NCBI GenBank assembly: GCA_001941225.1
Contig: MSHM01000023.1
Location: 128,888 to 190,937 of the forward strand
Direction: 5' to 3'
Source: Oscillospiraceae bacterium Zagget12
GTDB taxonomy: Bacteria > Bacillota > Clostridia > UBA1381
Length of the DNA stretch: 62,050 nt
A program made the position numbers and the translations under genes. The notes beneath the pieces are model-generated. The model was given only the letters and a program-made list of their open reading frames with translations. It had not been told where the DNA came from and made no database searches. Below, in pieces: positions 1 through 62,050 of the stretch (position 1 is its first letter; every line of letters starts with the position of its first letter).

Positions 1-20
1 ACCAACTGAACTACCGGGCC
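1..20 (-). tRNA. 5' end of a tRNA gene, cut by the window edge
   Basis: The reverse complement of bases 1-20 reads as the first part of a tRNA: a 7-nt acceptor strand (GGCCCGG), TA at positions 8-9, the D-stem GTTC and the loop start AGTTGGT. The anticodon lies outside the window. The GTAGTTCAGTTGGT stretch is common in bacterial tRNA-Asp, so Asp is the best guess, but the isotype cannot be fixed. A consensus promoter lies directly upstream on the same strand. Confidence 0.8.
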
Positions 21-44
21 ATATTTAAATTTGACTGCTTTTCT

Positions 45-73
45 ATTATACACAAAAACAATGTGAATGTCAA
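45..73 (-). promoter_or_regulatory. Consensus promoter of the edge tRNA gene
   Basis: On the minus strand a perfect -35 TTGACA (68-73) and a perfect -10 TATAAT (45-50) are separated by exactly 17 nt. The -10 ends about 25 nt before the tRNA 5' end. Full consensus is what is expected of a stable RNA promoter. Confidence 0.85.
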
Positions 74-144
74 TACTAATTAAAGAAAAAATTTAATAAA
101 AATTTTTCTTAAATATTGTTTACACAAAACGGAGGATTAATAAA

Positions 145-173
145 TTGACACATGGCAAAAAAAGATGTATACT
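145..173 (+). promoter_or_regulatory. Promoter of mgtE
   Basis: TTGACA (145-150), a 17-nt spacer and TATACT (168-173). Transcription should start near 180, leaving a leader of only about 25 nt before the mgtE ATG. That is too short for an M-box magnesium riboswitch, so this mgtE is probably not riboswitch-controlled. The promoter overlaps an in-frame TTG at 145, which argues against translation starting there. Confidence 0.75.
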
Positions 174-204
174 ATATATAGATAATTTTATGGGAGTGAT
201 GAAT

Positions 205-1548
205 ATGATTGCGTCGTTTACAAATACTATAGAAACCTTGCTTGAAAAAAAGAAATATTCATCGCTCCGCGATGTGCTGTCAACAATGAACGAGGCGGAT
301 ATAGCGGCGATGTTTTCGGAGATGCCGGAGGAGAGCCTGCCGCTCCTGTTTAGGATTTTGCCCAAGGATTTGGCTGCGGACACATTCGCGCTTATGGATA
401 CGGACGAGCAGGAGCTTTTGATACGCGGCTTTTCCGATAACGAGATTAAAGAGGTCTTTGACGAGCTGTATGTTGACGACGCCGCGGATATTGTGGAGGA
501 AATGCCCGCCAATGTGGTTAAGCGTATCTTGAAAAACACCGACCCGCAAATGCGCAATATTATAAACGAAATCCTGAAATATCCCGAGGACAGCGCCGGC
601 TCTCTTATGACCACGGACTATATCAGTCTGCGTCCCAAGATGACCGTCAGCGACGCTATAAAGCGTATACGCCGCGGCATAAACGAGGCTGAAACAATTT
701 ACACCTGCTATGTGACGGACGACAACAGAAAGCTTTTGGGATATTTATCCGTAAAAAATCTTCTCCTTGCCGGTAAGGACGAAAAGATATGCGATATTAT
801 GGACAAAACCATTATCTGCGTCCATACGCATTATGATAAAGAGGACGTTGCAAAGGATATGAACAAGTATGACTTTGTAACTATGCCCGTGGTGGACGAC
901 GAGGGACGCCTTGTGGGAATCGTAACCTTTGATGACGCCATCGACGTAATGCAGGACGAGGCTACAGAGGATATAGAGCGTATGGCGGCTATCAGTCCCA
1001 CGGAGGAGTCATATTTCAAAACGTCCGATTTCAAGCACGCGAAGAACAGAATACTGTGGCTTTTGATACTTATGCTTTCCGCCGCGATAACCGGCGGAAT
1101 ACTGACAAAGTATGAGGAGGCTTGCTCGGCGGTGCCCTTGCTTGTTTCGTTTATACCTATGCTGATGAGCACCGGCGGCAACTGCGGCTCTCAAAGCTCC
1201 ACAATGATAATACGCGGCTTGTCCGTTGACGAAATAAAGCTCAAGGACTTTTTCAAGGTGGTGTTTACGGAGCTGAGAGTTTCGCTTATCCTAAGCGTGA
1301 CGCTTGCCGTGATAAACGGAATAAGAATATGGATAATGAACAGGGATTTGCTGGTTTCGTTGGTGGTGAGCCTGTCCATTGTATTTATAGTTATAATAGC
1401 GCAGTTCATAGGCTGCTCGCTCCCGATGCTCGCCAAAAAATGCAGGCTTGACCCTGCCGTTATGGCGACGCCGCTTATAACAACGATAGTGGACGCGGCG
1501 TCAATTCTGATTTATTTTAACATAGCGACAAGGTTTTTCAATATTTAA
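205..1548 (+). CDS. mgtE: Magnesium transporter MgtE
   Basis: 447 aa from ATG 205. MgtE is a Mg2+-gated channel/transporter of the cytoplasmic membrane. The protein shows the family order: an N-terminal superhelical region rich in MPEE/DDAADI motifs (about residues 20-130), two CBS domains (about 135-260), and a C-terminal block of five hydrophobic segments (about 290-447) with the conserved stretch STGGNCGSQSS and the ATPLITTIVDAAS pore-helix region. The start at 205 is preferred over TTG 145 because the promoter -35/-10 lies at 145-173 and GGGAG (192-196) sits 8 nt before ATG 205; ATG 199 is also possible. Length fits the family (about 450 aa). It stands alone. Without a long leader, control is probably through the cytoplasmic Mg2+-sensing domains, which is known for the family. 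Confidence 0.93.
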   Translation: MIASFTNTIETLLEKKKYSSLRDVLSTMNEADIAAMFSEMPEESLPLLFRILPKDLAADTFALMDTDEQELLIRGFSDNEIKEVFDELYVDDAADIVEEMPANVVKRILKNTDPQMRNIINEILKYPEDSAGSLMTTDYISLRPKMTVSDAIKRIRRGINEAETIYTCYVTDDNRKLLGYLSVKNLLLAGKDEKICDIMDKTIICVHTHYDKEDVAKDMNKYDFVTMPVVDDEGRLVGIVTFDDAIDVMQDEATEDIERMAAISPTEESYFKTSDFKHAKNRILWLLILMLSAAITGGILTKYEEACSAVPLLVSFIPMLMSTGGNCGSQSSTMIIRGLSVDEIKLKDFFKVVFTELRVSLILSVTLAVINGIRIWIMNRDLLVSLVVSLSIVFIVIIAQFIGCSLPMLAKKCRLDPAVMATPLITTIVDAASILIYFNIATRFFNI

Positions 1549-1586
1549 ACAATATGTAAAAAAAATATAAATAATGCTCCGATATA

Positions 1587-1615
1587 TTGAAATCGATAAT
1601 AAGAAGTGGTATAAT
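1587..1615 (+). promoter_or_regulatory. Promoter of the Fe-alcohol dehydrogenase gene
   Basis: TTGAAA (1587-1592), 17 nt, TATAAT (1610-1615), with an extended -10 TGG immediately before the -10 box. The predicted transcription start is near 1622, followed directly by a Rex-like palindrome. Confidence 0.82.
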
Positions 1616-1627
1616 ATAGTTGTTAGA

Positions 1628-1645
1628 TTGATAATAATTTAACAA
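1628..1645 (+). promoter_or_regulatory. Candidate Rex (NADH-sensing repressor) operator
   Basis: The 18 bp TTGATAATAATTTAACAA matches the Firmicutes Rex consensus TTGTTAA-N4-TTAACAA at all but one of the 14 specified positions (A instead of T in the left arm). It sits just downstream of the predicted start of transcription, where a bound repressor would block initiation or elongation. Rex is known to repress fermentative alcohol and butanol dehydrogenase genes when NADH is low relative to NAD+. The rex gene itself is not in the window. Confidence 0.72.
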
Positions 1646-1675
1646 CTATTTTATCATTTTTAGGAGGTCATTATA

Positions 1676-2857
1676 ATGGGAAGATTTACGTTGCCGAGAG
1701 ATTTGTATTACGGAAAGGGTTCTTTGGAGAACCTGAAAAATCTTGAGGGAAAGAAAGCAATCGTTGTAACGGGAGGCAGCTCGATGCGCCGAGGCGGATT
1801 CCTGGACAAGGTTGAAGGATACTTGAAAGAGGCGGGTATGGAGGTTAAGCTGTTTGAGGGCGTAGAGCCGGACCCGTCGGTTGAAACGGTAATGAAGGGC
1901 GCGTCCGCTATGACGGAGTTTGAGCCGGATTGGATTGTGGCTATAGGCGGCGGCTCGCCGATTGACGCGGCAAAGGCTATGTGGGCGTTCTATGAATATC
2001 CCGACACAACCTTTGAGGCGCTTTGCGTTCCGTTCAATTTCCCGAAACTTCGCCAAAAGGCTCATTTCTGCGCCATTCCGTCAACATCGGGTACCGCGAC
2101 GGAGGTGACAGCGTTTTCGGTTATAACGGACTATGCCAAGGGAATTAAGTATCCGCTTGCGGACTTTGAGATTACGCCGGATATTGCCATAGTAGATCCG
2201 GAGCTTGTGTCTACACTTCCGGTAAAGCAGGTTGCATACACCGGTATGGACGCTTTGACGCACGCCATAGAGGCGTATGTATCGACGCTTAATTCGCCGT
2301 TCACCGACCCGCTTGCGATAAAGGCTATAGAGATGGTATTTGATTATCTGCCGCAGTCATATCTCGGAGATATGGACGCGAGAGAGCAGATGCACTACGC
2401 GCAGTGCCTTGCAGGACAGGCATTTTCAAACGCGCTTTTGGGTATAGTTCACTCAATGGCGCATAAGACGGGCGCGGCGTTCTCAACCGGACATATTCCG
2501 CACGGCTGCGCGAACGCTATTTATCTTCCGTATGTTATCAAATATAACGCTCACGAGCCGGAGGCTATGAGAAGATATGCAGACATCGCAAGAAGAGTAG
2601 GTCTGGGCGGCACATCGGAGAAGGCTCAGGTCAACGCGCTTATCGAAAAGATTGAGGAATTCAACAGAGCTATGAATATTCCCAAAACGCTTAAGGAATT
2701 TGGCGTAAACGAGGACGAATTCAAGGAAAAGGTTGCAAATATTGCGGAGCTTGCCGTAGGCGACGCCTGCACCGGCTCAAACCCGAGAAGTATAACACCC
2801 GAGCAGATGGAAAAGCTGTTTGTATGTACATACTACGGTACTGAAGTTGACTTTTAA
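1676..2857 (+). CDS. Iron-containing alcohol dehydrogenase
   Basis: 393 aa; group III (Fe-ADH) family, NAD(P)H-dependent reduction of aldehydes to alcohols such as ethanol or butanol, cytoplasmic. The N-terminal Rossmann-like half carries the GGGSPIDAAK dinucleotide-binding motif (about residues 95-104) and the STSGTATEV stretch. The C-terminal helical half carries the metal ligands: an Asp in the IVDPELV region, the first His in MDALTHAIE, the second in HSMAHKTG and the third in HIPHGCAN. AGGAGG at 1662-1667 lies 8 nt before the ATG. It is monocistronic, with its own promoter, a Rex-like operator and a strong terminator, which fits a redox-balancing fermentative enzyme. The exact substrate cannot be read from sequence. 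Confidence 0.93.
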   Translation: MGRFTLPRDLYYGKGSLENLKNLEGKKAIVVTGGSSMRRGGFLDKVEGYLKEAGMEVKLFEGVEPDPSVETVMKGASAMTEFEPDWIVAIGGGSPIDAAKAMWAFYEYPDTTFEALCVPFNFPKLRQKAHFCAIPSTSGTATEVTAFSVITDYAKGIKYPLADFEITPDIAIVDPELVSTLPVKQVAYTGMDALTHAIEAYVSTLNSPFTDPLAIKAIEMVFDYLPQSYLGDMDAREQMHYAQCLAGQAFSNALLGIVHSMAHKTGAAFSTGHIPHGCANAIYLPYVIKYNAHEPEAMRRYADIARRVGLGGTSEKAQVNALIEKIEEFNRAMNIPKTLKEFGVNEDEFKEKVANIAELAVGDACTGSNPRSITPEQMEKLFVCTYYGTEVDF

Positions 2858-2877
2858 GTTAAGCAGAAAAAAATCGA

Positions 2878-2916
2878 GCTGTCGGCAGGTATATCTCTGA
2901 TATACCTGCCGACAGC
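2878..2916. terminator. Bidirectional terminator between the ADH gene and recD2
   Basis: Perfect 17-bp stem (2878-2894 with 2900-2916) closed by a 5-nt loop. It is followed by a T-rich tract on the plus strand and, past an ATCG, by an A-run that reads as a T-run on the minus strand. It serves both converging genes. The arm GCTGTCGGCAGGTATAT recurs in the terminator at 44849-44895. Confidence 0.88.
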
Positions 2917-2919
2917 CTT

Positions 2920-5163
2920 TTATTTTTCATCTTTCAATTCCGTAAATTCCTTTACGGCAATCAGCTTTTCGCAAAGCCCTGTGAACCGCTGATGAAATTG
3001 ATTGTTAAAGGTCATATTTTGCACGGTTTTTTCGCTGCCTACAAGCACAACCATATCTCGCGCGCGGGTTACCGCGGTGTAAAAGAGGTTGCGGCTCATC
3101 AGCATCGGCGAGAATGAGCATACCGGCATTACCACAATGGGAAACTCGCTGCCCTGGCTCTTGTGCACCGTTATCGCGTAGGCAAGGTCAAGCTCGTCAA
3201 GATTTGTAAACGGGTACTCGACAAGCTTATCCTCATCGAATATTATATTCATACACTTGTCGCGGACGGAGATGCTTTCTATAATTCCCATATCGCCGTT
3301 AAAAATGCCCGTGCCGTCCTCTCCGTTCTCGCGGGAATACATCATATCATAGTTGTTTCTGGTCTGCATCACCTTATCGCCGACGCGGAAGGTCGTGTTG
3401 CCGTAGACGTGCTGCGGACGCCTTTCGTCATACGGATTGATGTGCGATTGCAGCAGCTTGTTAAGCGCGACAGTACCCGCCACGCCCTTTTTTGTGGGAG
3501 ACAATACCTGTATCGAGGATATGGGATTTACGCCGTAGCTTTTCGGCAGACGGTTTTTGAATAAATCCATAACGGTAAACGCGCTCTCCTGCGGCGTTTT
3601 GCGTTTCAGGAAGAAGAAATCGCTTGACTTTGCCGATAAATCCGGCAGCTCGCCGCGGTTGATTTTATGCGCGTTTACGATTATCAGGCTTTCCTCCGCC
3701 TGTCTGAAAATTTTATTGAGCTGTATAACCGGTACGGTTTTGCTTTCGATTATGTCGTGAAGTATATTTCCCGGACCCGCCGACGGCAACTGGTCGGAGT
3801 CGCCCGACAATATAACCTTCGCGCCGTGTTTCACGGCTTTGAGGAACGACGACATAAGAGATATATCAATCATACTTACCTCGTCGAGAATAATAACGTC
3901 GGCGGTCAGCGGATTTTCCTCATCGTGAGTAAAAACATTGTACCCCTCGGCGGAGCGCTGCGTGCCCAAAAGACGGTGTATGGTTTTTGCCTCATAGCCG
4001 GTAACCTGGCTCATTCGCTTTGCGGCGCGTCCCGTGGGAGCGGCAAGCGCGATTGACAGCTTTAAATCCTCCAGCAGCTTTATTATCGTGTTTATCGTGG
4101 TGGTTTTTCCGGTGCCCGGACCGCCCGTGAGTATCATACAGCCGGCGGAAAGCGCGGTTACAACCGCGTTTCGCTGCATAGGCGCGAGATATAAATTCGT
4201 ATTTTCCTCAAGGGCGTCAATGGCTTTTTCAGCCTCGTCCTCGGTCATTGTAAACTTTTGCGTATTCTGCGCCATAGCTATAAGTCTGCGCGCAATGTAA
4301 TATTCCGCCTCGTAATACTCGTAAAGGTAACACACCTCCGTGTTTTCCGCCTCGGCTATGAAAACAGCCTTTGAGCCTATAAGCTCGGAAATCGCCGCCT
4401 CTACCTCGTTTTCCTCCACCTTAAGAGTGTATACCGCATGCTCGATTAAAAGTGATTTCGGCAAATATACGTGCCCGTTTGTATACGCGGCGGTATGCAA
4501 AATGTACTTTATTCCGGCGCATATTCGCAGTATGCTGTTTTTGGGAAGTCCCATATTAAAGGCGATTGTGTCGGCGGTTTTAAAGGAAATTCCGTCCACC
4601 ATATCTGACAGTATATATGGATTTTTCTTTATCAAATCAACCGAATTACCGCCGAGTACGTTGTGAATTTTGACAGCCATATTTGCCGACACATTGTATT
4701 GCTGCAAGAACATAACGATGCTTTGCATAGATTGCAGCTCGCGGAAGGATTCGCCGATTTTTTTAGCCTTTTCCTTGCTTATGCCCTTTATCTGCGAAAG
4801 CTTTTCGGGTTCGGTGAGCATAATATTAAGCACGTCGCAGCCGAAATGCTCGACCAGCTTTTTAGCTGTCGCCTCGCGTATGCCCTGCACTATTCCCGAG
4901 CCGAGATATTTTATTATGGACTCCTCGTCGGAGGGCATAACGGTTTCGTAATATTCCGCCTTGAATTGCTCGCCGTAGTCCGGGTGGGTAGTCCAATTTC
5001 CTGAAATAGCGATGCTTTCGCCCTCCGAAATGAACGGCATATAGCCCGTCGCGGTAAAAAGCCCCTCCTCGGCGCTGTCAATGCCGCATACGGTATAGCC
5101 GTTGTCCGGATTGGAATATATTATTTCTTCAACTGTTCCTGTAATTGTTATTATTTCACTCAT
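2920..5163 (-). CDS. recD2: ATP-dependent RecD2-type DNA helicase
   Basis: 747 aa; RecD2 (YrrC) family SF1B 5'-3' helicase, found in bacteria as a protein independent of RecBC and linked to replication-fork and DNA repair roles. The N-terminus has an OB-like region (about 1-75) and helix-hairpin-helix repeats (about 85-200, for example GISKEKAKKIGESF). Helicase motifs follow in order: motif I GGPGTGKTT (about 345), motif Ia region APTGRAAKRM, motif II LDEVSMID, motif III SGDSDQLPS, and motif VI near AITVHKSQGSEFP and YTAVTRARDMV. Its ATG overlaps the stop of the upstream decarboxylase gene by 8 nt (ATGAGTGA), so the two are translationally coupled. Length is typical for RecD2. Confidence 0.94.
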   Translation of the reverse strand: MSEIITITGTVEEIIYSNPDNGYTVCGIDSAEEGLFTATGYMPFISEGESIAISGNWTTHPDYGEQFKAEYYETVMPSDEESIIKYLGSGIVQGIREATAKKLVEHFGCDVLNIMLTEPEKLSQIKGISKEKAKKIGESFRELQSMQSIVMFLQQYNVSANMAVKIHNVLGGNSVDLIKKNPYILSDMVDGISFKTADTIAFNMGLPKNSILRICAGIKYILHTAAYTNGHVYLPKSLLIEHAVYTLKVEENEVEAAISELIGSKAVFIAEAENTEVCYLYEYYEAEYYIARRLIAMAQNTQKFTMTEDEAEKAIDALEENTNLYLAPMQRNAVVTALSAGCMILTGGPGTGKTTTINTIIKLLEDLKLSIALAAPTGRAAKRMSQVTGYEAKTIHRLLGTQRSAEGYNVFTHDEENPLTADVIILDEVSMIDISLMSSFLKAVKHGAKVILSGDSDQLPSAGPGNILHDIIESKTVPVIQLNKIFRQAEESLIIVNAHKINRGELPDLSAKSSDFFFLKRKTPQESAFTVMDLFKNRLPKSYGVNPISSIQVLSPTKKGVAGTVALNKLLQSHINPYDERRPQHVYGNTTFRVGDKVMQTRNNYDMMYSRENGEDGTGIFNGDMGIIESISVRDKCMNIIFDEDKLVEYPFTNLDELDLAYAITVHKSQGSEFPIVVMPVCSFSPMLMSRNLFYTAVTRARDMVVLVGSEKTVQNMTFNNQFHQRFTGLCEKLIAVKEFTELKDEK

Positions 5164-6514
5164 TGCTTAACTCCGATACGGTGATTTTTCCGTCTGTAAT
5201 TCCGGTAATTTCCGCTCCCGCCGCCGAGAGCGTTTCTATGTATTCAATCTGTTCGCCGCCGATTACCTCGCCCATATGTATGACGGGTATACCGGGAGGG
5301 TAGGGAACGACATTCGCGCACGAAACAAATCCCGCCGCGTTTTTCAGCTCGACTTCGCGCCAATCTGAATAAAATGCCGCTTGAGGCGACAGCGCCTTCG
5401 CACAAGCGGGCGGCGGCGTAATCGGAGCCGCGCTTTTCCGCTTGCCCGCGCTTGATGTTATCTCATTCAGCGCACCAAAAAGCGCGTTCAAATCCTCAGC
5501 AGTGTTTGACGGCGTGACGATTAAAACTATATTGAATAAGTCCGCCGCCTCTATGTCTATGCCGCGCTCCGAAAGATATTCGTCAACTTTAAAGCCCGTG
5601 ATGTCGAAGTCGGAAAAATTAAACACAAGCCTTGTCATATCATCGTTTTCAAGGACCTTAATTCCCGTTACGGCGATTTTTTCTCTGAAACTGCGGCATA
5701 AATTATACGTTTCGCTCCATTTGTTTTCGCCGGTCAGCTCATCTCTGGCAATATCCGCCGAGGACGCTATAACGTAGGACGGACTTGAGGATTGGAACAT
5801 ATACAAAGCCTTTTCAAGCCTGTTTCTGTTTATGAGAGAGCCGTTTACGTGCAGATACGCCGCGCCGTTCATCGCGTTTAAGGTTTTGTGAGCGCTTTGG
5901 CATACCGCGTCCGCATATTTTACAGCCGTGACCGGAAAACGGCTGTCCGCGGCAAAGTGCGCGCCGTGCGCCTCGTCAACAATCAGCGGAATGTTTTTCT
6001 CGTGACATTCCTCGGCAATGCGCTTTATGTCGGAGCATATTCCGTAGTAATTGGGCGATGTTATGATAACCGCGTCCGCGGTGTCCGTTATATATTCTTT
6101 TATTGTGTCGGTACGGGCGGGAACGCAGAAAACGGGGTCGGTGCTTTTCGGGAAAAATCTTATATTAATCCCGAGGAGAGCGCAGGTGTTTATAACGCTC
6201 ATATGGCAGTCGGCGGCGGCAAGCAGCGTGCCGCCCGTTTTTACCGCGCCGCATATCATAGCCTGAATCGCGGCGGTTGAACCGCCGGTAAGGATATAGC
6301 TTTTATCGCTGCCGTAAAGGCGCGAAAGCAGGTGTTGAGCCTCGTTTACGTATCTTCCGCCGTGATGCAGATTTTCCGTGGCGCCAAGCTCCGTCACGTC
6401 AAGAGAGAGCAGGCTTTTATTAAGACCGCGCCCGTTTTTATGCCCGGGCATCGCGAATGATATTCTGTTTTTGTCGGCATAGCCTTTAAGACGCTCATAC
6501 AGCGGCGCGGACAT
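5156..6514 (-). CDS. Orn/Lys/Arg decarboxylase family PLP enzyme
   Basis: 452 aa; fold-type I pyridoxal-phosphate enzyme of the Orn/Lys/Arg decarboxylase group (short Firmicutes SpeA/YaaO-like form), which usually makes agmatine or cadaverine for polyamine synthesis. Visible signatures: SFAMPGHKNG near the N-terminus, the ITSPNYYG segment, the PLP-proximal IVDEAHGAH, and the Schiff-base lysine in SAHKTLNAM. The C-terminus has the short PYPPGIPV motif. The start is ATG 6514, because AGGAG lies 8 nt upstream; an in-frame GTG at 6523 overlaps that site. It begins an operon with recD2. Which amino acid it decarboxylates is not readable from sequence. Confidence 0.88.
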   Translation of the reverse strand: MSAPLYERLKGYADKNRISFAMPGHKNGRGLNKSLLSLDVTELGATENLHHGGRYVNEAQHLLSRLYGSDKSYILTGGSTAAIQAMICGAVKTGGTLLAAADCHMSVINTCALLGINIRFFPKSTDPVFCVPARTDTIKEYITDTADAVIITSPNYYGICSDIKRIAEECHEKNIPLIVDEAHGAHFAADSRFPVTAVKYADAVCQSAHKTLNAMNGAAYLHVNGSLINRNRLEKALYMFQSSSPSYVIASSADIARDELTGENKWSETYNLCRSFREKIAVTGIKVLENDDMTRLVFNFSDFDITGFKVDEYLSERGIDIEAADLFNIVLIVTPSNTAEDLNALFGALNEITSSAGKRKSAAPITPPPACAKALSPQAAFYSDWREVELKNAAGFVSCANVVPYPPGIPVIHMGEVIGGEQIEYIETLSAAGAEITGITDGKITVSELSNE

Positions 6515-6546
6515 AAAAATCACTCCTTTTTAAAATTCTATTTCTT

Positions 6547-6575
6547 ATTATATAAAATTTTTCGCGTTATGTAAA
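6547..6575 (-). promoter_or_regulatory. Promoter of the decarboxylase-recD2 operon
   Basis: On the minus strand TTTACA (6570-6575), 17 nt, TATAAT (6547-6552). It is divergent from the nitroreductase promoter about 20 bp away. Confidence 0.75.
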
Positions 6576-6594
6576 GCAAATCCGGAATACAAAA

Positions 6595-6623
6595 TTGAAA
6601 AAGGTGAAAAAATGTGATAAAAT
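6595..6623 (+). promoter_or_regulatory. Promoter of the nitroreductase gene
   Basis: TTGAAA (6595-6600), 17 nt, TAAAAT (6618-6623). A GGAGG ribosome site precedes the ATG at 6654. Confidence 0.65.
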
Positions 6624-6653
6624 AGAATAAAATAAAAAACGGAGGTAAAAATT

Positions 6654-7223
6654 ATGAATGTATATGACGCGATAATGTCAAGACGAACGATAAGGAAATT
6701 CGAGCAAAAAAAGGTTGACGAAAAGGATCTTGAAAAATTGGTTGACTGCGCGAGGGTGGCGGCTTACGGAGCCAATACGCAGCCGCTTAAATTTGCTATT
6801 ATAACCGATGAGGAAACGCTTTCAAGGATATATCCGCTTACAAAATGGGCGGGTTATCTTGCGGACGGCGCGCCGAAGGAAAACGAAAGACCCGCCGCAT
6901 ATGTAGCGGTCTTGGGCGACAGGGATATAAAGCCGAACGGCGGCTTTGAGGTTGAGGCAGGCGCGGCTGTCACCACGATGATGCTTGAGGCGGTTGAAAT
7001 GGGACTTAGCACCTGTTGGCTCGGAGCGCTGCAGCGCGACGGCATAAAAAAGCTGCTCGCCCTTGACGATAAGCTTGACGTTGTATATCTTATGGCTGTC
7101 GGCTACGGCGCGCAGGAAAGCCGTATGGTTGAGATGAAAAACGGCGTGAAATATTATGAGGACGAAAACGGAGTAATAAACGTGCCGAAACGCTCTCTTG
7201 AAGATGTTTTAATCAAGCTGTAA
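6654..7223 (+). CDS. Nitroreductase family flavoprotein
   Basis: 189 aa; FMN-dependent nitroreductase-fold oxidoreductase, normally a cytoplasmic homodimer. The N-terminal FMN phosphate-binding segment is SRRTIRKFEQKKV (about residues 9-21), followed by ARVAAYGANTQP, which contributes to the flavin site. The middle has the family's hydrophobic dimer helix (GAAVTTMMLEAVEMGLSTCWLGAL), and the C-terminus the VGYGAQESR segment. A short KNGVKYYEDENGV strand pair replaces the usual KPRK tail. It is monocistronic between its own promoter and a terminator. The physiological substrate is unknown. Confidence 0.9.
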   Translation: MNVYDAIMSRRTIRKFEQKKVDEKDLEKLVDCARVAAYGANTQPLKFAIITDEETLSRIYPLTKWAGYLADGAPKENERPAAYVAVLGDRDIKPNGGFEVEAGAAVTTMMLEAVEMGLSTCWLGALQRDGIKKLLALDDKLDVVYLMAVGYGAQESRMVEMKNGVKYYEDENGVINVPKRSLEDVLIKL

Positions 7224-7248
7224 AGCGTCTGCCGACAAATTTTTGAGT

Positions 7249-7276
7249 CTGCCGAAGATTTCGGCAGATTTTTTTT
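7249..7276 (+). terminator. Terminator of the nitroreductase gene
   Basis: Stem CTGCCGAA/TTCGGCAG (7249-7256 with 7260-7267), 3-nt loop, then A and eight T. Confidence 0.88.
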
Positions 7277-7277
7277 G

Positions 7278-7307
7278 CAAAAAAAAAACACCGCCTTTCG
7301 GACGGTG
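7278..7307 (-). terminator. Terminator on the minus strand, likely of htrA
   Basis: Read on the minus strand: CACCGTCC, short loop, GGCGGTG, then an 11-T run (plus-strand A-run at 7278-7288). It lies about 210 nt past the htrA stop. The space between (7310-7518) holds two more hairpins (AAATATC/GATATTT near 7395 and a CCCTTGCCTT/AAGGCAAGGG stem at 7427-7452) but no gene. Confidence 0.7.
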
Positions 7308-7518
7308 CTTAAAACAAATACATTGGGGGAGTAAATGTTTTTTTTGTGGGGGAGTTATCACACCTTAAAAAGATGTAATACTATATAGAAACAAATATCC
7401 GAGATATTTGGATCTTTTGGGGGGACCCTTGCCTTTGGGGAAGGCAAGGGCATATGAAAAAAAGGATGGTATCGACTGCCGGTTAAGGCAGCCTATCAAT
7501 TAAAACTGTATAGCTTTG

Positions 7519-8745
7519 TCATTCCCCGGAGCTTTCCGTAAGGCGAACCTGTATTTCCATTGTTTCGCCGTCTCTGAGGATTTTGAAGGTCAGATAATCG
7601 CCCACCTGCTTGGAGTCACGAATTTCATTGATTTCGTCCGTAGAAGAAACCTTCTGACCGTCCACTTCAAGTATCATATCGTATGCTTTAAGACCTGCCT
7701 CATCGGCGCCGCTGCCTTCGGTAACGCCCGCGATGAAGAGTCCGTAGCTTGTTTCCTTAACACTTATTCCGACAAACGGTCTGCCCGTAACATATCCCGA
7801 TGTCATAAGCTCCTCGATTATGGGCTTTGCCTCCGATATGGCGATTGCGAATCCCATACCCTCTACGCCCGTGGTTGACAGCTTAACCGAGTTAATGCCG
7901 ATAACCTCGCCGTATTGGTTTATCAAAGCTCCGCCCGAATTACCGGAGTTAATCGCCGCGTCTGTCTGCAAAAGGTTATATGTTCTGTTATCTATTGTCA
8001 TAGTTCTGTTTACCGCGCTTATGATGCCCGATGTAACAGAGCCGGAAAATTCCTGACCCATCGGGTTGCCTATCGCAACTGCCAGCTCACCGACCTCAAC
8101 CGTTGTTGAATCGCCGAGAGTCGCCGCCGTAAGCTCCGTTGTGCCCGGGTCTATTTTCAAAACCGCAAGGTCTGTTTTTGTATCCTGACCTACAATCGTC
8201 GCGGTAAACTCCTCGCCGGTGTTAAGAATTACCGATACTTCGTCCGCGCCGTCGATAACGTGCTGGTTGGTTACTATATATCCGTCCTCCTGGAATATTA
8301 TTCCGGAGCCGCTGCCCTGCTCAACCGTTTCGGTGTCCTCCGAATCGGAGCTGTAGTAATATCTGCCCGAAAACGGGTCGTAATATTTTTGCGTGGATAC
8401 CGTTGTTTTATTTATAACACCTACAACGCTCGGACCGACTTGCGCCGCGATTTCGGGAATTGTAAGAACTTTCTTTCCGTTTTTATATGTGGTAAGCTCA
8501 GCGCTGCTGCTTGATGATGAATCGCTTTCGGTGGTTACCGCGCTTGCTATTGTTGACTGCGTTTGCACGGAGTCTGTATTCTTTAATGTGAAATACATTC
8601 CCGTTCCGAAAACTCCCGCTGTAAATATGCTTGCCGCCAATGCCGAGCATATCGCCGTAAGCCATACTCTCTGTTTCTTTTCTTTCTTCGGTTTCGCATT
8701 ATAAACAACTAAGTCTGTAGACTCTGTATACGGGTACTTTTTCAT
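7519..8745 (-). CDS. htrA: HtrA/DegP-like membrane-anchored serine protease
   Basis: 408 aa; extracytoplasmic quality-control protease. Order of parts: a basic cytoplasmic tail (KPKKEKKQR), one membrane anchor (about residues 30-50), a Ser/Thr-rich linker, a trypsin-like domain, and a C-terminal PDZ domain (about 310-400). The catalytic triad is complete: His in TNQHVIDGA, Asp in KTDLAVLKI, Ser in NSGNSGGALI. A Tyr/Ser-rich insert (KYYDPFSGRYYYSSDSED) before the protease core is typical of Clostridia. The start is ATG 8745: AGGAGG ends 9 nt upstream, whereas two earlier in-frame ATGs abut the ribosome site. It is transcribed alone; no strong promoter was recognised. Confidence 0.93.
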   Translation of the reverse strand: MKKYPYTESTDLVVYNAKPKKEKKQRVWLTAICSALAASIFTAGVFGTGMYFTLKNTDSVQTQSTIASAVTTESDSSSSSSAELTTYKNGKKVLTIPEIAAQVGPSVVGVINKTTVSTQKYYDPFSGRYYYSSDSEDTETVEQGSGSGIIFQEDGYIVTNQHVIDGADEVSVILNTGEEFTATIVGQDTKTDLAVLKIDPGTTELTAATLGDSTTVEVGELAVAIGNPMGQEFSGSVTSGIISAVNRTMTIDNRTYNLLQTDAAINSGNSGGALINQYGEVIGINSVKLSTTGVEGMGFAIAISEAKPIIEELMTSGYVTGRPFVGISVKETSYGLFIAGVTEGSGADEAGLKAYDMILEVDGQKVSSTDEINEIRDSKQVGDYLTFKILRDGETMEIQVRLTESSGE

Positions 8746-8909
8746 GATCATCATCCTCCTTATTATCCATTATTAGCAAAATCATTAAAATTCATACTCA
8801 GTATATCTCTTCCTTGACTATGGCTATATCATACAATACACTTTTGACACTGGTATGAATTAAATGTAAATAGAAATCGTTGATTTTATGAACAAATTGT
8901 GAACAGGTA

Positions 8910-8938
8910 TTGACAAACCGGTGTAATAGGAATAGAAT
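8910..8938 (+). promoter_or_regulatory. Promoter of polA
   Basis: TTGACA (8910-8915), 17 nt, TAGAAT (8933-8938). The resulting leader is about 135 nt and contains the palindromic repeat at 8995-9036. Confidence 0.75.
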
Positions 8939-8994
8939 ATTTATAAATGCGAATTATTTGCAATTAAAATGTGAAAGATAAATGGAGTAAGGCT

Positions 8995-9036
8995 GGCTCC
9001 CCTAATAGGGGAGCTGTCACGAAGTGACTGAGGGGT
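8995..9036. repeat. Short palindromic repeat in the polA leader
   Basis: Two adjacent hairpins: GCTCCCC/GGGGAGC (8996-9014) and GTCAC/GTGAC (9016-9028), then TGAGGGGT. The same building style (short GC stems, 'gaagtgactgaggg') appears in the repeat clusters at 11.8 and 30.7 kb, so it is probably a degenerate member of that family. Confidence 0.5.
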
Positions 9037-9079
9037 CTTGCGCGATATTTTTGTATTTATCAAAGAAAGGGAAAACCGA

Positions 9080-11692
9080 ATGAAAAAGCTACTCATAATC
9101 GACTCAAACAGTATATTAAACCGCGCGTTTTACGGAGTGCGCTACCTCTCAACAAAGGACGGCACTCCGACGAACGCGATATACGGCTTTTTGAATATCC
9201 TGCTAAAGCTTATAAAGGAGCAGGAGCCTGATTATATCTGCGCCGCGTTTGACGTTAAGGCGCCGACCTTTCGCCATAAGCAGTATGAGGGATATAAGGC
9301 GCAGCGCAAGCCGATGCCGGAGGGACTTGCCGCGCAGATGCCGATAGCCAAGGAGGTTCTGCGCGCGATGAATATAACAATCCTTGAAAAGGAGGGTTAT
9401 GAGGCGGACGACATTATAGGAACAGTCGCGCGTATTTGCTCGGAGCAGGAAATAAGCTGCTTTATCGCCACCGGCGATAAGGACGATTTGCAGCTTGCAA
9501 GCGATAAAACAAGGGTTATATTGACCGTTACAAAGTCGGGATATAATGAAACCATAGTATATGACGATAACGCGGTAAAGGAGCGTTACCGCGTCACGCC
9601 GTCGGAATTTATAGACATAAAGGCGCTTATGGGCGACCCGTCGGATAATATCCCGGGCGTCAAGGGCATAGGCGAAAAGACTGCGATGAGCCTTATTGAA
9701 AAGTATCACAGCATTGAGTATATTTATGAGAATATTGACGATATTGGTTTAAAGGGCGCGATGCTCCAAAAGCTGAAGGATGGCAAGGATATGGCGTTTA
9801 TGTCTAAGGAGCTTGCTACGATTGATGTAAACACCCCGATTGACTTTTCCGCGGAGGACTGCGTGTTTAACGGCTTTTCCTCAAGCGCGGGACTGTATGA
9901 TATTTTAAAGCGGTTGGAACTTAACAGCATAATAAAGAAACTTGATTTGTCAGCGGAGGGCGCGGAGCGCGCGGCGGAGGATATTTTTGACGGCTTTAAG
10001 TATGAAACCGATATAACCGCGCTGTATTCAAAGGATAAAAGCCTGCCGATTGTGCTTGATTTTGACGGCGATAATATAAGCGCGGTTGCCATAGGCGGCG
10101 AAAAACGCGCGGCTGTAGTGAGCGGAGATAACGCGGCGGACGCGGCAAAGCAAATACTTGAAAACGCGGATATACCGAAAATCCTGTTTGACGCAAAGGA
10201 AACGATTGTCAAGCTGAACGGCAGAATCGATATAAAAAATATATGTGACGATACCGCGATTGCCGCATATCTTGTAGACCCCGCAAGGAGCGAATACACG
10301 ATTGAAAAGCTGGCGGAGGAATATTTCGGCGCTGAGATTGAAAAGCCGGAGGCTAAGCAGCTGTCGCTTTTGGAGGAGGACGAGAGCAACAATGACGAAT
10401 ACCTTGCCAAATGCGCTTTCGCGCTCGGAAAGTTGAATGAAAAAATAGGTGAAAAAATAAAGGAAAACGGACAGGAAATGCTGTACCGCGAGGTGGAGCT
10501 GTCGCTTGTCACGGTACTCGCGCATCTTGAGATAAACGGATTTCTTGTCGATGATGAGCAGCTCAAGGCGTTTTCCGAAAAGCTCGGCGAAAAAATAGAC
10601 ACGCTGACAAAGGAAATATATATCCTTGCGGACGAAAAGTTTAATATAAATTCACCCAAACAGCTTGGCATAATTTTGTTTGAAAAGCTCGGGTTAAAGC
10701 CCGCGAAGAAAACAAGAAAAGGCTACGCGACCAATGCGGACGTGCTTGAAAAGCTGATGGATAAGCACCCGATAATAAATTTAATTATGGAGTATAGGCA
10801 GTTTACAAAGCTGAAAAGCACCTATTGCGACGGACTCGCGGCGGTGGTAAATCGCGAAACGCACCGCATACATTCGGTGTTTACGCAGACCGTAACGGTG
10901 ACGGGAAGATTATCGTCCACCGAGCCGAATTTGCAGAATATTCCGACACGCACGGAGCTGGGACGTGAAATACGGAAAATGTTCGTGGCGCAGGACGGAT
11001 ATGTGCTTGTGGACGCCGACTATTCACAGATTGAGCTTAGAGTTTTGGCGCATATAGCAAACGACGAAACTATGATAAACGCGTTTAAAAATAACGAGGA
11101 TATTCACTCCGTTACGGCGTCGCAGGTGCTGGGAATACCGCTTGACGAGGTGACAAAGGAGCAGCGCTCGAGCGCGAAGGCGGTTAATTTCGGCATAGTT
11201 TACGGAATAGGTGAGTTCTCGCTCGCGCAGGATTTGCATATATCCGTAAAGGAGGCGCGGGCATATATAGACAGCTATCTCGAAAAGTATCACGGTGTGC
11301 GCCGATATATGGAGGATATAAAGGAAAAGGCAAAACGGGACGGATATGTAAAGACTTTGATGAACCGAATACGATATATTCCCGAATTAAAGTCGCCGAG
11401 TTTCAATATGCGCCAGTTCGGCGAGCGCGTCGCGCTCAACACGCCGATACAGGGAACGGCGGCGGATATTATAAAGCTCGCGATGGTAAGAGTGGATCAA
11501 AGGCTTATCAGTGAGGGATTGAAGTCGCGCCTGATTTTGCAGGTGCATGACGAGCTGATTGTAGAGGCGGCGGAGAATGAAGTCGATGCCGTGAAAAAAA
11601 TACTCGCCGAGGAAATGCAGGGCGCAATGGATTTAAGCGTTCCGCTTAAGGTGGATATGTCGGTGGGGCATAGCTGGTATGACGCAAAGTAG
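9080..11692 (+). CDS. polA: DNA polymerase I
   Basis: 870 aa; gap filling and Okazaki primer removal. Domains: 5'-3' exonuclease (about 1-290, with ADDIIGT and the helix-hairpin-helix GVKGIGEKTA), a degenerate 3'-5' exonuclease-like domain (about 300-460), and a family A polymerase (about 470-870) with motif A VDADYSQIELR, the O-helix RSSAKAVNFGIVYG, and motif C LQVHDELIVE. In the proofreading domain the D-x-E of Exo I reads DFDGD and the Exo II Asp region is not recognisable, so proofreading is probably lost, as in several Bacillota Pol I enzymes. The start is ATG 9080, preceded by AAAGGG; an in-frame start at 9038 would sit in the leader repeat. Confidence 0.95.
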   Translation: MKKLLIIDSNSILNRAFYGVRYLSTKDGTPTNAIYGFLNILLKLIKEQEPDYICAAFDVKAPTFRHKQYEGYKAQRKPMPEGLAAQMPIAKEVLRAMNITILEKEGYEADDIIGTVARICSEQEISCFIATGDKDDLQLASDKTRVILTVTKSGYNETIVYDDNAVKERYRVTPSEFIDIKALMGDPSDNIPGVKGIGEKTAMSLIEKYHSIEYIYENIDDIGLKGAMLQKLKDGKDMAFMSKELATIDVNTPIDFSAEDCVFNGFSSSAGLYDILKRLELNSIIKKLDLSAEGAERAAEDIFDGFKYETDITALYSKDKSLPIVLDFDGDNISAVAIGGEKRAAVVSGDNAADAAKQILENADIPKILFDAKETIVKLNGRIDIKNICDDTAIAAYLVDPARSEYTIEKLAEEYFGAEIEKPEAKQLSLLEEDESNNDEYLAKCAFALGKLNEKIGEKIKENGQEMLYREVELSLVTVLAHLEINGFLVDDEQLKAFSEKLGEKIDTLTKEIYILADEKFNINSPKQLGIILFEKLGLKPAKKTRKGYATNADVLEKLMDKHPIINLIMEYRQFTKLKSTYCDGLAAVVNRETHRIHSVFTQTVTVTGRLSSTEPNLQNIPTRTELGREIRKMFVAQDGYVLVDADYSQIELRVLAHIANDETMINAFKNNEDIHSVTASQVLGIPLDEVTKEQRSSAKAVNFGIVYGIGEFSLAQDLHISVKEARAYIDSYLEKYHGVRRYMEDIKEKAKRDGYVKTLMNRIRYIPELKSPSFNMRQFGERVALNTPIQGTAADIIKLAMVRVDQRLISEGLKSRLILQVHDELIVEAAENEVDAVKKILAEEMQGAMDLSVPLKVDMSVGHSWYDAK

Positions 11693-12190
11693 GAATTGAC
11701 GGCTTGTTAATTTTCCGCATCTTGCCCGCTTTACGCTCGGGGCGGTACACACAGAATGGAATTTTAGTTTAGGTGAGAAACGCTTTGCGAAAGATTTTCA
11801 AGGCTTTGCCTTGAAAATCACCCTCATCCGTCAGCCCATCGATTTGCTTTACAAATCGATGGGCTGACACCTTCCCCTAAGGGGAAGGCTTAGTGACTGC
11901 GGCAAATATGGTTAGCCTTCCCTTGGGGGAAGGTGGCATTTGCGAAGCAAATGACGGATGAGGGATTCGCGCGACCACAAGGGTCGCCCCTACGAAACGG
12001 GTCGTCGAGGCGCCGACCCCTACGAAAAAGTTAAATTTGCGGCAGAATTGTAGGGGCGGGCATTGCCCGCCCGCGGGCGCCCAATGGGCGTCCTCTACGA
12101 AGTGCAGAGAGGAATCCCTCAGTCGCTTACGAGTTGTCGTTTCCATACGCATCAAAACCACAATTTACAACAATGAAAGGAAAAACAAAT
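11693..12190. other. Repeat-rich intergenic region between polA and znuA
   Basis: About 500 bp without a gene. It holds a compound palindrome (11821-11964), a unit CGACC-acaa-GGGTCGCCCCTACGA near 11971-11995, and GC-rich hairpins around 12052-12098 (GGGCGGGC/GCCCGCCC and CGGGCGCCC/GGGCG). AATCCCTCAGTCGCTTACG (12113-12131) closes the block and has a close parallel near 30769. No clear promoter or Zur box for znuA was recognised. Confidence 0.65.
11821..11964. repeat. MITE-like compound palindrome, copy A
   Basis: Outer inverted repeats CCCTCATCCGTC (11821-11832) and GACGGATGAGGG (11953-11964) enclose nested hairpins: a 17-bp stem centred near 11854, CTTCCCC/GGGGAAG (11871-11887), and CTTCCC/GGGGAAG again (11918-11932). 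Copy B at 30911-31035 has the same outer ends and the same inner GACACCTTCCCC and GGGGAAGGTGGCA blocks with different hairpin fillings. No coding potential; probably non-autonomous. Confidence 0.7.
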
Positions 12191-13027
12191 ATGAAAAAAA
12201 TTATACCCATAATAACAGCGCTAATGCTGCTCACTTCCTGCGGAACGGAGGTGGCGGAGAGCGGCAAGCCGGTGGTTTACACCTCATTTTACGCTATGAA
12301 TGATTTTGCTCTCACGGTCGGCGGCGGTGATATTGAGCTTTACAACATAGTTCCGTCGGGAACAGAGCCGCACGATTTTGAGCCGACCGCCTCGGATATG
12401 GCAAAGCTCTCCGACGCGGATATATTCATTTACAACGGCGCGGGTATGGAGCATTGGGCGGAGGACATTGCGGATACTCTTCCCGAAACCGTAACGGTGG
12501 TATGCGCGTCGGACGCGGTCGAGGTTACGGACGCCGATCCGCACGTTTGGCTGAATCTTGAAAATGCAAAGCAGCAATTACAGCTTATATGCGCCGCGCT
12601 TTCGGAGGCTGACAGTGAAAACGCGGATAATTACAGCCAAAGAACCGACGATTATATCGCGCAGATAGACGCAATTAAGACGGAGTATGAAAACGCCGGA
12701 CTTAACGGAAAGCGTTTGTTCGTAACCCACGGCGCGTACAGCTATTTGTGTGATGAGTTCGGTATGGAGCAGACCGCGCTGGAGGGCATTTCCGGCGACA
12801 GCGACCCGTCACCCGCACAAATGGCGAAAATTGTAGACGAGATAAAAGCCGAGGGCGCCAAGTGCATTTTCTACGACCCTCTTGATGGCGATAAAACGGC
12901 GAATGCCGTTGCCGCGGAGGCGGGGATAGAGGCTCTTCCGCTTTACACCTTTGAGGGTGACGGCGAGGGGCGCGATTACGTCACTATTATGAGAGAGAAC
13001 CTTGAACAGCTAAAGAAGGGGATTTAA
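12191..13027 (+). CDS. znuA: Zinc/manganese ABC transporter substrate-binding lipoprotein
   Basis: 278 aa; cluster A-I metal-binding lipoprotein that delivers Zn2+ or Mn2+ to the ABC permease. A signal peptide ends in the lipobox LLTSC with the lipidated Cys at residue 17. Metal ligands typical of the family are visible: His in EPHDFEP, His in DPHVWLN, His in THGAYSY, and an acidic residue in the YDPLDGD segment. There is no His-rich loop, which is more usual in zinc-specific members, so Mn cannot be excluded; the adjacent Fur-family gene favours zinc. ATG 12191 is chosen because the signal peptide starts there (MKKIIPII). Its stop overlaps the next ATG by one base. Confidence 0.9.
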   Translation: MKKIIPIITALMLLTSCGTEVAESGKPVVYTSFYAMNDFALTVGGGDIELYNIVPSGTEPHDFEPTASDMAKLSDADIFIYNGAGMEHWAEDIADTLPETVTVVCASDAVEVTDADPHVWLNLENAKQQLQLICAALSEADSENADNYSQRTDDYIAQIDAIKTEYENAGLNGKRLFVTHGAYSYLCDEFGMEQTALEGISGDSDPSPAQMAKIVDEIKAEGAKCIFYDPLDGDKTANAVAAEAGIEALPLYTFEGDGEGRDYVTIMRENLEQLKKGI

Positions 13028-13767
13028 TGGAGCAGGAAATTTTAAGGATTGAAAATTTGTATTTTAACTATTCGGACGCGTCTGTGCTGCGCGACGTGAA
13101 TTTCACCTTACATAAGGGAGATTTTCTCGGAATAATCGGCGCGAACGGCGCGGGCAAAAGCACACTTATAAAAATAATATTAAAAATACTCCCGTATTCT
13201 CAGGGAAAAATAACACTGTTCGGACAGGATTTGTCAAGATTCAAGGACAATTATAAGATTGGTTATGTTTCGCAAAAGGCAAATTCCTTTAACAGTGACT
13301 TTCCGGCGACCGTAAAGGAGGTTGTAATGGCGAACCTTTACAGTCGAAAGGGACTTTTCAGACGCTATACAAGGGAGGATTATGAAAAGCTCCGTATAGT
13401 GCTTGACAAGGTTGGAATGTCCGGCTTTGAGAATAAGCTTATAGGCAAGCTGTCGGGCGGACAGCAACAGAGGATTTTTATAGCGCGCGCTCTCATCTCC
13501 GAGCCGGAGCTGCTGCTTATGGACGAGCCGACAGTGGGCGTTGACGCGAAATCCGTAAGGCAGATAATGGATATAATCACCGATTTAAACAATCAGGGTA
13601 TGACTATCATAATGACCAATCACGATACGCCGGAGCTTGTCAAGGTATCGGGAAAACTGCTTATCTTTTGCGAGCATGGCAACGGCGAATTTGTCAGCAG
13701 GAATAATCTTACAATGGAGCAGATAAACGATATATTCGCGGGAAGGAGGACGCATCATCATGCCTGA
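13027..13767 (+). CDS. znuC: Zinc/manganese ABC transporter ATPase
   Basis: 246 aa; cytoplasmic ATP-binding subunit of the metal importer. Walker A GANGAGKST (about residues 39-47), Q-loop GYVSQKA, ABC signature LSGGQQQR, Walker B LLLMDEPTVGVD and switch His in TNHDT are all intact. It is coupled by a 1-nt overlap to znuA and an 8-nt overlap to znuB. The C-terminus ends HHHA, which could weakly bind metal. Confidence 0.93.
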   Translation: MEQEILRIENLYFNYSDASVLRDVNFTLHKGDFLGIIGANGAGKSTLIKIILKILPYSQGKITLFGQDLSRFKDNYKIGYVSQKANSFNSDFPATVKEVVMANLYSRKGLFRRYTREDYEKLRIVLDKVGMSGFENKLIGKLSGGQQQRIFIARALISEPELLLMDEPTVGVDAKSVRQIMDIITDLNNQGMTIIMTNHDTPELVKVSGKLLIFCEHGNGEFVSRNNLTMEQINDIFAGRRTHHHA

Positions 13768-14566
13768 GATTTTTCAATATGAATTTATGCGCCGCGCCTT
13801 TTTTGTCGCGGTAATAATAGCGGTGATTGCTCCGTGCATAGGCACGTCCATAGTGTTAAAGCGGCTTTCCGCTATCGGCGATGCCGCGTCGCACAGCGCG
13901 CTTGCGGGAATTGCTTTCGGACTTGTGATGGGAATAAATCCCATTCTCGGCGCGGTGCTGTTTTCCGTGTTCGCGGTGCTTGGCATTGAGGCGCTGAGAA
14001 AGGCGTTCGGGAAATATTCCGAGATTGCGACTGTGGTTGTGATGTCGGCGGGAATAGGACTTACGGCGGTGCTGTCGGGGTTCATAACAAGCGGCTCAAG
14101 CAATTTAAACAGCTTTCTTTTCGGCTCCATTGTGGCAATATCGGATTTTGAAATGTACCTTACAATAGGTCTTGGCATTGCGGTTATAATCGTGTCGGCG
14201 CTGCTTTATAAGGAATTGTTTTTCGTCACCTTTGACGAGGAGGCGGCAAGGCTTTCCGGAGTGCCGGTAAACGGAATAAACACGGTGATTATGCTGCTCA
14301 CGGCGGTTACGGTTTCTGTGGCATCGAGAATAGTCGGCGCGCTTATGATTTCGTCGCTGTTGGTAATACCCGTGGCGGCGGCTATGATGGTGGCGAAAAG
14401 CTATAAGCAGACGGTGTGGCTGTCGATAGGCTTTGCGGAAATATTCACCGTGGCGGGACTGTTCATATCATATTATATGGACTTGCGTCCCGGCGGAACC
14501 ATTGTGCTTTTGGGCGTGATATTTTTGATTTGCGTGATGATTCTCACACGTAAAAGAAGAAGGTGA
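13760..14566 (+). CDS. znuB: Zinc/manganese ABC transporter permease
   Basis: 268 aa; ABC-3 family integral membrane permease with about eight hydrophobic segments. The conserved loop facing the ATPase is seen around DEEAARLSGVPVN (about residues 157-169). The IGDAASHSALAGIAFG segment near the N-terminus is characteristic of the family. It overlaps znuC by 8 nt; the Fur-family gene starts 6 nt downstream. Confidence 0.93.
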   Translation: MPEIFQYEFMRRAFFVAVIIAVIAPCIGTSIVLKRLSAIGDAASHSALAGIAFGLVMGINPILGAVLFSVFAVLGIEALRKAFGKYSEIATVVVMSAGIGLTAVLSGFITSGSSNLNSFLFGSIVAISDFEMYLTIGLGIAVIIVSALLYKELFFVTFDEEAARLSGVPVNGINTVIMLLTAVTVSVASRIVGALMISSLLVIPVAAAMMVAKSYKQTVWLSIGFAEIFTVAGLFISYYMDLRPGGTIVLLGVIFLICVMILTRKRRR

Positions 14567-14572
14567 CGGGGA

Positions 14573-14968
14573 ATGGAGATTAACAAAATTCTTTATGACG
14601 CGGGACTTAAATGCACAAAACAGCGTATAAGCGTTATGGAATCGCTCCTATGCGCCAAGGCTCCTATGACGGCGGAAAACATATATGAAAGCGTAGACGG
14701 AATGTCGCTCTCCACGGTTTACAGAATAGTCGAAAGGCTTTGCGAAAAGGGAATAGTAAGGAAAAACACCATACAGGACAGCGATAAATTTTATTATGAG
14801 CTTACAAGCGGCGGTCACCGCCATTACGCGATATGCTTAGGCTGCAAGAGTATGAAATATGTGGATATATGTCCTGTTAATGCTCCGCATATAGATAACT
14901 TCACCGTAACAGGGCATAAGCTTGAAATATACGGCTACTGTGATGAATGTAAAAATAAGGGACACTAA
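14573..14968 (+). CDS. zur: Fur-family metalloregulator, probably Zur
   Basis: 131 aa; DNA-binding repressor with an N-terminal winged helix (about 1-80, recognition helix near SLSTVYRIVERL) and a C-terminal metal-binding dimerisation domain. Two CxxC pairs (CLGC and CDEC) form the structural zinc site, and the HRHYAIC segment supplies regulatory ligands. Being last in the znu operon points to zinc-dependent feedback control; PerR or Fur cannot be excluded from sequence alone. The last codons (AAG GGA CAC TAA) and the stop lie inside a GGGACACTAAA repeat, so the C-terminal residues KGH probably come from the repeat. Confidence 0.88.
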   Translation: MEINKILYDAGLKCTKQRISVMESLLCAKAPMTAENIYESVDGMSLSTVYRIVERLCEKGIVRKNTIQDSDKFYYELTSGGHRHYAICLGCKSMKYVDICPVNAPHIDNFTVTGHKLEIYGYCDECKNKGH

Positions 14969-15004
14969 ATATAAGGGACACTAAAATGTTTTAGTGTCCC
15001 TTAT
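14959..15004. repeat. GGGACACTAAA repeat pair and hairpin at the zur 3' end
   Basis: Direct copies of GGGACACTAAA at 14959-14969 and 14975-14985, plus the inverted copy TTTAGTGTCCC at 14990-15000. The second and inverted copies form a perfect 16-bp stem (14971-14986 with 14989-15004) that may act as a terminator, although only a weak T-rich tail follows. The first copy contains the zur stop codon. The same 11-mer occurs three times in mutL. Confidence 0.75.
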
Positions 15005-15079
15005 TCTGTTGTGTCATAAAGCTGTCCTCCGTTTCATAATCTAATATACAGACGGATTTTGGAAGGAGGGATAGAAATA

Positions 15080-15949
15080 ATGTGTTACGATTATTCAAAG
15101 CTGCAAAAGGATATAAAGCTGCTTACGGATAATTACAATATAATTAAAGGCTTTTCAATAGGAAAAAGCGTTATGGAAAAGGATATTCCGTGTCTCAAAA
15201 TCGGTGCGGGAAAGAAGAAACTTTTTTTGGGCGGTGCGTATCACGGACTTGAATATCTCACGACGGCGTTCTTGATGAAATTTCTTTCAAATTACGCCGC
15301 AAGACTTATGACGGAAACGGAGTATTTCGGCTATGACATAAAAAATTTGTATAACTCTGTCACCTTGTATACGGTTCCCATGGTAAATCCCGACGGAGTG
15401 GATATTGCCGTGAACGGTTTGGATATAACCAACGAATTTCATAGGCATCTTATAAGCGTGGTCGGAATACACAGCTTTAATCAGGTATGGCAGGCGAACG
15501 CGAGAGGCGTTGACATAAACCATAATTTCGACGCGGACTGGCGTATGGTGGCGGAAAGACCGTCGCCGTCAAAATACAGCGGAGAATATGTTGAATCCGA
15601 GCCCGAAACGAGGGCGCTTGTGAATTTTATACGCGCCGAGAGCTTTGATATGCTGCTTGCGTTTCATAGTCAAGGCAAGGAAATATATTATGATTTTGAC
15701 GGTATGACCGGTGAACGGTCGATTGAGATTGCGAGAAAAATGGCGGAGGAAAGCGGTTATGCCGTGCGCGTTCCCGAGGGCAGCGCCGCGTTCGGCGGGT
15801 GCAAGGACTGGTTTATAAAGGAATTCGGCAGAGAGGGATTTACCGTGGAAATTGGGCAGGGAACAAACCCGCTGCCTATGAGTATGCTCGATGATGTATA
15901 TGAGGAGAATGCTAAAATTATATTGTGCGCGATGAATGAATGCAAATAA
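15080..15949 (+). CDS. M14 family zinc carboxypeptidase, probable gamma-D-Glu-meso-DAP peptidase
   Basis: 289 aa; M14C-like metallopeptidase that cleaves peptidoglycan stem peptides, probably the gamma-D-glutamyl-meso-diaminopimelate bond. Zinc ligands are His and Glu in YHGLEY (HxxE, about residues 61-64) and His in LAFHSQG. The NPDGVD and ARGVDINHNFDADW motifs are characteristic of the subfamily, and the catalytic Glu is in FTVEIGQG. No signal peptide or LysM domain is present, so a cytoplasmic role in peptide recycling is likely. The start is ATG 15080, after GGAGGG at 15064-15069; an in-frame TTG at 15059 lies before the ribosome site. Confidence 0.85.
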   Translation: MCYDYSKLQKDIKLLTDNYNIIKGFSIGKSVMEKDIPCLKIGAGKKKLFLGGAYHGLEYLTTAFLMKFLSNYAARLMTETEYFGYDIKNLYNSVTLYTVPMVNPDGVDIAVNGLDITNEFHRHLISVVGIHSFNQVWQANARGVDINHNFDADWRMVAERPSPSKYSGEYVESEPETRALVNFIRAESFDMLLAFHSQGKEIYYDFDGMTGERSIEIARKMAEESGYAVRVPEGSAAFGGCKDWFIKEFGREGFTVEIGQGTNPLPMSMLDDVYEENAKIILCAMNECK

Positions 15950-15977
15950 GCTGTCGGCAAACAGTCAACAACGAAAA

Positions 15978-16003
15978 AAGCGGTGTTCCTTGGAACACCG
16001 CTT
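15978..16003 (-). terminator. Terminator hairpin for the zinc-ribbon membrane protein gene
   Basis: A 12-bp perfect stem AAGCGGTGTTCC/GGAACACCGCTT with a 2-nt loop, preceded on the plus strand by an A-run, which is a T-run on the minus strand. Confidence 0.75.
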
Positions 16004-16010
16004 AAGCCGT

Positions 16011-16049
16011 GCAGACAAAACCTTTGCGGTTTTGTCTGCGTTTATTTTT
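16011..16049 (+). terminator. Terminator of the M14 peptidase gene
   Basis: A 12-bp stem GCAGACAAAACC/GGTTTTGTCTGC (16011-16022 with 16028-16039), 5-nt loop, followed by GTTTATTTTT. Confidence 0.8.
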
Positions 16050-16056
16050 GCCGTAA

Positions 16057-16815
16057 TTAATCAATTTTAGAGCCGCATTTGGTGCAGAACATTGTGCCCG
16101 GAGCGTTTTCTGTTTCGCATACGGGGCATTTTACAGGCTCGCCCGAATTTTCATCAATCTGCGGCTTGGACGCGAACACGGGTTTTCTCGCGTATTCGTA
16201 AAAGCCCGCGCGTACAAGTCCCAGGAACATAGGCGCGAACAATCCGTAAATCAGCGCCAGCAGGGAGCTGATTATTCCGAATACCACTCCGACATACGGA
16301 ATCATAGCGAGAAGTGCGAGTATAAACTCTGCAATGAAGTACGCTATAGACGGGACTATAACGGCTATGAACAAATTCAGCTTATAACCCTTTGTGTCCC
16401 GCATTGATTTTTTGAGAGCGTCAAGCGCGCCGACGCTCTTTTCCTCGTTGAGGATATACGGCGTGAACGCGTATGCCATACTTTTGTAAACAGCTATAAA
16501 CGGTCCCGCGATGGGAATAAGGCACCACAGCACAATCCACAGCTTTCTCCAGCACATTCCGCCCGCTACGTGCTTGAAATCCTTAAAGCCGCTTAAAAGC
16601 TGATTTGACGAAACCTCCTGTTCGTTGTAGCCGGCAAGATATACCGAGTACATTCCGGCATTAAGAGCCGCGATGACGGGTATTGTTACTATCGGCAGCA
16701 CGCCGAATATAAGTATAAGTATCGATAGAAGTCCGCTCAAAAGTGAAAGTCCCCATATTTTGAACGGCAGCTTTGCCATAATGTTTAATGTTCTTTTGTA
16801 AATTGAACCAACCAT
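16057..16815 (-). CDS. Polytopic membrane protein with C-terminal zinc ribbon
   Basis: 252 aa; function unknown. At least four to five hydrophobic segments (about 20-45, 50-75, 100-125, 150-180, 185-215) resemble the glycerophosphoryl-diester-phosphodiesterase-membrane/DUF975-like architecture. They are followed by a short linker and a zinc-ribbon tail CPVC-x14-CTKC. Such ribbons in Bacillota membrane proteins are cytoplasmic. The start is ATG 16815, 6 nt after GGAGG; upstream in-frame codons lie before that site. It is transcribed alone, converging with the M14 peptidase gene. The 170 bp upstream hold no recognisable gene. Confidence 0.75.
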   Translation of the reverse strand: MVGSIYKRTLNIMAKLPFKIWGLSLLSGLLSILILIFGVLPIVTIPVIAALNAGMYSVYLAGYNEQEVSSNQLLSGFKDFKHVAGGMCWRKLWIVLWCLIPIAGPFIAVYKSMAYAFTPYILNEEKSVGALDALKKSMRDTKGYKLNLFIAVIVPSIAYFIAEFILALLAMIPYVGVVFGIISSLLALIYGLFAPMFLGLVRAGFYEYARKPVFASKPQIDENSGEPVKCPVCETENAPGTMFCTKCGSKID

Positions 16816-16985
16816 TTTAATCCTCCGTTCCGCCGCCAACGGCGGCATAAATTATAACGCGAAAAAGAAACAAGCAGATTGCCGTTATGAGAGACGACGG
16901 CGTATAAATATACTCCGAGTCTCGAATAATGGTGAGATGCGCAGATTATTTTTCGCGTTAATCCTCCCATTAATTATTTACTCAA

Positions 16986-17678
16986 TTATTTTCCTTGTCC
17001 GTAATATGCGTTTGCGCCGTGTTTTCTGTAATAGTGCTTATCCTTGAGCTCCTGCGGAGCCTCCTTTACATCGGGATTGATTGTTTCCGTGCGAGCCGCC
17101 ATTTTTGCGACCTCCTCGAGAACCACCGCATTGTGAACGGCGTCCATACCGTCCTTGCCCCAGGTAAAGGGTCCGTGATTTTTGCAGAGAACAGCGGGCA
17201 TAGCCTCGTAGTCCTTATCCTTGAAGAAGTCCACAATCAGCACGCCGGTGTTTTTCTCGTATGCCTCATCGATTTCCTCCTTTGTCAGATTTCTTACGCA
17301 CGGAATTTCTCCGTACATATAGTCCGCGTGTGTTGTGCCGTAGCAGGGTATGCCGCGTCCCGCCTGCGCCCAGCTTGTCGCCCACGGCGAATGAGTATGT
17401 ACAATGCCGCCGATATTCGGAAATGCTTTGTACAGCTCAACGTGCGTTGCCGTGTCTGAGGACGGATTATATCTGCCCTCGATTTTGTTTCCGTTAAGGT
17501 CCACAATTACCATATCCTCCGGCTGTAATTTGTCGTAATCCACACCGGACGGCTTGATTGCGAAATAGCCGATTTCTCGGTCAATCTCGCTGACGTTGCC
17601 CCATGTGAATGTGACAAGCCCATGCTTTGGGAGCTGCATATTCGCCTCATACACTCTTTTTTTCAACTCTTCCAACAT
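16986..17678 (-). CDS. araD: L-ribulose-5-phosphate 4-epimerase
   Basis: 230 aa; class II aldolase/epimerase that converts L-ribulose-5-P to D-xylulose-5-P at the end of L-arabinose catabolism. Recognisable segments: [12 protein letters not shown], the phosphate-binding [17 protein letters not shown], the zinc-binding HTHS, and HGPFTWG near the C-terminus. Length and C-terminal [15 protein letters not shown] are typical of bacterial AraD. It lies 19 nt downstream of araB with its own AGGAGG site, so the two are one operon. araA (isomerase) is not in the window. Confidence 0.95.
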
Positions 17679-17697
17679 ATTATTATCCCTCCTAAAA

Positions 17698-19290
17698 TCA
17701 TTTCATATTTTCCACGGCAGCCTTTTCAATCGGCAGACCCTTGCTGTAACGCTCGGCAAACTCGTTAAAGCCGTTTACGTCGTCGGCGTCGGGCGAGAGA
17801 GTGTAAACCTCTCCGTTTGCAAATACCTTGTTGTTAAGGAAATCGGTAAGCGTTTCGCCGTCGTCCTTCGCGCGCATATATGACGCCAAAAGCGCAATGC
17901 CCCACGCGCCGCCCTCGCCTGCCGTTTCCATAAGCGATACGGGCGTGTTCATAGCCGCCGCCATAAATTTCTGACCTACGTCCTTTGTTTTAAACAGTCC
18001 GCCGTGACCGAACATCTTGTCTATTTCCACATTTTCCTTTGCCAGAATATCCATACCGAGCTTAAGCGTGCCGAGCGCGGAATAAAGATGAGTTCTCATC
18101 ATATTCGCAAGATTGAATTTGCTGTCGGGAGTGCGTACAAATAACGGACGTCCCTCCGCCATATGAGTTATATTCTCGCCGGAAAAATAGTTGTAGGAAA
18201 TAAGTCCGCCGCAGTCCGCGTCGCCCTCAAGCGCCTTGAAATAAAGCAAGTCGTATAATTTCGGCGTGCTTATTTCAACGCCGAGTTCCTCGGCAAATTC
18301 GCGGAAAATATTTACCCACGCGTTGATGTCCGATGTGCAGTTGTTTACGTGTACCATTGCCACGTCATCGCCCACGGGCGTTGTAACTATGTCGATTTCG
18401 GGATACGCTTTTTCAAGCGGTTTTTCCAGTACCACCATAGCGAATACCGACGTGCCCGCCGATACGTTTCCGGTGCGCTTTGTTATGCTGTTTGTGGCGG
18501 TCATACCGGTGCCCGCGTCGCCCTCCGGCGGACAAAGGGGAATACCCGCTTGCAGATTGCCGGACGGGTCGAGCAGCTTTGCGCCCTCCTCCGTAAGAGT
18601 GCCGGCGCTATCGCCCGCGATAAGCACCTTCGGAAGAATATCGGAAATATTCCATTCAAAACCTTTCGGAGCGATAAGCGAATTGAATTTTTCAATCATA
18701 TCCGAATTATAATTTCTTGTTTTGCTGTCAATGGGGAACATACCGGACGCCTCGCCGACGCCAAGCACAAATTCGCCCGTCAATTTCCAGTGGATATATC
18801 CGGCAAGTGTGGTGAGGTATTTGATATTTCCGACGTGCTCCTCGCCGTTTAAAACAGCCTGATAAAGATGCGCTATGCTCCAGCGTTCGGGAATGTTGAA
18901 ATTAAACAGCTCCGTAAGCTCCGCCGCCGCCTTGCCCGTTATGCTGTTTCTCCAGGTGCGGAACGGCACAAGCAGCTCGCCGTCGGCGTTAAACGCCATA
19001 TAGCCGTGCATCATAGCGCTGAAACCTATCGCGCCTATAGTCGTGAGCGTAACGCCGTATTTATTCTTCACGTCCGCCGCCATATCCGCGTAGCAGTCTT
19101 GAAGTCCCGTCCATATATCCTCCAAGCTGTATGTCCATATGCCGTTTTCAAGACGGTTTTCCCAATCGTGGCTGCCTGAGGCAATCGGCTTATTTGTGTC
19201 GTCCACAAGCACCGCCTTTATTCTCGTTGAGCCGAACTCAATGCCGAGCGAGGTTTTTCCGCTCTCTATAGCAATTTTTGTCTGTTCCAT
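17698..19290 (-). CDS. araB: FGGY-family kinase, probable L-ribulokinase
   Basis: 530 aa; phosphorylates L-ribulose with ATP. N-terminal ATPase-fold motif [16 protein letters not shown] (about residues 16-31), a sugar-binding [10 protein letters not shown] segment, [13 protein letters not shown] (adenosine/phosphate motif) and the [13 protein letters not shown] plus [13 protein letters not shown] motifs of the C-terminal half. Pairing with araD identifies the pathway. The start has a GGAGG ribosome site 5 nt upstream. An exact substrate other than ribulose is possible within FGGY kinases, but the araD neighbour makes it unlikely. Confidence 0.9.
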
Positions 19291-19344
19291 ATTTTCCTCC
19301 TTTTTTGTTATTTACGCACAAATTAAAAGATTTTATCAAATTCA

Positions 19345-19372
19345 ATTATAACATTTTTTCATAAATTATCAA
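19345..19372 (-). promoter_or_regulatory. Promoter of araB-araD
   Basis: On the minus strand TTGATA (19367-19372), 16 nt, TATAAT (19345-19350), with an extended TGT before the -10. The leader is about 50 nt. No AraR-type operator was recognised with confidence. Confidence 0.68.
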
Positions 19373-19408
19373 TATAAATCAGAAAATTTGTTAAATATTT
19401 TTCAAAAG

Positions 19409-19437
19409 TTGCAATCCGTCGGGAAATATGATATACT
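19409..19437 (+). promoter_or_regulatory. Promoter of the DUF815-secreted protein operon
   Basis: TTGCAA (19409-19414), 17 nt, TATACT (19432-19437). Transcription would begin near 19444, immediately upstream of the ribosome site GGAAGG. Confidence 0.72.
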
Positions 19438-19466
19438 AAAAGAAAGATTTTTGGAAGGTGACACAT

Positions 19467-20633
19467 TTGGATTTATTCATATTCAATAAAATAGAGGACG
19501 ATAACTGCATCAGAGGAGTTTTGGAAAAGGATAATGTCGCAGTATTGCGTAATATAATAGAATTTTCGGAAACGGAGGGCGTTACAAACAGCGCCATAAG
19601 GGAATATGTGGCGTCGCGCCTTGCCAATGACGATAATATACTTTCGCGTTTGGCGCAGTCCGATAAGCGCATAGGCGACGACCTTTACAGAATCGCCCTG
19701 ATGGATATTGAACAGATATACAAAAAGCTGTTCTCGATTACAATAAAATATAAGCCGTCGGGAAACAAAATCGGTTTTTACGGCGGATATGTGGAGTCTA
19801 TAAAATCTATAACCGAATCTCGTTCCGCCAAGGAGCTGCTTAATTCGCTTATAGAGCATTACAGAAGACTCGGCAGCGGAATACTTGCCAAGTATACCGC
19901 GTTTAAGTATGACGGAGCTCTTACGGGTGTTTCCGAAACCGACACCATCACATTTGACTCGCTTGTCGGAATAGAGTATCAAAAGCAGGCGCTTATTGAT
20001 AATACAAAGGCGTTTTTAAGCGGCAAGGCGGCAAACAATGTTCTGCTCTTCGGCGACAGAGGCTCGGGCAAATCCTCGTCGGTAAAGGCGCTTTTGAATA
20101 TGTTCTGCGACGAGGGACTTCGCATTGTCGAGATGCCCAAGCACTGCATAAAGGATATACCCAATCTGTCAAAGACGCTTGCTCAGAATCCGAATAAGTA
20201 CATAATTTTTTTGGACGACCTTACCTTTGAGTCCCACGAAACGGAATACAGAGATTTAAAGGTCGCTATGGAGGGACAGCTCCAGGCAAATCCCGAAAAT
20301 GTGCTTATATACGCGACGTCAAACCGCAGACATCTTATCCGCGAGAATTGGTCGGATAGGGAGGGCGGCGAAATTCACGTAAACGACCAGCTCCAGGAAA
20401 CGCTGTCGCTGTCGGAGCGATTCGGAATAAGCCTTGTGTTCTCCGCTCCGAACCAAAAGGAGTACCTGAACATAGTTTCCGAGATGCTTAAGAAGTACGG
20501 CGTTGAGATGAACGCCGATATAGAAAAGCAGTCGGTGGTATGGCAGATGAATTACGGAGGACGCAGCGCGAGATGCGCAAAGCAGTTTGTAACCTCTTAT
20601 GTTGCCAATTTAAAGGGAAAGGAAGATGTATAA
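19467..20633 (+). CDS. DUF815 family AAA ATPase
   Basis: 388 aa; cytoplasmic AAA-type ATPase of the DUF815 family, whose role is unknown. An N-terminal helical region (about 1-160) precedes the ATPase core with the entry motif FDSLVGIEYQKQ, Walker A GDRGSGKSS (about residue 198), Walker B YIIFLDDLTFE, and sensor region IYATSNRRHLI. The C-terminal lid ends in NYGGRSARCAKQF. The start is probably TTG 19467: GGAAGG lies about 10 nt upstream, whereas GTG 19458 directly abuts it. It overlaps the next gene by one base, so translation of the secreted protein is coupled to this ATPase. Confidence 0.85.
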   Translation: MDLFIFNKIEDDNCIRGVLEKDNVAVLRNIIEFSETEGVTNSAIREYVASRLANDDNILSRLAQSDKRIGDDLYRIALMDIEQIYKKLFSITIKYKPSGNKIGFYGGYVESIKSITESRSAKELLNSLIEHYRRLGSGILAKYTAFKYDGALTGVSETDTITFDSLVGIEYQKQALIDNTKAFLSGKAANNVLLFGDRGSGKSSSVKALLNMFCDEGLRIVEMPKHCIKDIPNLSKTLAQNPNKYIIFLDDLTFESHETEYRDLKVAMEGQLQANPENVLIYATSNRRHLIRENWSDREGGEIHVNDQLQETLSLSERFGISLVFSAPNQKEYLNIVSEMLKKYGVEMNADIEKQSVVWQMNYGGRSARCAKQFVTSYVANLKGKEDV

Positions 20634-21784
20634 TGAAAAGAAAATTTATATCAGCACTGCTCGCGGCTGTTATGATAGCGGGCACAACGGTATTCGCGCA
20701 GACTCTCACCGCTGAGGATAACGGCTCGGCGCTTGTTTTCGAGCGCGAGGGCGATACTATTGCGGTTTTGTCTTGCTATGACGATGACGGAGTTTTGTGC
20801 TACAGCAATAAGTATAAGTCGGAGGACGGCGAGTTTGCTCTCGATATACCCGAGCAGTACGAGAATATGAGGAAGAGAGTTTACTTCGTGGACACGAATG
20901 AATTTATCGATATTGAGACGGCGGACAACGCGTCGGCTGCTGAGGAGCCGACCGCAACCGAGGAGCCTACAGCTACCGAGGAGCCGACCGCTACCGAAAC
21001 GCCGTCGGCGACGGACGAGCCGACCGAAACAACGTCGTCCAAATATCCCTCTATTTACGAAAAGGCGCTTGACGCGATTTACGCGCCCGCGCTTGTGACG
21101 GAGGTAGAGATGAGCGTGAACAGTAACGATGAGGAAATTTATGCCGTTACGGTGTTCTATCAAGGCAAGGAGGTTAAGGTTGGAATTGAAACCGACCTTC
21201 AAATATCCACCGCGCCGGACGCGTATTCCTTTGCGGTGGGTGAAAATGCCGGAGTGCTTGAGGCGGGAGATGTTGTCAGTATGACGGCGAACTTATCCGG
21301 CGACACGATAACCCGAATTGACTTCCTGTTCAGACCGACTTCGGAGAACATTGCGACAGACAGCACGGATTACGGAACGAATTTTGAGGAGCTGTTTACC
21401 TCCGGCGGAAAGGTCGCGTCGCAGTGGTCGTATATAAAATACGGTGAAAAGCCGTCCTCCGACAGATACCAGTACGCTTTCGGCATTATCGGCAAAAAGA
21501 GCGGCTCAACGCTTACCCTTATAAATAAAGAGGGCAGTGAGGACGAGGCTATTGAGGTTGATTTCCAAAGCGACACCATAGTTTACAGCTGCGATGTGAG
21601 CGGCAAGGAATACGACTTTGAGATAGTCGATACGAACAGCATAGAAACGACGATTTCCGAGAGCGAGTTCAGAAAAACCGGAACGGTTGAGCTGACGGAC
21701 GATTACAGCTATAATTACGCGTTTGTAAGAATAGTGGACGGCACCGCTACCGAGATAATTTTGTATAACAATTACAACGAATAA
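20633..21784 (+). CDS. Secreted protein with Thr/Glu/Pro repeat linker
   Basis: 383 aa; not assigned to a family. A signal peptide covers about residues 1-22 (cleavage after TVFA). A short N-terminal beta-rich domain (to about 100) is followed by an EEPTAT-type low-complexity linker (about residues 103-135, encoded by imperfect 18-bp units at roughly 20942-21030), then a C-terminal beta-rich domain of about 240 residues that ends without an anchor. The ATG overlaps the stop of the DUF815 gene by one nucleotide. The linker suggests a spacer crossing or leaving the cell wall. A tight pairing with a DUF815 ATPase is unusual and could mean a shared pathway. Confidence 0.8.
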   Translation: MKRKFISALLAAVMIAGTTVFAQTLTAEDNGSALVFEREGDTIAVLSCYDDDGVLCYSNKYKSEDGEFALDIPEQYENMRKRVYFVDTNEFIDIETADNASAAEEPTATEEPTATEEPTATETPSATDEPTETTSSKYPSIYEKALDAIYAPALVTEVEMSVNSNDEEIYAVTVFYQGKEVKVGIETDLQISTAPDAYSFAVGENAGVLEAGDVVSMTANLSGDTITRIDFLFRPTSENIATDSTDYGTNFEELFTSGGKVASQWSYIKYGEKPSSDRYQYAFGIIGKKSGSTLTLINKEGSEDEAIEVDFQSDTIVYSCDVSGKEYDFEIVDTNSIETTISESEFRKTGTVELTDDYSYNYAFVRIVDGTATEIILYNNYNE

Positions 21785-21790
21785 AGAATA

Positions 21791-21828
21791 AAGACTGTTG
21801 ACGGCATAGCCTGTCAACAGTCTTTTTT
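21791..21828. terminator. Terminator between the secreted-protein gene and the glycosidase gene
   Basis: A 12-bp stem AAGACTGTTGAC/GTCAACAGTCTT (21791-21802 with 21813-21824) with a 10-nt loop and a T-run to 21828. It may also act on the converging minus-strand gene, whose stop is at 21832. Confidence 0.82.
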
Positions 21829-21831
21829 GCT

Positions 21832-22758
21832 TTAATTTAACTCAACCGAAACTTCCTTGTTTCTGTCGCATACAAGAATACCGTCCCTCACCTCAAGCTC
21901 GGCAACCTGTATAGATGTGCGGCGCTCATTTAAGGTAATGTCCTCGAGCATATTTTCTCTTCTGTCCGGATGCGTGAAATAAAATATATACGCTCTGCCG
22001 CCGCTCACGGCAACGTCCGCGTGGTTCGCCATAACGCCGTCATCCTTTCGCGTCCCGCCCTTTTCAAGAATACGGCTCGGCTGCTTGACCCAATTTGTGA
22101 GGTCGTCCGAGGAGTATACGTCAAGACCGTGCCAGCAGTCCGTTATGAGCCAGTATTTGCCGCAAAATTCAAACACATTCGGACCCTCGTGAGAAACGTC
22201 GTCTGCCGCGCAGCCCTTTACGGTCCAATTATATAAGTCGGAGCTGTCGGCGTAATATGTATGCGAGCCGTGCAGCTCGTCCTTGTACCACATTCTGAAA
22301 ACTCCGTCCTTCATTCTGAAAACACACGCGTCAATAACCTTTTCCGAGGAAAGATTAAGCTTACTCTCAAAGCTCCAGTCAATCAGATTTGACGAGGTGT
22401 AATGCAGAATATACCTGGGGTGTTTCCAGTCCGCCGGAATACCGGGGACATAGCTCACGTACATATGATACAGATTTTCATAGCGCAGAATTTCCGGCGC
22501 CCAGTATGTGTTTTTGCCGCTTTCATATTCAAGTCCTCGGCAAATCCCGATATATTCCCACGAATTTCCGTTGTCGCGGCTTTCCGCAATGCCTATGTCG
22601 GTTCCGTGAACCCACATCACGCCGCTCTCGTCTGCGGTTGCGCGGCGGGCGGTGTAGAGCATATAATGCGTGCGCGTTTCCTCGTTGTATATAACCACAG
22701 GGTCGGCGGCGCCGTTATACACGGGATCTGTAAATAATGGTGCGTTTGCTGTTTTCAT
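21832..22758 (-). CDS. GH43-like five-bladed beta-propeller glycosidase
   Basis: 308 aa; glycoside hydrolase resembling family 43 (GH43/117 clan-like), intracellular because no signal peptide is seen. Features: the N-terminal GAADPVVIY with the likely catalytic-base Asp, KNTYWAPEIL (the WAPE/WAPD motif of GH43), DACVFRMKDG, the acid Glu candidate in SHEGPNVFEF, and a His in ANHADVAV. A substrate of arabino- or related oligosaccharides is inferred from araB-araD about 2.5 kb away, not shown. The start is ATG 22758, after AAAGGA. It lies 36 nt downstream of the hydrogenase gene on the same strand and lacks a promoter of its own that I can see. Confidence 0.75.
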   Translation of the reverse strand: MKTANAPLFTDPVYNGAADPVVIYNEETRTHYMLYTARRATADESGVMWVHGTDIGIAESRDNGNSWEYIGICRGLEYESGKNTYWAPEILRYENLYHMYVSYVPGIPADWKHPRYILHYTSSNLIDWSFESKLNLSSEKVIDACVFRMKDGVFRMWYKDELHGSHTYYADSSDLYNWTVKGCAADDVSHEGPNVFEFCGKYWLITDCWHGLDVYSSDDLTNWVKQPSRILEKGGTRKDDGVMANHADVAVSGGRAYIFYFTHPDRRENMLEDITLNERRTSIQVAELEVRDGILVCDRNKEVSVELN

Positions 22759-22794
22759 ATCGGTATTTCCTTTCAAATTTCGGACGGCGCAGCT

Positions 22795-24267
22795 TTATTC
22801 TCTGTCCATATGAACCTTCATAAAGTCGTGGTCGGTGAGCATTTCCGTGATGTTGTCGTTATCCTTGCCCTTGATTTTCTTCATTCTCGCCATTTTCAGC
22901 TGCTGCAGCGGAGCTATTGAGCCGGGACCTGCCATACAGCCGCCCTCGCACGCCATACCCTCGATAATATCCTCGGGCAGCTTATTCGCGTTAAGCATCG
23001 CCAACGCGACCTTACATTCCTTAAGACCGCTGCAGCCCTTTGCCTTTATCTCGTCGGTGCAGCCCATTTCCTTAACGGCTTTCATAACAGCCTCGGTTAC
23101 GCCGCCCGCGCCCGAGAAACGTCTGCCGTATGATGTAGCCTCTGTCGGAGCCTCCGGACAGTTTACGGGGTCTATTCTTCTCGCGTCAAACAGCGTGTTA
23201 AGCTCCTCAAAGGTCATAACAGCGTCGGGACTTCCCTCAACGCCGAATTTAGCCTCTTCTTTCTTTGCCATACACGGACCTATAAAGACAATATACGCGC
23301 CGGGCATATTTTCTCTTATCCATCTTACCGTCGCAACCATCGGTGAAACCGTGTTCGACATTTTATCGACAAGCTTTGGATAATGCTTTCTTATCAGCGT
23401 GACAAACGCCGGACAACAGGAGGTCGTCATTTTTTCGCCGTTTTCGTGATTTTCGATAAGCTCCTTCGCCTCGTTAAAGGCAACGGCGTCCGCGCCGAGC
23501 GCGACCTCTACAACGTCGTCAAAGCCGAGCTCCTTTAAAGCGGTGATAATGCGTCCGACTGTAGCCTCCGAACCGAATTGACCCTCAACCGCGGGAGCGG
23601 GAATAGCCACAACCCTTGTATCCTTGTCGTTTATTTTTGATATTACCTCTGTTATTTGCGACATATCCGAAATCGCGCCGAAAGGACAAGCCGCCGCGCA
23701 GTGACCGCAGCTTACGCATTTGCTTTCGTCTATGTTCGCAAGTCTGTCGCCGCCTATTGTGATGGCGCCCACGTCGCAGCTCCTTTTGCAGGGACGCATA
23801 AGGTCTGCTATTGCGTGATAAGGACAAGCCTCGGCGCATCTTCCGCATTCGCGGCACTTTGTCTGGTCTATGTACGCGCCGCGTCCGGTGATTGTGATAG
23901 CGCCGAATGCGCAGGCGTTCTGACAAGCCTTTGCCATACATTTTTGGCAGTTCTCCGTCACCTGGAAACGATTAATCGGACAGCCCTCGCACGCGGCGGG
24001 AATAACCTGAATCGTGCCGGTTTTGACCTCTATGTTTTCTACGTTATGTACGGGAATGGGTGCCTTTCCCATCGCAAGCCTTACTCTTTGTCTGATAATT
24101 TCCCTTTCCTTGTACACGCAGCACCTAAACCGCGGAGTGGCGGTGGGTATAATTTTAAAAGGAATGTCCTCTATGGTTTCCTCGTTTAATTTATCGTTAA
24201 AAGCAAGCTCCGCGACCGCTCTTAACGCCTCATATTTCATTTGCCTTGTATCGCTGTTTCTTTCCAT
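22795..24267 (-). CDS. Monomeric [FeFe]-hydrogenase, group B-like
   Basis: 490 aa; H-cluster enzyme that interconverts protons and H2 with ferredoxin. An N-terminal region with a CEGCP/CQKC cysteine set (about residues 97-130) precedes two ferredoxin-type clusters (CRECGRCAEACP and CVSCGHCAAACP) and the catalytic domain. H-cluster motifs are complete: TSCCPAF (L1), IGPCMAKKEE (L2) and ACEGGCMAGPG (L3), so all four cysteine ligands and the proton-relay Cys are present. GPC in L2 and GCMAGPG in L3 point to the group B lineage rather than group A. The start is ATG 24267, 8 nt after GGGAG. Maturases HydEFG are not in the window. The cellular role of group B enzymes is poorly known. Confidence 0.9.
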   Translation of the reverse strand: MERNSDTRQMKYEALRAVAELAFNDKLNEETIEDIPFKIIPTATPRFRCCVYKEREIIRQRVRLAMGKAPIPVHNVENIEVKTGTIQVIPAACEGCPINRFQVTENCQKCMAKACQNACAFGAITITGRGAYIDQTKCRECGRCAEACPYHAIADLMRPCKRSCDVGAITIGGDRLANIDESKCVSCGHCAAACPFGAISDMSQITEVISKINDKDTRVVAIPAPAVEGQFGSEATVGRIITALKELGFDDVVEVALGADAVAFNEAKELIENHENGEKMTTSCCPAFVTLIRKHYPKLVDKMSNTVSPMVATVRWIRENMPGAYIVFIGPCMAKKEEAKFGVEGSPDAVMTFEELNTLFDARRIDPVNCPEAPTEATSYGRRFSGAGGVTEAVMKAVKEMGCTDEIKAKGCSGLKECKVALAMLNANKLPEDIIEGMACEGGCMAGPGSIAPLQQLKMARMKKIKGKDNDNITEMLTDHDFMKVHMDRE

Positions 24268-24306
24268 AACAAAATCTCCCTTATTGTTATATTTTCTACT
24301 AATATA

Positions 24307-24335
24307 AATATACACTATTTTGATGTAAAAGTCAA
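24307..24335 (-). promoter_or_regulatory. Promoter of the hydrogenase gene
   Basis: On the minus strand TTGACT (24330-24335), 17 nt, TATATT (24307-24312). It is divergent from the cca promoter. No Rex-like palindrome was found here. Confidence 0.72.
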
Positions 24336-24410
24336 TCGGTTGTGTGGCTTAAATAATGTTAATTTTATTGATTGAAGTATTACATTAAATTTACATTCGA
24401 CAAAAAGCTA

Positions 24411-24440
24411 TTGACACATACGGCATATTGGATTTATAAT
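24411..24440 (+). promoter_or_regulatory. Promoter of cca
   Basis: TTGACA (24411-24416), 18 nt, TATAAT (24435-24440). The leader is about 33 nt. Confidence 0.75.
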
Positions 24441-24480
24441 TTTTCCATAATTAAACGGTGGCGAAAGAAGGATAAGAGCT

Positions 24481-25824
24481 ATGGATTTGCGTCTGCCCGA
24501 AAGCGTTGTGAATATTTTAAGCCGGCTGGAAGAGGGCGGCTTTTCGGCGTTTGTCGCGGGAGGCGCGGTGCGCGATATGCTTATGGAAAAAACTCCGCAC
24601 GATTACGACATCGCCACAAGCGCAAGACCGAGCGACACCAAGGCGCTTTTCAAGCGCACAATAGACACGGGCATAAAGCACGGAACTGTTACCGTTGTTG
24701 AAAATAAGATTGGATATGAGGTTACAACCTACCGCCGCGACGGAGAATACGCCGACGGCAGGCACCCGAAAAGCGTGAGCTTTGTGAACAAGGCGAAGGA
24801 GGACTGCGCTCGGCGCGATTTTACAATAAACGCAATGATGTATAATCCGCGCGCGGGAATACTCGATTATTTCGGCGGCAGGGAGGATATAAAGAATAAA
24901 ATAGTAAGGTGCGTGGGCGATCCCGAGCAGAGGTTTAAGGAGGACGCTTTGAGAATGTTGCGCGCGGTCAGATTCAGCGCGGTGCTGTCCTTCAGAATTG
25001 AAGATAATACGTGGAGGGCAATCAAAAAATGCGCCGTATTGATAAAAAAGGTAAGCAGCGAACGAATCCTTGAGGAGATTAACAAAATACTCCTGTCGGA
25101 GAACCCCGACTATATAAGAAAGCTGCGCGAATGCGGACTGATGAGGTATATAATGCCGGAGCTTGAAAGATGTTTCGGCGAGCCGCAGAAAAACAAGTAT
25201 CACATATATGACGTGGGCGAGCATATTATGCATACGTTAAAGGGCGCGCCCGCCGATTTGACGCTGCGTTGGGCGGCGCTTATGCACGATATAGGCAAAC
25301 CCTGCTGCTCAAGCACCGACCAGAACGGCATAATACACTTTTACGGGCATCATAGGGAAAGCTGTAAAATAGCCGTCGATTTACTGCACAGACTTCGTAT
25401 GGACAACGACACCATACATGATATATCGGTGCTTGTGGAAAATCACGATGTGCGCATAGAGCCGTCGCCGCCGGCGGTAAAGCGAATGATGTCGCGCACG
25501 GGCGAGGTGCTGTTTGAAAAGCTGTTGCTTTTGCAGACCGCCGACAATATGGCGAAAAATCCCGAGCATTTTCCCGAAAAGAAAAAGCGCATAGACGGCG
25601 CTTATCATATTTATAAGGAGATACTCGCGGAAAGACAGCCGTATCTTGTATCGCATCTTGCCGTAAACGGAAAGGATTTGATACGCGCCGGCTACCGACC
25701 CGGCAGAGAAATAGGCGACGCGCTAAAGCGTATGATTGACGAGGTTATAATAAATCCCGAGCTTAACAACAGAGAATATTTGCTGAAAAGAGCAAAGGAA
25801 TACAGAAGAAAAAGGAAAGTCTGA
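24481..25824 (+). CDS. cca: CCA-adding tRNA nucleotidyltransferase with HD domain
   Basis: 447 aa; adds or repairs the 3' CCA of tRNAs. Class II nucleotidyltransferase head: FVAGGAVRDML (GGxVRD) and DYDIATSA (DxD metal ligands), then RRDFTINAM and the neck motif EDALRMLRAVRF. The C-terminal half has an HD phosphohydrolase domain with MHDIGKP and HHRES. The ribosome site is AAGGA 5' of ATG. Its last codons form the left arm of a terminator shared with the converging DUF2161 gene. Confidence 0.94.
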   Translation: MDLRLPESVVNILSRLEEGGFSAFVAGGAVRDMLMEKTPHDYDIATSARPSDTKALFKRTIDTGIKHGTVTVVENKIGYEVTTYRRDGEYADGRHPKSVSFVNKAKEDCARRDFTINAMMYNPRAGILDYFGGREDIKNKIVRCVGDPEQRFKEDALRMLRAVRFSAVLSFRIEDNTWRAIKKCAVLIKKVSSERILEEINKILLSENPDYIRKLRECGLMRYIMPELERCFGEPQKNKYHIYDVGEHIMHTLKGAPADLTLRWAALMHDIGKPCCSSTDQNGIIHFYGHHRESCKIAVDLLHRLRMDNDTIHDISVLVENHDVRIEPSPPAVKRMMSRTGEVLFEKLLLLQTADNMAKNPEHFPEKKKRIDGAYHIYKEILAERQPYLVSHLAVNGKDLIRAGYRPGREIGDALKRMIDEVIINPELNNREYLLKRAKEYRRKRKV

Positions 25825-25847
25825 CTTTACGCGTCGGGCTTTCCTTT
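25811..25847. terminator. Bidirectional terminator built from the ends of cca and the DUF2161 gene
   Basis: A 15-bp stem with two G-U pairs (25811-25825 with 25833-25847) and a 7-nt loop. Both stop codons (cca 25822-25824 and, on the other strand, 25827-25829) lie within it, so the 3' coding ends double as the terminator. Confidence 0.75.
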
Positions 25848-26534
25848 TAATAACAGCTCCGTATAATATTTTTCCAATTCTGGATATTCCAAAAGTCCCT
25901 TTCTGCCGTTGTCGGTAATGCCGTAAAGTCCCTTGTCTATTTTTTTAAACCAACCGAACACGTTCCGCGACAGAATAAGCTGAGCGTTGTCCGCGCCGCC
26001 CTTATCCCTCACCTGCTTTGGCGATAAATCGCCGTACATATCTAAAATACAGGCTATATGTATACATTTTTCGGTGTACGCCGTGACAATTTTGGTGCCG
26101 GTAACGCCGCCGGTGTTTGTGTCTATCGTTCTGCCGTTTATTTCATTCATAATTTCCCTGCGCTTTTGCGTGTTTTTGCGCGTGAAGTTGTACGGTTTCG
26201 GCTCAAAAACGATTTCCGCAAAGGAGTGGCTGCCGCGCAGCGACACAAATATAAGTCCCAGCTCCAGCTTTTTTATAACCGAAAATGTGTCGCGGAATTT
26301 TTTGAATGAATACTGCTTTGGTTTCGGCACGGCTATATAAACGTCCGCGCCGGTTTTTTGACGTTTTATTCCCTGCGAAAGCAGCGCGACCGACAGATTT
26401 TTTTTAAGCTCCACAATGATAAATTCATCGTCCTTAACAGCGGTCATATCGCAGTCTATGACCTCCGCGTTTACCCGGTAGCCGCGCTTTTCAAAGAGGT
26501 CGCGCACGGGAGGATAAAGCTCTTCCTCTTTCAT
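25827..26534 (-). CDS. DUF2161 family PD-(D/E)XK-like protein
   Basis: 235 aa; DUF2161, a family predicted to adopt a PD-(D/E)XK nuclease-like fold; biological role unknown. The N-terminal part holds the putative catalytic core: a Glu in YRVNAEVIDCD, Asp in DCDMTAVKDD and the E-x-K pattern in IIVELKKN, followed by a basic region (KRQKTGADVYIAVPKP). The C-terminal third (about 150-225) looks like a winged helix (LSPKQVRDKGGADNAQLILSRNVFGWFKK). Its ATG overlaps the stop of the upstream deacetylase gene by 4 nt. Confidence 0.8.
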   Translation of the reverse strand: MKEEELYPPVRDLFEKRGYRVNAEVIDCDMTAVKDDEFIIVELKKNLSVALLSQGIKRQKTGADVYIAVPKPKQYSFKKFRDTFSVIKKLELGLIFVSLRGSHSFAEIVFEPKPYNFTRKNTQKRREIMNEINGRTIDTNTGGVTGTKIVTAYTEKCIHIACILDMYGDLSPKQVRDKGGADNAQLILSRNVFGWFKKIDKGLYGITDNGRKGLLEYPELEKYYTELLLKGKPDA

Positions 26535-27349
26535 ATTTCCTTTAGCTCTCCCGGCTTAATTTCGTAATGCTCGAGGTCAACCGCAATCCATACGGAAATC
26601 GCGTTCGGATTGTATACCTTATCGCCTTTGGCGGTGTATTTAAGATTTTTCGCGGCGTTCATATAGTCCACAATCTCAATATTCGTCGCGTACCATATAT
26701 CCTCTCTTCCGCCGATAAATTCGCAGAATCCCTCGATTAAATCCCAGCTGTCGTCACGGTCAAATTCATAGCTGTGACCCCATACGTACATCATATAAAG
26801 ATACTGCGTTTTATGTAGATCCGCGAAACGGCGGGCGTTTTCCATAAGGTTATGACCGTGGTGGCAGGTGGGAGTCCATTTAAGATAATTTTCCGGAAAC
26901 GCGAAATTGTCGGTGTTGCCGACAACGCGGCAGTATTCTATGCCGCACGCCGGAAGAAGATTTACAATATCATCGCTGTACGAGCCGTTCGGATAGCTCA
27001 TACCGCGCACGGGGTATCCCACCGCGTCCTCAAGAGCCTTTCTGTCCTCGATTATCTGCTGAACCACCTGGCTTAAAGGACAGCGCTCGATTGTCGGGTG
27101 AGTAGAGGTGTGGCATGACACCTCGTGACCCTTGTATAAGTCCTTTACCTCATTAATCTGTATTCTCTCGCTGTCAAGCACCATGTAGCCGGAATTAAGG
27201 TGAAAGGTGCCTTTGATTCCGTGCTTGTTGAAGATTTCGATAAGACGGCGGTCAAAGATTTTTCCGTCGTCATAGCTCATTGTAAGTACCTTGTGCTTTC
27301 CGCCCGGAAAGCAGGTGTAAATTGTTTTAAGAGGTTTTTTGTTTTCCAT
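26531..27349 (-). CDS. NodB-type polysaccharide deacetylase
   Basis: 272 aa; carbohydrate esterase family 4 fold, metal-dependent N- or O-deacetylation. Motif 1 is SYDDGK (usual TFDDG), motif 2 is SCHTSTHP (H-S/T-x-x-H metal ligands), and the later motif region includes GMSYPNGSY. The protein lacks a signal peptide, so it is probably cytoplasmic, as in a subgroup of Clostridia proteins. It follows the metallophosphoesterase gene by 41 nt and overlaps the DUF2161 gene by 4 nt. The substrate is unknown. Confidence 0.86.
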   Translation of the reverse strand: MENKKPLKTIYTCFPGGKHKVLTMSYDDGKIFDRRLIEIFNKHGIKGTFHLNSGYMVLDSERIQINEVKDLYKGHEVSCHTSTHPTIERCPLSQVVQQIIEDRKALEDAVGYPVRGMSYPNGSYSDDIVNLLPACGIEYCRVVGNTDNFAFPENYLKWTPTCHHGHNLMENARRFADLHKTQYLYMMYVWGHSYEFDRDDSWDLIEGFCEFIGGREDIWYATNIEIVDYMNAAKNLKYTAKGDKVYNPNAISVWIAVDLEHYEIKPGELKEI

Positions 27350-27390
27350 TTTATATTACTCCTTTTGTAAATTTATTTGCTGAATGTGAA

Positions 27391-28227
27391 TTATTTTTCC
27401 TCCGAATGTAACTGTACTACGGTGATTTCGGGTCTGTTGAAAAACCTCGGTATAAACATAGGATTGCCCACGCCTCGGTTTACAATCATATCCGTGCGCG
27501 GAGATTTGTAATATCCGCCCACATACTTCGGGAAGAATACCGGTGCTTTGCTTGCCCAGCTTGATTTGGGCGATACCACGCCGCGCCCGCCCGGCAGACG
27601 AAACTGACCTCCGTGCATATGTCCGGCAAGTATAAGGTCAAAGCCGTGGTATTTAAGAGTGTCAAAAAGATTCGCGCGGTGAAAGAGAAGTATGTCGTAG
27701 ACGTCCGTGCGCGGAAGTTTTGACAGCGCGTTTTGTATATTTTCATTAATTTTTGAATTGTTCATTGAAAACGGGTCGTCTATGCCCGACAGCGCGATTT
27801 TTCCGCCGCCGCGCTCCGATATGACGCGCTCGTTATGCAGGGTAATTACGCCCGCCGCGGTAAGCTCCTTTTCAAACTGCTCATAGTCGCCGCGCCATAC
27901 GTCGTGATTTCCGGTTACGGCATACACGGGCGCAATATCCGAAAGATGCTCGCATAGGCGCACTCCGGCGGCATAGCTGCCCTTGTCGTGTACAAGGTCG
28001 CCCGTCGATACGATAATATCCGGCGATTCGCGCGCGATTTCCTCCACAAGCCCGGGAACGCTGTCGCCGTGATAATCCGAAATCTGAAGTATTCTAAAAC
28101 CGTTAAATCCCGTCGGGATTTTTTTAGATGATATATTATAACGCGTAACTTCAAGTCTGTTATCCAGACCCTTTACGGCGCAAAGTATTCCGCCTGTAAC
28201 GGCGGCGGTTTTTAAAATTTTTTTCAA
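27391..28227 (-). CDS. Membrane-associated metallophosphoesterase (YkuE/YaeI-like)
   Basis: 278 aa; calcineurin-like phosphoesterase. A short hydrophobic N-terminus (about residues 6-20) may be a signal or anchor. Metal-site motifs are in order: ISDYHGD (DxH), STGDLVHDKG (GDxxxD), TGNHDVWRG (GNHD), HRANLFD and LAGHMHGGQ (GHxH). Related proteins hydrolyse phospholipid-linked or UDP-sugar substrates; the substrate here is unknown. It is first gene of a three-gene minus-strand operon with the NodB deacetylase and DUF2161 protein. Confidence 0.87.
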   Translation of the reverse strand: MKKILKTAAVTGGILCAVKGLDNRLEVTRYNISSKKIPTGFNGFRILQISDYHGDSVPGLVEEIARESPDIIVSTGDLVHDKGSYAAGVRLCEHLSDIAPVYAVTGNHDVWRGDYEQFEKELTAAGVITLHNERVISERGGGKIALSGIDDPFSMNNSKINENIQNALSKLPRTDVYDILLFHRANLFDTLKYHGFDLILAGHMHGGQFRLPGGRGVVSPKSSWASKAPVFFPKYVGGYYKSPRTDMIVNRGVGNPMFIPRFFNRPEITVVQLHSEEK

Positions 28228-28260
28228 TTCAATCTATCCTTTCAGCCGGTTCTTCTGTAT

Positions 28261-28266
28261 ATTATA
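28261..28266 (-). promoter_or_regulatory. Possible promoter (-10) of the metallophosphoesterase operon
   Basis: On the minus strand an extended -10, TGG-TATAAT, with TATAAT at 28261-28266; the -35 region 17 nt upstream is poor. The position, about 35 nt before the ATG, fits. Confidence 0.5.
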
Positions 28267-28298
28267 CCACCATTTTTCAATAAAAACCACTCATTTCA

Positions 28299-28327
28299 TT
28301 GAAAAATAAAAAATAAAATGTTATAAT
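28299..28327 (+). promoter_or_regulatory. Promoter of the Dabb gene
   Basis: TTGAAA (28299-28304), 17 nt, TATAAT (28322-28327), with an extended TGT before the -10. Confidence 0.75.
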
Positions 28328-28374
28328 AAAAATATCCGAAAAATTTTTGCTTTCGGAGGAAAGGAGAAAACTAT

Positions 28375-28671
28375 ATGATAAGACATATTGTAATGTGGCG
28401 AATGGCGGAAACTCCCGATAAAGAGGAAAAGGCAAGGGCGATAAAGGAAAATCTTGAGGCGCTTAAGGATAAAATCGACGTTTTGCTCGATATAGAGGTA
28501 GGACTTAATTTTGAAACATCGGACGCCGCGTCCGACGTGGTGCTTGTATCCACGTTTAAAAGCGTCGAGGATTTAAACGAATATCAAAATCACCCCGCGC
28601 ATAAGACGGTCGGAGCGATGTATGTGCGTCCCAACGTGTCCGAAAGACGCGTATGCGACTATGAATTTTAA
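28375..28671 (+). CDS. Dabb (stress-responsive A/B barrel) domain protein
   Basis: 98 aa; dimeric alpha/beta barrel fold. The hallmarks are IRHIVMWRM at the N-terminus, the middle GLNFETSDAASDVVLVSTF strand pair, and the closing YQNHPAHKTVG segment. Family members include small enzymes and stress proteins; no catalytic function can be assigned. It has its own promoter and lies 63 nt before miaB, which also has a promoter. Confidence 0.88.
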   Translation: MIRHIVMWRMAETPDKEEKARAIKENLEALKDKIDVLLDIEVGLNFETSDAASDVVLVSTFKSVEDLNEYQNHPAHKTVGAMYVRPNVSERRVCDYEF

Positions 28672-28673
28672 AG

Positions 28674-28702
28674 TTGTATTATCCTGTGAAATATGATACA
28701 AT
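28674..28702 (+). promoter_or_regulatory. Promoter of miaB
   Basis: TTGTAT (28674-28679), 17 nt, TACAAT (28697-28702), beginning right after the Dabb stop codon. TAGGAG follows at 28721-28726. Confidence 0.65.
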
Positions 28703-28734
28703 AATACTCTGATTTAAACTTTAGGAGAATATAA

Positions 28735-30156
28735 ATGGCAAAACTGATTACAAAGGAGCAGACAGCGCGCCAGCAAAGCTTTATAATGAAACTGAAAGAG
28801 GAAAATATGCGCTATGCCGCGCAAAACGGTCATTCAAGGCTTGCGCTTACGGAAACCTACGGCTGTCAGCAAAACGAGAACGACACCGAACGCATACGCG
28901 GTATGCTGAAGGAGGCGGGATTTGAATTCACTTCCGATACCAATGCGGCGGATATTGTTATATATAATACCTGCGCCGTCCGTGAAAACGCGGAGCAGAA
29001 GGTTTTCGGCAGACTCGGAATTTTAAAGCATATAAAGGAAAACCGTCGGGATATGATTATCGGCGTATGCGGCTGTATGGTTCAGCAGGAGCATATCACC
29101 GAGAAGATTAAAAGAGTGCATGAGCATGTAGACCTTGTTTTCGGCACTCACGCGCTGTATAAGATGCCGGAGCTTTTGTATAAGGCTATGCACGAAAAAA
29201 AGACAGTCGTTGATATAGAGCAGAGCGACGGCGCGATAGCCGAGGATATTCCGATGCTGCGCGACGACTCAAATAAAGCGTGGGTATCGGTGATGTACGG
29301 CTGCAATAATTTTTGCTCATACTGCATAGTACCGTATGTGCGCGGACGCGAAAGGAGCAGAACTCCCGACGCCGTACTGCGCGAGGTAAGAGAGCTGGCG
29401 GCAAAGGGCTGCACCGAGATTTCACTTCTCGGGCAAAACGTAAATTCCTACGGCAAGGACCTTGATACGGAAACGGATTTTTCCGACCTTATCCGAATGG
29501 TAAACGATATAGACGGAGTGGAGCGTATACGCTTTATGACGTCGCACCCGAAGGATTTAAGCGATAAGCTCATTCACACAATCGCGGAATGTGATAAGGT
29601 GTGCAAGCAGCTGCATCTTCCGTTCCAGGCGGGTTCGGATAATATCCTCAGGCAAATGAACAGAAAATATACCAAGGCGGAATATCTTGAAAAAATCGAA
29701 AAGGTTAAGAAAGAAATTCCGAATATTTCGCTTTCCACAGATGTAATCGTGGGATTTCCCACGGAAACCAACGAGGATTTTGAGGAAACTCTCGATGTTT
29801 TGCGTAAGGTGGAATTTGACAATATATTCTCTTTCATATATTCAAGGCGCGAGGGAACGCCCGCGGCAAAATTGGATTTTGTCCTTACCGACGATGAAAT
29901 TCATAAGAATTTCAACAGACTGCTTGAGGTGCAGAACGAAATCTCAAAGCGCAAAAACGACGCGTACGTCGGGCGCGTTGAAAGGGTGCTTGTCGACGGA
30001 GTCAGCAAGACCGATGAAAACGTCCTGTCCGGCAGATGCGACAGCTCAAAAATAGTAAACTTTAAGGGCGATAAGTCCCTTATAGGAAAATATATAAACG
30101 TAAAGATTACAGAATCTCATACGTGGAGTTTGAATGGTGAAGTAATGGAGGATTAA
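28735..30156 (+). CDS. miaB: tRNA-2-methylthio-N6-isopentenyladenosine-37 synthase MiaB
   Basis: 473 aa; radical SAM methylthiotransferase acting on i6A37 of tRNAs, the step after MiaA. The N-terminal UPF0004 domain carries the auxiliary cluster cysteines (TYGCQQNEND, YNTCAVREN, GVCGCMVQ). The radical SAM motif is CNNFCSYCIVP (CxxxCxxC). A C-terminal TRAM-like domain (about 405-470) is present. The long N-terminal extension before TYGCQQN is usual in Bacillota. The next gene begins one base after its stop. miaA is 5.5 kb downstream in the same orientation. Confidence 0.95.
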   Translation: MAKLITKEQTARQQSFIMKLKEENMRYAAQNGHSRLALTETYGCQQNENDTERIRGMLKEAGFEFTSDTNAADIVIYNTCAVRENAEQKVFGRLGILKHIKENRRDMIIGVCGCMVQQEHITEKIKRVHEHVDLVFGTHALYKMPELLYKAMHEKKTVVDIEQSDGAIAEDIPMLRDDSNKAWVSVMYGCNNFCSYCIVPYVRGRERSRTPDAVLREVRELAAKGCTEISLLGQNVNSYGKDLDTETDFSDLIRMVNDIDGVERIRFMTSHPKDLSDKLIHTIAECDKVCKQLHLPFQAGSDNILRQMNRKYTKAEYLEKIEKVKKEIPNISLSTDVIVGFPTETNEDFEETLDVLRKVEFDNIFSFIYSRREGTPAAKLDFVLTDDEIHKNFNRLLEVQNEISKRKNDAYVGRVERVLVDGVSKTDENVLSGRCDSSKIVNFKGDKSLIGKYINVKITESHTWSLNGEVMED

Positions 30157-30157
30157 A

Positions 30158-30538
30158 ATGAACGAAATAATCGAAAAAACAAGAGAACTCGGAGAAATGA
30201 TTCAAAACAGCGAGGAAATGAAGAACGTAAAAAATGCGGAAATTCTACAGGCAAACAACGACGAGGCACAGGAGCTTTTAAAGGCGTTTAATTTGCAGAG
30301 AATGAACCTTGCCCGCGATATGCAGAATGAAAAAATTTCCCGTGAAGAGGCAATAAAAAAGAATAACGAGGCTTTTGAAGAAATGGTTTCAAAGTCCGAG
30401 GTTATAAGCGGATATATAGAGGCAAAAAAGGCATTCGACGCTCTTGTCAATCAAATTAATCAAGTGCTGAATTTCTATATTACCGGTCAGGACCCGAACT
30501 GCACGCATGATTGCAGCACCTGCGGCGGCTGCCACTAA
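30158..30538 (+). CDS. YlbF/YmcA (RicA-like) family protein with C-terminal Cys cluster
   Basis: 126 aa; all-helical YlbF/YmcA family. In Bacillus subtilis, RicA (YmcA), RicF (YlbF) and RicT form a complex that carries [4Fe-4S] clusters and promotes mRNA maturation and phosphorelay-driven development. The first 110 residues are charged amphipathic helices; the last 14 form CTHDCSTCGGCH, a four-Cys tail fit for metal or cluster binding. Position immediately after miaB equals that of ymcA in B. subtilis, which supports RicA. The ribosome site GGAGG overlaps the miaB stop. Confidence 0.82.
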   Translation: MNEIIEKTRELGEMIQNSEEMKNVKNAEILQANNDEAQELLKAFNLQRMNLARDMQNEKISREEAIKKNNEAFEEMVSKSEVISGYIEAKKAFDALVNQINQVLNFYITGQDPNCTHDCSTCGGCH

Positions 30539-30677
30539 AACACTCATAATTTGCGTCTATCGACTGTTTTTTTTACCTTGCGTACCCGTATGTACGCGGC
30601 GGCAAACAACAACGCCCGATATACGCTAAATTCTGAGCGTTTTAGAAAACACAGCATAATTTCCGGCGGCGGTGTGA

Positions 30678-30752
30678 GCCTCCCTTGTCAAAGGGAGGTG
30701 GCATTTGCGGAGCAAATGACGGAGGGATTCGGGCGACCACAAGGGTCGCCCC
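30678..30752. repeat. Partial palindromic repeat
   Basis: CCTCCCTT/AAGGGAGG hairpin, then GTGGCATTTGC-ggagCAAATGACGGAGGGATTC, matching the right half of compound palindrome A (GGTGGCATTTGCgaaGCAAATGACGGATGAGGGATTCG), followed by the shared CGACCACAAGGGTCG hairpin. Confidence 0.6.
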
Positions 30753-30910
30753 TACGAGAGCGTTGAAAATCCCTCAGTCGATTACGGCAACAGCTCTTTT
30801 GCTACGGCTACGAGCCTTTGGCTCTACGCCTACGATTTGCTTTGCAAATCGTTTTCCTAAGTAGGAGAGCATAGCCAAAAATGTTGCCTAATTTTTGAAT
30901 ACAGTGCAAT

Positions 30911-31035
30911 CCCTCATCCGTCGGCTGCGCCGACACCTTCCCCCAAGGGAAGGCAAACTATAATTGCCGCCATTTCAAATAAGCCTTCCCCCGAGGGGAA
31001 GGTGGCACTCGCCGCAGGCGGGTGACGGATGAGGG
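30911..31035. repeat. MITE-like compound palindrome, copy B
   Basis: Outer inverted repeats CCCTCATCCGTC (30911-30922) and GACGGATGAGGG (31024-31035). Inside are GGC-tgc-GCC, CTTCCC/GGGAAG, CTTCCCC/GGGGAAG and GCC-gcag-GGC hairpins. The arrangement equals copy A at 11821-11964, with different hairpin loops. Confidence 0.7.
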
Positions 31036-31128
31036 ATACGGGCAATAGAAAACGCAGCATAATTTGCGGATAGTTTTTGATTCTTTTTGCTGCAAAAAGA
31101 ACACAAGAGAGATAAGGAGAAAGCTGAA

Positions 31129-33726
31129 ATGGCAAAAGAGCAAATGACGCCGATGATGGCTCAGTACCTGAAAACAAAGGAGGAATATCCGGACAGTATT
31201 CTGTTTTACCGTCTGGGAGATTTCTATGAGATGTTTTTTGACGATGCCATAAAAGCCTCCAAGGAGCTGGAAATAGCGCTTACGGGCAAGAACTGCGGAA
31301 TGAAGGAACGCGCGCCTATGTGCGGCGTTCCGTTTCACAGCGCCTCGGTTTACATCGCAAAGCTGATTGAAAAGGGCTACAAGGTTGCCATATGCGAACA
31401 GGTTGAGGACCCGAAGACGGCAAGCGGTATTGTAAAGCGCGAGGTTATCCGCGTTGTCACGCCGGGTACCGTTGTTGACGAGGAACTGCTTGACGAAAAA
31501 ACAAATAATTATCTTGCCGTAATATACAGTCAAAGGGATATTTTCGGCTTTGCCGTATCGGATATTTCTACGGGAGAAATTTACACCACCGAAATTACGG
31601 GCGCGGACGAAACGCTTAACGAGATTGCGCGTTACGAGCCAAAGGAAATACTTGTAAACAGCGTCGCGGCGGACAAGCTTTCGGGACAGGTGGAATTGAG
31701 ATTTCACATAGTGCCGGACGAATGTAAGGACGAATTTTTTGAAAACTCGCTTTTTGAGGAAAAAATACTGAATATGTTCGGGAAAGGCTCTCTGTCCGAA
31801 GTAGGACTTGCGGATAAGCCCTATTCCGTATGCGCGGTGGGCGCGATGATAGTTTATCTTGAGCATACTCAAAAAACAAGCCTTACATATATCAATACCA
31901 TAAACACCTATGAGGTGAATCAATATATGGATATTGACGTGAATACGCGCCGAAATCTCGAAATAACGGAAACTATGCGCGACAAAATGAAAAAAGGCTC
32001 GCTTTTGTGGGTATTGGACAATACCGAAACTTCAATGGGCGCGCGCCTTTTAAAGCAGTGGTTGGAAAAGCCGCTGCTTAATCCGATTGAGATAAACAAA
32101 AGGCTGTATTCGGTAAAGGAGCTGACGGATAATGTTATGCTGCGCGGCGATCTTTCGGAGGTGCTTGCGGGAACATACGATATATCCCGAATCATAAGCC
32201 GCGTATCGCTTGGGACGGTGACGCCGAAGGACTTAATCGCGCTGAAAATGACGCTTTTAAAGCTGCCGGAGCTTGAATACACGCTCAGTACCGTAAAGTC
32301 ACCGATGCTTGCGGATATGCGAAAGAATTTTGACCTGCTTGAGGACGTGTGCGATTTGCTCGAAAGAGCGATAGCGGACGAGCCGCCCTCGCTCCTGAGA
32401 GACGGAAACGTGATAAAAGAGGGATTTAACGAGGAAATCGATAAGCTCCGCCTTGCTATGCGCGACGGCAAGAAGTGGCTCGCGTCTGTTGAAAGCGAGG
32501 AACGCGCCGCGACCGGCATAAGCAAGCTGAAGGTTGGCTATAACAAGGTTTTCGGCTATTATATCGAGGTTACAAAGTCGAATATAAAGGACGTGCCGGA
32601 GCATTATATAAGGAAACAGACGCTTGCGAACTGCGAGAGATATATAACGCCCAAGCTTAAGGAAATAGAAAATACGATTCTCGGCGCGTCGGAAAAAATC
32701 GTGACGCTTGAGGGCTATGTGTTCGAGCAGGTGAGAGTAAGCGTAAGCAAGGAGATAGAGCGCTTAAAGCGCGCGGCAAACATAATCGCGACTGCCGATG
32801 TTCTGCTGTCGCTTGCGCAGACGGCGTATAAGAATAATTATACAATGCCGGAAATTTCCGATAACGGAAAAATAGAAATCACCGAGGGCAGGCACCCTGT
32901 TGTGGAAAAAATGTCGAAGAAAACGATGTTTGTGCCGAACGACACTCTTTTAAATACCAACGAGGACAGAATGATTATAATCACAGGTCCGAATATGGCG
33001 GGTAAGCCAACATATATGCGTCAGGTCGCGCTGATAACGCTTATGGCACAGATAGGCAGCTTTGTGCCGGCGAAATCGGCTAAAATAGGCGTTGTTGATA
33101 AAATTTTCACAAGAGTGGGCGCGTCGGACGATATTTCATCGGGACAGAGCACGTTTATGCTTGAAATGAGCGAGGTAAGCCATATATTGAAAAACGCCAC
33201 ATCCAAATCGCTGATTATACTTGACGAAATCGGCAGGGGCACAAGCACATTTGACGGTCTTTCAATAGCGTGGGCGGTTGTGGAGTATATTCATAACAAG
33301 CGCAAAATCGGCGCGAAAACTCTTTTCGCAACGCATTACCACGAGCTTACCGAGCTTGAGGACGAGCTTGACGGAGTTAAAAATTACAGAATAGCCGTGA
33401 AAAAGCGCGGCGACGATATTATATTTTTGAGAAAGATTGTACGCGGCGGAGCGGACGACAGCTACGGCATAGAGGTGGCGGCGCTCGCGGGTGTTCCCAA
33501 AGAGGTAATAAACGGCGCGAAGAAGATTTTGCACAAGATTGAGAACGATGAAATCGCGGTCGAGCATACAAAAAAGGAGCCTGAGCCGACCAATCAGATA
33601 GGCTTTGGCGACGGCGCGGCAATCGAAATCGCAAACGAGCTTAAAACGATGGACGTTACGACCTTCACGCCGATTGAGGCGATGAACAAGTTATATGAGC
33701 TGTCCAATAAAGCCAAGGAGATTTAA
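31129..33726 (+). CDS. mutS: DNA mismatch repair protein MutS with altered Walker A
   Basis: 865 aa; recognises mismatches and recruits MutL. The mismatch-binding domain has the Phe-x-Glu wedge in GDFYEMF; connector, core and clamp domains follow. The ATPase has Walker B LIILDEIGRG and the STFDG and ATHYHEL segments. Walker A, however, reads GPNMAGKPTYMR where the family has GK-S/T: codon 627 (33007-33009) is CCA (Pro) instead of an expected TCA (Ser), one transition away. That Ser/Thr hydroxyl coordinates Mg2+-ATP, so this protein should be ATPase-impaired unless the base is an error. The start is ATG 31129 after AAGGAG. mutL starts 4 nt downstream. Confidence 0.94.
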   Translation: MAKEQMTPMMAQYLKTKEEYPDSILFYRLGDFYEMFFDDAIKASKELEIALTGKNCGMKERAPMCGVPFHSASVYIAKLIEKGYKVAICEQVEDPKTASGIVKREVIRVVTPGTVVDEELLDEKTNNYLAVIYSQRDIFGFAVSDISTGEIYTTEITGADETLNEIARYEPKEILVNSVAADKLSGQVELRFHIVPDECKDEFFENSLFEEKILNMFGKGSLSEVGLADKPYSVCAVGAMIVYLEHTQKTSLTYINTINTYEVNQYMDIDVNTRRNLEITETMRDKMKKGSLLWVLDNTETSMGARLLKQWLEKPLLNPIEINKRLYSVKELTDNVMLRGDLSEVLAGTYDISRIISRVSLGTVTPKDLIALKMTLLKLPELEYTLSTVKSPMLADMRKNFDLLEDVCDLLERAIADEPPSLLRDGNVIKEGFNEEIDKLRLAMRDGKKWLASVESEERAATGISKLKVGYNKVFGYYIEVTKSNIKDVPEHYIRKQTLANCERYITPKLKEIENTILGASEKIVTLEGYVFEQVRVSVSKEIERLKRAANIIATADVLLSLAQTAYKNNYTMPEISDNGKIEITEGRHPVVEKMSKKTMFVPNDTLLNTNEDRMIIITGPNMAGKPTYMRQVALITLMAQIGSFVPAKSAKIGVVDKIFTRVGASDDISSGQSTFMLEMSEVSHILKNATSKSLIILDEIGRGTSTFDGLSIAWAVVEYIHNKRKIGAKTLFATHYHELTELEDELDGVKNYRIAVKKRGDDIIFLRKIVRGGADDSYGIEVAALAGVPKEVINGAKKILHKIENDEIAVEHTKKEPEPTNQIGFGDGAAIEIANELKTMDVTTFTPIEAMNKLYELSNKAKEI

Positions 33727-33730
33727 CGCA

Positions 33731-35683
33731 ATGGGAAAAATTCATTTACTTGACACTGAGGTATCCAATAAAATAGCCGCGGGCGAGGTTGTGGAGCGTC
33801 CGGCAAGCGTCATAAAGGAGCTTGTGGAAAACAGCATAGACGCGGGCGCGAATCTGATAACCGTTGAGATAGAAAAGGGCGGGAGCGTGTATATGCGCGT
33901 CAGCGACAACGGCAGCGGTATGAGCGCGGATGACGCTAAAATATGCTTTCTGCGCCACGCGACAAGCAAGGTGCGCACAAGCGGCGACCTTGACGCCATT
34001 TATACCCTCGGCTTTAGGGGCGAGGCGCTCTCAAGCATAGGAGCGGTTTCGGAAACGGAGCTGTATACAAAACGCGCCGAGGACGAAATCGGCGTATGCG
34101 TGACCTGCCGCGGCGGCGAGATACTCTCCTCCGATGAGGCGGGTATTCCGAACGGCACCTCGGTTTTGGTGGAAAATTTGTTTTACAATACTCCGGCAAG
34201 GCGCAAATTTCTGAAAAAGGACGCCACCGAGGCGGGATATATAACCGATATAATGACGCGGTTTATTTTCGCGCATCCGGAAATTTCATTTAAGCTTATT
34301 GCGGACGGCAAGGAAAAGCTGTTTTCTCCGGGAGATAATTCACTGAAAAATTCCGTCTATACCGTGTACGGCAAGGATTATGCCAACGGCACAATTCCGG
34401 TTGAATATGAGGCGGACGGAATAAAGGTGACGGGTCTTATCGGCAAGGGTACGCTGTCAAGACCGAAACGCAATTACCAGAGCTTTTTTGTGAATAAAAG
34501 ATATATAACGAGCGCGGCGATTACGGCGGCATTGGAAAACGCTTATAAAAATCAGATTATGATAGGCAAATTCCCTATGGCTGTGCTGAATATAGAAATA
34601 AATCCGTCGCTTATAGATATAAATGTGCACCCTACCAAGTTAGAGGTTAAATTTTCCGATGAAAGGGCGGTTTATAACGCGGTTTATTACGGCGTTAAGA
34701 ACGCGCTTTACGCTATTCCAAATGTGCCGAAAATCGAGAGAACAACGGAGGAATTTAAACGCGACGAGGTAAAGGAGCAGTTAAATCTTTCCGATATGGC
34801 GGCGGCATTGCCGAGAAATATGACAAGACGTCCCGAAACGCCCGATTACAATCCACGCAAAAATCCTTTCCTAAAGGAAAGCGGGGACACTAAAACAAGC
34901 GGTTCAAGGGACACTAAATCAGACGGCGGCTTTTACACAAAGCCCGATTTTATAAAAGAGAAAAACACGGATAATTTTACTGTCCCCAAAACGGTTTCGG
35001 TTGCGTCGCCTAAAACGGAAATAAAACCGTTGATACCCGATAGCGCAGGGGACACTAAACCCGAAACGGAGCGCGGGGCGGCGGAGAATGACACGGTATT
35101 CGCGGACGAATATTTTGAAATTGTGGGTCAGGTGTTCGATTCGTTTATTATAGCCGAAAAGGGCGGGGAAATGATGATAATCGATCAGCACGCCGCTCAC
35201 GAAAGGCTTAAATATGAGGAATTAAAAAGGGAGATAGAATCAAAGCAGGCATTTTCGCAGATACTCATAGAGCCTGTCATTGTCAGCCTTAACGCCGGTG
35301 AAATGGCGGCTTACCGCGACAATAAGCGGTTTTTTGACGATGTCGGTTTTGAGTCGGAGGAATTCGGAGAGGATTCCGTCATCATACGCGCCGTTCCGGG
35401 CGAGGTGGAGATGGGCGAGGTTGAGCCTCTTGTGCTTGAGCTTGTTTCGCAGGGCGAGGCGCTCAAAAAGGAACTTATAACAGAGAAACAGCAAAGACTT
35501 TTATACACCATCGCGTGCAAGTCGGCGGTCAAGGCGAATATGCGTATGAGTAAAATTGAGATGGAAACGCTTGTCAGAAATGTTCTGCGGCTCAAGAATA
35601 TCAATACCTGTCCCCACGGCAGACCGATAATAATAACGATGAGCAAAAAAGAAATAGAAAAGGAGTTTAAGAGAATTGTCTGA
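33731..35683 (+). CDS. mutL: DNA mismatch repair protein MutL (endonuclease type)
   Basis: 650 aa; GHKL ATPase and nicking endonuclease. N-terminal ATPase motifs: ELVENSIDAGA, SDNGSGM, ATSKV and LGFRGEALSSI. The C-terminal domain has DQHAAHERLKYEE (endonuclease motif), ACKSAVKAN and CPHGRPI, so it is a nicking MutL as expected for a bacterium without MutH. The linker (about residues 340-455) contains three in-frame copies of a GGGACACTAAA repeat coding GDTK, RDTK and GDTK. The start is ATG 33731 with AAGGAG about 10 nt upstream. It overlaps miaA by 8 nt. Confidence 0.95.
   Translation: MGKIHLLDTEVSNKIAAGEVVERPASVIKELVENSIDAGANLITVEIEKGGSVYMRVSDNGSGMSADDAKICFLRHATSKVRTSGDLDAIYTLGFRGEALSSIGAVSETELYTKRAEDEIGVCVTCRGGEILSSDEAGIPNGTSVLVENLFYNTPARRKFLKKDATEAGYITDIMTRFIFAHPEISFKLIADGKEKLFSPGDNSLKNSVYTVYGKDYANGTIPVEYEADGIKVTGLIGKGTLSRPKRNYQSFFVNKRYITSAAITAALENAYKNQIMIGKFPMAVLNIEINPSLIDINVHPTKLEVKFSDERAVYNAVYYGVKNALYAIPNVPKIERTTEEFKRDEVKEQLNLSDMAAALPRNMTRRPETPDYNPRKNPFLKESGDTKTSGSRDTKSDGGFYTKPDFIKEKNTDNFTVPKTVSVASPKTEIKPLIPDSAGDTKPETERGAAENDTVFADEYFEIVGQVFDSFIIAEKGGEMMIIDQHAAHERLKYEELKREIESKQAFSQILIEPVIVSLNAGEMAAYRDNKRFFDDVGFESEEFGEDSVIIRAVPGEVEMGEVEPLVLELVSQGEALKKELITEKQQRLLYTIACKSAVKANMRMSKIEMETLVRNVLRLKNINTCPHGRPIIITMSKKEIEKEFKRIV
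34884..35059. repeat. GGGACACTAAA repeat cluster inside mutL
   Basis: Direct copies at 34884-34894, 34908-34918 and 35049-35059, all in the same codon phase (GGG/AGG GAC ACT AAA). An inverted copy with one mismatch (TTTACTGTCCCC) lies at 34976-34987. The 11-mer is identical to the repeat at the 3' end of zur. Confidence 0.75.
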
Positions 35684-36614
35684 AATCCCTTTAATAGCGG
35701 TCGCGGGTCCGACGGCGTCGGGAAAGACGGGACTTGCGATAGATATTGCGCGGCATATTGACGGAGAAATTGTCAGCGCGGACAGTATGCAGATTTATAA
35801 ATATATGGATATAGGCACCGCCAAGCCGACAAAAGAGGAAAGATCGGCGGCGGTTCATCATATGATTGATTTTCTTGAGCCGGACGAGGAGTACAGCGTA
35901 GCCGATTATACTGCGGCGGCGCATAAAATAATCGCCGATATATATTCGCGCGGCAAAATGCCGATAATGGCGGGCGGAACGGGACTGTATATCAATTCCG
36001 TTGTGAACGACGTGACTTTCGGAGAGATGAACGCCGATTATGAGCTGCGCGGGGAGCTGAAAAAAACGGCGGAGCAAAAGGGCGGAGAATATTTGCTCCG
36101 AAAGCTCGCGGAGTTTGACGAGGTGTCGGCGCAAAGACTTCACCCGAACAATTTAAGGCGCATAATACGCGCCATTGAGTTTTATAAGGTTACCGGAAAG
36201 CCGATTTCCGAGCATCAGGAGGAAACAAAGCGCGCCAAAAGCAGATATAATCCGCTTATGCTGTGCATCGATTGGGACAGAGAGGTTTTGTATGACAGAA
36301 TAAACCGCAGGGTTGATATAATGCTTGCGGAGGGACTTATAGACGAGGTAAAGCGTCTTAGGGATATGGGGTATAACAAGTCGCTTAATTCTATGCAGGG
36401 CATAGGCTACAAGGAGGTTATGGACTTCCTTGACGGAAAAATGAGCCTTGAGGAAACGGCGGAGCTTATAAAGCAAAGCTCCAGACGCTACGCGAAAAGA
36501 CAGCTTACGTGGTTTCGGCGCGATGAGCGTATACATTATGTAAGCAGTGAAAATCCGTTCGGCGAGGCGAAAATTTTAATAGACGAATTTATGAAAAAAA
36601 CCGACGCTCATTGA
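35676..36614 (+). CDS. miaA: tRNA dimethylallyltransferase MiaA
   Basis: 312 aa; transfers dimethylallyl from DMAPP to A37 of tRNAs, producing the substrate of MiaB. P-loop AGPTASGKTGLA near the N-terminus, SADSMQIYKYMDIGTAKP, the catalytic Asp/Thr region MAGGTGLYINS, and the C-terminal GIGYKEVMDFL and KRQLTWFRRD motifs. The start is TTG 35676, because AAAAGGAG lies 10 nt upstream and no ATG fits; it overlaps mutL by 8 nt. The stop codon lies inside the terminator hairpin. hfq, often next in Bacillota, is absent. Confidence 0.95.
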   Translation: MSEIPLIAVAGPTASGKTGLAIDIARHIDGEIVSADSMQIYKYMDIGTAKPTKEERSAAVHHMIDFLEPDEEYSVADYTAAAHKIIADIYSRGKMPIMAGGTGLYINSVVNDVTFGEMNADYELRGELKKTAEQKGGEYLLRKLAEFDEVSAQRLHPNNLRRIIRAIEFYKVTGKPISEHQEETKRAKSRYNPLMLCIDWDREVLYDRINRRVDIMLAEGLIDEVKRLRDMGYNKSLNSMQGIGYKEVMDFLDGKMSLEETAELIKQSSRRYAKRQLTWFRRDERIHYVSSENPFGEAKILIDEFMKKTDAH

Positions 36615-36627
36615 GCGCCGATTTTTT
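36602..36627. terminator. Bidirectional terminator at the miaA 3' end
   Basis: Stem CGACGCTC/GAGCGCCG (36602-36609 with 36613-36620, one mismatch), 3-nt loop, six T after it and seven A before it. It serves miaA and the converging carboxypeptidase gene; the left arm is coding sequence of miaA. Confidence 0.82.
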
Positions 36628-36645
36628 GATTTTTACTTAAATTCT

Positions 36646-38322
36646 TTACTTTCTGTATCTTGAATTTGAACCCTTTGTTTCGCGGCTGACTCTTTCCGTT
36701 CTTGACGCGTTCCTGTTCGGCGTGCGCGTGCCGGTTTCGTTATCCGGCGATGTGCGCTGTCTGTTTCGCTTTAGCTGTTGAATACGTCTTTTTCTTTCGC
36801 GTTTCTTTTTCTGATGCCTTGAGAAGAGTATCAGTATAATAAGCAGTATTGCCGGAATAAAGAAGAACGGACTTGTCAGCACCTTAAGGATAAGGTGGAA
36901 AACGTGAAGAAGATTGTTTCTTTCAACGTCGTTCGTGGCGACAAGGTTCGCCGTGCCGATTTGATTGCCCTTGTAGGTATATGTTACGGTTCCGAGAACG
37001 TCGCCCTTTGTAATCGGAGCGCTTATCTGCTCGGGCATATCTATGGTTTTTTCAACCTCGTCAATGCTGCCCTCTTTGTTTGCGATAAGAGCGGATACGT
37101 CGTTTTCGACGGTTACGGCGACGCGCATATCGTCCTTTGCCTCATAAACCTTGGAATCGTAAATAATATCGCCTACCGTAGCCAATATTTGATGCAGATA
37201 ATTGTCAAATCCGAATTCAAACAGGCTCTTTGAGTCGATATATGAATATGCCTGCTCCTTTGTGTCCACATTCGCGCAGTTCATAACCACAGCCAAAAGC
37301 TCCGTGTCGTTGTATGACGCGGCGCTGACAAGGCAATAGCCCGCCTCGGAGGTGTGACCCGTCTTGATGCCGATTGCCGGCGGATAGTAATAATATGTCG
37401 AGCGCGATGTTCCCAGGAAGAGGTTTGTGTTTACAAGAATACGCTCGGAGCTGTATTTATTTGTCGCGGGTATATTATATATCGGCTTTTTAACGATTTC
37501 GCGGAACTGCTCGTTCTGCATCGCGTACTGCGCGAGAATGGAAAGGTCGCGCGCCGTGGTGTAGTGATTGTCGTCGTGAGTGCCGCAGGCGTTTACGAAA
37601 TTCGTTCCGGTCATTCCCAGCTCCTGCGCCTTTTCGTTCATAAGCTGAACGAACGCGTCCATTGAACCGGCAATTTGTATCGCTATAACATTCGCGGCGT
37701 CGTTCGCGCTGTAAACAAGCATTCCGTTTACAAGCTGTTCCATTGTAAGCTCCTCGCCTATGAGTATGCCCATATGCGAATCCTCAAGAGTGATGTCCTT
37801 GAGCGCGTCGTATGTCGCTGTTACCGTGTCCGACATATTGCCAAGCTCCAGAGCGAGAATACCCGTCATAATTTTGGTTGTGCTGGCGGGGTAAACTCTG
37901 TCGTCGGGATTTTTGCTGTACAGTATGCGTCCCGAGCTCATATCCAAAAGCATTGCCGACTGCGCGTAGGAAATCGTCGGCGGCGTAAGAGAGGAGTCCT
38001 CCATTGTCACGCCGTTCTCGAGCGAAACGGAACCCGAGTCATAATCCGCGCCCTGCTCGTCATAATCGTTCGTGTCCGAGGAATCGGTGTCGGCGGTGTA
38101 ATCATCGTCGTAATCCGCCGCCGCGGTGTCATCGTCATCGGGCTGAGATGTGCTTTCAACGGTGTCGCTGCTTGATGTAACGGTTCTTGTGGTGCCGTCG
38201 GGCGAGGTTACCGTAGAAGTCGAGGTGTCCGGCGCGGAAGTGGGCGCCGCAAAAGAAACCGACAGCGGCGCAAGCGCAAAAAATCCCGCTAAAAGTAAGG
38301 AAATAAACCTTTTATTTTTCAT
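36646..38322 (-). CDS. D-alanyl-D-alanine carboxypeptidase (S11 family, DacF-like)
   Basis: 558 aa; trims pentapeptide stems of peptidoglycan. A signal peptide (cleavage near SFAAP) is followed by a Thr/Ser-rich and then very acidic Asp/Tyr linker (about residues 25-110), the S11 transpeptidase-like domain with SxxK (PASTTKI), SxN (YSANDAA) and KTG (GIKTGHT), and a PBP5 C-terminal beta domain. Unusually for the family, it ends in a full membrane span (about residues 480-500) plus a highly basic Arg/Lys tail of about 55 residues. Many S11 enzymes have only an amphipathic helix. It is transcribed alone. Confidence 0.92.
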   Translation of the reverse strand: MKNKRFISLLLAGFFALAPLSVSFAAPTSAPDTSTSTVTSPDGTTRTVTSSSDTVESTSQPDDDDTAAADYDDDYTADTDSSDTNDYDEQGADYDSGSVSLENGVTMEDSSLTPPTISYAQSAMLLDMSSGRILYSKNPDDRVYPASTTKIMTGILALELGNMSDTVTATYDALKDITLEDSHMGILIGEELTMEQLVNGMLVYSANDAANVIAIQIAGSMDAFVQLMNEKAQELGMTGTNFVNACGTHDDNHYTTARDLSILAQYAMQNEQFREIVKKPIYNIPATNKYSSERILVNTNLFLGTSRSTYYYYPPAIGIKTGHTSEAGYCLVSAASYNDTELLAVVMNCANVDTKEQAYSYIDSKSLFEFGFDNYLHQILATVGDIIYDSKVYEAKDDMRVAVTVENDVSALIANKEGSIDEVEKTIDMPEQISAPITKGDVLGTVTYTYKGNQIGTANLVATNDVERNNLLHVFHLILKVLTSPFFFIPAILLIILILFSRHQKKKRERKRRIQQLKRNRQRTSPDNETGTRTPNRNASRTERVSRETKGSNSRYRK

Positions 38323-38378
38323 TATAAAATCATTGCCTCCGTTTTTTAATCTTTATTCATAATATATCTCAATTTAAT

Positions 38379-38407
38379 ATTATACCTAAATAATAATTAC
38401 AATGCAA
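38379..38407 (-). promoter_or_regulatory. Promoter of the carboxypeptidase gene
   Basis: On the minus strand TTGCAT (38402-38407), 17 nt, TATAAT (38379-38384). GGAGG lies 13 nt before the ATG, a rather long spacing. Confidence 0.7.
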
Positions 38408-38456
38408 TAAAATTTTCTTTAAATTTGTAAAAAAATATGGAAAAAAGAAATATTTA

Positions 38457-38465
38457 TGGTATACT
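38457..38465 (+). promoter_or_regulatory. Extended -10 promoter of the comEA-like gene
   Basis: TGG-TATACT (38457-38465). The -35 (TGGAAA at 38438-38443, 16-nt spacing) is weak, so recognition would rely on the extended -10. Confidence 0.55.
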
Positions 38466-38497
38466 ATAAGTACATATAGTAATAAGAGGTATTAATT

Positions 38498-38863
38498 ATG
38501 CTGGTTTTTAACAAAAGAGCGAAGGTGGTTTTCGGGATTGCCTTGTTTGCGCTGATTGTGGCGGCGGGATTTGCGGTCGAGCTTTTTGAGAAAGACGCGT
38601 TTATAATGGAAACCGTTGCCGAGGACGACGGCGCGCTGTATCAATCCGAGGGCGAGGGCGTGGTTGACGGAAAAATAAACATAAATTCGGCGCAGTCCGA
38701 GGAGCTTGAGGAGCTAAACGGCATAGGGGAGGCTCTGGCGGGAAGAATAATAAAATACCGAGAGGAAAACGGACCGTTCGCATCTATAGAGGAAATAACA
38801 AAGGTGTCGGGGATAAGCGAAAAGAAATTCGAGGCGATAAAGGATTACATATGCGCGGAATAA
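38498..38863 (+). CDS. ComEA-like membrane-anchored helix-hairpin-helix protein
   Basis: 121 aa; an N-terminal membrane anchor (about residues 9-28), a short acidic spacer, and a double helix-hairpin-helix domain: INSAQSEELEELNGIG and ALAGRIIKYREENGPF, ending in GISEKKFEAIKDYI. This is the ComEA core, which binds DNA outside the membrane during transformation. The protein is shorter than Bacillus ComEA (about 205 aa) and lacks its oligomerisation domain; comEC is not adjacent. A general extracellular DNA-binding role is the safer reading. Confidence 0.87.
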   Translation: MLVFNKRAKVVFGIALFALIVAAGFAVELFEKDAFIMETVAEDDGALYQSEGEGVVDGKININSAQSEELEELNGIGEALAGRIIKYREENGPFASIEEITKVSGISEKKFEAIKDYICAE

Positions 38864-38919
38864 AACCGATAATTTTCCGGTATAAACAGCTAAACAAATA
38901 TGTTGAAAGGGTGTAACAG

Positions 38920-39603
38920 ATGAAGATATTAGTGATAGATGATGAAAAGCTTTTGGTAAAGGGAATAAAGTTTAATCTTGAGCAGGAGGGCTACAGCGTT
39001 GTGACGGCGTTCGACGGAGAGGAGGCAATCCGTCTCGCGCACGACGAAACCATAGATTTGATTTTGCTTGATTTGATGCTGCCCAAGGTGGACGGCTTTA
39101 CCGTGTGCAGAACGATACGCGGCTTTTCGAGCGTGCCGATTATTATGGTAACCGCGAAGAGCGAGGACATAGATAAAATTCTCGGTCTGGAATACGGCGC
39201 GGACGATTATATAACCAAACCGTTTAATATCCGCGAGGTCACGGCGAGGATAAAGGCTATTTTCAGACGCGTAAATCCCGCGCCGAAGAGCGAAAAAGAC
39301 AAGCTCATTATTTCGGGCGATATAACCCTCGATTATAATTTCAGACGCGTGATAATAAACGACAACGTCGTGGAGCTTACCAGCAAGGAATTTGATTTGC
39401 TCGAATTGTTTTTGAGAAATCCGGGCAAGGTTTACACAAGAGAAAATCTTTTGGATATAGCGTGGGGATTTGATTACCCGGGCGATGTCCGCACCGTTGA
39501 CGTGCATATAAGAAGGCTCAGGGAAAAGATAGAGAAAAATCCCGCCGAACCGTCGTATATAAAGACAAAATGGGGTGTTGGCTATTATTACAAAAAGGAC
39601 TAA
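38920..39603 (+). CDS. OmpR/PhoB-family response regulator
   Basis: 227 aa; receiver domain (1-120) with the acidic pocket DDE near residue 8, the phosphoacceptor Asp in LILLDLMLP, Thr in VTAKSED and Lys in TKPFN. The C-terminal winged helix ends with RTVDVHIRRLREKIE and TKWGVGYYYKKD, typical of this family. Its coding end overlaps the most upstream possible start of the kinase gene. With the kinase and a GerMN protein, it forms a likely three-gene operon. Confidence 0.94.
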   Translation: MKILVIDDEKLLVKGIKFNLEQEGYSVVTAFDGEEAIRLAHDETIDLILLDLMLPKVDGFTVCRTIRGFSSVPIIMVTAKSEDIDKILGLEYGADDYITKPFNIREVTARIKAIFRRVNPAPKSEKDKLIISGDITLDYNFRRVIINDNVVELTSKEFDLLELFLRNPGKVYTRENLLDIAWGFDYPGDVRTVDVHIRRLREKIEKNPAEPSYIKTKWGVGYYYKKD

Positions 39604-41053
39604 AATTAAAGATAAAATCAAAAACGTGACAAAATCAATGCGTTTTACAATGATTGCGACCTATCTTGCGATTATAGTTACAACGCTTGTTTTGATGAGC
39701 GTTTATATAATCGGTCTGCTGAGCGAAAGCCTTTACAGCAGTGAAACGATAAATATGTTTGCCAAGGCTAATATTATCTCGGAAACCATAGCCGACGTTT
39801 GGAGCAACGACACCTCCGCGACGGCGGCGGATAGGTTCGCGGATATAGTCGAGCGCAGCCTTGCGGGCACGAGCATAAGAGGCGTGGTCACGAACACGTC
39901 ATACACGGTTTTGTATGACACCAACGGTGAATCCGAGCTTATGGGAAAGGTATTTATGCGCGACGCCCTAAAGCGCGCGCTTGACGGCGAGCAGGCGGAG
40001 GTAATATCGGACGGCGAAAGCGATATGCGTATGATAAGCGTCGCTGTGCCGATAGAGATAGGCGGAGATATTGTCGGCGGAGTGTATCTGGCGGAAACGG
40101 TGAATACCATTGACGATACGATTAATTCCACGCAAACAAGCCTTATTGTTTTCAGCACGCTTATCATATTGCTTATAGGAATGTTGAGTCTTGGTATGAG
40201 CTATATTATAACGTCGCCTATGGAGGAATTTACGGCTGTAGCGAGGGAAATATCAAAGGGTAATTTTTCGATAAGGGTGAACGTCAGGGGACATAATGAG
40301 ATTTCCCAGATGGGCGAAACATTGAATTATATGTGCGACGAGCTTGAACAGCTTGAGGAAAAGCGGCGCAAATTTGTTTCCGACGCGTCGCACGAGCTTA
40401 AAACTCCGATGGCGGGAATTAAGCTGATATGCGACAGCCTTGTTTCGGCGGAAAACCTTGAGCCGGCTATGGTAAAGGAATTTCTTTCGGATATGTCGGA
40501 CGAGGTTGACAGGCTCACGAGGATAGTGGAAAGACTGCTTGTGCTTACCAAGCTTGACGCCGGCGGAAATTCTCTGAAGATTGAGGAATGTGATATAAAG
40601 GTTCTGATAAATCAGGTGGTGAGAAAGCTCACACCGATGGCTACGGCAAAGGATATAGTTATGTATACCGATTATCACGACAGGAATTTCGCGCCGATAC
40701 TTATTGACTATGATAAAATCTATGAGGCAATATACAATATTTCCGATAACGCGATAAAATATTCTCCCGAGGGCGGCTTTGTTCATATCGACGTCACCGC
40801 CGATAACGACTATCTGACAATCAGAATAGAGGATAACGGTCCCGGAATACCCGAGGGCGAGCGCGACAGGATTTTTGAGCGTTTCTACAGGCTGGACGAT
40901 TCGCGCGCGAGAGATACCGGCGGAACGGGATTGGGACTTGCAATAACAAAAGAGGCGGTTCTTATGCACAACGGAACCATAGACGTCGCGAATGTATCCG
41001 AGGTCGGCAGTGTCTTTACGGTAAGACTGCCGTACAAGGTGAATGCGGTGTAG
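39575..41053 (+). CDS. Sensor histidine kinase
   Basis: Up to 492 aa; membrane sensor kinase paired with the upstream regulator. A first span at about residues 24-50, an extracytoplasmic domain of about 130 residues (a double CACHE/PAS-like sensor is possible), a second span (about 185-210), HAMP, the phosphoacceptor His in SDASHELKTPM, and an ATPase domain with N-box SDNAIKYS, G1 DNGPGIP, and G2 GTGLGLAI. The start is uncertain: TTG 39575 overlaps the regulator; GTG 39626 and ATG 39638 are alternatives, the latter still keeping the first span. None has a strong ribosome site. The signal sensed is unknown. Confidence 0.9.
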   Translation: MLAIITKRTKIKDKIKNVTKSMRFTMIATYLAIIVTTLVLMSVYIIGLLSESLYSSETINMFAKANIISETIADVWSNDTSATAADRFADIVERSLAGTSIRGVVTNTSYTVLYDTNGESELMGKVFMRDALKRALDGEQAEVISDGESDMRMISVAVPIEIGGDIVGGVYLAETVNTIDDTINSTQTSLIVFSTLIILLIGMLSLGMSYIITSPMEEFTAVAREISKGNFSIRVNVRGHNEISQMGETLNYMCDELEQLEEKRRKFVSDASHELKTPMAGIKLICDSLVSAENLEPAMVKEFLSDMSDEVDRLTRIVERLLVLTKLDAGGNSLKIEECDIKVLINQVVRKLTPMATAKDIVMYTDYHDRNFAPILIDYDKIYEAIYNISDNAIKYSPEGGFVHIDVTADNDYLTIRIEDNGPGIPEGERDRIFERFYRLDDSRARDTGGTGLGLAITKEAVLMHNGTIDVANVSEVGSVFTVRLPYKVNAV

Positions 41054-41084
41054 GGCGCATTGCTGCGAAAGGATTTGATGGGTT

Positions 41085-42023
41085 ATGATAATAAAAAACA
41101 AAAAAGCTCTTATAATAGTGATTGCGGCATTGGCAGTCGCGGTAATCGCGGCGGTGGTGTTCGGTATAATAAGACGTGATTACAATACCGAAAAATATAC
41201 CGGCGAGCTGTATTTCTTTAATGAAAGCTCCACCTCGATAGAGTCGGAAAGCAGGGAAATAAGGTACAGAAACGCGCAGGATTTGGCTGAAAACGTGATA
41301 ATAGAGCTGATGAAGGGTCCGAGCAACGGCAAGCATCAGCGTATTATCGAAAGAAATGCGGAGCTTATTTCGATAAGCGGCGTTGAAACCGGCAACGCGG
41401 TTGTGAATTTCTCCACCGAATTTGTCACGGGCGATAACGCGAAGGATATTTTGGCGGTATACGCGGTTGTGAAGTCGCTGTGCGCGATAGATAATATCGA
41501 AAGCGTCAAGGTGGTAATAGACGGTAAGGATATTTACACGAGCGACGGCTCGATAATAGGCTATCTCACCGACCAGGACATAAATCTTCCGACGGATACC
41601 TATAACAGCGAGATGCGCGAAATCACTCTGTATTTTCCGGATAAGGACGGTCAAAAGCTTGTAAAGGAGATACGGAGCGTCAAGATTACCGACCAACAGC
41701 CGATAGCGCAGTATATAATAAACGAGCTGATAAAGGGTCCCGAAAATGAGGAGCTGTCGTCGGTGCTTAGCAGCGACACGGTGCTTTTAAGCGTGGAAAC
41801 CTCCGATAATATATGCTTTGTCAATTTCAAGTCGAGCTTTCTCGATAAGAATACAAGCTCCACGGAAAAGGAAAAAATGACGATTTACGCCATTGTTGAC
41901 TCGCTCACCGAGCTTGACACGATACAGCGCGTCCAGTTCCTGATGGACGGCAAAAGAGTGGACACCTTCGGCAACATAAATATAGGAAGTATGTTCGGCA
42001 GAGATGAAAGTATAATAGGATAA
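41085..42023 (+). CDS. GerMN-domain lipoprotein-like/membrane protein
   Basis: 312 aa; an N-terminal membrane anchor (about residues 7-27) and two GerMN domains (about 50-170 and 185-300), each with the telltale strand: NAVVNFSTEFV and ICFVNFKSSFL. GerM proteins take part in sporulation and germination, probably by acting at the cell wall. It follows the two-component system by 31 nt and so may report on or respond to envelope state. No lipobox is seen. Confidence 0.86.
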   Translation: MIIKNKKALIIVIAALAVAVIAAVVFGIIRRDYNTEKYTGELYFFNESSTSIESESREIRYRNAQDLAENVIIELMKGPSNGKHQRIIERNAELISISGVETGNAVVNFSTEFVTGDNAKDILAVYAVVKSLCAIDNIESVKVVIDGKDIYTSDGSIIGYLTDQDINLPTDTYNSEMREITLYFPDKDGQKLVKEIRSVKITDQQPIAQYIINELIKGPENEELSSVLSSDTVLLSVETSDNICFVNFKSSFLDKNTSSTEKEKMTIYAIVDSLTELDTIQRVQFLMDGKRVDTFGNINIGSMFGRDESIIG

Positions 42024-42059
42024 GAAAAAGCAAGATAACCCGCGGGTTATCTTGCTTTT
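42024..42059. terminator. Bidirectional terminator between the GerMN gene and blaR1
   Basis: Perfect 17-bp stem AAAAAGCAAGATAACCC with its complement (42024-42040 and 42043-42059), 2-nt centre. Poly-A before and poly-T after make it symmetrical for the two converging genes. Confidence 0.9.
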
Positions 42060-42073
42060 TGATTGTATTGCGT

Positions 42074-44334
42074 TTACGGCAGTATGTGCATCAAAAATTT
42101 TCTGACATCATAATCGGTATCTTCATCTGTACAGCCTATCATATGGGTGGATATATCCATAGCGTCGGTAATTTTTCCGTTTATAATCATTCTGCCGTTT
42201 TCATCTATAAAGGTTGCGCGGTCGGTTAAATCATTATACATATCAATCGTTTCGCCGTCCTTTGTAAAGACGCAGGAATTGTTGGGAATGATATATTCGC
42301 TGCCTCGGTATTTTACGATTGCCGATTGGGTATCATTATCCCATTTTATATCGGCTCCGATATGCTCACACAGCTCTCTCAAGGGTATTCTCAAAAAATC
42401 CTTTATATACGGTTTCATTACAAAGGGCTTAAGATAGTCGGGAAGATTAAATTCCTTCGGATTTTCCGTGTCGCCGAGCTGATATTCAAGGCAGCTTAAA
42501 GCATTTTCGCTGACGCCGAAGGGCTCTTCGGAATCGTTTGCATCGTATTCAACATTGTATACAATAACGCTCTTAAAGCTTTCCGGCTCTATTACCTCTT
42601 TTGAAAGATAGATTGTAGACGGCAGCTCATTTCCGACAGCATCGTTTTCCACGCCCATTGCGGAAAGCTCGTAAAGCTGTGAAACTGTTTTTATACTGCC
42701 GTCATTCATTTTAAAATAGATATAATATCCGAATGTTCCGCAGAAATCATCAATAATAGGTGAGGTCACATAGGGAGCGATAACCTCCAGGCTTATCGGA
42801 CTGTATTTAATTGTTACATCTCCCAAAACAGCGGTTTCTGTTTCAATATTCTTCGCCATCGGCACTGTTATTTTCGGAGCGCCGTTTATTTTGTTGAGGC
42901 TCAGAGTAAAATCAATATCCTCGGGATTGCTGAAATCAACGCAGTCAACCATATAATACTTTTTTGTTTCGGTATCGTACTTCCATCTGCAAGTGAGCCA
43001 TCGCAAAAGCCGCCGAATCTAACCTTTTCAAAATCAGTCGGCACAAATGAAATCGTATCCATATCAAAAAACGTGCTGTAGCCGCTCTCGTCTACGGCAT
43101 TAAGCTCCGCGGCCGCCGCCTCCGTTTTTGCCTCTATGGAGTAAATAACCAGCGCGGCATTATCCGTCACCAAATACTGTTCCAATGTAAAAATATAATT
43201 TTCATCACTCACGCTCTGTTTCGGCGTTTGTATAAAGTCCGCCAAATATGAGGTGTCGCCCTCGAAAACAGAGTCAAAATATCCGCTGTCCGCCGCGGCG
43301 GCGGTCAGGCTCGACAGAATTGTCAGAGCCATAAGCAATGCCATTGCCGCGGTGCCTTTCTTTTTTTGTTTCTTGCTTGCTATAAGTGTAAGTCGCTTTT
43401 TCATTCCGCTTTTACCTCCAAAAAATGTTGTTGTCATATATGATTTTTTTTGATTTTGAGATTTTAAAAGCTTGATAAGCATTTCACCGTAGAACACTCT
43501 CGTTTCGTATTCCTCGCCCTTTAAAACCTGTTCGTCGCAGGCGGTTTCGCCGTCAATTTCGGCTGCTTTTGCCATAATGTACGCGAACGGATTGAACCAA
43601 TGCAGGGATAAAAATATCAAAATAATAAATTGATACAGTATATCATTTCGCTTATAGTGCGTAAGCTCGTGACGAAATATAAGACGCAGCTCGTCATCGG
43701 AGTATTCCCGCTCGGATAAAATCAGCATCGGATGCAGTATTCCCACAAGCATCGGCGTGCCCGTAACAGCCGAAATTCTTACGGGCGGCGCGGAGGATAT
43801 GTTAAGAGCGCGCGCTTCGTCACGCAAAATTTTATCCGCGTTTTCGTCGTTCGACGCGTATGATATCCTTTTTAAGGAACGCCTGAAAGAGAAATATCTG
43901 TATATATGAAAAAGGAAAAACACCGCCGCGCCCATTGCCCATACCGCGCTTAATATAAGAAGTATATCGACAGGCTCGGCATATGTAACGGTCGCGGTAA
44001 CAGGCTCTTCCTCCGCGCATATCGGTTCGCCGTTTTCCGACAGCGATATATCGGCGTAATCCGCCGGTGCTTTTGAGGTAACCTCAACGCTTTCTTTGTG
44101 CTTGGGCGCGAGATTGTAATACGTCGCGCGGATTTCATTCTCAACACCCGCGGTAACGGAAGAGGTGTCGATTTTTATACCCATTCCGCCGAACGGTATC
44201 ATAAATATCAGAATGACCGCAAGCCACGAATAATAGCGAAATCCTGCGGTATACCTTTTCATTATCGGCTTTGTCAGCGCAAGCAGCAAAATCACAATGA
44301 CGGAAAATTTTACCGACGCAAGAAGATTTTGCAT
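42074..44334 (-). pseudogene. BlaR1/MecR1-type sensor protease gene with a frameshift
   Basis: The 5' part (ATG 44334 or 44355) codes an M56 protein: multiple membrane spans (start to about residue 130) and a cytoplasmic zinc protease with HELTH in FRHELTHYKRN. Near 43005-43008 the frame breaks. One reading frame stops at 42901 after an aberrant tail; the other continues to 42074 as a coherent sequence (WLTCRWKYDTETKKYYM onward). Adding one T to the minus-strand TTTT run restores VRFGGFLRWLTCRWKYD, so a one-base deletion is likely. The rejoined protein would have about 750 residues and ends with a stalk (copper-amine-oxidase-N-like) domain (PLRELCEHIGADIKWDN) in place of a penicillin-binding sensor. 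It is a true pseudogene or a sequencing error; programmed frameshifting is unlikely. Confidence 0.72.
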
Positions 44335-44344
44335 AAATATTTCC

Positions 44345-44737
44345 TTAATTATCATCACGTTTTTCCTTAAACATTTTTTCAAGCTCCGAAATATCTTCGT
44401 CGCTGATTTTCTTGCTGTCAAACAGAGTACGCATTAAGCTCGCCACGGAATTGCCGTGCATTTTTTTCAAAAACAGCTCGCTTTCGTATTCCACATAATC
44501 CCTCTCGGAAACAGCCGCCGTATAAATATATTCCTTACCCCTTTTATCCTTTATAAGGTATTCCTTTGCTATAAGGCGGTTTAAAAGTGTTTGGAGCGTC
44601 TGCTGCGTCCGTTGTTTTTCGGTTTGCTCATCAATATGCTTTTTCACCTCGCTTGTTGAGATGGGATTCGGATTGCTCCAAATCACCTTCATAATTTCAA
44701 GTTCCGCGTCCGGAAGTCTTTTTTCAAAGTGTTTCAT
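44345..44737 (-). CDS. blaI: BlaI/MecI/CopY-family repressor
   Basis: 130 aa; winged-helix repressor (about 1-75, with TSEVKKHIDEQ and TLQTLLNRLIAKEYL) plus a C-terminal dimerisation helix bundle. In characterised systems the partner M56 protease inactivates it on cell-wall antibiotic or stress signals. Two dyad operators overlap its own promoter, so it is autoregulated. blaR1 begins within about 10 nt of its stop. There is no beta-lactamase gene beside it; other targets of the repressor are not visible in this window. Confidence 0.9.
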   Translation of the reverse strand: MKHFEKRLPDAELEIMKVIWSNPNPISTSEVKKHIDEQTEKQRTQQTLQTLLNRLIAKEYLIKDKRGKEYIYTAAVSERDYVEYESELFLKKMHGNSVASLMRTLFDSKKISDEDISELEKMFKEKRDDN

Positions 44738-44756
44738 TATAATTACCTCACTTTTC

Positions 44757-44772
44757 TACGACTTTTGTCGTA
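44757..44772. promoter_or_regulatory. BlaI-type operator 1
   Basis: Perfect dyad TACGAC-TTTT-GTCGTA lying just downstream of the predicted blaI transcription start. Its centre is 32 bp (three helical turns) from operator 2. Confidence 0.78.
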
Positions 44773-44782
44773 TCTTAAAATC

Positions 44783-44812
44783 ATTATACACGACATTCGT
44801 CGTATTTGTCAA
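44783..44812 (-). promoter_or_regulatory. Promoter of blaI-blaR1 with operator 2 in the spacer
   Basis: On the minus strand TTGACA (44807-44812), 18 nt, TATAAT (44783-44788). The dyad CACGAC-ATTC-GTCGTA (44789-44804, one mismatch from operator 1) fills the spacer, so bound repressor would exclude RNA polymerase. Confidence 0.85.
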
Positions 44813-44842
44813 TACCTTTTTGAAATATTTTATTTATTCCGC

Positions 44843-44895
44843 AAAAAAGCTGTCGGCAGGGTATATCACGTTTTGTTGATATACTTGCCGGCAGC
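44843..44895 (-). terminator. Terminator of the OLE-oapA-dxs operon
   Basis: Stem GCTGtCGGCAGGGTATATCA against TGATATACTTGCCGGCAGC (44849-44868 with 44877-44895; one wobble, one bulge), followed on the minus strand by six T (44843-44848). It is related in sequence to the terminator at 2878-2916. Confidence 0.82.
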
Positions 44896-44906
44896 CTTAA
44901 AATTTT

Positions 44907-45518
44907 TTATTTCAGCTCCGTGAGTTTAACCTCGCCGGTAACTCTGATTTTTTCGTATTCGCTCAAATCAAAGGTGTAGGAATTATTGTAGGACACGTCA
45001 AGGTTTTGCGTCACCCTGGTGCTGCCCGATGAGGAGGTTATAACAAGCGTTCCGCTGCCCTCGGCGGTGTATCTGCCGGCGGGTATCTTGTCGGGACAGG
45101 TGTATATTTCCTCACTTGTAAGCGTGTAGGTTTTGCCCTTTGTTTCCTCGGTTATGCCCGACAGCGCGTTAAGCTTGGCGGTAGCGCTCTCTATTTCGGA
45201 GTCAATCTCCTCGATTTGAGTTTTTAAATCCTCCGTTTCACTCTTTAACGCGTCGTATTCCTTTTGATATTCCATATAGTAGTTGTTTATCGTGGTTTTA
45301 TTGCTCAATTCCGTTTCTATTTCGCTTATTTGCTGCGACAATTCCGTTTTTTGGGATTCAAGCTCCGTGATGCCGGTTTCGAGCGCGGATATTTCCTCGG
45401 TCAGCTCCTCGCGCGCCAGGGACGAGGAATTTAAGCGAAAACCTATGCAAAATACCGCCGCCGCTATAAGCGCCGTCGCGGCGCAGATTATTATAATGTA
45501 CAGCTTTTTCTGAGTCAT
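44907..45518 (-). CDS. Membrane-anchored coiled-coil protein, paralogue 2
   Basis: 203 aa; unknown function. A single N-terminal span (about residues 7-27) is followed by a coiled coil (about 33-120, rich in E/L/I/T heptads) and a C-terminal beta-rich domain (about 128-203) with the pattern YTCPDKIPAGRYTAEGSG. That domain repeats in the upstream gene (YTVGKNIAAGTYTVTGSG), and the two are 16 nt apart, so they arose by tandem duplication. It is the last gene of the OLE RNA operon. The domain resembles a short module found at the ends of secreted Bacillota proteins. A ribosome site (AAAGG) precedes the ATG. Confidence 0.8.
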   Translation of the reverse strand: MTQKKLYIIIICAATALIAAAVFCIGFRLNSSSLAREELTEEISALETGITELESQKTELSQQISEIETELSNKTTINNYYMEYQKEYDALKSETEDLKTQIEEIDSEIESATAKLNALSGITEETKGKTYTLTSEEIYTCPDKIPAGRYTAEGSGTLVITSSSGSTRVTQNLDVSYNNSYTFDLSEYEKIRVTGEVKLTELK

Positions 45519-45534
45519 AATATCACGCCTTTCT

Positions 45535-46311
45535 TTATTCGGGAATGAATTTCGCGTTGCCGTCTATTTTGATTATATCTTCATCGGACAGAGTAAATGT
45601 TTCTCCGTCGGACTTAAGCGTCTTGTTCACCTTTGACTTACCCGAATTGGATATTGCGATACTTCCCGAGCCGGTGACGGTGTATGTTCCCGCTGCTATA
45701 TTCTTGCCGACCGTGTAGGTGCCGGACGTCAATGTGATTGTCTTTTTTGACTGCGCGTTCAAGGACGCGGTCAAGCTGCTCAGCTTGTTTTGCTTTGATG
45801 AAAGCTCGCTTTGCAGGGATTCCTTTTCGGCGGTAATCTCATCGATTTTATCCGTTATCTTTTCAAGATTGTCCTGTGACTGCGTAAATTCCTCAAGCTC
45901 CGCTTGACTTTCCGCAAGGCGCGTATTCATACTTTCAACCTCGCTTGAAACGGAGTCGTTGTTTTCTTTCGCTGTGATATACTCGCTGTCCTTTTCGCGC
46001 AGGGCGGCAAGCGCGTTTGAAACGGTGCTGTCGCTCTTTGGTATAAAAATTCCCGCAATAAGCGCGGCTATGACTATAAGCGCGCATACGGCTGCGGAGG
46101 CTTTTACGAAAAACGGAGATAAGTCGCATGGGAGCTTATCCCAAAAGGAAAACAAGCGGTTTTTAATCGATAAAACGGGCAATTTCTCGCCGCCGCGCCC
46201 GTCGGAGGATTCATCGGAAATAATGTTTTCCTCTTCGGCAAAGGCGCGCTCATCGGAGGAGGTATCCTCCTCATCGACGATTATTTCAATAATATCCTTT
46301 TCCTTTTCCAA
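45535..46311 (-). CDS. Membrane-anchored coiled-coil protein, paralogue 1
   Basis: 258 aa; unknown function. A long acidic cytoplasmic N-terminus (about 1-65: EKDIIEIIVDEEDTSSDER...), one membrane span (about 70-92), a coiled coil (about 105-180), and the same C-terminal domain as its neighbour: YTVGKNIAAGTYTVTGSGSI. The acidic tail distinguishes it from paralogue 2. It lies 6 nt downstream of ispE. A role in the envelope is inferred from topology only. Confidence 0.8.
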   Translation of the reverse strand: MEKEKDIIEIIVDEEDTSSDERAFAEEENIISDESSDGRGGEKLPVLSIKNRLFSFWDKLPCDLSPFFVKASAAVCALIVIAALIAGIFIPKSDSTVSNALAALREKDSEYITAKENNDSVSSEVESMNTRLAESQAELEEFTQSQDNLEKITDKIDEITAEKESLQSELSSKQNKLSSLTASLNAQSKKTITLTSGTYTVGKNIAAGTYTVTGSGSIAISNSGKSKVNKTLKSDGETFTLSDEDIIKIDGNAKFIPE

Positions 46312-46317
46312 ATTAAA

Positions 46318-47208
46318 TCACCTCATATGGTTCAATGTTTTAGTCAGGAACACGTCCTTAAATTGCAGTGAAAAGCTGTCAGCCGATTTTTTTGCCTTAT
46401 CAAAATCATCGAAAATCCCGAATACCGTCGGACCCGAGCCGCTCATAACAGCGTTCAACGCGCCGTTCATAATCATTTTTTGCTTAATTCCGGCTATGAT
46501 CGGGTATCTTTTTTCCGTAACAGCCTCCATCACATTGCAGAGATTGTCCGCGACGGAATATATGTTGCCGCCTTTGAGAGCGGCAATCATCGCGTCCGCG
46601 TCGGGACGCGCCGCGATGGGCGCATTGTCTATTTCCTCATAAATCGCGCCGGTTGAAACATTAATCGGCGGCTTTACAAGCAATATATAAGCGTTCGGCA
46701 TTGGGGGCAGGATTGAAAGTATTTCTCCTATTCCCTCCGCTATTTGCGTGCCGCCGTTAAAGCAGTAGGGTACGTCCGCACCGAGAGAGGCGCCCAGGGA
46801 CATCAGCCTTTCATCGGAAAGAGGACGGTTATAGAGCATATTCATTGCCGCGAGAGTGGCGGCGCAGTTTCCGCTGCCTCCCGCAAGTCCGGCGGATACG
46901 GGAATGTTTTTGTGAATCATAATCTTAATTCCGCCGCGTATGCCGGTTTCCTTGAAGAAAGCGTCCGCCGCTTTGTACGCTATGTTTTTATCGTTGCACG
47001 GCAGATAGCGCAGATTGGTGGATATTGATATGCCGCCCGCCGCCTTGTCGATAATTATGAGGTCAAACAGGGAAACAGTCTGCATAATCATTTTAATATC
47101 GTGATAACCGTTTTCGCGTCTGGAAAGCACGTCAAGCGTGAGATTGATTTTCGCGTATGAGCGCGTGAGCGCGCGTTTGCCCATTATAATGGTATCTTCG
47201 GCAAGCAT
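46318..47208 (-). CDS. ispE: 4-diphosphocytidyl-2-C-methyl-D-erythritol kinase IspE
   Basis: 296 aa; GHMP kinase, fourth step of the MEP isoprenoid pathway. N-terminal SYAKINLTLDVLSRRENGYHDI, the phosphate-binding GHMP motif PVSAGLAGGSGNCAA (about residues 101-115) and SGSGPTVFGIF near the C-terminus. In the GHMP loop GSGNCAA replaces the usual GSSDAA, still compatible with function. The start is ATG 47208, with AAGGAGG 6 nt upstream. It shares the operon with dxs, which performs the first step of the same pathway. 11 nt separate it from tlyA. Confidence 0.92.
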   Translation of the reverse strand: MLAEDTIIMGKRALTRSYAKINLTLDVLSRRENGYHDIKMIMQTVSLFDLIIIDKAAGGISISTNLRYLPCNDKNIAYKAADAFFKETGIRGGIKIMIHKNIPVSAGLAGGSGNCAATLAAMNMLYNRPLSDERLMSLGASLGADVPYCFNGGTQIAEGIGEILSILPPMPNAYILLVKPPINVSTGAIYEEIDNAPIAARPDADAMIAALKGGNIYSVADNLCNVMEAVTEKRYPIIAGIKQKMIMNGALNAVMSGSGPTVFGIFDDFDKAKKSADSFSLQFKDVFLTKTLNHMR

Positions 47209-47219
47209 AAATTTCCTCC

Positions 47220-48020
47220 TTAAAGTGAGCTGTGAGATTTTTCCGCAATCTCCCGTATAAAATCGTCCGTGACGGTGTCGGGGCACTCTTTCTTTTTCAG
47301 ATACGCGAGGTATTCTATATTTCCCTCGGGTCCCTTTATCGGAGAGTAGGAAAGTCCCGCTACATATAAATCGATACTTCTTGCAAAATCAAGTACCTTT
47401 TTTATTACCTCCAAGTGAACCTTTATATCCTTTACTACGCCCTTTTTGCCTACCTGTTCGCGTCCCGCCTCAAACTGAGGCTTTATGAGAGCGACTATTT
47501 CACCGTCGGCGGATAAAAGATTTTTTGCCACCGGCAGAACGAGCCGCAGAGATATAAACGACACATCGATAGACGCGAAATCTATTTCCTCGCCAATGTC
47601 CTCGGGCGTAACGTAACGGATATTTGTCCGCTCCATATTTACAACTCTTTCGTCCTGTCTTAATTTCCAGGCAAATTGACCGTAGCCGACGTCAACCGCG
47701 AATACCCTCCTCGCGCCGTTTTGCAGCATACAGTCTGTAAAGCCGCCTGTTGACGCGCCGATGTCCATAGCGGTTTTGCCCTCAAGGCTTATGGGGAATT
47801 CGCTCATAGCCTTTTCCAGCTTAAGACCGCCTCGGCTGACGTATTTAAGCGTTTCACCGCGGACCTCGACGGCGGCGCTTTCGTCCACCGGCTGACCCGC
47901 CTTGTCGCATTTTTGATTATCTATATATACCTGCCCTGCCATTATAACCGCCTTTGCTCTTTCGCGGCTTTGGGCAAGCCCGTTTTTCACGAGCAGGGCG
48001 TCAAGTCTTATTTTTGCCAT
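47220..48020 (-). CDS. tlyA: TlyA-family rRNA 2'-O-methyltransferase
   Basis: 266 aa; S4 RNA-binding domain (IRLDALLVKNGLAQSRERAK, about 4-63) plus an FtsJ-like SAM methyltransferase with motif I AMDIGASTGGFTDCML and the K-D-K-E-like residues. Mycobacterial TlyA methylates 16S and 23S rRNA ribose; the Clostridial homologues are annotated likewise, or as hemolysin A. It lies 3 nt downstream of dxs, an arrangement conserved in Bacillota. Confidence 0.92.
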   Translation of the reverse strand: MAKIRLDALLVKNGLAQSRERAKAVIMAGQVYIDNQKCDKAGQPVDESAAVEVRGETLKYVSRGGLKLEKAMSEFPISLEGKTAMDIGASTGGFTDCMLQNGARRVFAVDVGYGQFAWKLRQDERVVNMERTNIRYVTPEDIGEEIDFASIDVSFISLRLVLPVAKNLLSADGEIVALIKPQFEAGREQVGKKGVVKDIKVHLEVIKKVLDFARSIDLYVAGLSYSPIKGPEGNIEYLAYLKKKECPDTVTDDFIREIAEKSHSSL

Positions 48021-48023
48021 ATT

Positions 48024-49862
48024 CTACTCCGTAATTTTAGACGCTATTGTTTTCGCGTCCAGTCCGTAAAGCTTATCCAATTCATCTGTTGAGCCGTGAG
48101 TGACAGGCTCATCGGGAAACGCGAATATTTTAAATTTGCATTTAACCTGTTTTTCTTTGAGCAATGCTCCGATTGCGGAGCCTATGCCGCCTATTTTCAC
48201 GTTATCCTCGATTGTGAACACATTTTCGGTTTTCATTGCCGAGGCGATAACCGCCGCCTCGTCGAGAGGCTTTATAGTCGGAAGGGCGATTATCTCGACG
48301 GATTTATTTGTCAGAGCGGCAACCTCCTGCGCACGCTTTACCATTCTGCCAGCGGCGATTATCGTAATATCCGTGCCCTTTTGAACGATTTGAGCCTGTC
48401 CCAATTTAAATTCGGGACTTATGTCGACCGCCTCCGCACCTCCGCGCGGATAACGCAAGGCGATGGGCGCGTCGAATTTGTTTACCGCAAAATCAAGCAT
48501 AACCTCGAGCTGGTCGAGAGTGGCGGGCGACAGTATCGTCATATTCGGCATATGCGACAGATATGAAATATCGTAAATACCCTGATGCGTTTCGCCGTCC
48601 GCGCCGACAATGCCCGCGCGGTCTATGGGGAACACAACGTGAAGATTTTGCAGACAGACGTCGTGCAGAGTTTGGTCATAGGCGCGCTGTAAAAATGAGG
48701 AATACAGCGGTATTACCGGAATATATTCCGCCTTTGCCAATCCCGCCGCAAGCGTTACGCCGTGCTGTTCGGCTATGCCCACGTCAAAAAATCTGTTTTT
48801 AAAGCGTTTTTGAAATTCGTCAAGTCCTGTGCCGTTCGGCATCGCGCCCGTTATGGCGATTACCTTTTTGTTTTCCTCCGCCAACTTCACTATGGTTGAG
48901 CCGAAACGCGCACTGTAGGTTTCGCCGCTTTTCTTTGTTTCTCCGGTTGCCTTGTCAAAGGGCGGTACTCCGTGAAATTTTTGCGGATTGCTTTCCGCCG
49001 GAACGTAGCCCTTGCCCTTTTTGGTATGAACGTGAATGAATACGGGCCGGTTTTCCTCTTTCGCGTACTCAAGGCAATTAATTATCGCGCTTATATCGTG
49101 ACCGTCTATGGGACCCATATAGATAAATCCCAAATCGTCAAACAGCGTGGTCGGAATGACAAGACGGCGTAAAATTCTCTTTATCTGTTTAAGTATATTC
49201 GCGGTCGCTTTTCCGCCCAACGGAATTTTTTTTAGTAGGTTTTCAACCGCGTGCTTGGAGCGGAAGTAAAACGGCGACATTCTCAGCGAACGCAGATGCT
49301 TTGATACCGCGCCGACATTTTTTGAAATGGACATCGCGTTGTCGTTCAGGATAAGTATGAGCGGCGTTTTGGAATGACCGGCGTCATTCATCGCCTCGTA
49401 CATCATACCTCCGGTAAGCGCGCCGTCGCCGAATACCGATATTACGTTGTAATTATCGCCGTCAAGGTCGCGCGCTCTGGCGATACCCAAAGCGGCGGAA
49501 ATAGATGTCGAGCTGTGACCGGTGTTGAATATATCGCAGTCGCTTTCGCTTGATTTCGGAAATCCCGACAATCCGCCGAATTGACGGAGCGTCTTGAAAT
49601 CGTCCCTGCGTCCGGTAAGTATCTTGTGCACGTATGACTGATGTCCTACGTCGAAGATGATTTTATCCTTTGGAACGCAAAATACAGTGTGCAGCGCAAC
49701 GGTCAGCTCCACTATTCCGAGATTGGAGGCGAGATGACCGCCGGTTTCCGATACACTGTCAATCAGAAACTCGCGGATTTCGCGGCACAGCCGCGTCAAT
49801 TCGTCAATATTAAGATGTTTCAAATCCTCGGGTGAGTTGATTTGATTTAAAAGATTATCCAT
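48024..49862 (-). CDS. dxs: 1-deoxy-D-xylulose-5-phosphate synthase Dxs
   Basis: 612 aa; thiamine-diphosphate enzyme making DXP from pyruvate and glyceraldehyde-3-P, first step of the MEP pathway. Visible: GHLASNLGIVELT, FDVGHQSYVHKILTGR, TPP motif VFGDGALTGGMMYEAMNDAG...LNDN, PIDGHD, and the transketolase-like C-terminal part with DRAGIVGADGETHQG. The start is ATG 49862 (GAGG 8 nt upstream). It lies 10 nt after oapA. This gene is the usual neighbour of OLE RNA and oapA. Confidence 0.95.
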   Translation of the reverse strand: MDNLLNQINSPEDLKHLNIDELTRLCREIREFLIDSVSETGGHLASNLGIVELTVALHTVFCVPKDKIIFDVGHQSYVHKILTGRRDDFKTLRQFGGLSGFPKSSESDCDIFNTGHSSTSISAALGIARARDLDGDNYNVISVFGDGALTGGMMYEAMNDAGHSKTPLILILNDNAMSISKNVGAVSKHLRSLRMSPFYFRSKHAVENLLKKIPLGGKATANILKQIKRILRRLVIPTTLFDDLGFIYMGPIDGHDISAIINCLEYAKEENRPVFIHVHTKKGKGYVPAESNPQKFHGVPPFDKATGETKKSGETYSARFGSTIVKLAEENKKVIAITGAMPNGTGLDEFQKRFKNRFFDVGIAEQHGVTLAAGLAKAEYIPVIPLYSSFLQRAYDQTLHDVCLQNLHVVFPIDRAGIVGADGETHQGIYDISYLSHMPNMTILSPATLDQLEVMLDFAVNKFDAPIALRYPRGGAEAVDISPEFKLGQAQIVQKGTDITIIAAGRMVKRAQEVAALTNKSVEIIALPTIKPLDEAAVIASAMKTENVFTIEDNVKIGGIGSAIGALLKEKQVKCKFKIFAFPDEPVTHGSTDELDKLYGLDAKTIASKITE

Positions 49863-49872
49863 CACCAATGCC

Positions 49873-50466
49873 TCATCGTTTTTTTCTTAAGCGTTTAAAG
49901 AAGTGCATCATTTTTCCGACAATAAATACTATCGAGTTGCCGTTCTGCATTGCAATGCCCTTGGACATAGCCTTTCCGCCTATTGTGAGCGCGCCCACAA
50001 GACCCGTCAGAATAAGGCTGGGCAGCATACCCTGAAGGCTGAACATTTCCACAAGCTCCGCCACAATAAGCGCGGTGGTGGCTCCGGAGATAATGCCGGC
50101 TATGTCGCCGATAACGTCGCAGCACATATTCGCGAGCTGAGGCGCGTGGCGTATTACGGAAATGCTTTCCCTCGCGCCGGCAACCTTGCGCGCGGCGAGC
50201 GAATGGAACGGCTTTTCCTCGGCGGACTGAACGGCGGTGCCGACCAGGTCAAACAGGATATTTACGGCGATTATCAGCAAGAGCAGCATAAACGCGAAAA
50301 ATATGGTAAGCGATTCCATTGCCGCAGAGGTGATAAAGCTGAAAAATACCGATAGTGAAAATGATATTATAACCACGATAACTGTCCAAGTGTGTGAGGT
50401 GGACACATTTAAATCGGGTTTCGGCACTTTAAATTTTTTCCGCCTGTGAACGTCGGATTTATCCAA
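49873..50466 (-). CDS. oapA: OLE RNA-associated membrane protein OapA
   Basis: 197 aa; about four hydrophobic segments (about 28-52, 57-80, 120-145, 150-170) with basic cytoplasmic ends (DVHRRKKFKVPK at the start, KRLRKKR at the end), and a charged loop (about 85-115) including EEKPFHSLAARKVAGARESI. Size, topology, and position between the large RNA and dxs match OapA of Bacillus halodurans, which binds OLE RNA and localises it to the membrane. It starts with TTG 50466; AAGGAG lies 10 nt upstream, and no ATG fits. Distant resemblance to CorB-like transporter segments exists, but the locus makes OapA the better call. Confidence 0.85.
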   Translation of the reverse strand: MDKSDVHRRKKFKVPKPDLNVSTSHTWTVIVVIISFSLSVFFSFITSAAMESLTIFFAFMLLLLIIAVNILFDLVGTAVQSAEEKPFHSLAARKVAGARESISVIRHAPQLANMCCDVIGDIAGIISGATTALIVAELVEMFSLQGMLPSLILTGLVGALTIGGKAMSKGIAMQNGNSIVFIVGKMMHFFKRLRKKR

Positions 50467-50524
50467 GTTGATTTCTCTCCTTCATAAATTAACGGTTTTA
50501 ACCGAATAAATACAAAATAATAAT

Positions 50525-51145
50525 AGGGCGATGGGCAGAGTAAAGTTTGCGGCTTAGGTCCGGCAGGCTTTCCCGAGAGCCTGCTTTATCGTCGCCGAAA
50601 AAGCGGTTTCCCATTAAAGGCTCACACATTTTATAGTTGCCGGATTGCCACTTAGTCCGCACTGCAATCCCCTGTCCACCCGATTAAGACAGCCTAGAAG
50701 TTTTCCCAAACAGCCTGAGCTTTCCGTATCCTCTTTTGCAGATATGGTTTCAGCACGCATTGCCCCTTTAGAGTATGGCCGTACTCCGAAAGAGTTTTGG
50801 GCGTGTATCCGCCATATCCACTCAAGGCTGGCTACGCTGCCCACAGCATTCATACCGCAGCCCTTGTGAGGCTCCGAATTACTAACCGCAAAACAGGTTT
50901 TCCCCTGCGCCGTAGCGACTTGCTCCCTTAGGGGGTCCGGGCCGCCACAGTCACAGGCCTCCACGGAAAAGGGGGAAAGGTAACCATGCCGTTGGAAACC
51001 GCCCCTAAACCTTAACTCCCAGCATCCGCCCCGAACTGGGCGTTCAAAGCAAAACACCAGAAACTTCATCGATGTGCCATTTGGCGGATTTTTAGGCCCG
51101 CTTTCCGAAAAGCCGTACTGACTAGGATACTGCACCACTATTATA
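50525..51145 (-). ncRNA. ole: OLE RNA (ornate, large, extremophilic)
   Basis: About 620 nt of GC-rich, hairpin-rich sequence with no sensible reading frame. It begins after a promoter at 51152-51180 and ends just before the TTG start of oapA. OLE RNAs are about 600 nt, occur in anaerobic and extremophilic Bacillota, and sit directly upstream of oapA, usually beside ispA or dxs. Size, strand and neighbours here agree. Obvious stems include GCAGGCTCTC/GAGAGCCTGC-type pairing near 50565-50585 and CCGCC/GGCGG segments near the 5' end. The exact 5' and 3' ends and identity need a covariance-model match. An overlapping 188-codon frame is considered spurious. Confidence 0.85.
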
Positions 51146-51151
51146 ATATTA

Positions 51152-51180
51152 AATATATCACATTTTGATAAAAAAGTCAA
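51152..51180 (-). promoter_or_regulatory. Promoter of OLE RNA-oapA-dxs operon
   Basis: On the minus strand TTGACT (51175-51180), 17 nt, TATATT (51152-51157). Transcription should start near 51145. This is the only good promoter seen for the whole operon down to 44907. Confidence 0.75.
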
Positions 51181-51220
51181 CGCGGCGGCAAACTGTTCAC
51201 AAATAATTTAACAAAACAAT

Positions 51221-51262
51221 AAAAAAGCGCCCCCGCAAACGCCGAGCGGGGGGGGGGGGCGC
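51221..51262 (-). terminator. Terminator of the large stalk-domain protein gene, with a 12-G tract
   Basis: On the minus strand GCGCCCCC...GGGGGCGC forms a GC-only stem followed by six T (plus-strand A-run 51221-51226). The 3' arm in the plus strand is a homopolymer of twelve G (51248-51259), a likely slippage or sequencing-error site. Confidence 0.82.
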
Positions 51263-51269
51263 GGTTTTA

Positions 51270-53177
51270 TTATTTTGTTTCAAGAGTGTTCATAATGCCC
51301 GTGAGAGCCTCGTTGTCAATGCCCTTGTAATAGATGTCGTCCTCGGTGAGCGAGAACACGATAATTTTACCGGAATCCGCCTTTATGCAAACCGTGTTGT
51401 ACACAACGGTTCCGTCGTCATACTTGCCGGAGTAGGTAAAGTGCGCATACTGCTTGGAGTTTACCTTTTCCAGCTCCACCTTTTCCACTATTTCAAAGTC
51501 GTCGTTATCGTCGATATTGCTCTTGAAGCTGTTTGCTATCGCCGAAATCCTCGTGGAGGTGTAGTCGCTGCTCTCATCAACATATACGGAGAGTATCGAG
51601 CCGGTACTCGCGTTCACGTATATTTGAGATTGTGCCGAGGAGGAAAGCGAGCCGGACGCGACGGACTTCCATGTGGTGGAAAGGTCAAAGGTATATCCTC
51701 CGAAGGAGGTGTTTGCCGTTGTGTCGTCCGAGGAGTCGTTCCGAAGCAGCTTGCCCGTTACCGATGAGTCAAGCTCCTCCGTGATTAGGCTCGACGTGAT
51801 AAGCTCGGCTGTCCAAGTGTCGTCGGGGTCGTCAAGCTTTACCGCGAAATTGTACACGTAATCGCCCTTTTCATAGAAGCTGTCTATAAGGTAAGAGTCG
51901 CTCGTGGACGAGCCGGAAATAAGTATTGTATACATATATCCGTTATTGCCGCTGCGCGTCACCGCGGAAATCGTGCTAAATTCGGGATTCAGATTGCTTT
52001 CATATGTGTCATGGTCCTGCTGTGCAAGAAACTGCGCCGTCGCGGTCGAGGACTTTGAGTAAATCCCGAGGGAAACAAAGGCGTTTGAGCCGCTTTCGGG
52101 ATTGTAAAAGTAAAATTCGTTTTCCGCGTCGCTCGATGTGGACATAACATAGGACGCGGGCACCTTAAAGCTTACCTTATAATCGTCGTCCTTGACGGTT
52201 CTCATATCGACCGTTCCCTCGGTTTTGACGTTGGATAAATCATAGGTGCTGTCGTCAATGCTGCCGATGGTGAAGCTGTCCGCCAATGAAAGCATCATAT
52301 CCTTTACGGAGGTGTCGTCTGATGCCTGTATATAAGAGATAATTTCGTATGTGGTGTAATTATCCCCGTAATACTCGCGGTAATCGATGGTTCTGCTGCC
52401 GCTCTTCGCCTGGAAGTGCATATACTGTCTGCCCGAGGAATCTGTCAGCTTTTCCGCCTCGGTCAGCGTGTATGACGAGAACGAATCCTTAATCTTCACA
52501 TATTCCTCGTCAAAGGAAATGAGAGTATCCTCCGTGTATTTGTAAATATCAATGTACATCGCGCTTAAGTCGTCCGCGGTGAACTCGGTGCTGAGCCCAT
52601 CCAAGCTGCGGTCGGTCATTTTCATTTGCGACGGAGTGTCCATGCTCCATTTGTAATAGCTGTCGCCTATCCTTGTCATATCGGTAATGCCCACAACCGT
52701 GTTGGAGTCGTCAATTTTGGTTTTGGTTACAAGGATTGAGCTTGTCTGCGCGTCATATCCCACGTCCGCGCCGAAGGTTTCGGAAATAAATCTCGGCGGT
52801 ACCATGGTAACGCCGTTAGCCGAAAGCGCGGGCGCCTCAAGAAGAGTTTCGCTGTGGTCGTTTACCTGCGCCACGATATTGCCTATTTGCAGCACAATGC
52901 TGACATCGGGATAGGTAAGAGTGATTTTTTGCTCCGCGCCGTCCCAGTCCACCTGCGCGCCGAATGCCTCGGTTATTACGCGCAAGGGAACAAGCGTTGT
53001 GCCCTCTCCGGCGATGTATGGCGTTTCCACCTCCGTGTCAACTCCGTTGATGCTTAGAATGCTGTCGCCGACCCTGAACGATATTTCAACATCGCCCTCA
53101 TCCGCCGCCATAGCGAACGGCGCGGCGGACAGCGCCGTCGATGCCGCGAGAAACGCGGCTATTAATTTGTTTTTCAT
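51270..53177 (-). CDS. Secreted protein with two N-terminal stalk domains
   Basis: 635 aa; unknown function. A signal peptide (cleavage near FAMAAD) is followed by tandem copper-amine-oxidase-N-like (stalk) domains (about 30-90 and 95-150), shown by TTLVPLRVITEAFGAQVDWD and VTMVPPRFISETFGADVGYD. The remainder (about 160-635) is Ser/Thr/Asp-rich beta sequence with several similar segments (for example ASYVMSTSSDAENEFYFYN and NSFKSNIDDNDDFEIVEKVE), suggesting two or three repeats of a secreted domain similar to bacterial PsbP-like lipoproteins. There is no anchor. The second ATG (53177) has better spacing from GGGGGAG than the first. The protein follows the stalk-HtrA gene by 21 nt. Confidence 0.8.
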   Translation of the reverse strand: MKNKLIAAFLAASTALSAAPFAMAADEGDVEISFRVGDSILSINGVDTEVETPYIAGEGTTLVPLRVITEAFGAQVDWDGAEQKITLTYPDVSIVLQIGNIVAQVNDHSETLLEAPALSANGVTMVPPRFISETFGADVGYDAQTSSILVTKTKIDDSNTVVGITDMTRIGDSYYKWSMDTPSQMKMTDRSLDGLSTEFTADDLSAMYIDIYKYTEDTLISFDEEYVKIKDSFSSYTLTEAEKLTDSSGRQYMHFQAKSGSRTIDYREYYGDNYTTYEIISYIQASDDTSVKDMMLSLADSFTIGSIDDSTYDLSNVKTEGTVDMRTVKDDDYKVSFKVPASYVMSTSSDAENEFYFYNPESGSNAFVSLGIYSKSSTATAQFLAQQDHDTYESNLNPEFSTISAVTRSGNNGYMYTILISGSSTSDSYLIDSFYEKGDYVYNFAVKLDDPDDTWTAELITSSLITEELDSSVTGKLLRNDSSDDTTANTSFGGYTFDLSTTWKSVASGSLSSSAQSQIYVNASTGSILSVYVDESSDYTSTRISAIANSFKSNIDDNDDFEIVEKVELEKVNSKQYAHFTYSGKYDDGTVVYNTVCIKADSGKIIVFSLTEDDIYYKGIDNEALTGIMNTLETK

Positions 53178-53198
53178 CATATTCTCCCCCTTTTAAAT

Positions 53199-54320
53199 TT
53201 AAATAATATTCGGAACTATATCCGCGGACATTTGCGTTCCGTTTCTTGTGTATATGACATTTACGCTGCCCGATGAATAGGTATCGCGCAATGCCTTGTT
53301 ATAGTCCACAATGCTGTGGACGTCAACACCGTTAATTTGCGTTATCTCATCTCCCGCCGCAAGCTCCTGCGAGGAGGATGATTTAACCGTCACACCCTTT
53401 TTTGTCGGCAGTCCTATACGCGCCTCCCAGGAGTTTTCAAGCGTCACTCCCAAATCGGGACGCAGAACCTTGCCGTTCTGCTCGAATTGAGCAAGCACGT
53501 AATTTATTGTGTTGAGCGGGATTGAAAACGCCAATCCCTCAATGCCCGTGCCGGCGTATTTTGACGAGTTTATGCCTATAAGCTGTCCCTTCATATTCAA
53601 CAGAGGACCGCCCGAGTTTCCGCCGTTTATCGCGGCGTCGGTTTGCAGCAGCGGATAGTACGCGCTGTTTACCGAAACATCGGTGCCGCTTATAATTCCC
53701 TTTGACGCGCTGTTTCGCATCGAGAGCGAAAGGGGAGTGCCTATCGCTATTACCGATTGACCGGCGAACACGTCACCTTGATTGGCGAATGTGATAGGCT
53801 TCAATCCGAGCCTGCCGACCTTTACGACGGCAAGGTCGGAATCCTTGTCAATATACTGCACCTGTCCGGCATAGCTTTCACCGTCGCAGAATACAACGGT
53901 TATATTCTCAATATCGCTTACCACATGAGCGTTGGTGAGAATTATTCCGCCGGATTTAATTACCACGCCGCTGCCGTGAGCGGTAAGCTCGTTATAATCA
54001 GACGCGGTGCCTGTGATGTAATCCGATTTGTAATTTCCCACAATCGCCACAACGCTTTCGCTCGCGTCCGCTATTACCTGCGCGGTGACGGTGTCCTCGT
54101 CGCTTTCAACGTAAACGCTGCGCGTGCTCTCATCCCAGCTTACGTCCGCGCCGAGAGCCTCGCTCACCGCTCTGAGCGGAATGTAGGTCGTGTCGCTTAC
54201 GATAAAGCCGCTGGCGCTCAAAGGCGAGCCGTTTACGAATATGTTCACATTGTCGGCCGCGTGTACGCCAAAAGGCACCGCCAATGCCACGATTAGCGCG
54301 GTTATCAGTTTCTTATTCAA
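53199..54320 (-). CDS. HtrA-like serine protease with N-terminal stalk domain and PDZ
   Basis: 373 aa; secreted protease. A signal peptide (cleavage near GVHAAD) is followed by a stalk domain (about 25-75; TYIPLRAVSEALGADVSWDE), a trypsin-like core (about 78-270) with a complete triad (His in TNAHVVSD, Asp in DSDLAVVKV, Ser in NGGNSGGPL), and a C-terminal PDZ domain (about 285-370). In contrast to the HtrA at 7519-8745, it lacks a membrane anchor; the stalk domain may bind it to the cell surface. It starts with TTG 54320; AGAAGGA lies 6 nt upstream. It probably forms an operon with the large stalk protein downstream. Confidence 0.9.
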   Translation of the reverse strand: MNKKLITALIVALAVPFGVHAADNVNIFVNGSPLSASGFIVSDTTYIPLRAVSEALGADVSWDESTRSVYVESDEDTVTAQVIADASESVVAIVGNYKSDYITGTASDYNELTAHGSGVVIKSGGIILTNAHVVSDIENITVVFCDGESYAGQVQYIDKDSDLAVVKVGRLGLKPITFANQGDVFAGQSVIAIGTPLSLSMRNSASKGIISGTDVSVNSAYYPLLQTDAAINGGNSGGPLLNMKGQLIGINSSKYAGTGIEGLAFSIPLNTINYVLAQFEQNGKVLRPDLGVTLENSWEARIGLPTKKGVTVKSSSSQELAAGDEITQINGVDVHSIVDYNKALRDTYSSGSVNVIYTRNGTQMSADIVPNII

Positions 54321-54431
54321 AAATATCCTTCTCTCTGTAGGTTTTTCTTCATAATTAATACGTTTTACACCGTCAAAAGGTTACGTGTGCTTTAAAAAAT
54401 TTTTATCGGAATTAAAAATAATTGTAATTAT

Positions 54432-54460
54432 AGTATACATGAAAATGTAAATAAAGTCAA
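54432..54460 (-). promoter_or_regulatory. Promoter of the stalk-HtrA operon
   Basis: On the minus strand TTGACT (54455-54460), 17 nt, TATACT (54432-54437). The leader is about 105 nt, without an obvious structure. Confidence 0.72.
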
Positions 54461-54485
54461 TATACGAATAAAATTTCAAAAATGC

Positions 54486-54514
54486 TTTACAAATATTCGG
54501 CGAAGATATATAAT
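54486..54514 (+). promoter_or_regulatory. Promoter of proB-proA
   Basis: TTTACA (54486-54491), 17 nt, TATAAT (54509-54514). The leader is only about 25 nt, so no T-box or other leader control is possible. Confidence 0.72.
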
Positions 54515-54544
54515 AGAAGATAATCAGGATTTCGGAGGTTTGAA

Positions 54545-55360
54545 ATGAACGACATATTAAAAGATGTTTCAATGGCGCACAGAATAGTCGTCAAGGTCGG
54601 AACATCGACTCTTACATATGAGAGAGGCACAATGAATTTAAAGCTGATTGACAGGCTGTCAATGGTGCTTTCGGATTTGCGCAATCAAGGCAAGGAAATA
54701 ATACTTGTATCCTCGGGCGCGATAGGCATAGCGTTGGGAAAGCTGGGACTCAGCGAAAGACCGAAGGACACAAAGAGCAAGCAGGCGGTCGCGGCGGTCG
54801 GTCAATGCGAGCTGATGTATTTGTACGATAAAATGTTTTCCGAATATAACAACACGGTGGCGCAGGTGCTTGTAACGCGCGACGATATAGCTATTCCGCG
54901 CAGAAAGAGGAATATTCAAAACACCGTAACCACCCTTTTGGAAATGGGAATAATACCGGTTGTAAACGAAAACGACACCGTAAGCTATGATGAAATCGAG
55001 ATAGGCGATAACGATACATTATCGGCGGTTGTAGCCGACCTTGTCGACGCGGATTTGCTTGTGCTGTTTTCGGACATTGACGGTCTTTATGATGATGACC
55101 CGCACAAGAATAAGAACGCTAAGCTTTTGCCGGTCATATACGATATAGACGCCGTAAAGGACGTGGCGGGCGGCGCGGGAACAAGCCGCGGCACCGGCGG
55201 AATGGTAACAAAGCTTGAGGCGGCACAGCGCGCGGTCGAGGCGGGAATACATATGATAATCGCCAACGGAAACAATGTGGACGCGCTGTATGATATATTG
55301 GACGGCAAGCCGGTAGGCACGCTGTTCGTGTCCAAAAATTTTGAAATGGAGGAAAAATAA
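54545..55360 (+). CDS. proB: Glutamate 5-kinase
   Basis: 271 aa; first step of proline synthesis, ATP-dependent phosphorylation of glutamate. Amino-acid-kinase fold with RIVVKVGTSTLT, SSGAIGIALGKLG, and NENDTVSYDEIEIGDNDTLSA, then FSDIDGLYDDDP and GTGGMVTKLEAA. It stops after the kinase domain: the C-terminal PUA domain of Escherichia coli ProB (367 aa) is absent, as in several Clostridial forms. GGAGG precedes the ATG. The stop overlaps the proA ATG by one base. Confidence 0.95.
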   Translation: MNDILKDVSMAHRIVVKVGTSTLTYERGTMNLKLIDRLSMVLSDLRNQGKEIILVSSGAIGIALGKLGLSERPKDTKSKQAVAAVGQCELMYLYDKMFSEYNNTVAQVLVTRDDIAIPRRKRNIQNTVTTLLEMGIIPVVNENDTVSYDEIEIGDNDTLSAVVADLVDADLLVLFSDIDGLYDDDPHKNKNAKLLPVIYDIDAVKDVAGGAGTSRGTGGMVTKLEAAQRAVEAGIHMIIANGNNVDALYDILDGKPVGTLFVSKNFEMEEK

Positions 55361-56607
55361 TGGACGAGCTGCTTGAAAAATGTACTCTTGCCCGCGACGC
55401 GGGATATAAAATGGCGTCGGTCGGCACGATTGTCAAGGATAACGCGCTTGAGGCTATCGCAAACGCGCTTGAGGAAAAGGCGGAGGAGATTATTTCCGCA
55501 AACAAAACGGATATAGAAAACGCGCGTAAAAACGGAACGCGTCAGGCGATGATTGACCGCCTTACGCTTACAAAGGAGCGCATAGCGGGCATTGCCGAGG
55601 GCGTGAGGCAGGTCAAGGCGCTGTCCGACCCTATCGGCGAGGTAGTGAAAATGTGGAAACGTCCCAACGGACTGCTTATAGGTCAAAAGCGCGTGCCGAT
55701 GGGCGTTATAGCGATAATCTACGAGGCAAGACCGAACGTGACGGTTGACGCGGCGGCGCTTTGCTTAAAGACCTCGAATGTCTGCGTATTGCGCGGCGGC
55801 AGCGAGGCGATAAACTCCAACAAGGCTATAATGAAAATAATGCAGGACGCGGCATACGGCGCGGGACTGCCGGTGGGCGCGCTTAATATTATTGAGGACA
55901 CCTCGCGCGAAACCGCGACGCGGCTTATGCAGATGAACGGCTATATTGATTTGCTCATTCCGCGCGGCGGAAAGGGTCTTATCCGTTCCGTTGTGGAGAA
56001 CGCGACCGTTCCGGTTGTCGAAACGGCGGCGGGCAACTGCCACGTATACGTGGACGGCGACGCGGATATGGATATGGCTGTTAAAATTGTGCTTAACGCA
56101 AAGGTACAGCGTCCTTCGGTGTGCAACGCCGCGGAAACGCTGCTTGTGGACAAGAAAATTGCCGATGAATTTATCCCCGTTATATTCAACGCGCTGAAAG
56201 AAAAGAATGTCGAAATCAGAGCGGACAAGGCGGCAAAGGATATTTTCGCGGACGTAAGCGACGCGTCGGACGAGGACTATTATACCGAATATAACGATTA
56301 TATTATCGCGGTAAAGGTAGTTGACGGAATAGGCGAGGCGATTGAGCATATCAATAAGTATAATACGAAACATTCCGAGGCGATAGTCACGAATAATTAC
56401 GAGCATTCGCAAAGGTTCCTAAACGAGGTTGACGCGGCGGCGGTATATGTGAACGCGTCCACGCGCTTTACCGACGGCTTTGAATTTGGTTTCGGAGCGG
56501 AGATAGGCATAAGCACGCAGAAAATGCACGCGAGAGGTCCGATGGGACCGGAGGCGCTGACGTCGATTAAGTATATCATTTACGGCGACGGTCAGATTAG
56601 AGAATAA
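55360..56607 (+). CDS. proA: Gamma-glutamyl phosphate reductase
   Basis: 415 aa; NADPH-dependent reduction to glutamate-5-semialdehyde, second step of proline synthesis. Aldehyde-dehydrogenase fold: VPMGVIAIIYEARPNVT, LRGGSEAINSN, LIPRGGKGLI, TAAGNCHVYVD, and the catalytic Cys in RPSVCNAAETLL; FGFGAEIGISTQKMHARGP is the closing signature. Overlap with proB shows a coupled operon. Terminator at 56619-56653. Confidence 0.96.
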   Translation: MDELLEKCTLARDAGYKMASVGTIVKDNALEAIANALEEKAEEIISANKTDIENARKNGTRQAMIDRLTLTKERIAGIAEGVRQVKALSDPIGEVVKMWKRPNGLLIGQKRVPMGVIAIIYEARPNVTVDAAALCLKTSNVCVLRGGSEAINSNKAIMKIMQDAAYGAGLPVGALNIIEDTSRETATRLMQMNGYIDLLIPRGGKGLIRSVVENATVPVVETAAGNCHVYVDGDADMDMAVKIVLNAKVQRPSVCNAAETLLVDKKIADEFIPVIFNALKEKNVEIRADKAAKDIFADVSDASDEDYYTEYNDYIIAVKVVDGIGEAIEHINKYNTKHSEAIVTNNYEHSQRFLNEVDAAAVYVNASTRFTDGFEFGFGAEIGISTQKMHARGPMGPEALTSIKYIIYGDGQIRE

Positions 56608-56618
56608 AATAATACCTG

Positions 56619-56653
56619 CGGTATCCGATGAAATTTTCGGATACCGTTTTTTT
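56619..56653 (+). terminator. Terminator of proBA
   Basis: Perfect 10-bp stem CGGTATCCGA/TCGGATACCG (56619-56628 with 56637-56646) followed by seven T. Confidence 0.9.
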
Positions 56654-56682
56654 GTTGGCGTTCTTAAGAGAAATATTCTTTG

Positions 56683-56711
56683 TTGAAATATTCGGTTATA
56701 TGTGTTATTAT
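56683..56711 (+). promoter_or_regulatory. Promoter of the ECF sigma operon
   Basis: TTGAAA (56683-56688), 17 nt, TATTAT (56706-56711) with an extended TGT. The leader contains an 8-G tract (56739-56746) that also forms part of the ribosome site. Confidence 0.6.
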
Positions 56712-56752
56712 GGTAAAGTCCCAAATATGTGGGGCATAGGGGGGGGAGAACA

Positions 56753-57298
56753 ATGTTTTTTTCGGATATTGAAACCGATGACGACAGAGATATGGTCATC
56801 GACCTTTACAACAAATACAAAAATCTTATGTACAAGGTATCATATGACATTTTGAGAGATAAAAGTCTGGCGGAGGACGCCGTGCAAAGCTCGTTCATAA
56901 AAATTATAAAAAGTTTACAAAAAATTAATAAAATAAGCAGTCCCAAAATCAAGAATTATTTGGTTATTATAAGTAGAAACGTATCAATCAATATGCTTAA
57001 TGAGAGTAAAAAACTCATTACGGTATCGGAGAACCCTGACGAAATCCATAGCGGCGGGAGCGGTCTTGACGATATAATACTGCGCAGGGAGAGCGTAAGC
57101 AAGATTGCCGAGGCGATAAAATCGCTAAAGCCGATATACCGCGACACGCTTTTGCTAAAGCGCGTTTACGGCTACAGCGACGCGGAGATAGCGGAGCTTA
57201 CGGGAGTATCCGAGGAAACTGCGCGAAAAAGATTGATGCGCGCGAGAAATAAAATAATCGAGTATGTGAAAAGAGAGGAGGATAATAACGATGATTGA
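56753..57298 (+). CDS. ECF-type RNA polymerase sigma factor
   Basis: 181 aa; sigma-70 family, ECF architecture. Region 2 (about 18-85) contains YDILRDKSLAEDAVQSSFIKII; region 4 (about 122-175) contains LKPIYRDTLLLKRVYGYSDAEIAELTGVSEETARKRLMRARNK-type sequence with a helix-turn-helix. The start is ATG 56753: GGGGGGGAG lies 5 nt before; the in-frame ATG at 56729 precedes it. Its end overlaps the next gene by 8 nt, the usual sign of a cognate anti-sigma factor. Target promoters are not known. Confidence 0.9.
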   Translation: MFFSDIETDDDRDMVIDLYNKYKNLMYKVSYDILRDKSLAEDAVQSSFIKIIKSLQKINKISSPKIKNYLVIISRNVSINMLNESKKLITVSENPDEIHSGGSGLDDIILRRESVSKIAEAIKSLKPIYRDTLLLKRVYGYSDAEIAELTGVSEETARKRLMRARNKIIEYVKREEDNNDD

Positions 57299-57992
57299 TG
57301 AAAAGGGCAATACCGCTTTTGACGGAGCTTTTGAGGTAATGCTTTCCGCGGCGGCTGAAAAAGCCGCGGAGGATATGGGCGAGGAAATACAAAAGCCGGA
57401 GGAAATTGAATTTTCCGAGGAGCACGAGGAAAAAATGAAAAGAATTTTCGCGCGCGAGAACCGAAAGCTGCGCAGAAAACGAATTATCAAATATTCAAAA
57501 CGCTGCGCGTGTGCGATGCTTGCCTTTGTCATCGCCGCGGGTGTTGGAATATATAATGTAGAGGCTTGGCGAAGTAAGGTGCTGAATTTCTTCCTTGAGG
57601 ACGAGGGCGTAGCGTCAAAGGTAATTCTTGAATTGGACGAATCGAGCGAAGTCAGCCACTCAAACGCCACGGACAGCACACAGCTTTCGGTTTCTTACAT
57701 TCCCGAGGGATTCGATATTGCCGACATAAGAGATTACTTTATATTATATAAAAATGTGGAAAATCCGGATATATATTTTGATGTAAGTTCGAGTCCCATT
57801 GATGCAAATATCTATATTGATACTGAGAATATGACTCAGGAGCATATAACAATAAACGGGTACGACGCGGTATATTTGGAGAAAGAAAGCTACCAAAGCG
57901 TTCTTTGCTATGACGATAATTGGGTATATTATATATCGGGAAATATAGGCAGAGAATTGATAAAAATAGCGGAACATGTAAAGAGATTTTAG
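57291..57992 (+). CDS. Membrane anti-sigma factor, DUF4367-like
   Basis: 233 aa; N-terminal cytoplasmic region (about 1-70, charged, expected to bind the sigma factor), one membrane span (about 73-92, ACAMLAFVIAAGVGIYNV), and an extracytoplasmic domain (about 115-233) with a DUF4367-like fold: YIPEGFDIADIRD, ITINGYDAVYLEKE and the final LIKIAEHVKRF. Overlap with the sigma gene by 8 nt supports the pairing. The signal that releases sigma is unknown. A 167-bp AT-rich gap follows. Confidence 0.85.
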   Translation: MIDEKGNTAFDGAFEVMLSAAAEKAAEDMGEEIQKPEEIEFSEEHEEKMKRIFARENRKLRRKRIIKYSKRCACAMLAFVIAAGVGIYNVEAWRSKVLNFFLEDEGVASKVILELDESSEVSHSNATDSTQLSVSYIPEGFDIADIRDYFILYKNVENPDIYFDVSSSPIDANIYIDTENMTQEHITINGYDAVYLEKESYQSVLCYDDNWVYYISGNIGRELIKIAEHVKRF

Positions 57993-58159
57993 ACAGTCAA
58001 AATATACAAAAAAATAGCAAATGTTTATGCAAAATGCCAAAAAATAAAATTTTTTAAAAATCTTGTCCCAAACCTTGCTTTTTTTAGGTTTTATATTATA
58101 GAAAGGCATTTATAATGTGTGCTTTTCAAATTAAAATACTAATGATAGGAGTGTTTCTG

Positions 58160-58594
58160 ATGAAAAAATTTGAAATTAAAAAAATTGCGGTGGCGCTGCT
58201 TTCGGCAGTTTGCCTTGTATCCGGTGGATTTTGCACCACCGTGCCTACGGTATCTGCGGCGAACGATGATATAATGCTCGCTCGATATACCGCGCTGAAT
58301 AACTGCACAAATAATTTTAGTATAAGCTCTTCGGGGTTGGCAACCTGCTCGGCTGCAACTAAGGTTTCAAGCGGTTACACAGCAGGAATAACGATTTTTC
58401 TTCAGCAGTATAACGGAGGCTGGAATACGGTTACAAGCTGGTCCGGCAAGGACAGCGCATATATAACGCTTACAAAAACAAAATATGTAAGCTCGGGATA
58501 TAAGTACCGGATTATGGCTGTACATTCAGCTTATAACAGCAGCGGTACATTGATTGAAACCAATGTGACCTACAGCAGTGAAGTAAGCTATTGA
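58160..58594 (+). CDS. Small secreted protein (possibly DUF6147)
   Basis: 144 aa; a signal peptide (about residues 1-33, cleavage near TVSAAN) and a beta-rich mature part of about 110 residues with two cysteines (NNCTNN and ATCSAAT), and the ARYTALNNCTN plus SGLATCSA pattern that I associate with DUF6147 secreted proteins; that assignment is tentative. AGGAG lies 8 nt before ATG 58160; in-frame codons from 58115 precede it. A short hairpin (TTAATTCCC/GGGAATTTAA near 58640-58663) lies downstream. Confidence 0.7.
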   Translation: MKKFEIKKIAVALLSAVCLVSGGFCTTVPTVSAANDDIMLARYTALNNCTNNFSISSSGLATCSAATKVSSGYTAGITIFLQQYNGGWNTVTSWSGKDSAYITLTKTKYVSSGYKYRIMAVHSAYNSSGTLIETNVTYSSEVSY

Positions 58595-59014
58595 TAAAGT
58601 TTTTAAGGGCTATATATTAGTCGGACATTAAAAATGATATTAATTCCCTAATGGGAATTTAATATATCGCGGCTTATAAAAATTATGGCGTATGAATATT
58701 GAATACCTGTAGAGCGTTAAATCTCGTGAGATAAATCACATAACGGCACAAAGCCTGTAAATTAAGAACGCACGGCGGCAGGAAACAGCAGCATATGCCG
58801 GAATTGTTAAGGGTCGCAAACATAAAAAATAATTTATTGCTTTCATATAAAAAGAGAGCTCCCGAAAATCATTTTGCAGCTGCACTCGCATAGGTGATTT
58901 TCGGGATAGAACCTCTCTCAAATATATTATACGGAAATTTAAAAATTCTGTCAAGTATTTGAGATTTTTTTCAACGCCTCTTTTAATATGAAACAAAAGA
59001 AGGAGGAATTTTAA
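58595..59014. other. Non-coding region with two hairpins
   Basis: 420 bp without a supported gene. It holds the hairpin TTAATTCCC-taat-GGGAATTTAA (58640-58663) and a long interrupted stem: GAGAGcTCCCGAAAATCA (58855-58872) against TGATTTTCGGGA...CTCTC (58900-58918), enclosing a small GCAGCTGC palindrome. The segment between (58690-58830) includes CGGCA...TGCCG and could be structured, but I could not match it to a known RNA family. An 86-codon minus-strand frame here has no ribosome site. Confidence 0.5.
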
Positions 59015-59530
59015 ATGAAAAAATTCAAGAAAATCGCCGCTTTGGCATTGGCGGCAGTAACAGCAATGTCGGCAATGAGCGTAACCGCAATGGCAGACGC
59101 GTCATCTGTGACCCCGGGTATAGAACCGGAGGCTGTTATAGGTGTCGGAACAACTTATTTTTTCGGGAATGATGGTACAAGCACTTCAAATTATCGTTAC
59201 AACGAATCGGTAGATTTTAATGTTAGTATGACAAGTGCATCGTCCGAATATGAAACATCATTTGGTATTGGTGTAAACAAAACAGGACAGAATGTTAGAT
59301 TCAGAGTTCAGGGAAAAGGCGGCGCAGACGACCAACAAATAAAAATTTCTGTATATCAAAACAGTAACGATGCACTGTTAGACAGTAAAATAACGACAGT
59401 AGAACAGTATAATTATCGAGATATATATTTTGTAGGCTTTAAGAAAGATTATGTGTATTATGTTGTAGTTGAGCCTGTTAATTTTAGCGAATCATTTAGC
59501 GCTAATATCGAAATAAGCAAAGGGGATTGA
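59015..59530 (+). CDS. Secreted protein of unknown function
   Basis: 171 aa; a signal peptide (cleavage near TAMADA) and a mature domain of about 140 residues with alternating hydrophobic beta strands (FRVQGKGGADDQQIKISVYQ, YVYYVVVEPVNF) and no cysteines. It looks like a beta-sandwich but matches no family I recognise. AAGGAGG lies 8 nt before the ATG. The next gene starts 2 nt after its stop, so the two are co-translated; as that gene codes an SLH protein, a cell-surface role is plausible. Confidence 0.75.
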   Translation: MKKFKKIAALALAAVTAMSAMSVTAMADASSVTPGIEPEAVIGVGTTYFFGNDGTSTSNYRYNESVDFNVSMTSASSEYETSFGIGVNKTGQNVRFRVQGKGGADDQQIKISVYQNSNDALLDSKITTVEQYNYRDIYFVGFKKDYVYYVVVEPVNFSESFSANIEISKGD

Positions 59531-59532
59531 AT

Positions 59533-60561
59533 ATGAAAAAAATAATAGTGCTTGCAATAAATATATTGTCCGTTATGGCATTGACATTAGCTCCCGCTAT
59601 GGCTTATTCCGATGCGGACAGCGTTGTCTATAAGGAAGAAACCGAGGAATTGTCGCTGCTGAATATAATAAGCGGCTTTGAGGACGGCACATTCAGACCA
59701 CAGGAAAATCTTACCCGCGCGCAGGCGGCAAAAATGATTGCGGCGGCGGGAGGATTTAAGCTTACAGATGAGGAGTATTCTATTATAAGCAACAGGAATT
59801 ATGCTTTTTCTGATTTTGATTCATCTCATTGGGCGTATCCGTATGTGTATTTTATTATGCCAAACTCCGATCAAAGCGAAACATCATTCAGCGTGATAGA
59901 GGGTTTTGAGGACGGCACATTCAGACCCGATGAATACGTTACGGCGGCACAGTTTATCAAAATGGCAGTTTGCGTCTTTGGAGAAAACGGATATTATCCT
60001 ATAGCCGAGGAAAACGGCGGTTATCCCGATGGGTATGTTAAAACGGCGGAGGAATACGGAATATTGAATGAGGTTAGCCTTAGTGATATTAACGATAATC
60101 TGACGCGCGGTCAAGCGGCGAAAATTTTATCAAACACTATTAATATACCTTTCAAAGCAAGCGTGATAATTTACGATATAAATGATAATCACGAAAAGGT
60201 TGAAAGCAGTCTTGCGGTAACATATGACGGCACAAATAACCATTATCCTTTGACTACCGTTAAGTCGTTGCTTGCAGAGGGAAGTCTATACCCTTCTGAA
60301 TATATTGATGTTTCGCCCCTTGAAGAATCGGAAGAATGCTTTGCGTACGGTGAGATTGACAGCTTATCGGAAACGGAAATTACAATAAAGCCGAATTGCT
60401 TAATTAATACCGACGGCAGTGTTTATACCACTTCCGATAAGTTTAATGTTGCGGGTGACTCTCAATTTAATACGGAAAATTCCGCATATTACTATTTCTT
60501 TAAGCTGAAAAAAGAAAACGGACAATGGGTTATTGATAATTATGCGGTTATAAATAAGTAA
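59533..60561 (+). CDS. S-layer homology (SLH) domain protein
   Basis: 342 aa; a signal peptide (cleavage near AMAYSD) followed by three SLH repeats (about 25-70, 78-150 and 150-205). The first two carry GFEDGTFRPxExxTxAQxxKM, and the third is LTRGQAAKILSN. SLH triplets anchor proteins to secondary cell-wall polymers. The C-terminal part (about 210-342) is not recognised. The start is ATG 59533 after AGGGGA; the frame also opens at TTG 59527, which would overlap the upstream gene. Confidence 0.88.
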   Translation: MKKIIVLAINILSVMALTLAPAMAYSDADSVVYKEETEELSLLNIISGFEDGTFRPQENLTRAQAAKMIAAAGGFKLTDEEYSIISNRNYAFSDFDSSHWAYPYVYFIMPNSDQSETSFSVIEGFEDGTFRPDEYVTAAQFIKMAVCVFGENGYYPIAEENGGYPDGYVKTAEEYGILNEVSLSDINDNLTRGQAAKILSNTINIPFKASVIIYDINDNHEKVESSLAVTYDGTNNHYPLTTVKSLLAEGSLYPSEYIDVSPLEESEECFAYGEIDSLSETEITIKPNCLINTDGSVYTTSDKFNVAGDSQFNTENSAYYYFFKLKKENGQWVIDNYAVINK

Positions 60562-60588
60562 TTTGAAATTTTTACCTAAGCCATTGAC

Positions 60589-60645
60589 AAAAAGGGAGGA
60601 ACCAATATGAACACTAAAAAATTATTAGCATTAGCACTGTCCGCC
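60589..60645 (+). repeat. Direct repeat 1: ribosome site and signal peptide start of a stalk gene
   Basis: 57 nt from five A's and GGGAGG through the first 13 codons. It is identical, except one base, to 61314-61370. The similarity drops abruptly after this block, although the proteins remain homologous. Confidence 0.8.
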
Positions 60646-61248
60646 GCGCTGGCGGCGGTACCGTTCGCGGCATACGCGGAAGAGGACGGTTCAAATGTTG
60701 ACAAAGGCGACAAGCCGCCGGTTACGGTAGACGAAAAATTTGATGTTGACATACAGGATTTTCTTACAGATGAAACCGTGGGGCAGGTTAAGGTTATATT
60801 GCCGGAAAATGAGGATACGGAAATAATATTTAACAGCGGCAAACCGTATTTGGATAAGGATCAGCGTATGCGCGTATCCTTGCGTGATGTTGCGGAGCAG
60901 TTGGGATATACCGTTCATTGGTACGAGGAAACAGGACAAATTATAGTGAGCAACGATGATGACTGGTACACCTTTACCCCGAACGACAATATTGTTGTAT
61001 GCAGTCCTCAATTTGTAGGCACGGACACGGACGGAAACAAAATTGACGCCGGTCATATGGTTATGGACTGCTCACCCTGTATAATAGACGGTGTAACATA
61101 TATTCCGCTCAGGCATATTGCAAATATTCTCCGTTATAATGTTATATGGGATACCGACTCTTTTACTGCCAAGCTGTATAATTTATCGGTGGTAAGCTAT
61201 GGCTCGGGTGTTGTTTATTATGATATAGACGAATCAGACCTTTCTTGA
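60607..61248 (+). CDS. Secreted stalk-domain protein, tandem copy 1
   Basis: 213 aa; a signal peptide (cleavage near AAYAEE), an Asp/Lys-rich N-terminal segment, and one copper-amine-oxidase-N-like domain split by an insert: PYLDKDQRMRVSLRDVAEQLG, VHWYEETGQI and IIDGVTYIPLRHIANILRYNVIWD. The family domain typically anchors or scaffolds secreted proteins; no catalytic residues are expected. GGGAGG lies 7 nt before the ATG. It is paralogous to the next gene. Confidence 0.83.
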   Translation: MNTKKLLALALSAALAAVPFAAYAEEDGSNVDKGDKPPVTVDEKFDVDIQDFLTDETVGQVKVILPENEDTEIIFNSGKPYLDKDQRMRVSLRDVAEQLGYTVHWYEETGQIIVSNDDDWYTFTPNDNIVVCSPQFVGTDTDGNKIDAGHMVMDCSPCIIDGVTYIPLRHIANILRYNVIWDTDSFTAKLYNLSVVSYGSGVVYYDIDESDLS

Positions 61249-61278
61249 GGATTTTAATATATTTACACTCACTTCGTA

Positions 61279-61300
61279 GGGGCGACCCATTGGTCGCCCC
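61279..61300. repeat. Hairpin repeat between the tandem stalk genes
   Basis: GGGGCGACC-catt-GGTCGCCCC, preceded by CACTTCGTA. It resembles the CGACC-acaa-GGTCGCCCCTACGA unit in the two large repeat clusters. CACTTCGCAGGGG recurs at 62009-62021 near the right edge. Confidence 0.65.
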
Positions 61301-61313
61301 GTTCAATAAAATA

Positions 61314-61370
61314 AAAAAGGGAGGAACCAATATGAACACTAAAAAATTATTAGCATTAGCACTATCCGCC
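61314..61370 (+). repeat. Direct repeat 2: ribosome site and signal peptide start of a stalk gene
   Basis: Matches 60589-60645 with a single G/A difference over 57 nt. It contains the ATG of the second stalk gene. Confidence 0.8.
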
Positions 61371-61985
61371 TTTATGGTTGCGCCACTTGCGGCATTTGCC
61401 GATGAAGATGTGGACGACAGCAATGTGGTGCCCGTTGTGATAGGAGATGAATTTTTCACCGACAGCCAGGACTTTTTGGACGCGGAAACGGTCAAAAATG
61501 CGCAGCTGTTTTACGTTGACAAAGAGGAGGACATAAGAGAGGAAATAACCTTTACAAAGGGAGAAGTGTATCTTGACTCGGATTCGAGAATGAGGGTGCC
61601 GCTGCGGGATTTTGCCGAGCAGATGGGCTACAGCGTTCATTGGTACGAGGAAACCGGTCAGATAGTGGTGGTAAATAACGAAAATAGCAAAAAGTGGTTC
61701 ACATTTACTGCCGGAGATAATATTGTATCGTGCTACACTCAAAATTTTATTGAATATACTACCGGACATATGGTTATGGACTGCTCGCCGATTATAATAG
61801 ACGGTGTGACGTATATTCCGCTCAGACATATCGCAAATATTTTAAACTATAACGTCGTATGGGACGAGAAAACCTTGACGGCTGAATTGTATGACAGCGC
61901 CGCTATTCCCGTTGGCGGCGGAGTGCTTTATTATGACCTCACATACGCTGAGCCTGTTGCCGGTATTGTGTATACAACAGAATAA
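61332..61985 (+). CDS. Secreted stalk-domain protein, tandem copy 2
   Basis: 217 aa; built like its upstream paralogue: signal peptide (cleavage near AAFADE), acidic N-terminal segment, then a split stalk domain (VYLDSDSRMRVPLRDFAEQMG, VHWYEETGQIVV, IIDGVTYIPLRHIANILNYNVVWD). The first 13 residues equal those of copy 1; the rest is clearly diverged. ATG 61332 is chosen because GGGAGG lies 7 nt upstream; frame extension to 61245 crosses the hairpin repeat. Confidence 0.83.
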   Translation: MNTKKLLALALSAFMVAPLAAFADEDVDDSNVVPVVIGDEFFTDSQDFLDAETVKNAQLFYVDKEEDIREEITFTKGEVYLDSDSRMRVPLRDFAEQMGYSVHWYEETGQIVVVNNENSKKWFTFTAGDNIVSCYTQNFIEYTTGHMVMDCSPIIIDGVTYIPLRHIANILNYNVVWDEKTLTAELYDSAAIPVGGGVLYYDLTYAEPVAGIVYTTE

Positions 61986-62050
61986 TCATCACATTGGCAA
62001 CCGCAATTCACTTCGCAGGGGTTTGTTCGACTTTGCTATGCAAAGTCGAA
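61986..62050. other. Right edge with hairpin remnants
   Basis: 65 bp after the last gene. It contains CACTTCGCAGGGG, a palindromic-repeat signature, and TTCGACTTTG-ctatg-CAAAGTCGAA, a perfect 10-bp hairpin at the very end. Probably the start of another repeat cluster. Confidence 0.5.

Follow-up and report, generated by a model that had tools for sequence, protein, structure and literature searches.

Natural strains that have lost mismatch repair through mutS are already known. Among the Pseudomonas aeruginosa isolates from cystic fibrosis that are reported to be mismatch-repair mutators, one carries a missense change in mutS (PMC2937033), and P. fluorescens ATCC948 is reported as a mutator with a 41-bp insertion in the same gene (PMC4316635). 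Mutation-rate polymorphism also arises in gut E. coli, there reportedly through DNA polymerase III (PMC7064181). At the level of the ATPase motif, two further papers report a complete loss of function in vivo for Walker A Lys mutants of yeast Msh2 and Msh6 (PMC6254361) and a 33-fold higher mutation rate for a Walker A mutant of Caulobacter (PMC8034640). For B. subtilis with mutS deleted, the reported rate is about 85-fold over wild type (PMC11890065).

We describe here a mutS gene from the draft genome of Oscillospiraceae bacterium Zagget12 whose Walker A motif has Pro in place of Ser. The case resembles the two Pseudomonas mutators in that mutS is inactivated, or expected to be so, in a natural strain; their mutator phenotype, however, was measured, whereas here it is deduced from one residue of a draft genome. 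With the engineered mutants of Msh2, Msh6 and MutS it shares a change in the phosphate-binding loop, but those alter the Lys, while here the next residue goes from Ser to Pro. The literature searched contained no test of a Ser-to-Pro change at this site, the cited mutants being other changes. Our preferred reading, to which we assign a probability of about 0.6, is that Pro627 arose recently through one base change that abolishes the function of a mutS normal in all other respects, in a single strain recorded in a draft genome. If real, a mutator allele would have been caught outside the pathogens and laboratory lines that host the cited mutators.

The window, i.e. the whole stretch of DNA analysed (62,050 nucleotides), takes up the right-hand end of the 190,937-base contig C23, from 128888 to 190937. 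The genome, called G000 below, is a 1.90-Mb draft in 44 contigs and 77% complete; its low completeness and fragmentation suggest that it is probably metagenome-assembled. The features of the locus are as follows.

28735-30156, + strand: radical-SAM/UPF0004/TRAM protein
30158-30538, + strand: YlbF/YmcA-family protein
31129..33726, + strand: mutS, complete, 865 aa frame
31216..31230, + strand: GDFYE at MutS residue 30, mismatch-contact (F-x-E) region, intact
32986..33021, + strand: Walker A motif GPNMAGKPTYMR, residues 620-631 of MutS
33007..33009, + strand: CCA, Pro627 of MutS; Ser in 29/29 relatives read
33223..33258, + strand: Walker B region DEIGRGTSTFDG at MutS residue 699, intact
33731..35683, + strand: mutL, 650 aa, directly downstream of mutS; DNGSGM at residue 59, DQHAAHERLKYE at residue 485

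The codon itself is established: positions 33004-33012 read AAG CCA ACA (Lys-Pro-Thr), in frame from the ATG at 31129, just as the first-pass annotation had it. Its further statement that the remainder of the protein is intact also holds. Domains I-V follow one another in order (PF01624, PF05188, PF05192, PF05190 and PF00488, each above the Pfam cut-off). Domain I contains GDFYE, hence the F-x-E motif expected of a MutS1, to which we ascribe a role in mismatch contact; the acidic pair of Walker B and the ATHYHEL region are in place as well, the latter as FATHYHEL at residue 733. The one element of ATPase competence that is broken is the Walker A consensus GxxxxGK[S/T], which reads GPNMAGKPT. 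We reject a pseudogene, since the frame is open across 865 aa with one departure at the positions invariant in relatives. We also reject a second intact MutS1, as far as an assembly no more than 77% complete can show: it yielded a single MutS1-type match, along with a MutS2-like gene on contig C5. A phage-borne origin of the copy was likewise discarded, phages having no match at a near level.

In the Walker A motif, the Ser hydroxyl binds the Mg2+ of Mg-ATP and the backbone NH faces the phosphates; proline offers neither. When the protein is aligned with MutS chains of solved structure, Pro627 coincides with Ser621 of E. coli MutS, and we take S676 of MSH2 to be the same position as this Walker A Ser. 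Ser621 is listed among the contacts to the ATP triphosphate (1W7A; PMC4161293). S676L of MSH2 is called possibly pathogenic in another study, in which proline substitutions are held to be generally particularly detrimental in MSH2 (PMC8061925). We infer loss of repair, and with it a mutator phenotype, because Ser621 contacts the ATP triphosphate and because repair is lost or severely impaired by other changes in Walker A. Pro627 would remove from the ATP pocket both the hydroxyl for Mg2+ and the NH for the phosphates. The protein would be expected to fold, and its intact FYE domain may leave it able to bind mismatches, yet it would not convert into the ATP-bound sliding clamp by which MutL is recruited. 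Such a strain would thus be mismatch-repair deficient, a mutator, and presumably for a short time only.

Pro at this site is very rare. A search across 60 relatives gave 30 loci that were retained, own gene included; the site could be read in 29 of the 60, among them L017 and L019, which are cut by contig ends yet span it. All 29 have a Ser codon, as do 15/15 other genomes of the genus (a set overlapping the 29), so that Pro is ruled out as a trait of the clade. The first-pass annotation had named Pro in all close relatives, with repair still proficient, as one of the observations that would overturn it, and none of the 29 has Pro. With one genome per species compared, the change is private and the relatives are intact. 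In a phylum sample of 398 genomes, the GPNM-x-GKPT pattern occurs once, in the own genome, while 385 carry a Ser/Thr-type codon pattern (WSN, which also lets in a few non-Ser/Thr codons) and 12 match neither.

A scan of 84,980 species genomes for a similar Pro pattern, restricted to the exact motif and possibly omitting this genome itself or one very close to it, returned three stretches. L034 was rejected as an 82-codon chance frame. The other two are real, full-length MutS with the same GPNMAGKPT: L033 from the rumen MAG RUG14214 (stop-to-stop frame 876) and L035 from Silicibacter lacuscaerulensis ITI-1157 (frame 887). They belong to other lineages and use other Pro codons (CCT in L033 and CCG in L035, against CCA here), so the three are most likely separate events, judging from codons and lineages. 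As the Pro codons differ among these GKP proteins, the change therefore seems to arise independently and rarely. With two true examples among 84,980 species genomes, and our own in addition, one could roughly gauge how often this particular inactivating change occurs.

These proteins bear on the possibility that Pro is tolerated and the loop is a working P-loop variant. GKP is present in two further full-length MutS and so is not lost immediately. Against this stand the great rarity of the residue (the two real matches of the large scan, the single genome of the phylum sample) and the lack in proline of the hydroxyl and NH that the motif uses. We regard a functional Pro627 as quite improbable.

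The closest relative, the sister species G006, has a MutS with 98% protein identity and TCA at the site. This bears out the earlier proposal that one T-to-C transition has struck a gene that is normal elsewhere. The two mutS genes differ by 70 synonymous and 18 nonsynonymous codons. Of the 18 replacements, 17 lie at positions that vary among relatives; S627P alone falls on an invariant one, out of 286 columns invariant in the other 29 MutS. The small number of changes at invariant columns, together with the 70 versus 18 codon differences, indicates purifying selection until recently. A gene long without function would show more changes, hence S627P is young, or not real.

The neighbouring mutL looks intact. 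A MutL frame was found beside mutS in 21/30 loci (several of the other nine loci are truncated), and the comparison covers the N-terminal 343-509 residues of these 21. Across all of them 127 columns are invariant, and the own MutL has no private change at columns invariant in the other 20. We take DQHAAHERLKYE to be the endonuclease-type motif in the form expected of MutL endonucleases. Such a site is reported to be present in most MutL homologs (PMC11890065).

The second half of the alternative, that the base is not real, deserves the closest weighing. Here a consensus or assembly error at one position, or a minor strain variant caught in the consensus, would hide a living population with Ser. 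The assembly is a fragmented and incomplete draft, and a lone single-base difference at an invariant site of an otherwise conserved gene looks like an error too. No clear mutator signature is seen (see below), and some of the single-base frameshifts of the assembly could share an error origin. However, private deviations at invariant columns are few: one in MutS and none in the N-terminal part of MutL. Two control genes agree with this, namely IleS with one deviation (K1041R at the penultimate residue; 19 sequences) and ValS with none (30 sequences), or one (N597S) when compared with its 18 nearest; PolA and PNPase queries gave no loci and were left unused. The controls argue against a generally poor consensus, but they cannot certify one base. 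The change is also a transition, the commonest real mutation. Altogether, we infer that the base is real and the mutation recent, favouring a real base over an error by between two and three to one; the error explanation is the strongest rival, unlikely rather than negligible.

If the lineage had been deficient for long, its genome should bear the marks. We compared G000 with its sister G006 using G014 and G012 as outgroups, with 768 kb of G000 and 592 kb of G006 of which about 190 kb was aligned. With G014 (33,847 sites), 504 substitutions fall on the own branch and 677 on that of the sister, with transition fractions of 0.73 and 0.80, and codon changes are 114/306 (nonsynonymous/synonymous) versus 157/377 (P 0.47), i.e. 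there is no nonsynonymous excess on the own branch. More loci with the same outgroup gave 597 and 762 changes (transitions 74% and 80%). With G012 the numbers are 301 and 371 (77% versus 74%, slightly higher on the own branch), and at sites where G014 and G012 agree they are 143 and 187 (81% versus 82%). The own branch is thus the shorter one under each choice of outgroup, and no consistent excess of transitions appears on it with G014, with G012 or with both agreeing. The higher transition share of the sister with G014, marked in codons (0.83 versus 0.73, P 0.0003) and at fourfold sites (0.74 versus 0.56), was dropped as a candidate signal because it is absent with G012 or where both outgroups agree.

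Broken genes were counted in parallel. A first listing of indels gave 33 candidate breaks in G000 and 27 in G006, with 18 and 15 one-base indels in runs of at least 5 in the two directions; it counted several events repeatedly and was superseded by a gene-level test. In the latter, frameshifts affect 6/129 testable own genes and 2/136 genes of the sister (P 0.16), excluding two of four G006 rows, L091 and L144, which are the same places as two of the six G000 rows. Internal stops number 4 and 8 (P 0.38), and all breaks 10 and 10. The six own frameshifts are small indels in genes open in G006 (window 42982; L118:17950; L115:13414; L115:9940; L107:8834; L110:10210). Runs of five to seven A hold two of them (L118:17950 and L107:8834) and one of the two in the sister (L127). 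Such run-length changes fit a loss of mismatch repair, and sequencing error also produces them.

In B. subtilis without mismatch repair, transversions are reported to amount to about 1% (PMC11890065). Had a mutator phase lasted long, the share of transitions would therefore be expected to be higher here, and it is not consistently raised. A lineage deficient for a long time would find some favour in the frameshift count, non-significant as it is, and in the two frameshifts within A runs. It has against it the shorter branch under every outgroup choice, the transition and nonsynonymous ratios, and the fact that MutS and the N-terminal part of MutL depart from their invariant columns nowhere else. 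We consider it highly improbable. A mutator episode that lasted a few thousand generations would probably go unseen on a branch of such length.

The proposal of the first-pass annotation that the host is a mutator stands in part. The expected loss of repair is sound in the light of the literature, while the signs to be sought in transitions, nonsynonymous changes and branch length are mostly absent and the frameshift excess is not significant. Beyond the residue, that frameshift count is the sole genome-level support. The interpretation as a whole is plausible but unproven. The annotation's suggestion that the allele may have spread briefly is compatible with the footprint data, which lend it no positive support.

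The sister species shows a change of its own. We presume the Gly of DNGSGM in MutL to be the conserved glycine of the GHKL ATPase motif. It is kept in 20/20 other MutL compared, own included (codon GGT), and replaced in G006, whose MutL (L004, downstream of mutS) reads DNGSCM with TGT. By its position in the motif, this is a possible second mismatch-repair lesion, located in the sister. The G006 branch is in addition tilted towards A:T>G:C transitions: 467/762 against 236/597 on the own branch (61% versus 40%; G014, 41,331 sites), 47% versus 33% with G012, and 60% versus 43% where both outgroups agree. The share is similar across the 15 segments listed (0.50-0.77), and GC at fourfold sites is 63.1% in G006 and 59.6% in the own genome. 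The tilt may reflect a slow compositional shift and not mutator activity.

Weighing against a strong reading of the sister's MutL change, private changes at invariant columns occur elsewhere as well: in ValS of G006 (P657Q), and in the MutL of L006 (D119N), L008 (four) and L024 (ten). The presence of ATPase-motif changes in the mismatch-repair genes of both sister assemblies is, on the alignments, suggestive and not significant. That the pair lost repair twice, independently and recently, through MutS S627P here and through MutL DNGSCM with its lineage-wide A:T>G:C tilt in G006, we find improbable. Still, the MutL change of the sister raises recurrent loss of mismatch repair within one clade as a question. 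Were the double loss true, mutator alleles would be rising again and again in nature within this clade.

Two minor observations concern the surroundings of the gene and its relatives. Just before mutS, the stretch 30900-31035 contains repeats, all of them short, in inverted and in direct orientation (CCTTCCCC...AAGGG; ATCCCTCATCCGTC arms); it has many short partial matches on G006 contigs and is probably a member of a dispersed repeat family. Finally, several relatives carry a stretch resembling the N-terminal domain of MutS (31-43% identity in the examples G001:C32, G007:C15 and G027:C68) inside very long frames of about 1,800-3,100 codons, where it is apparently fused to other domains.
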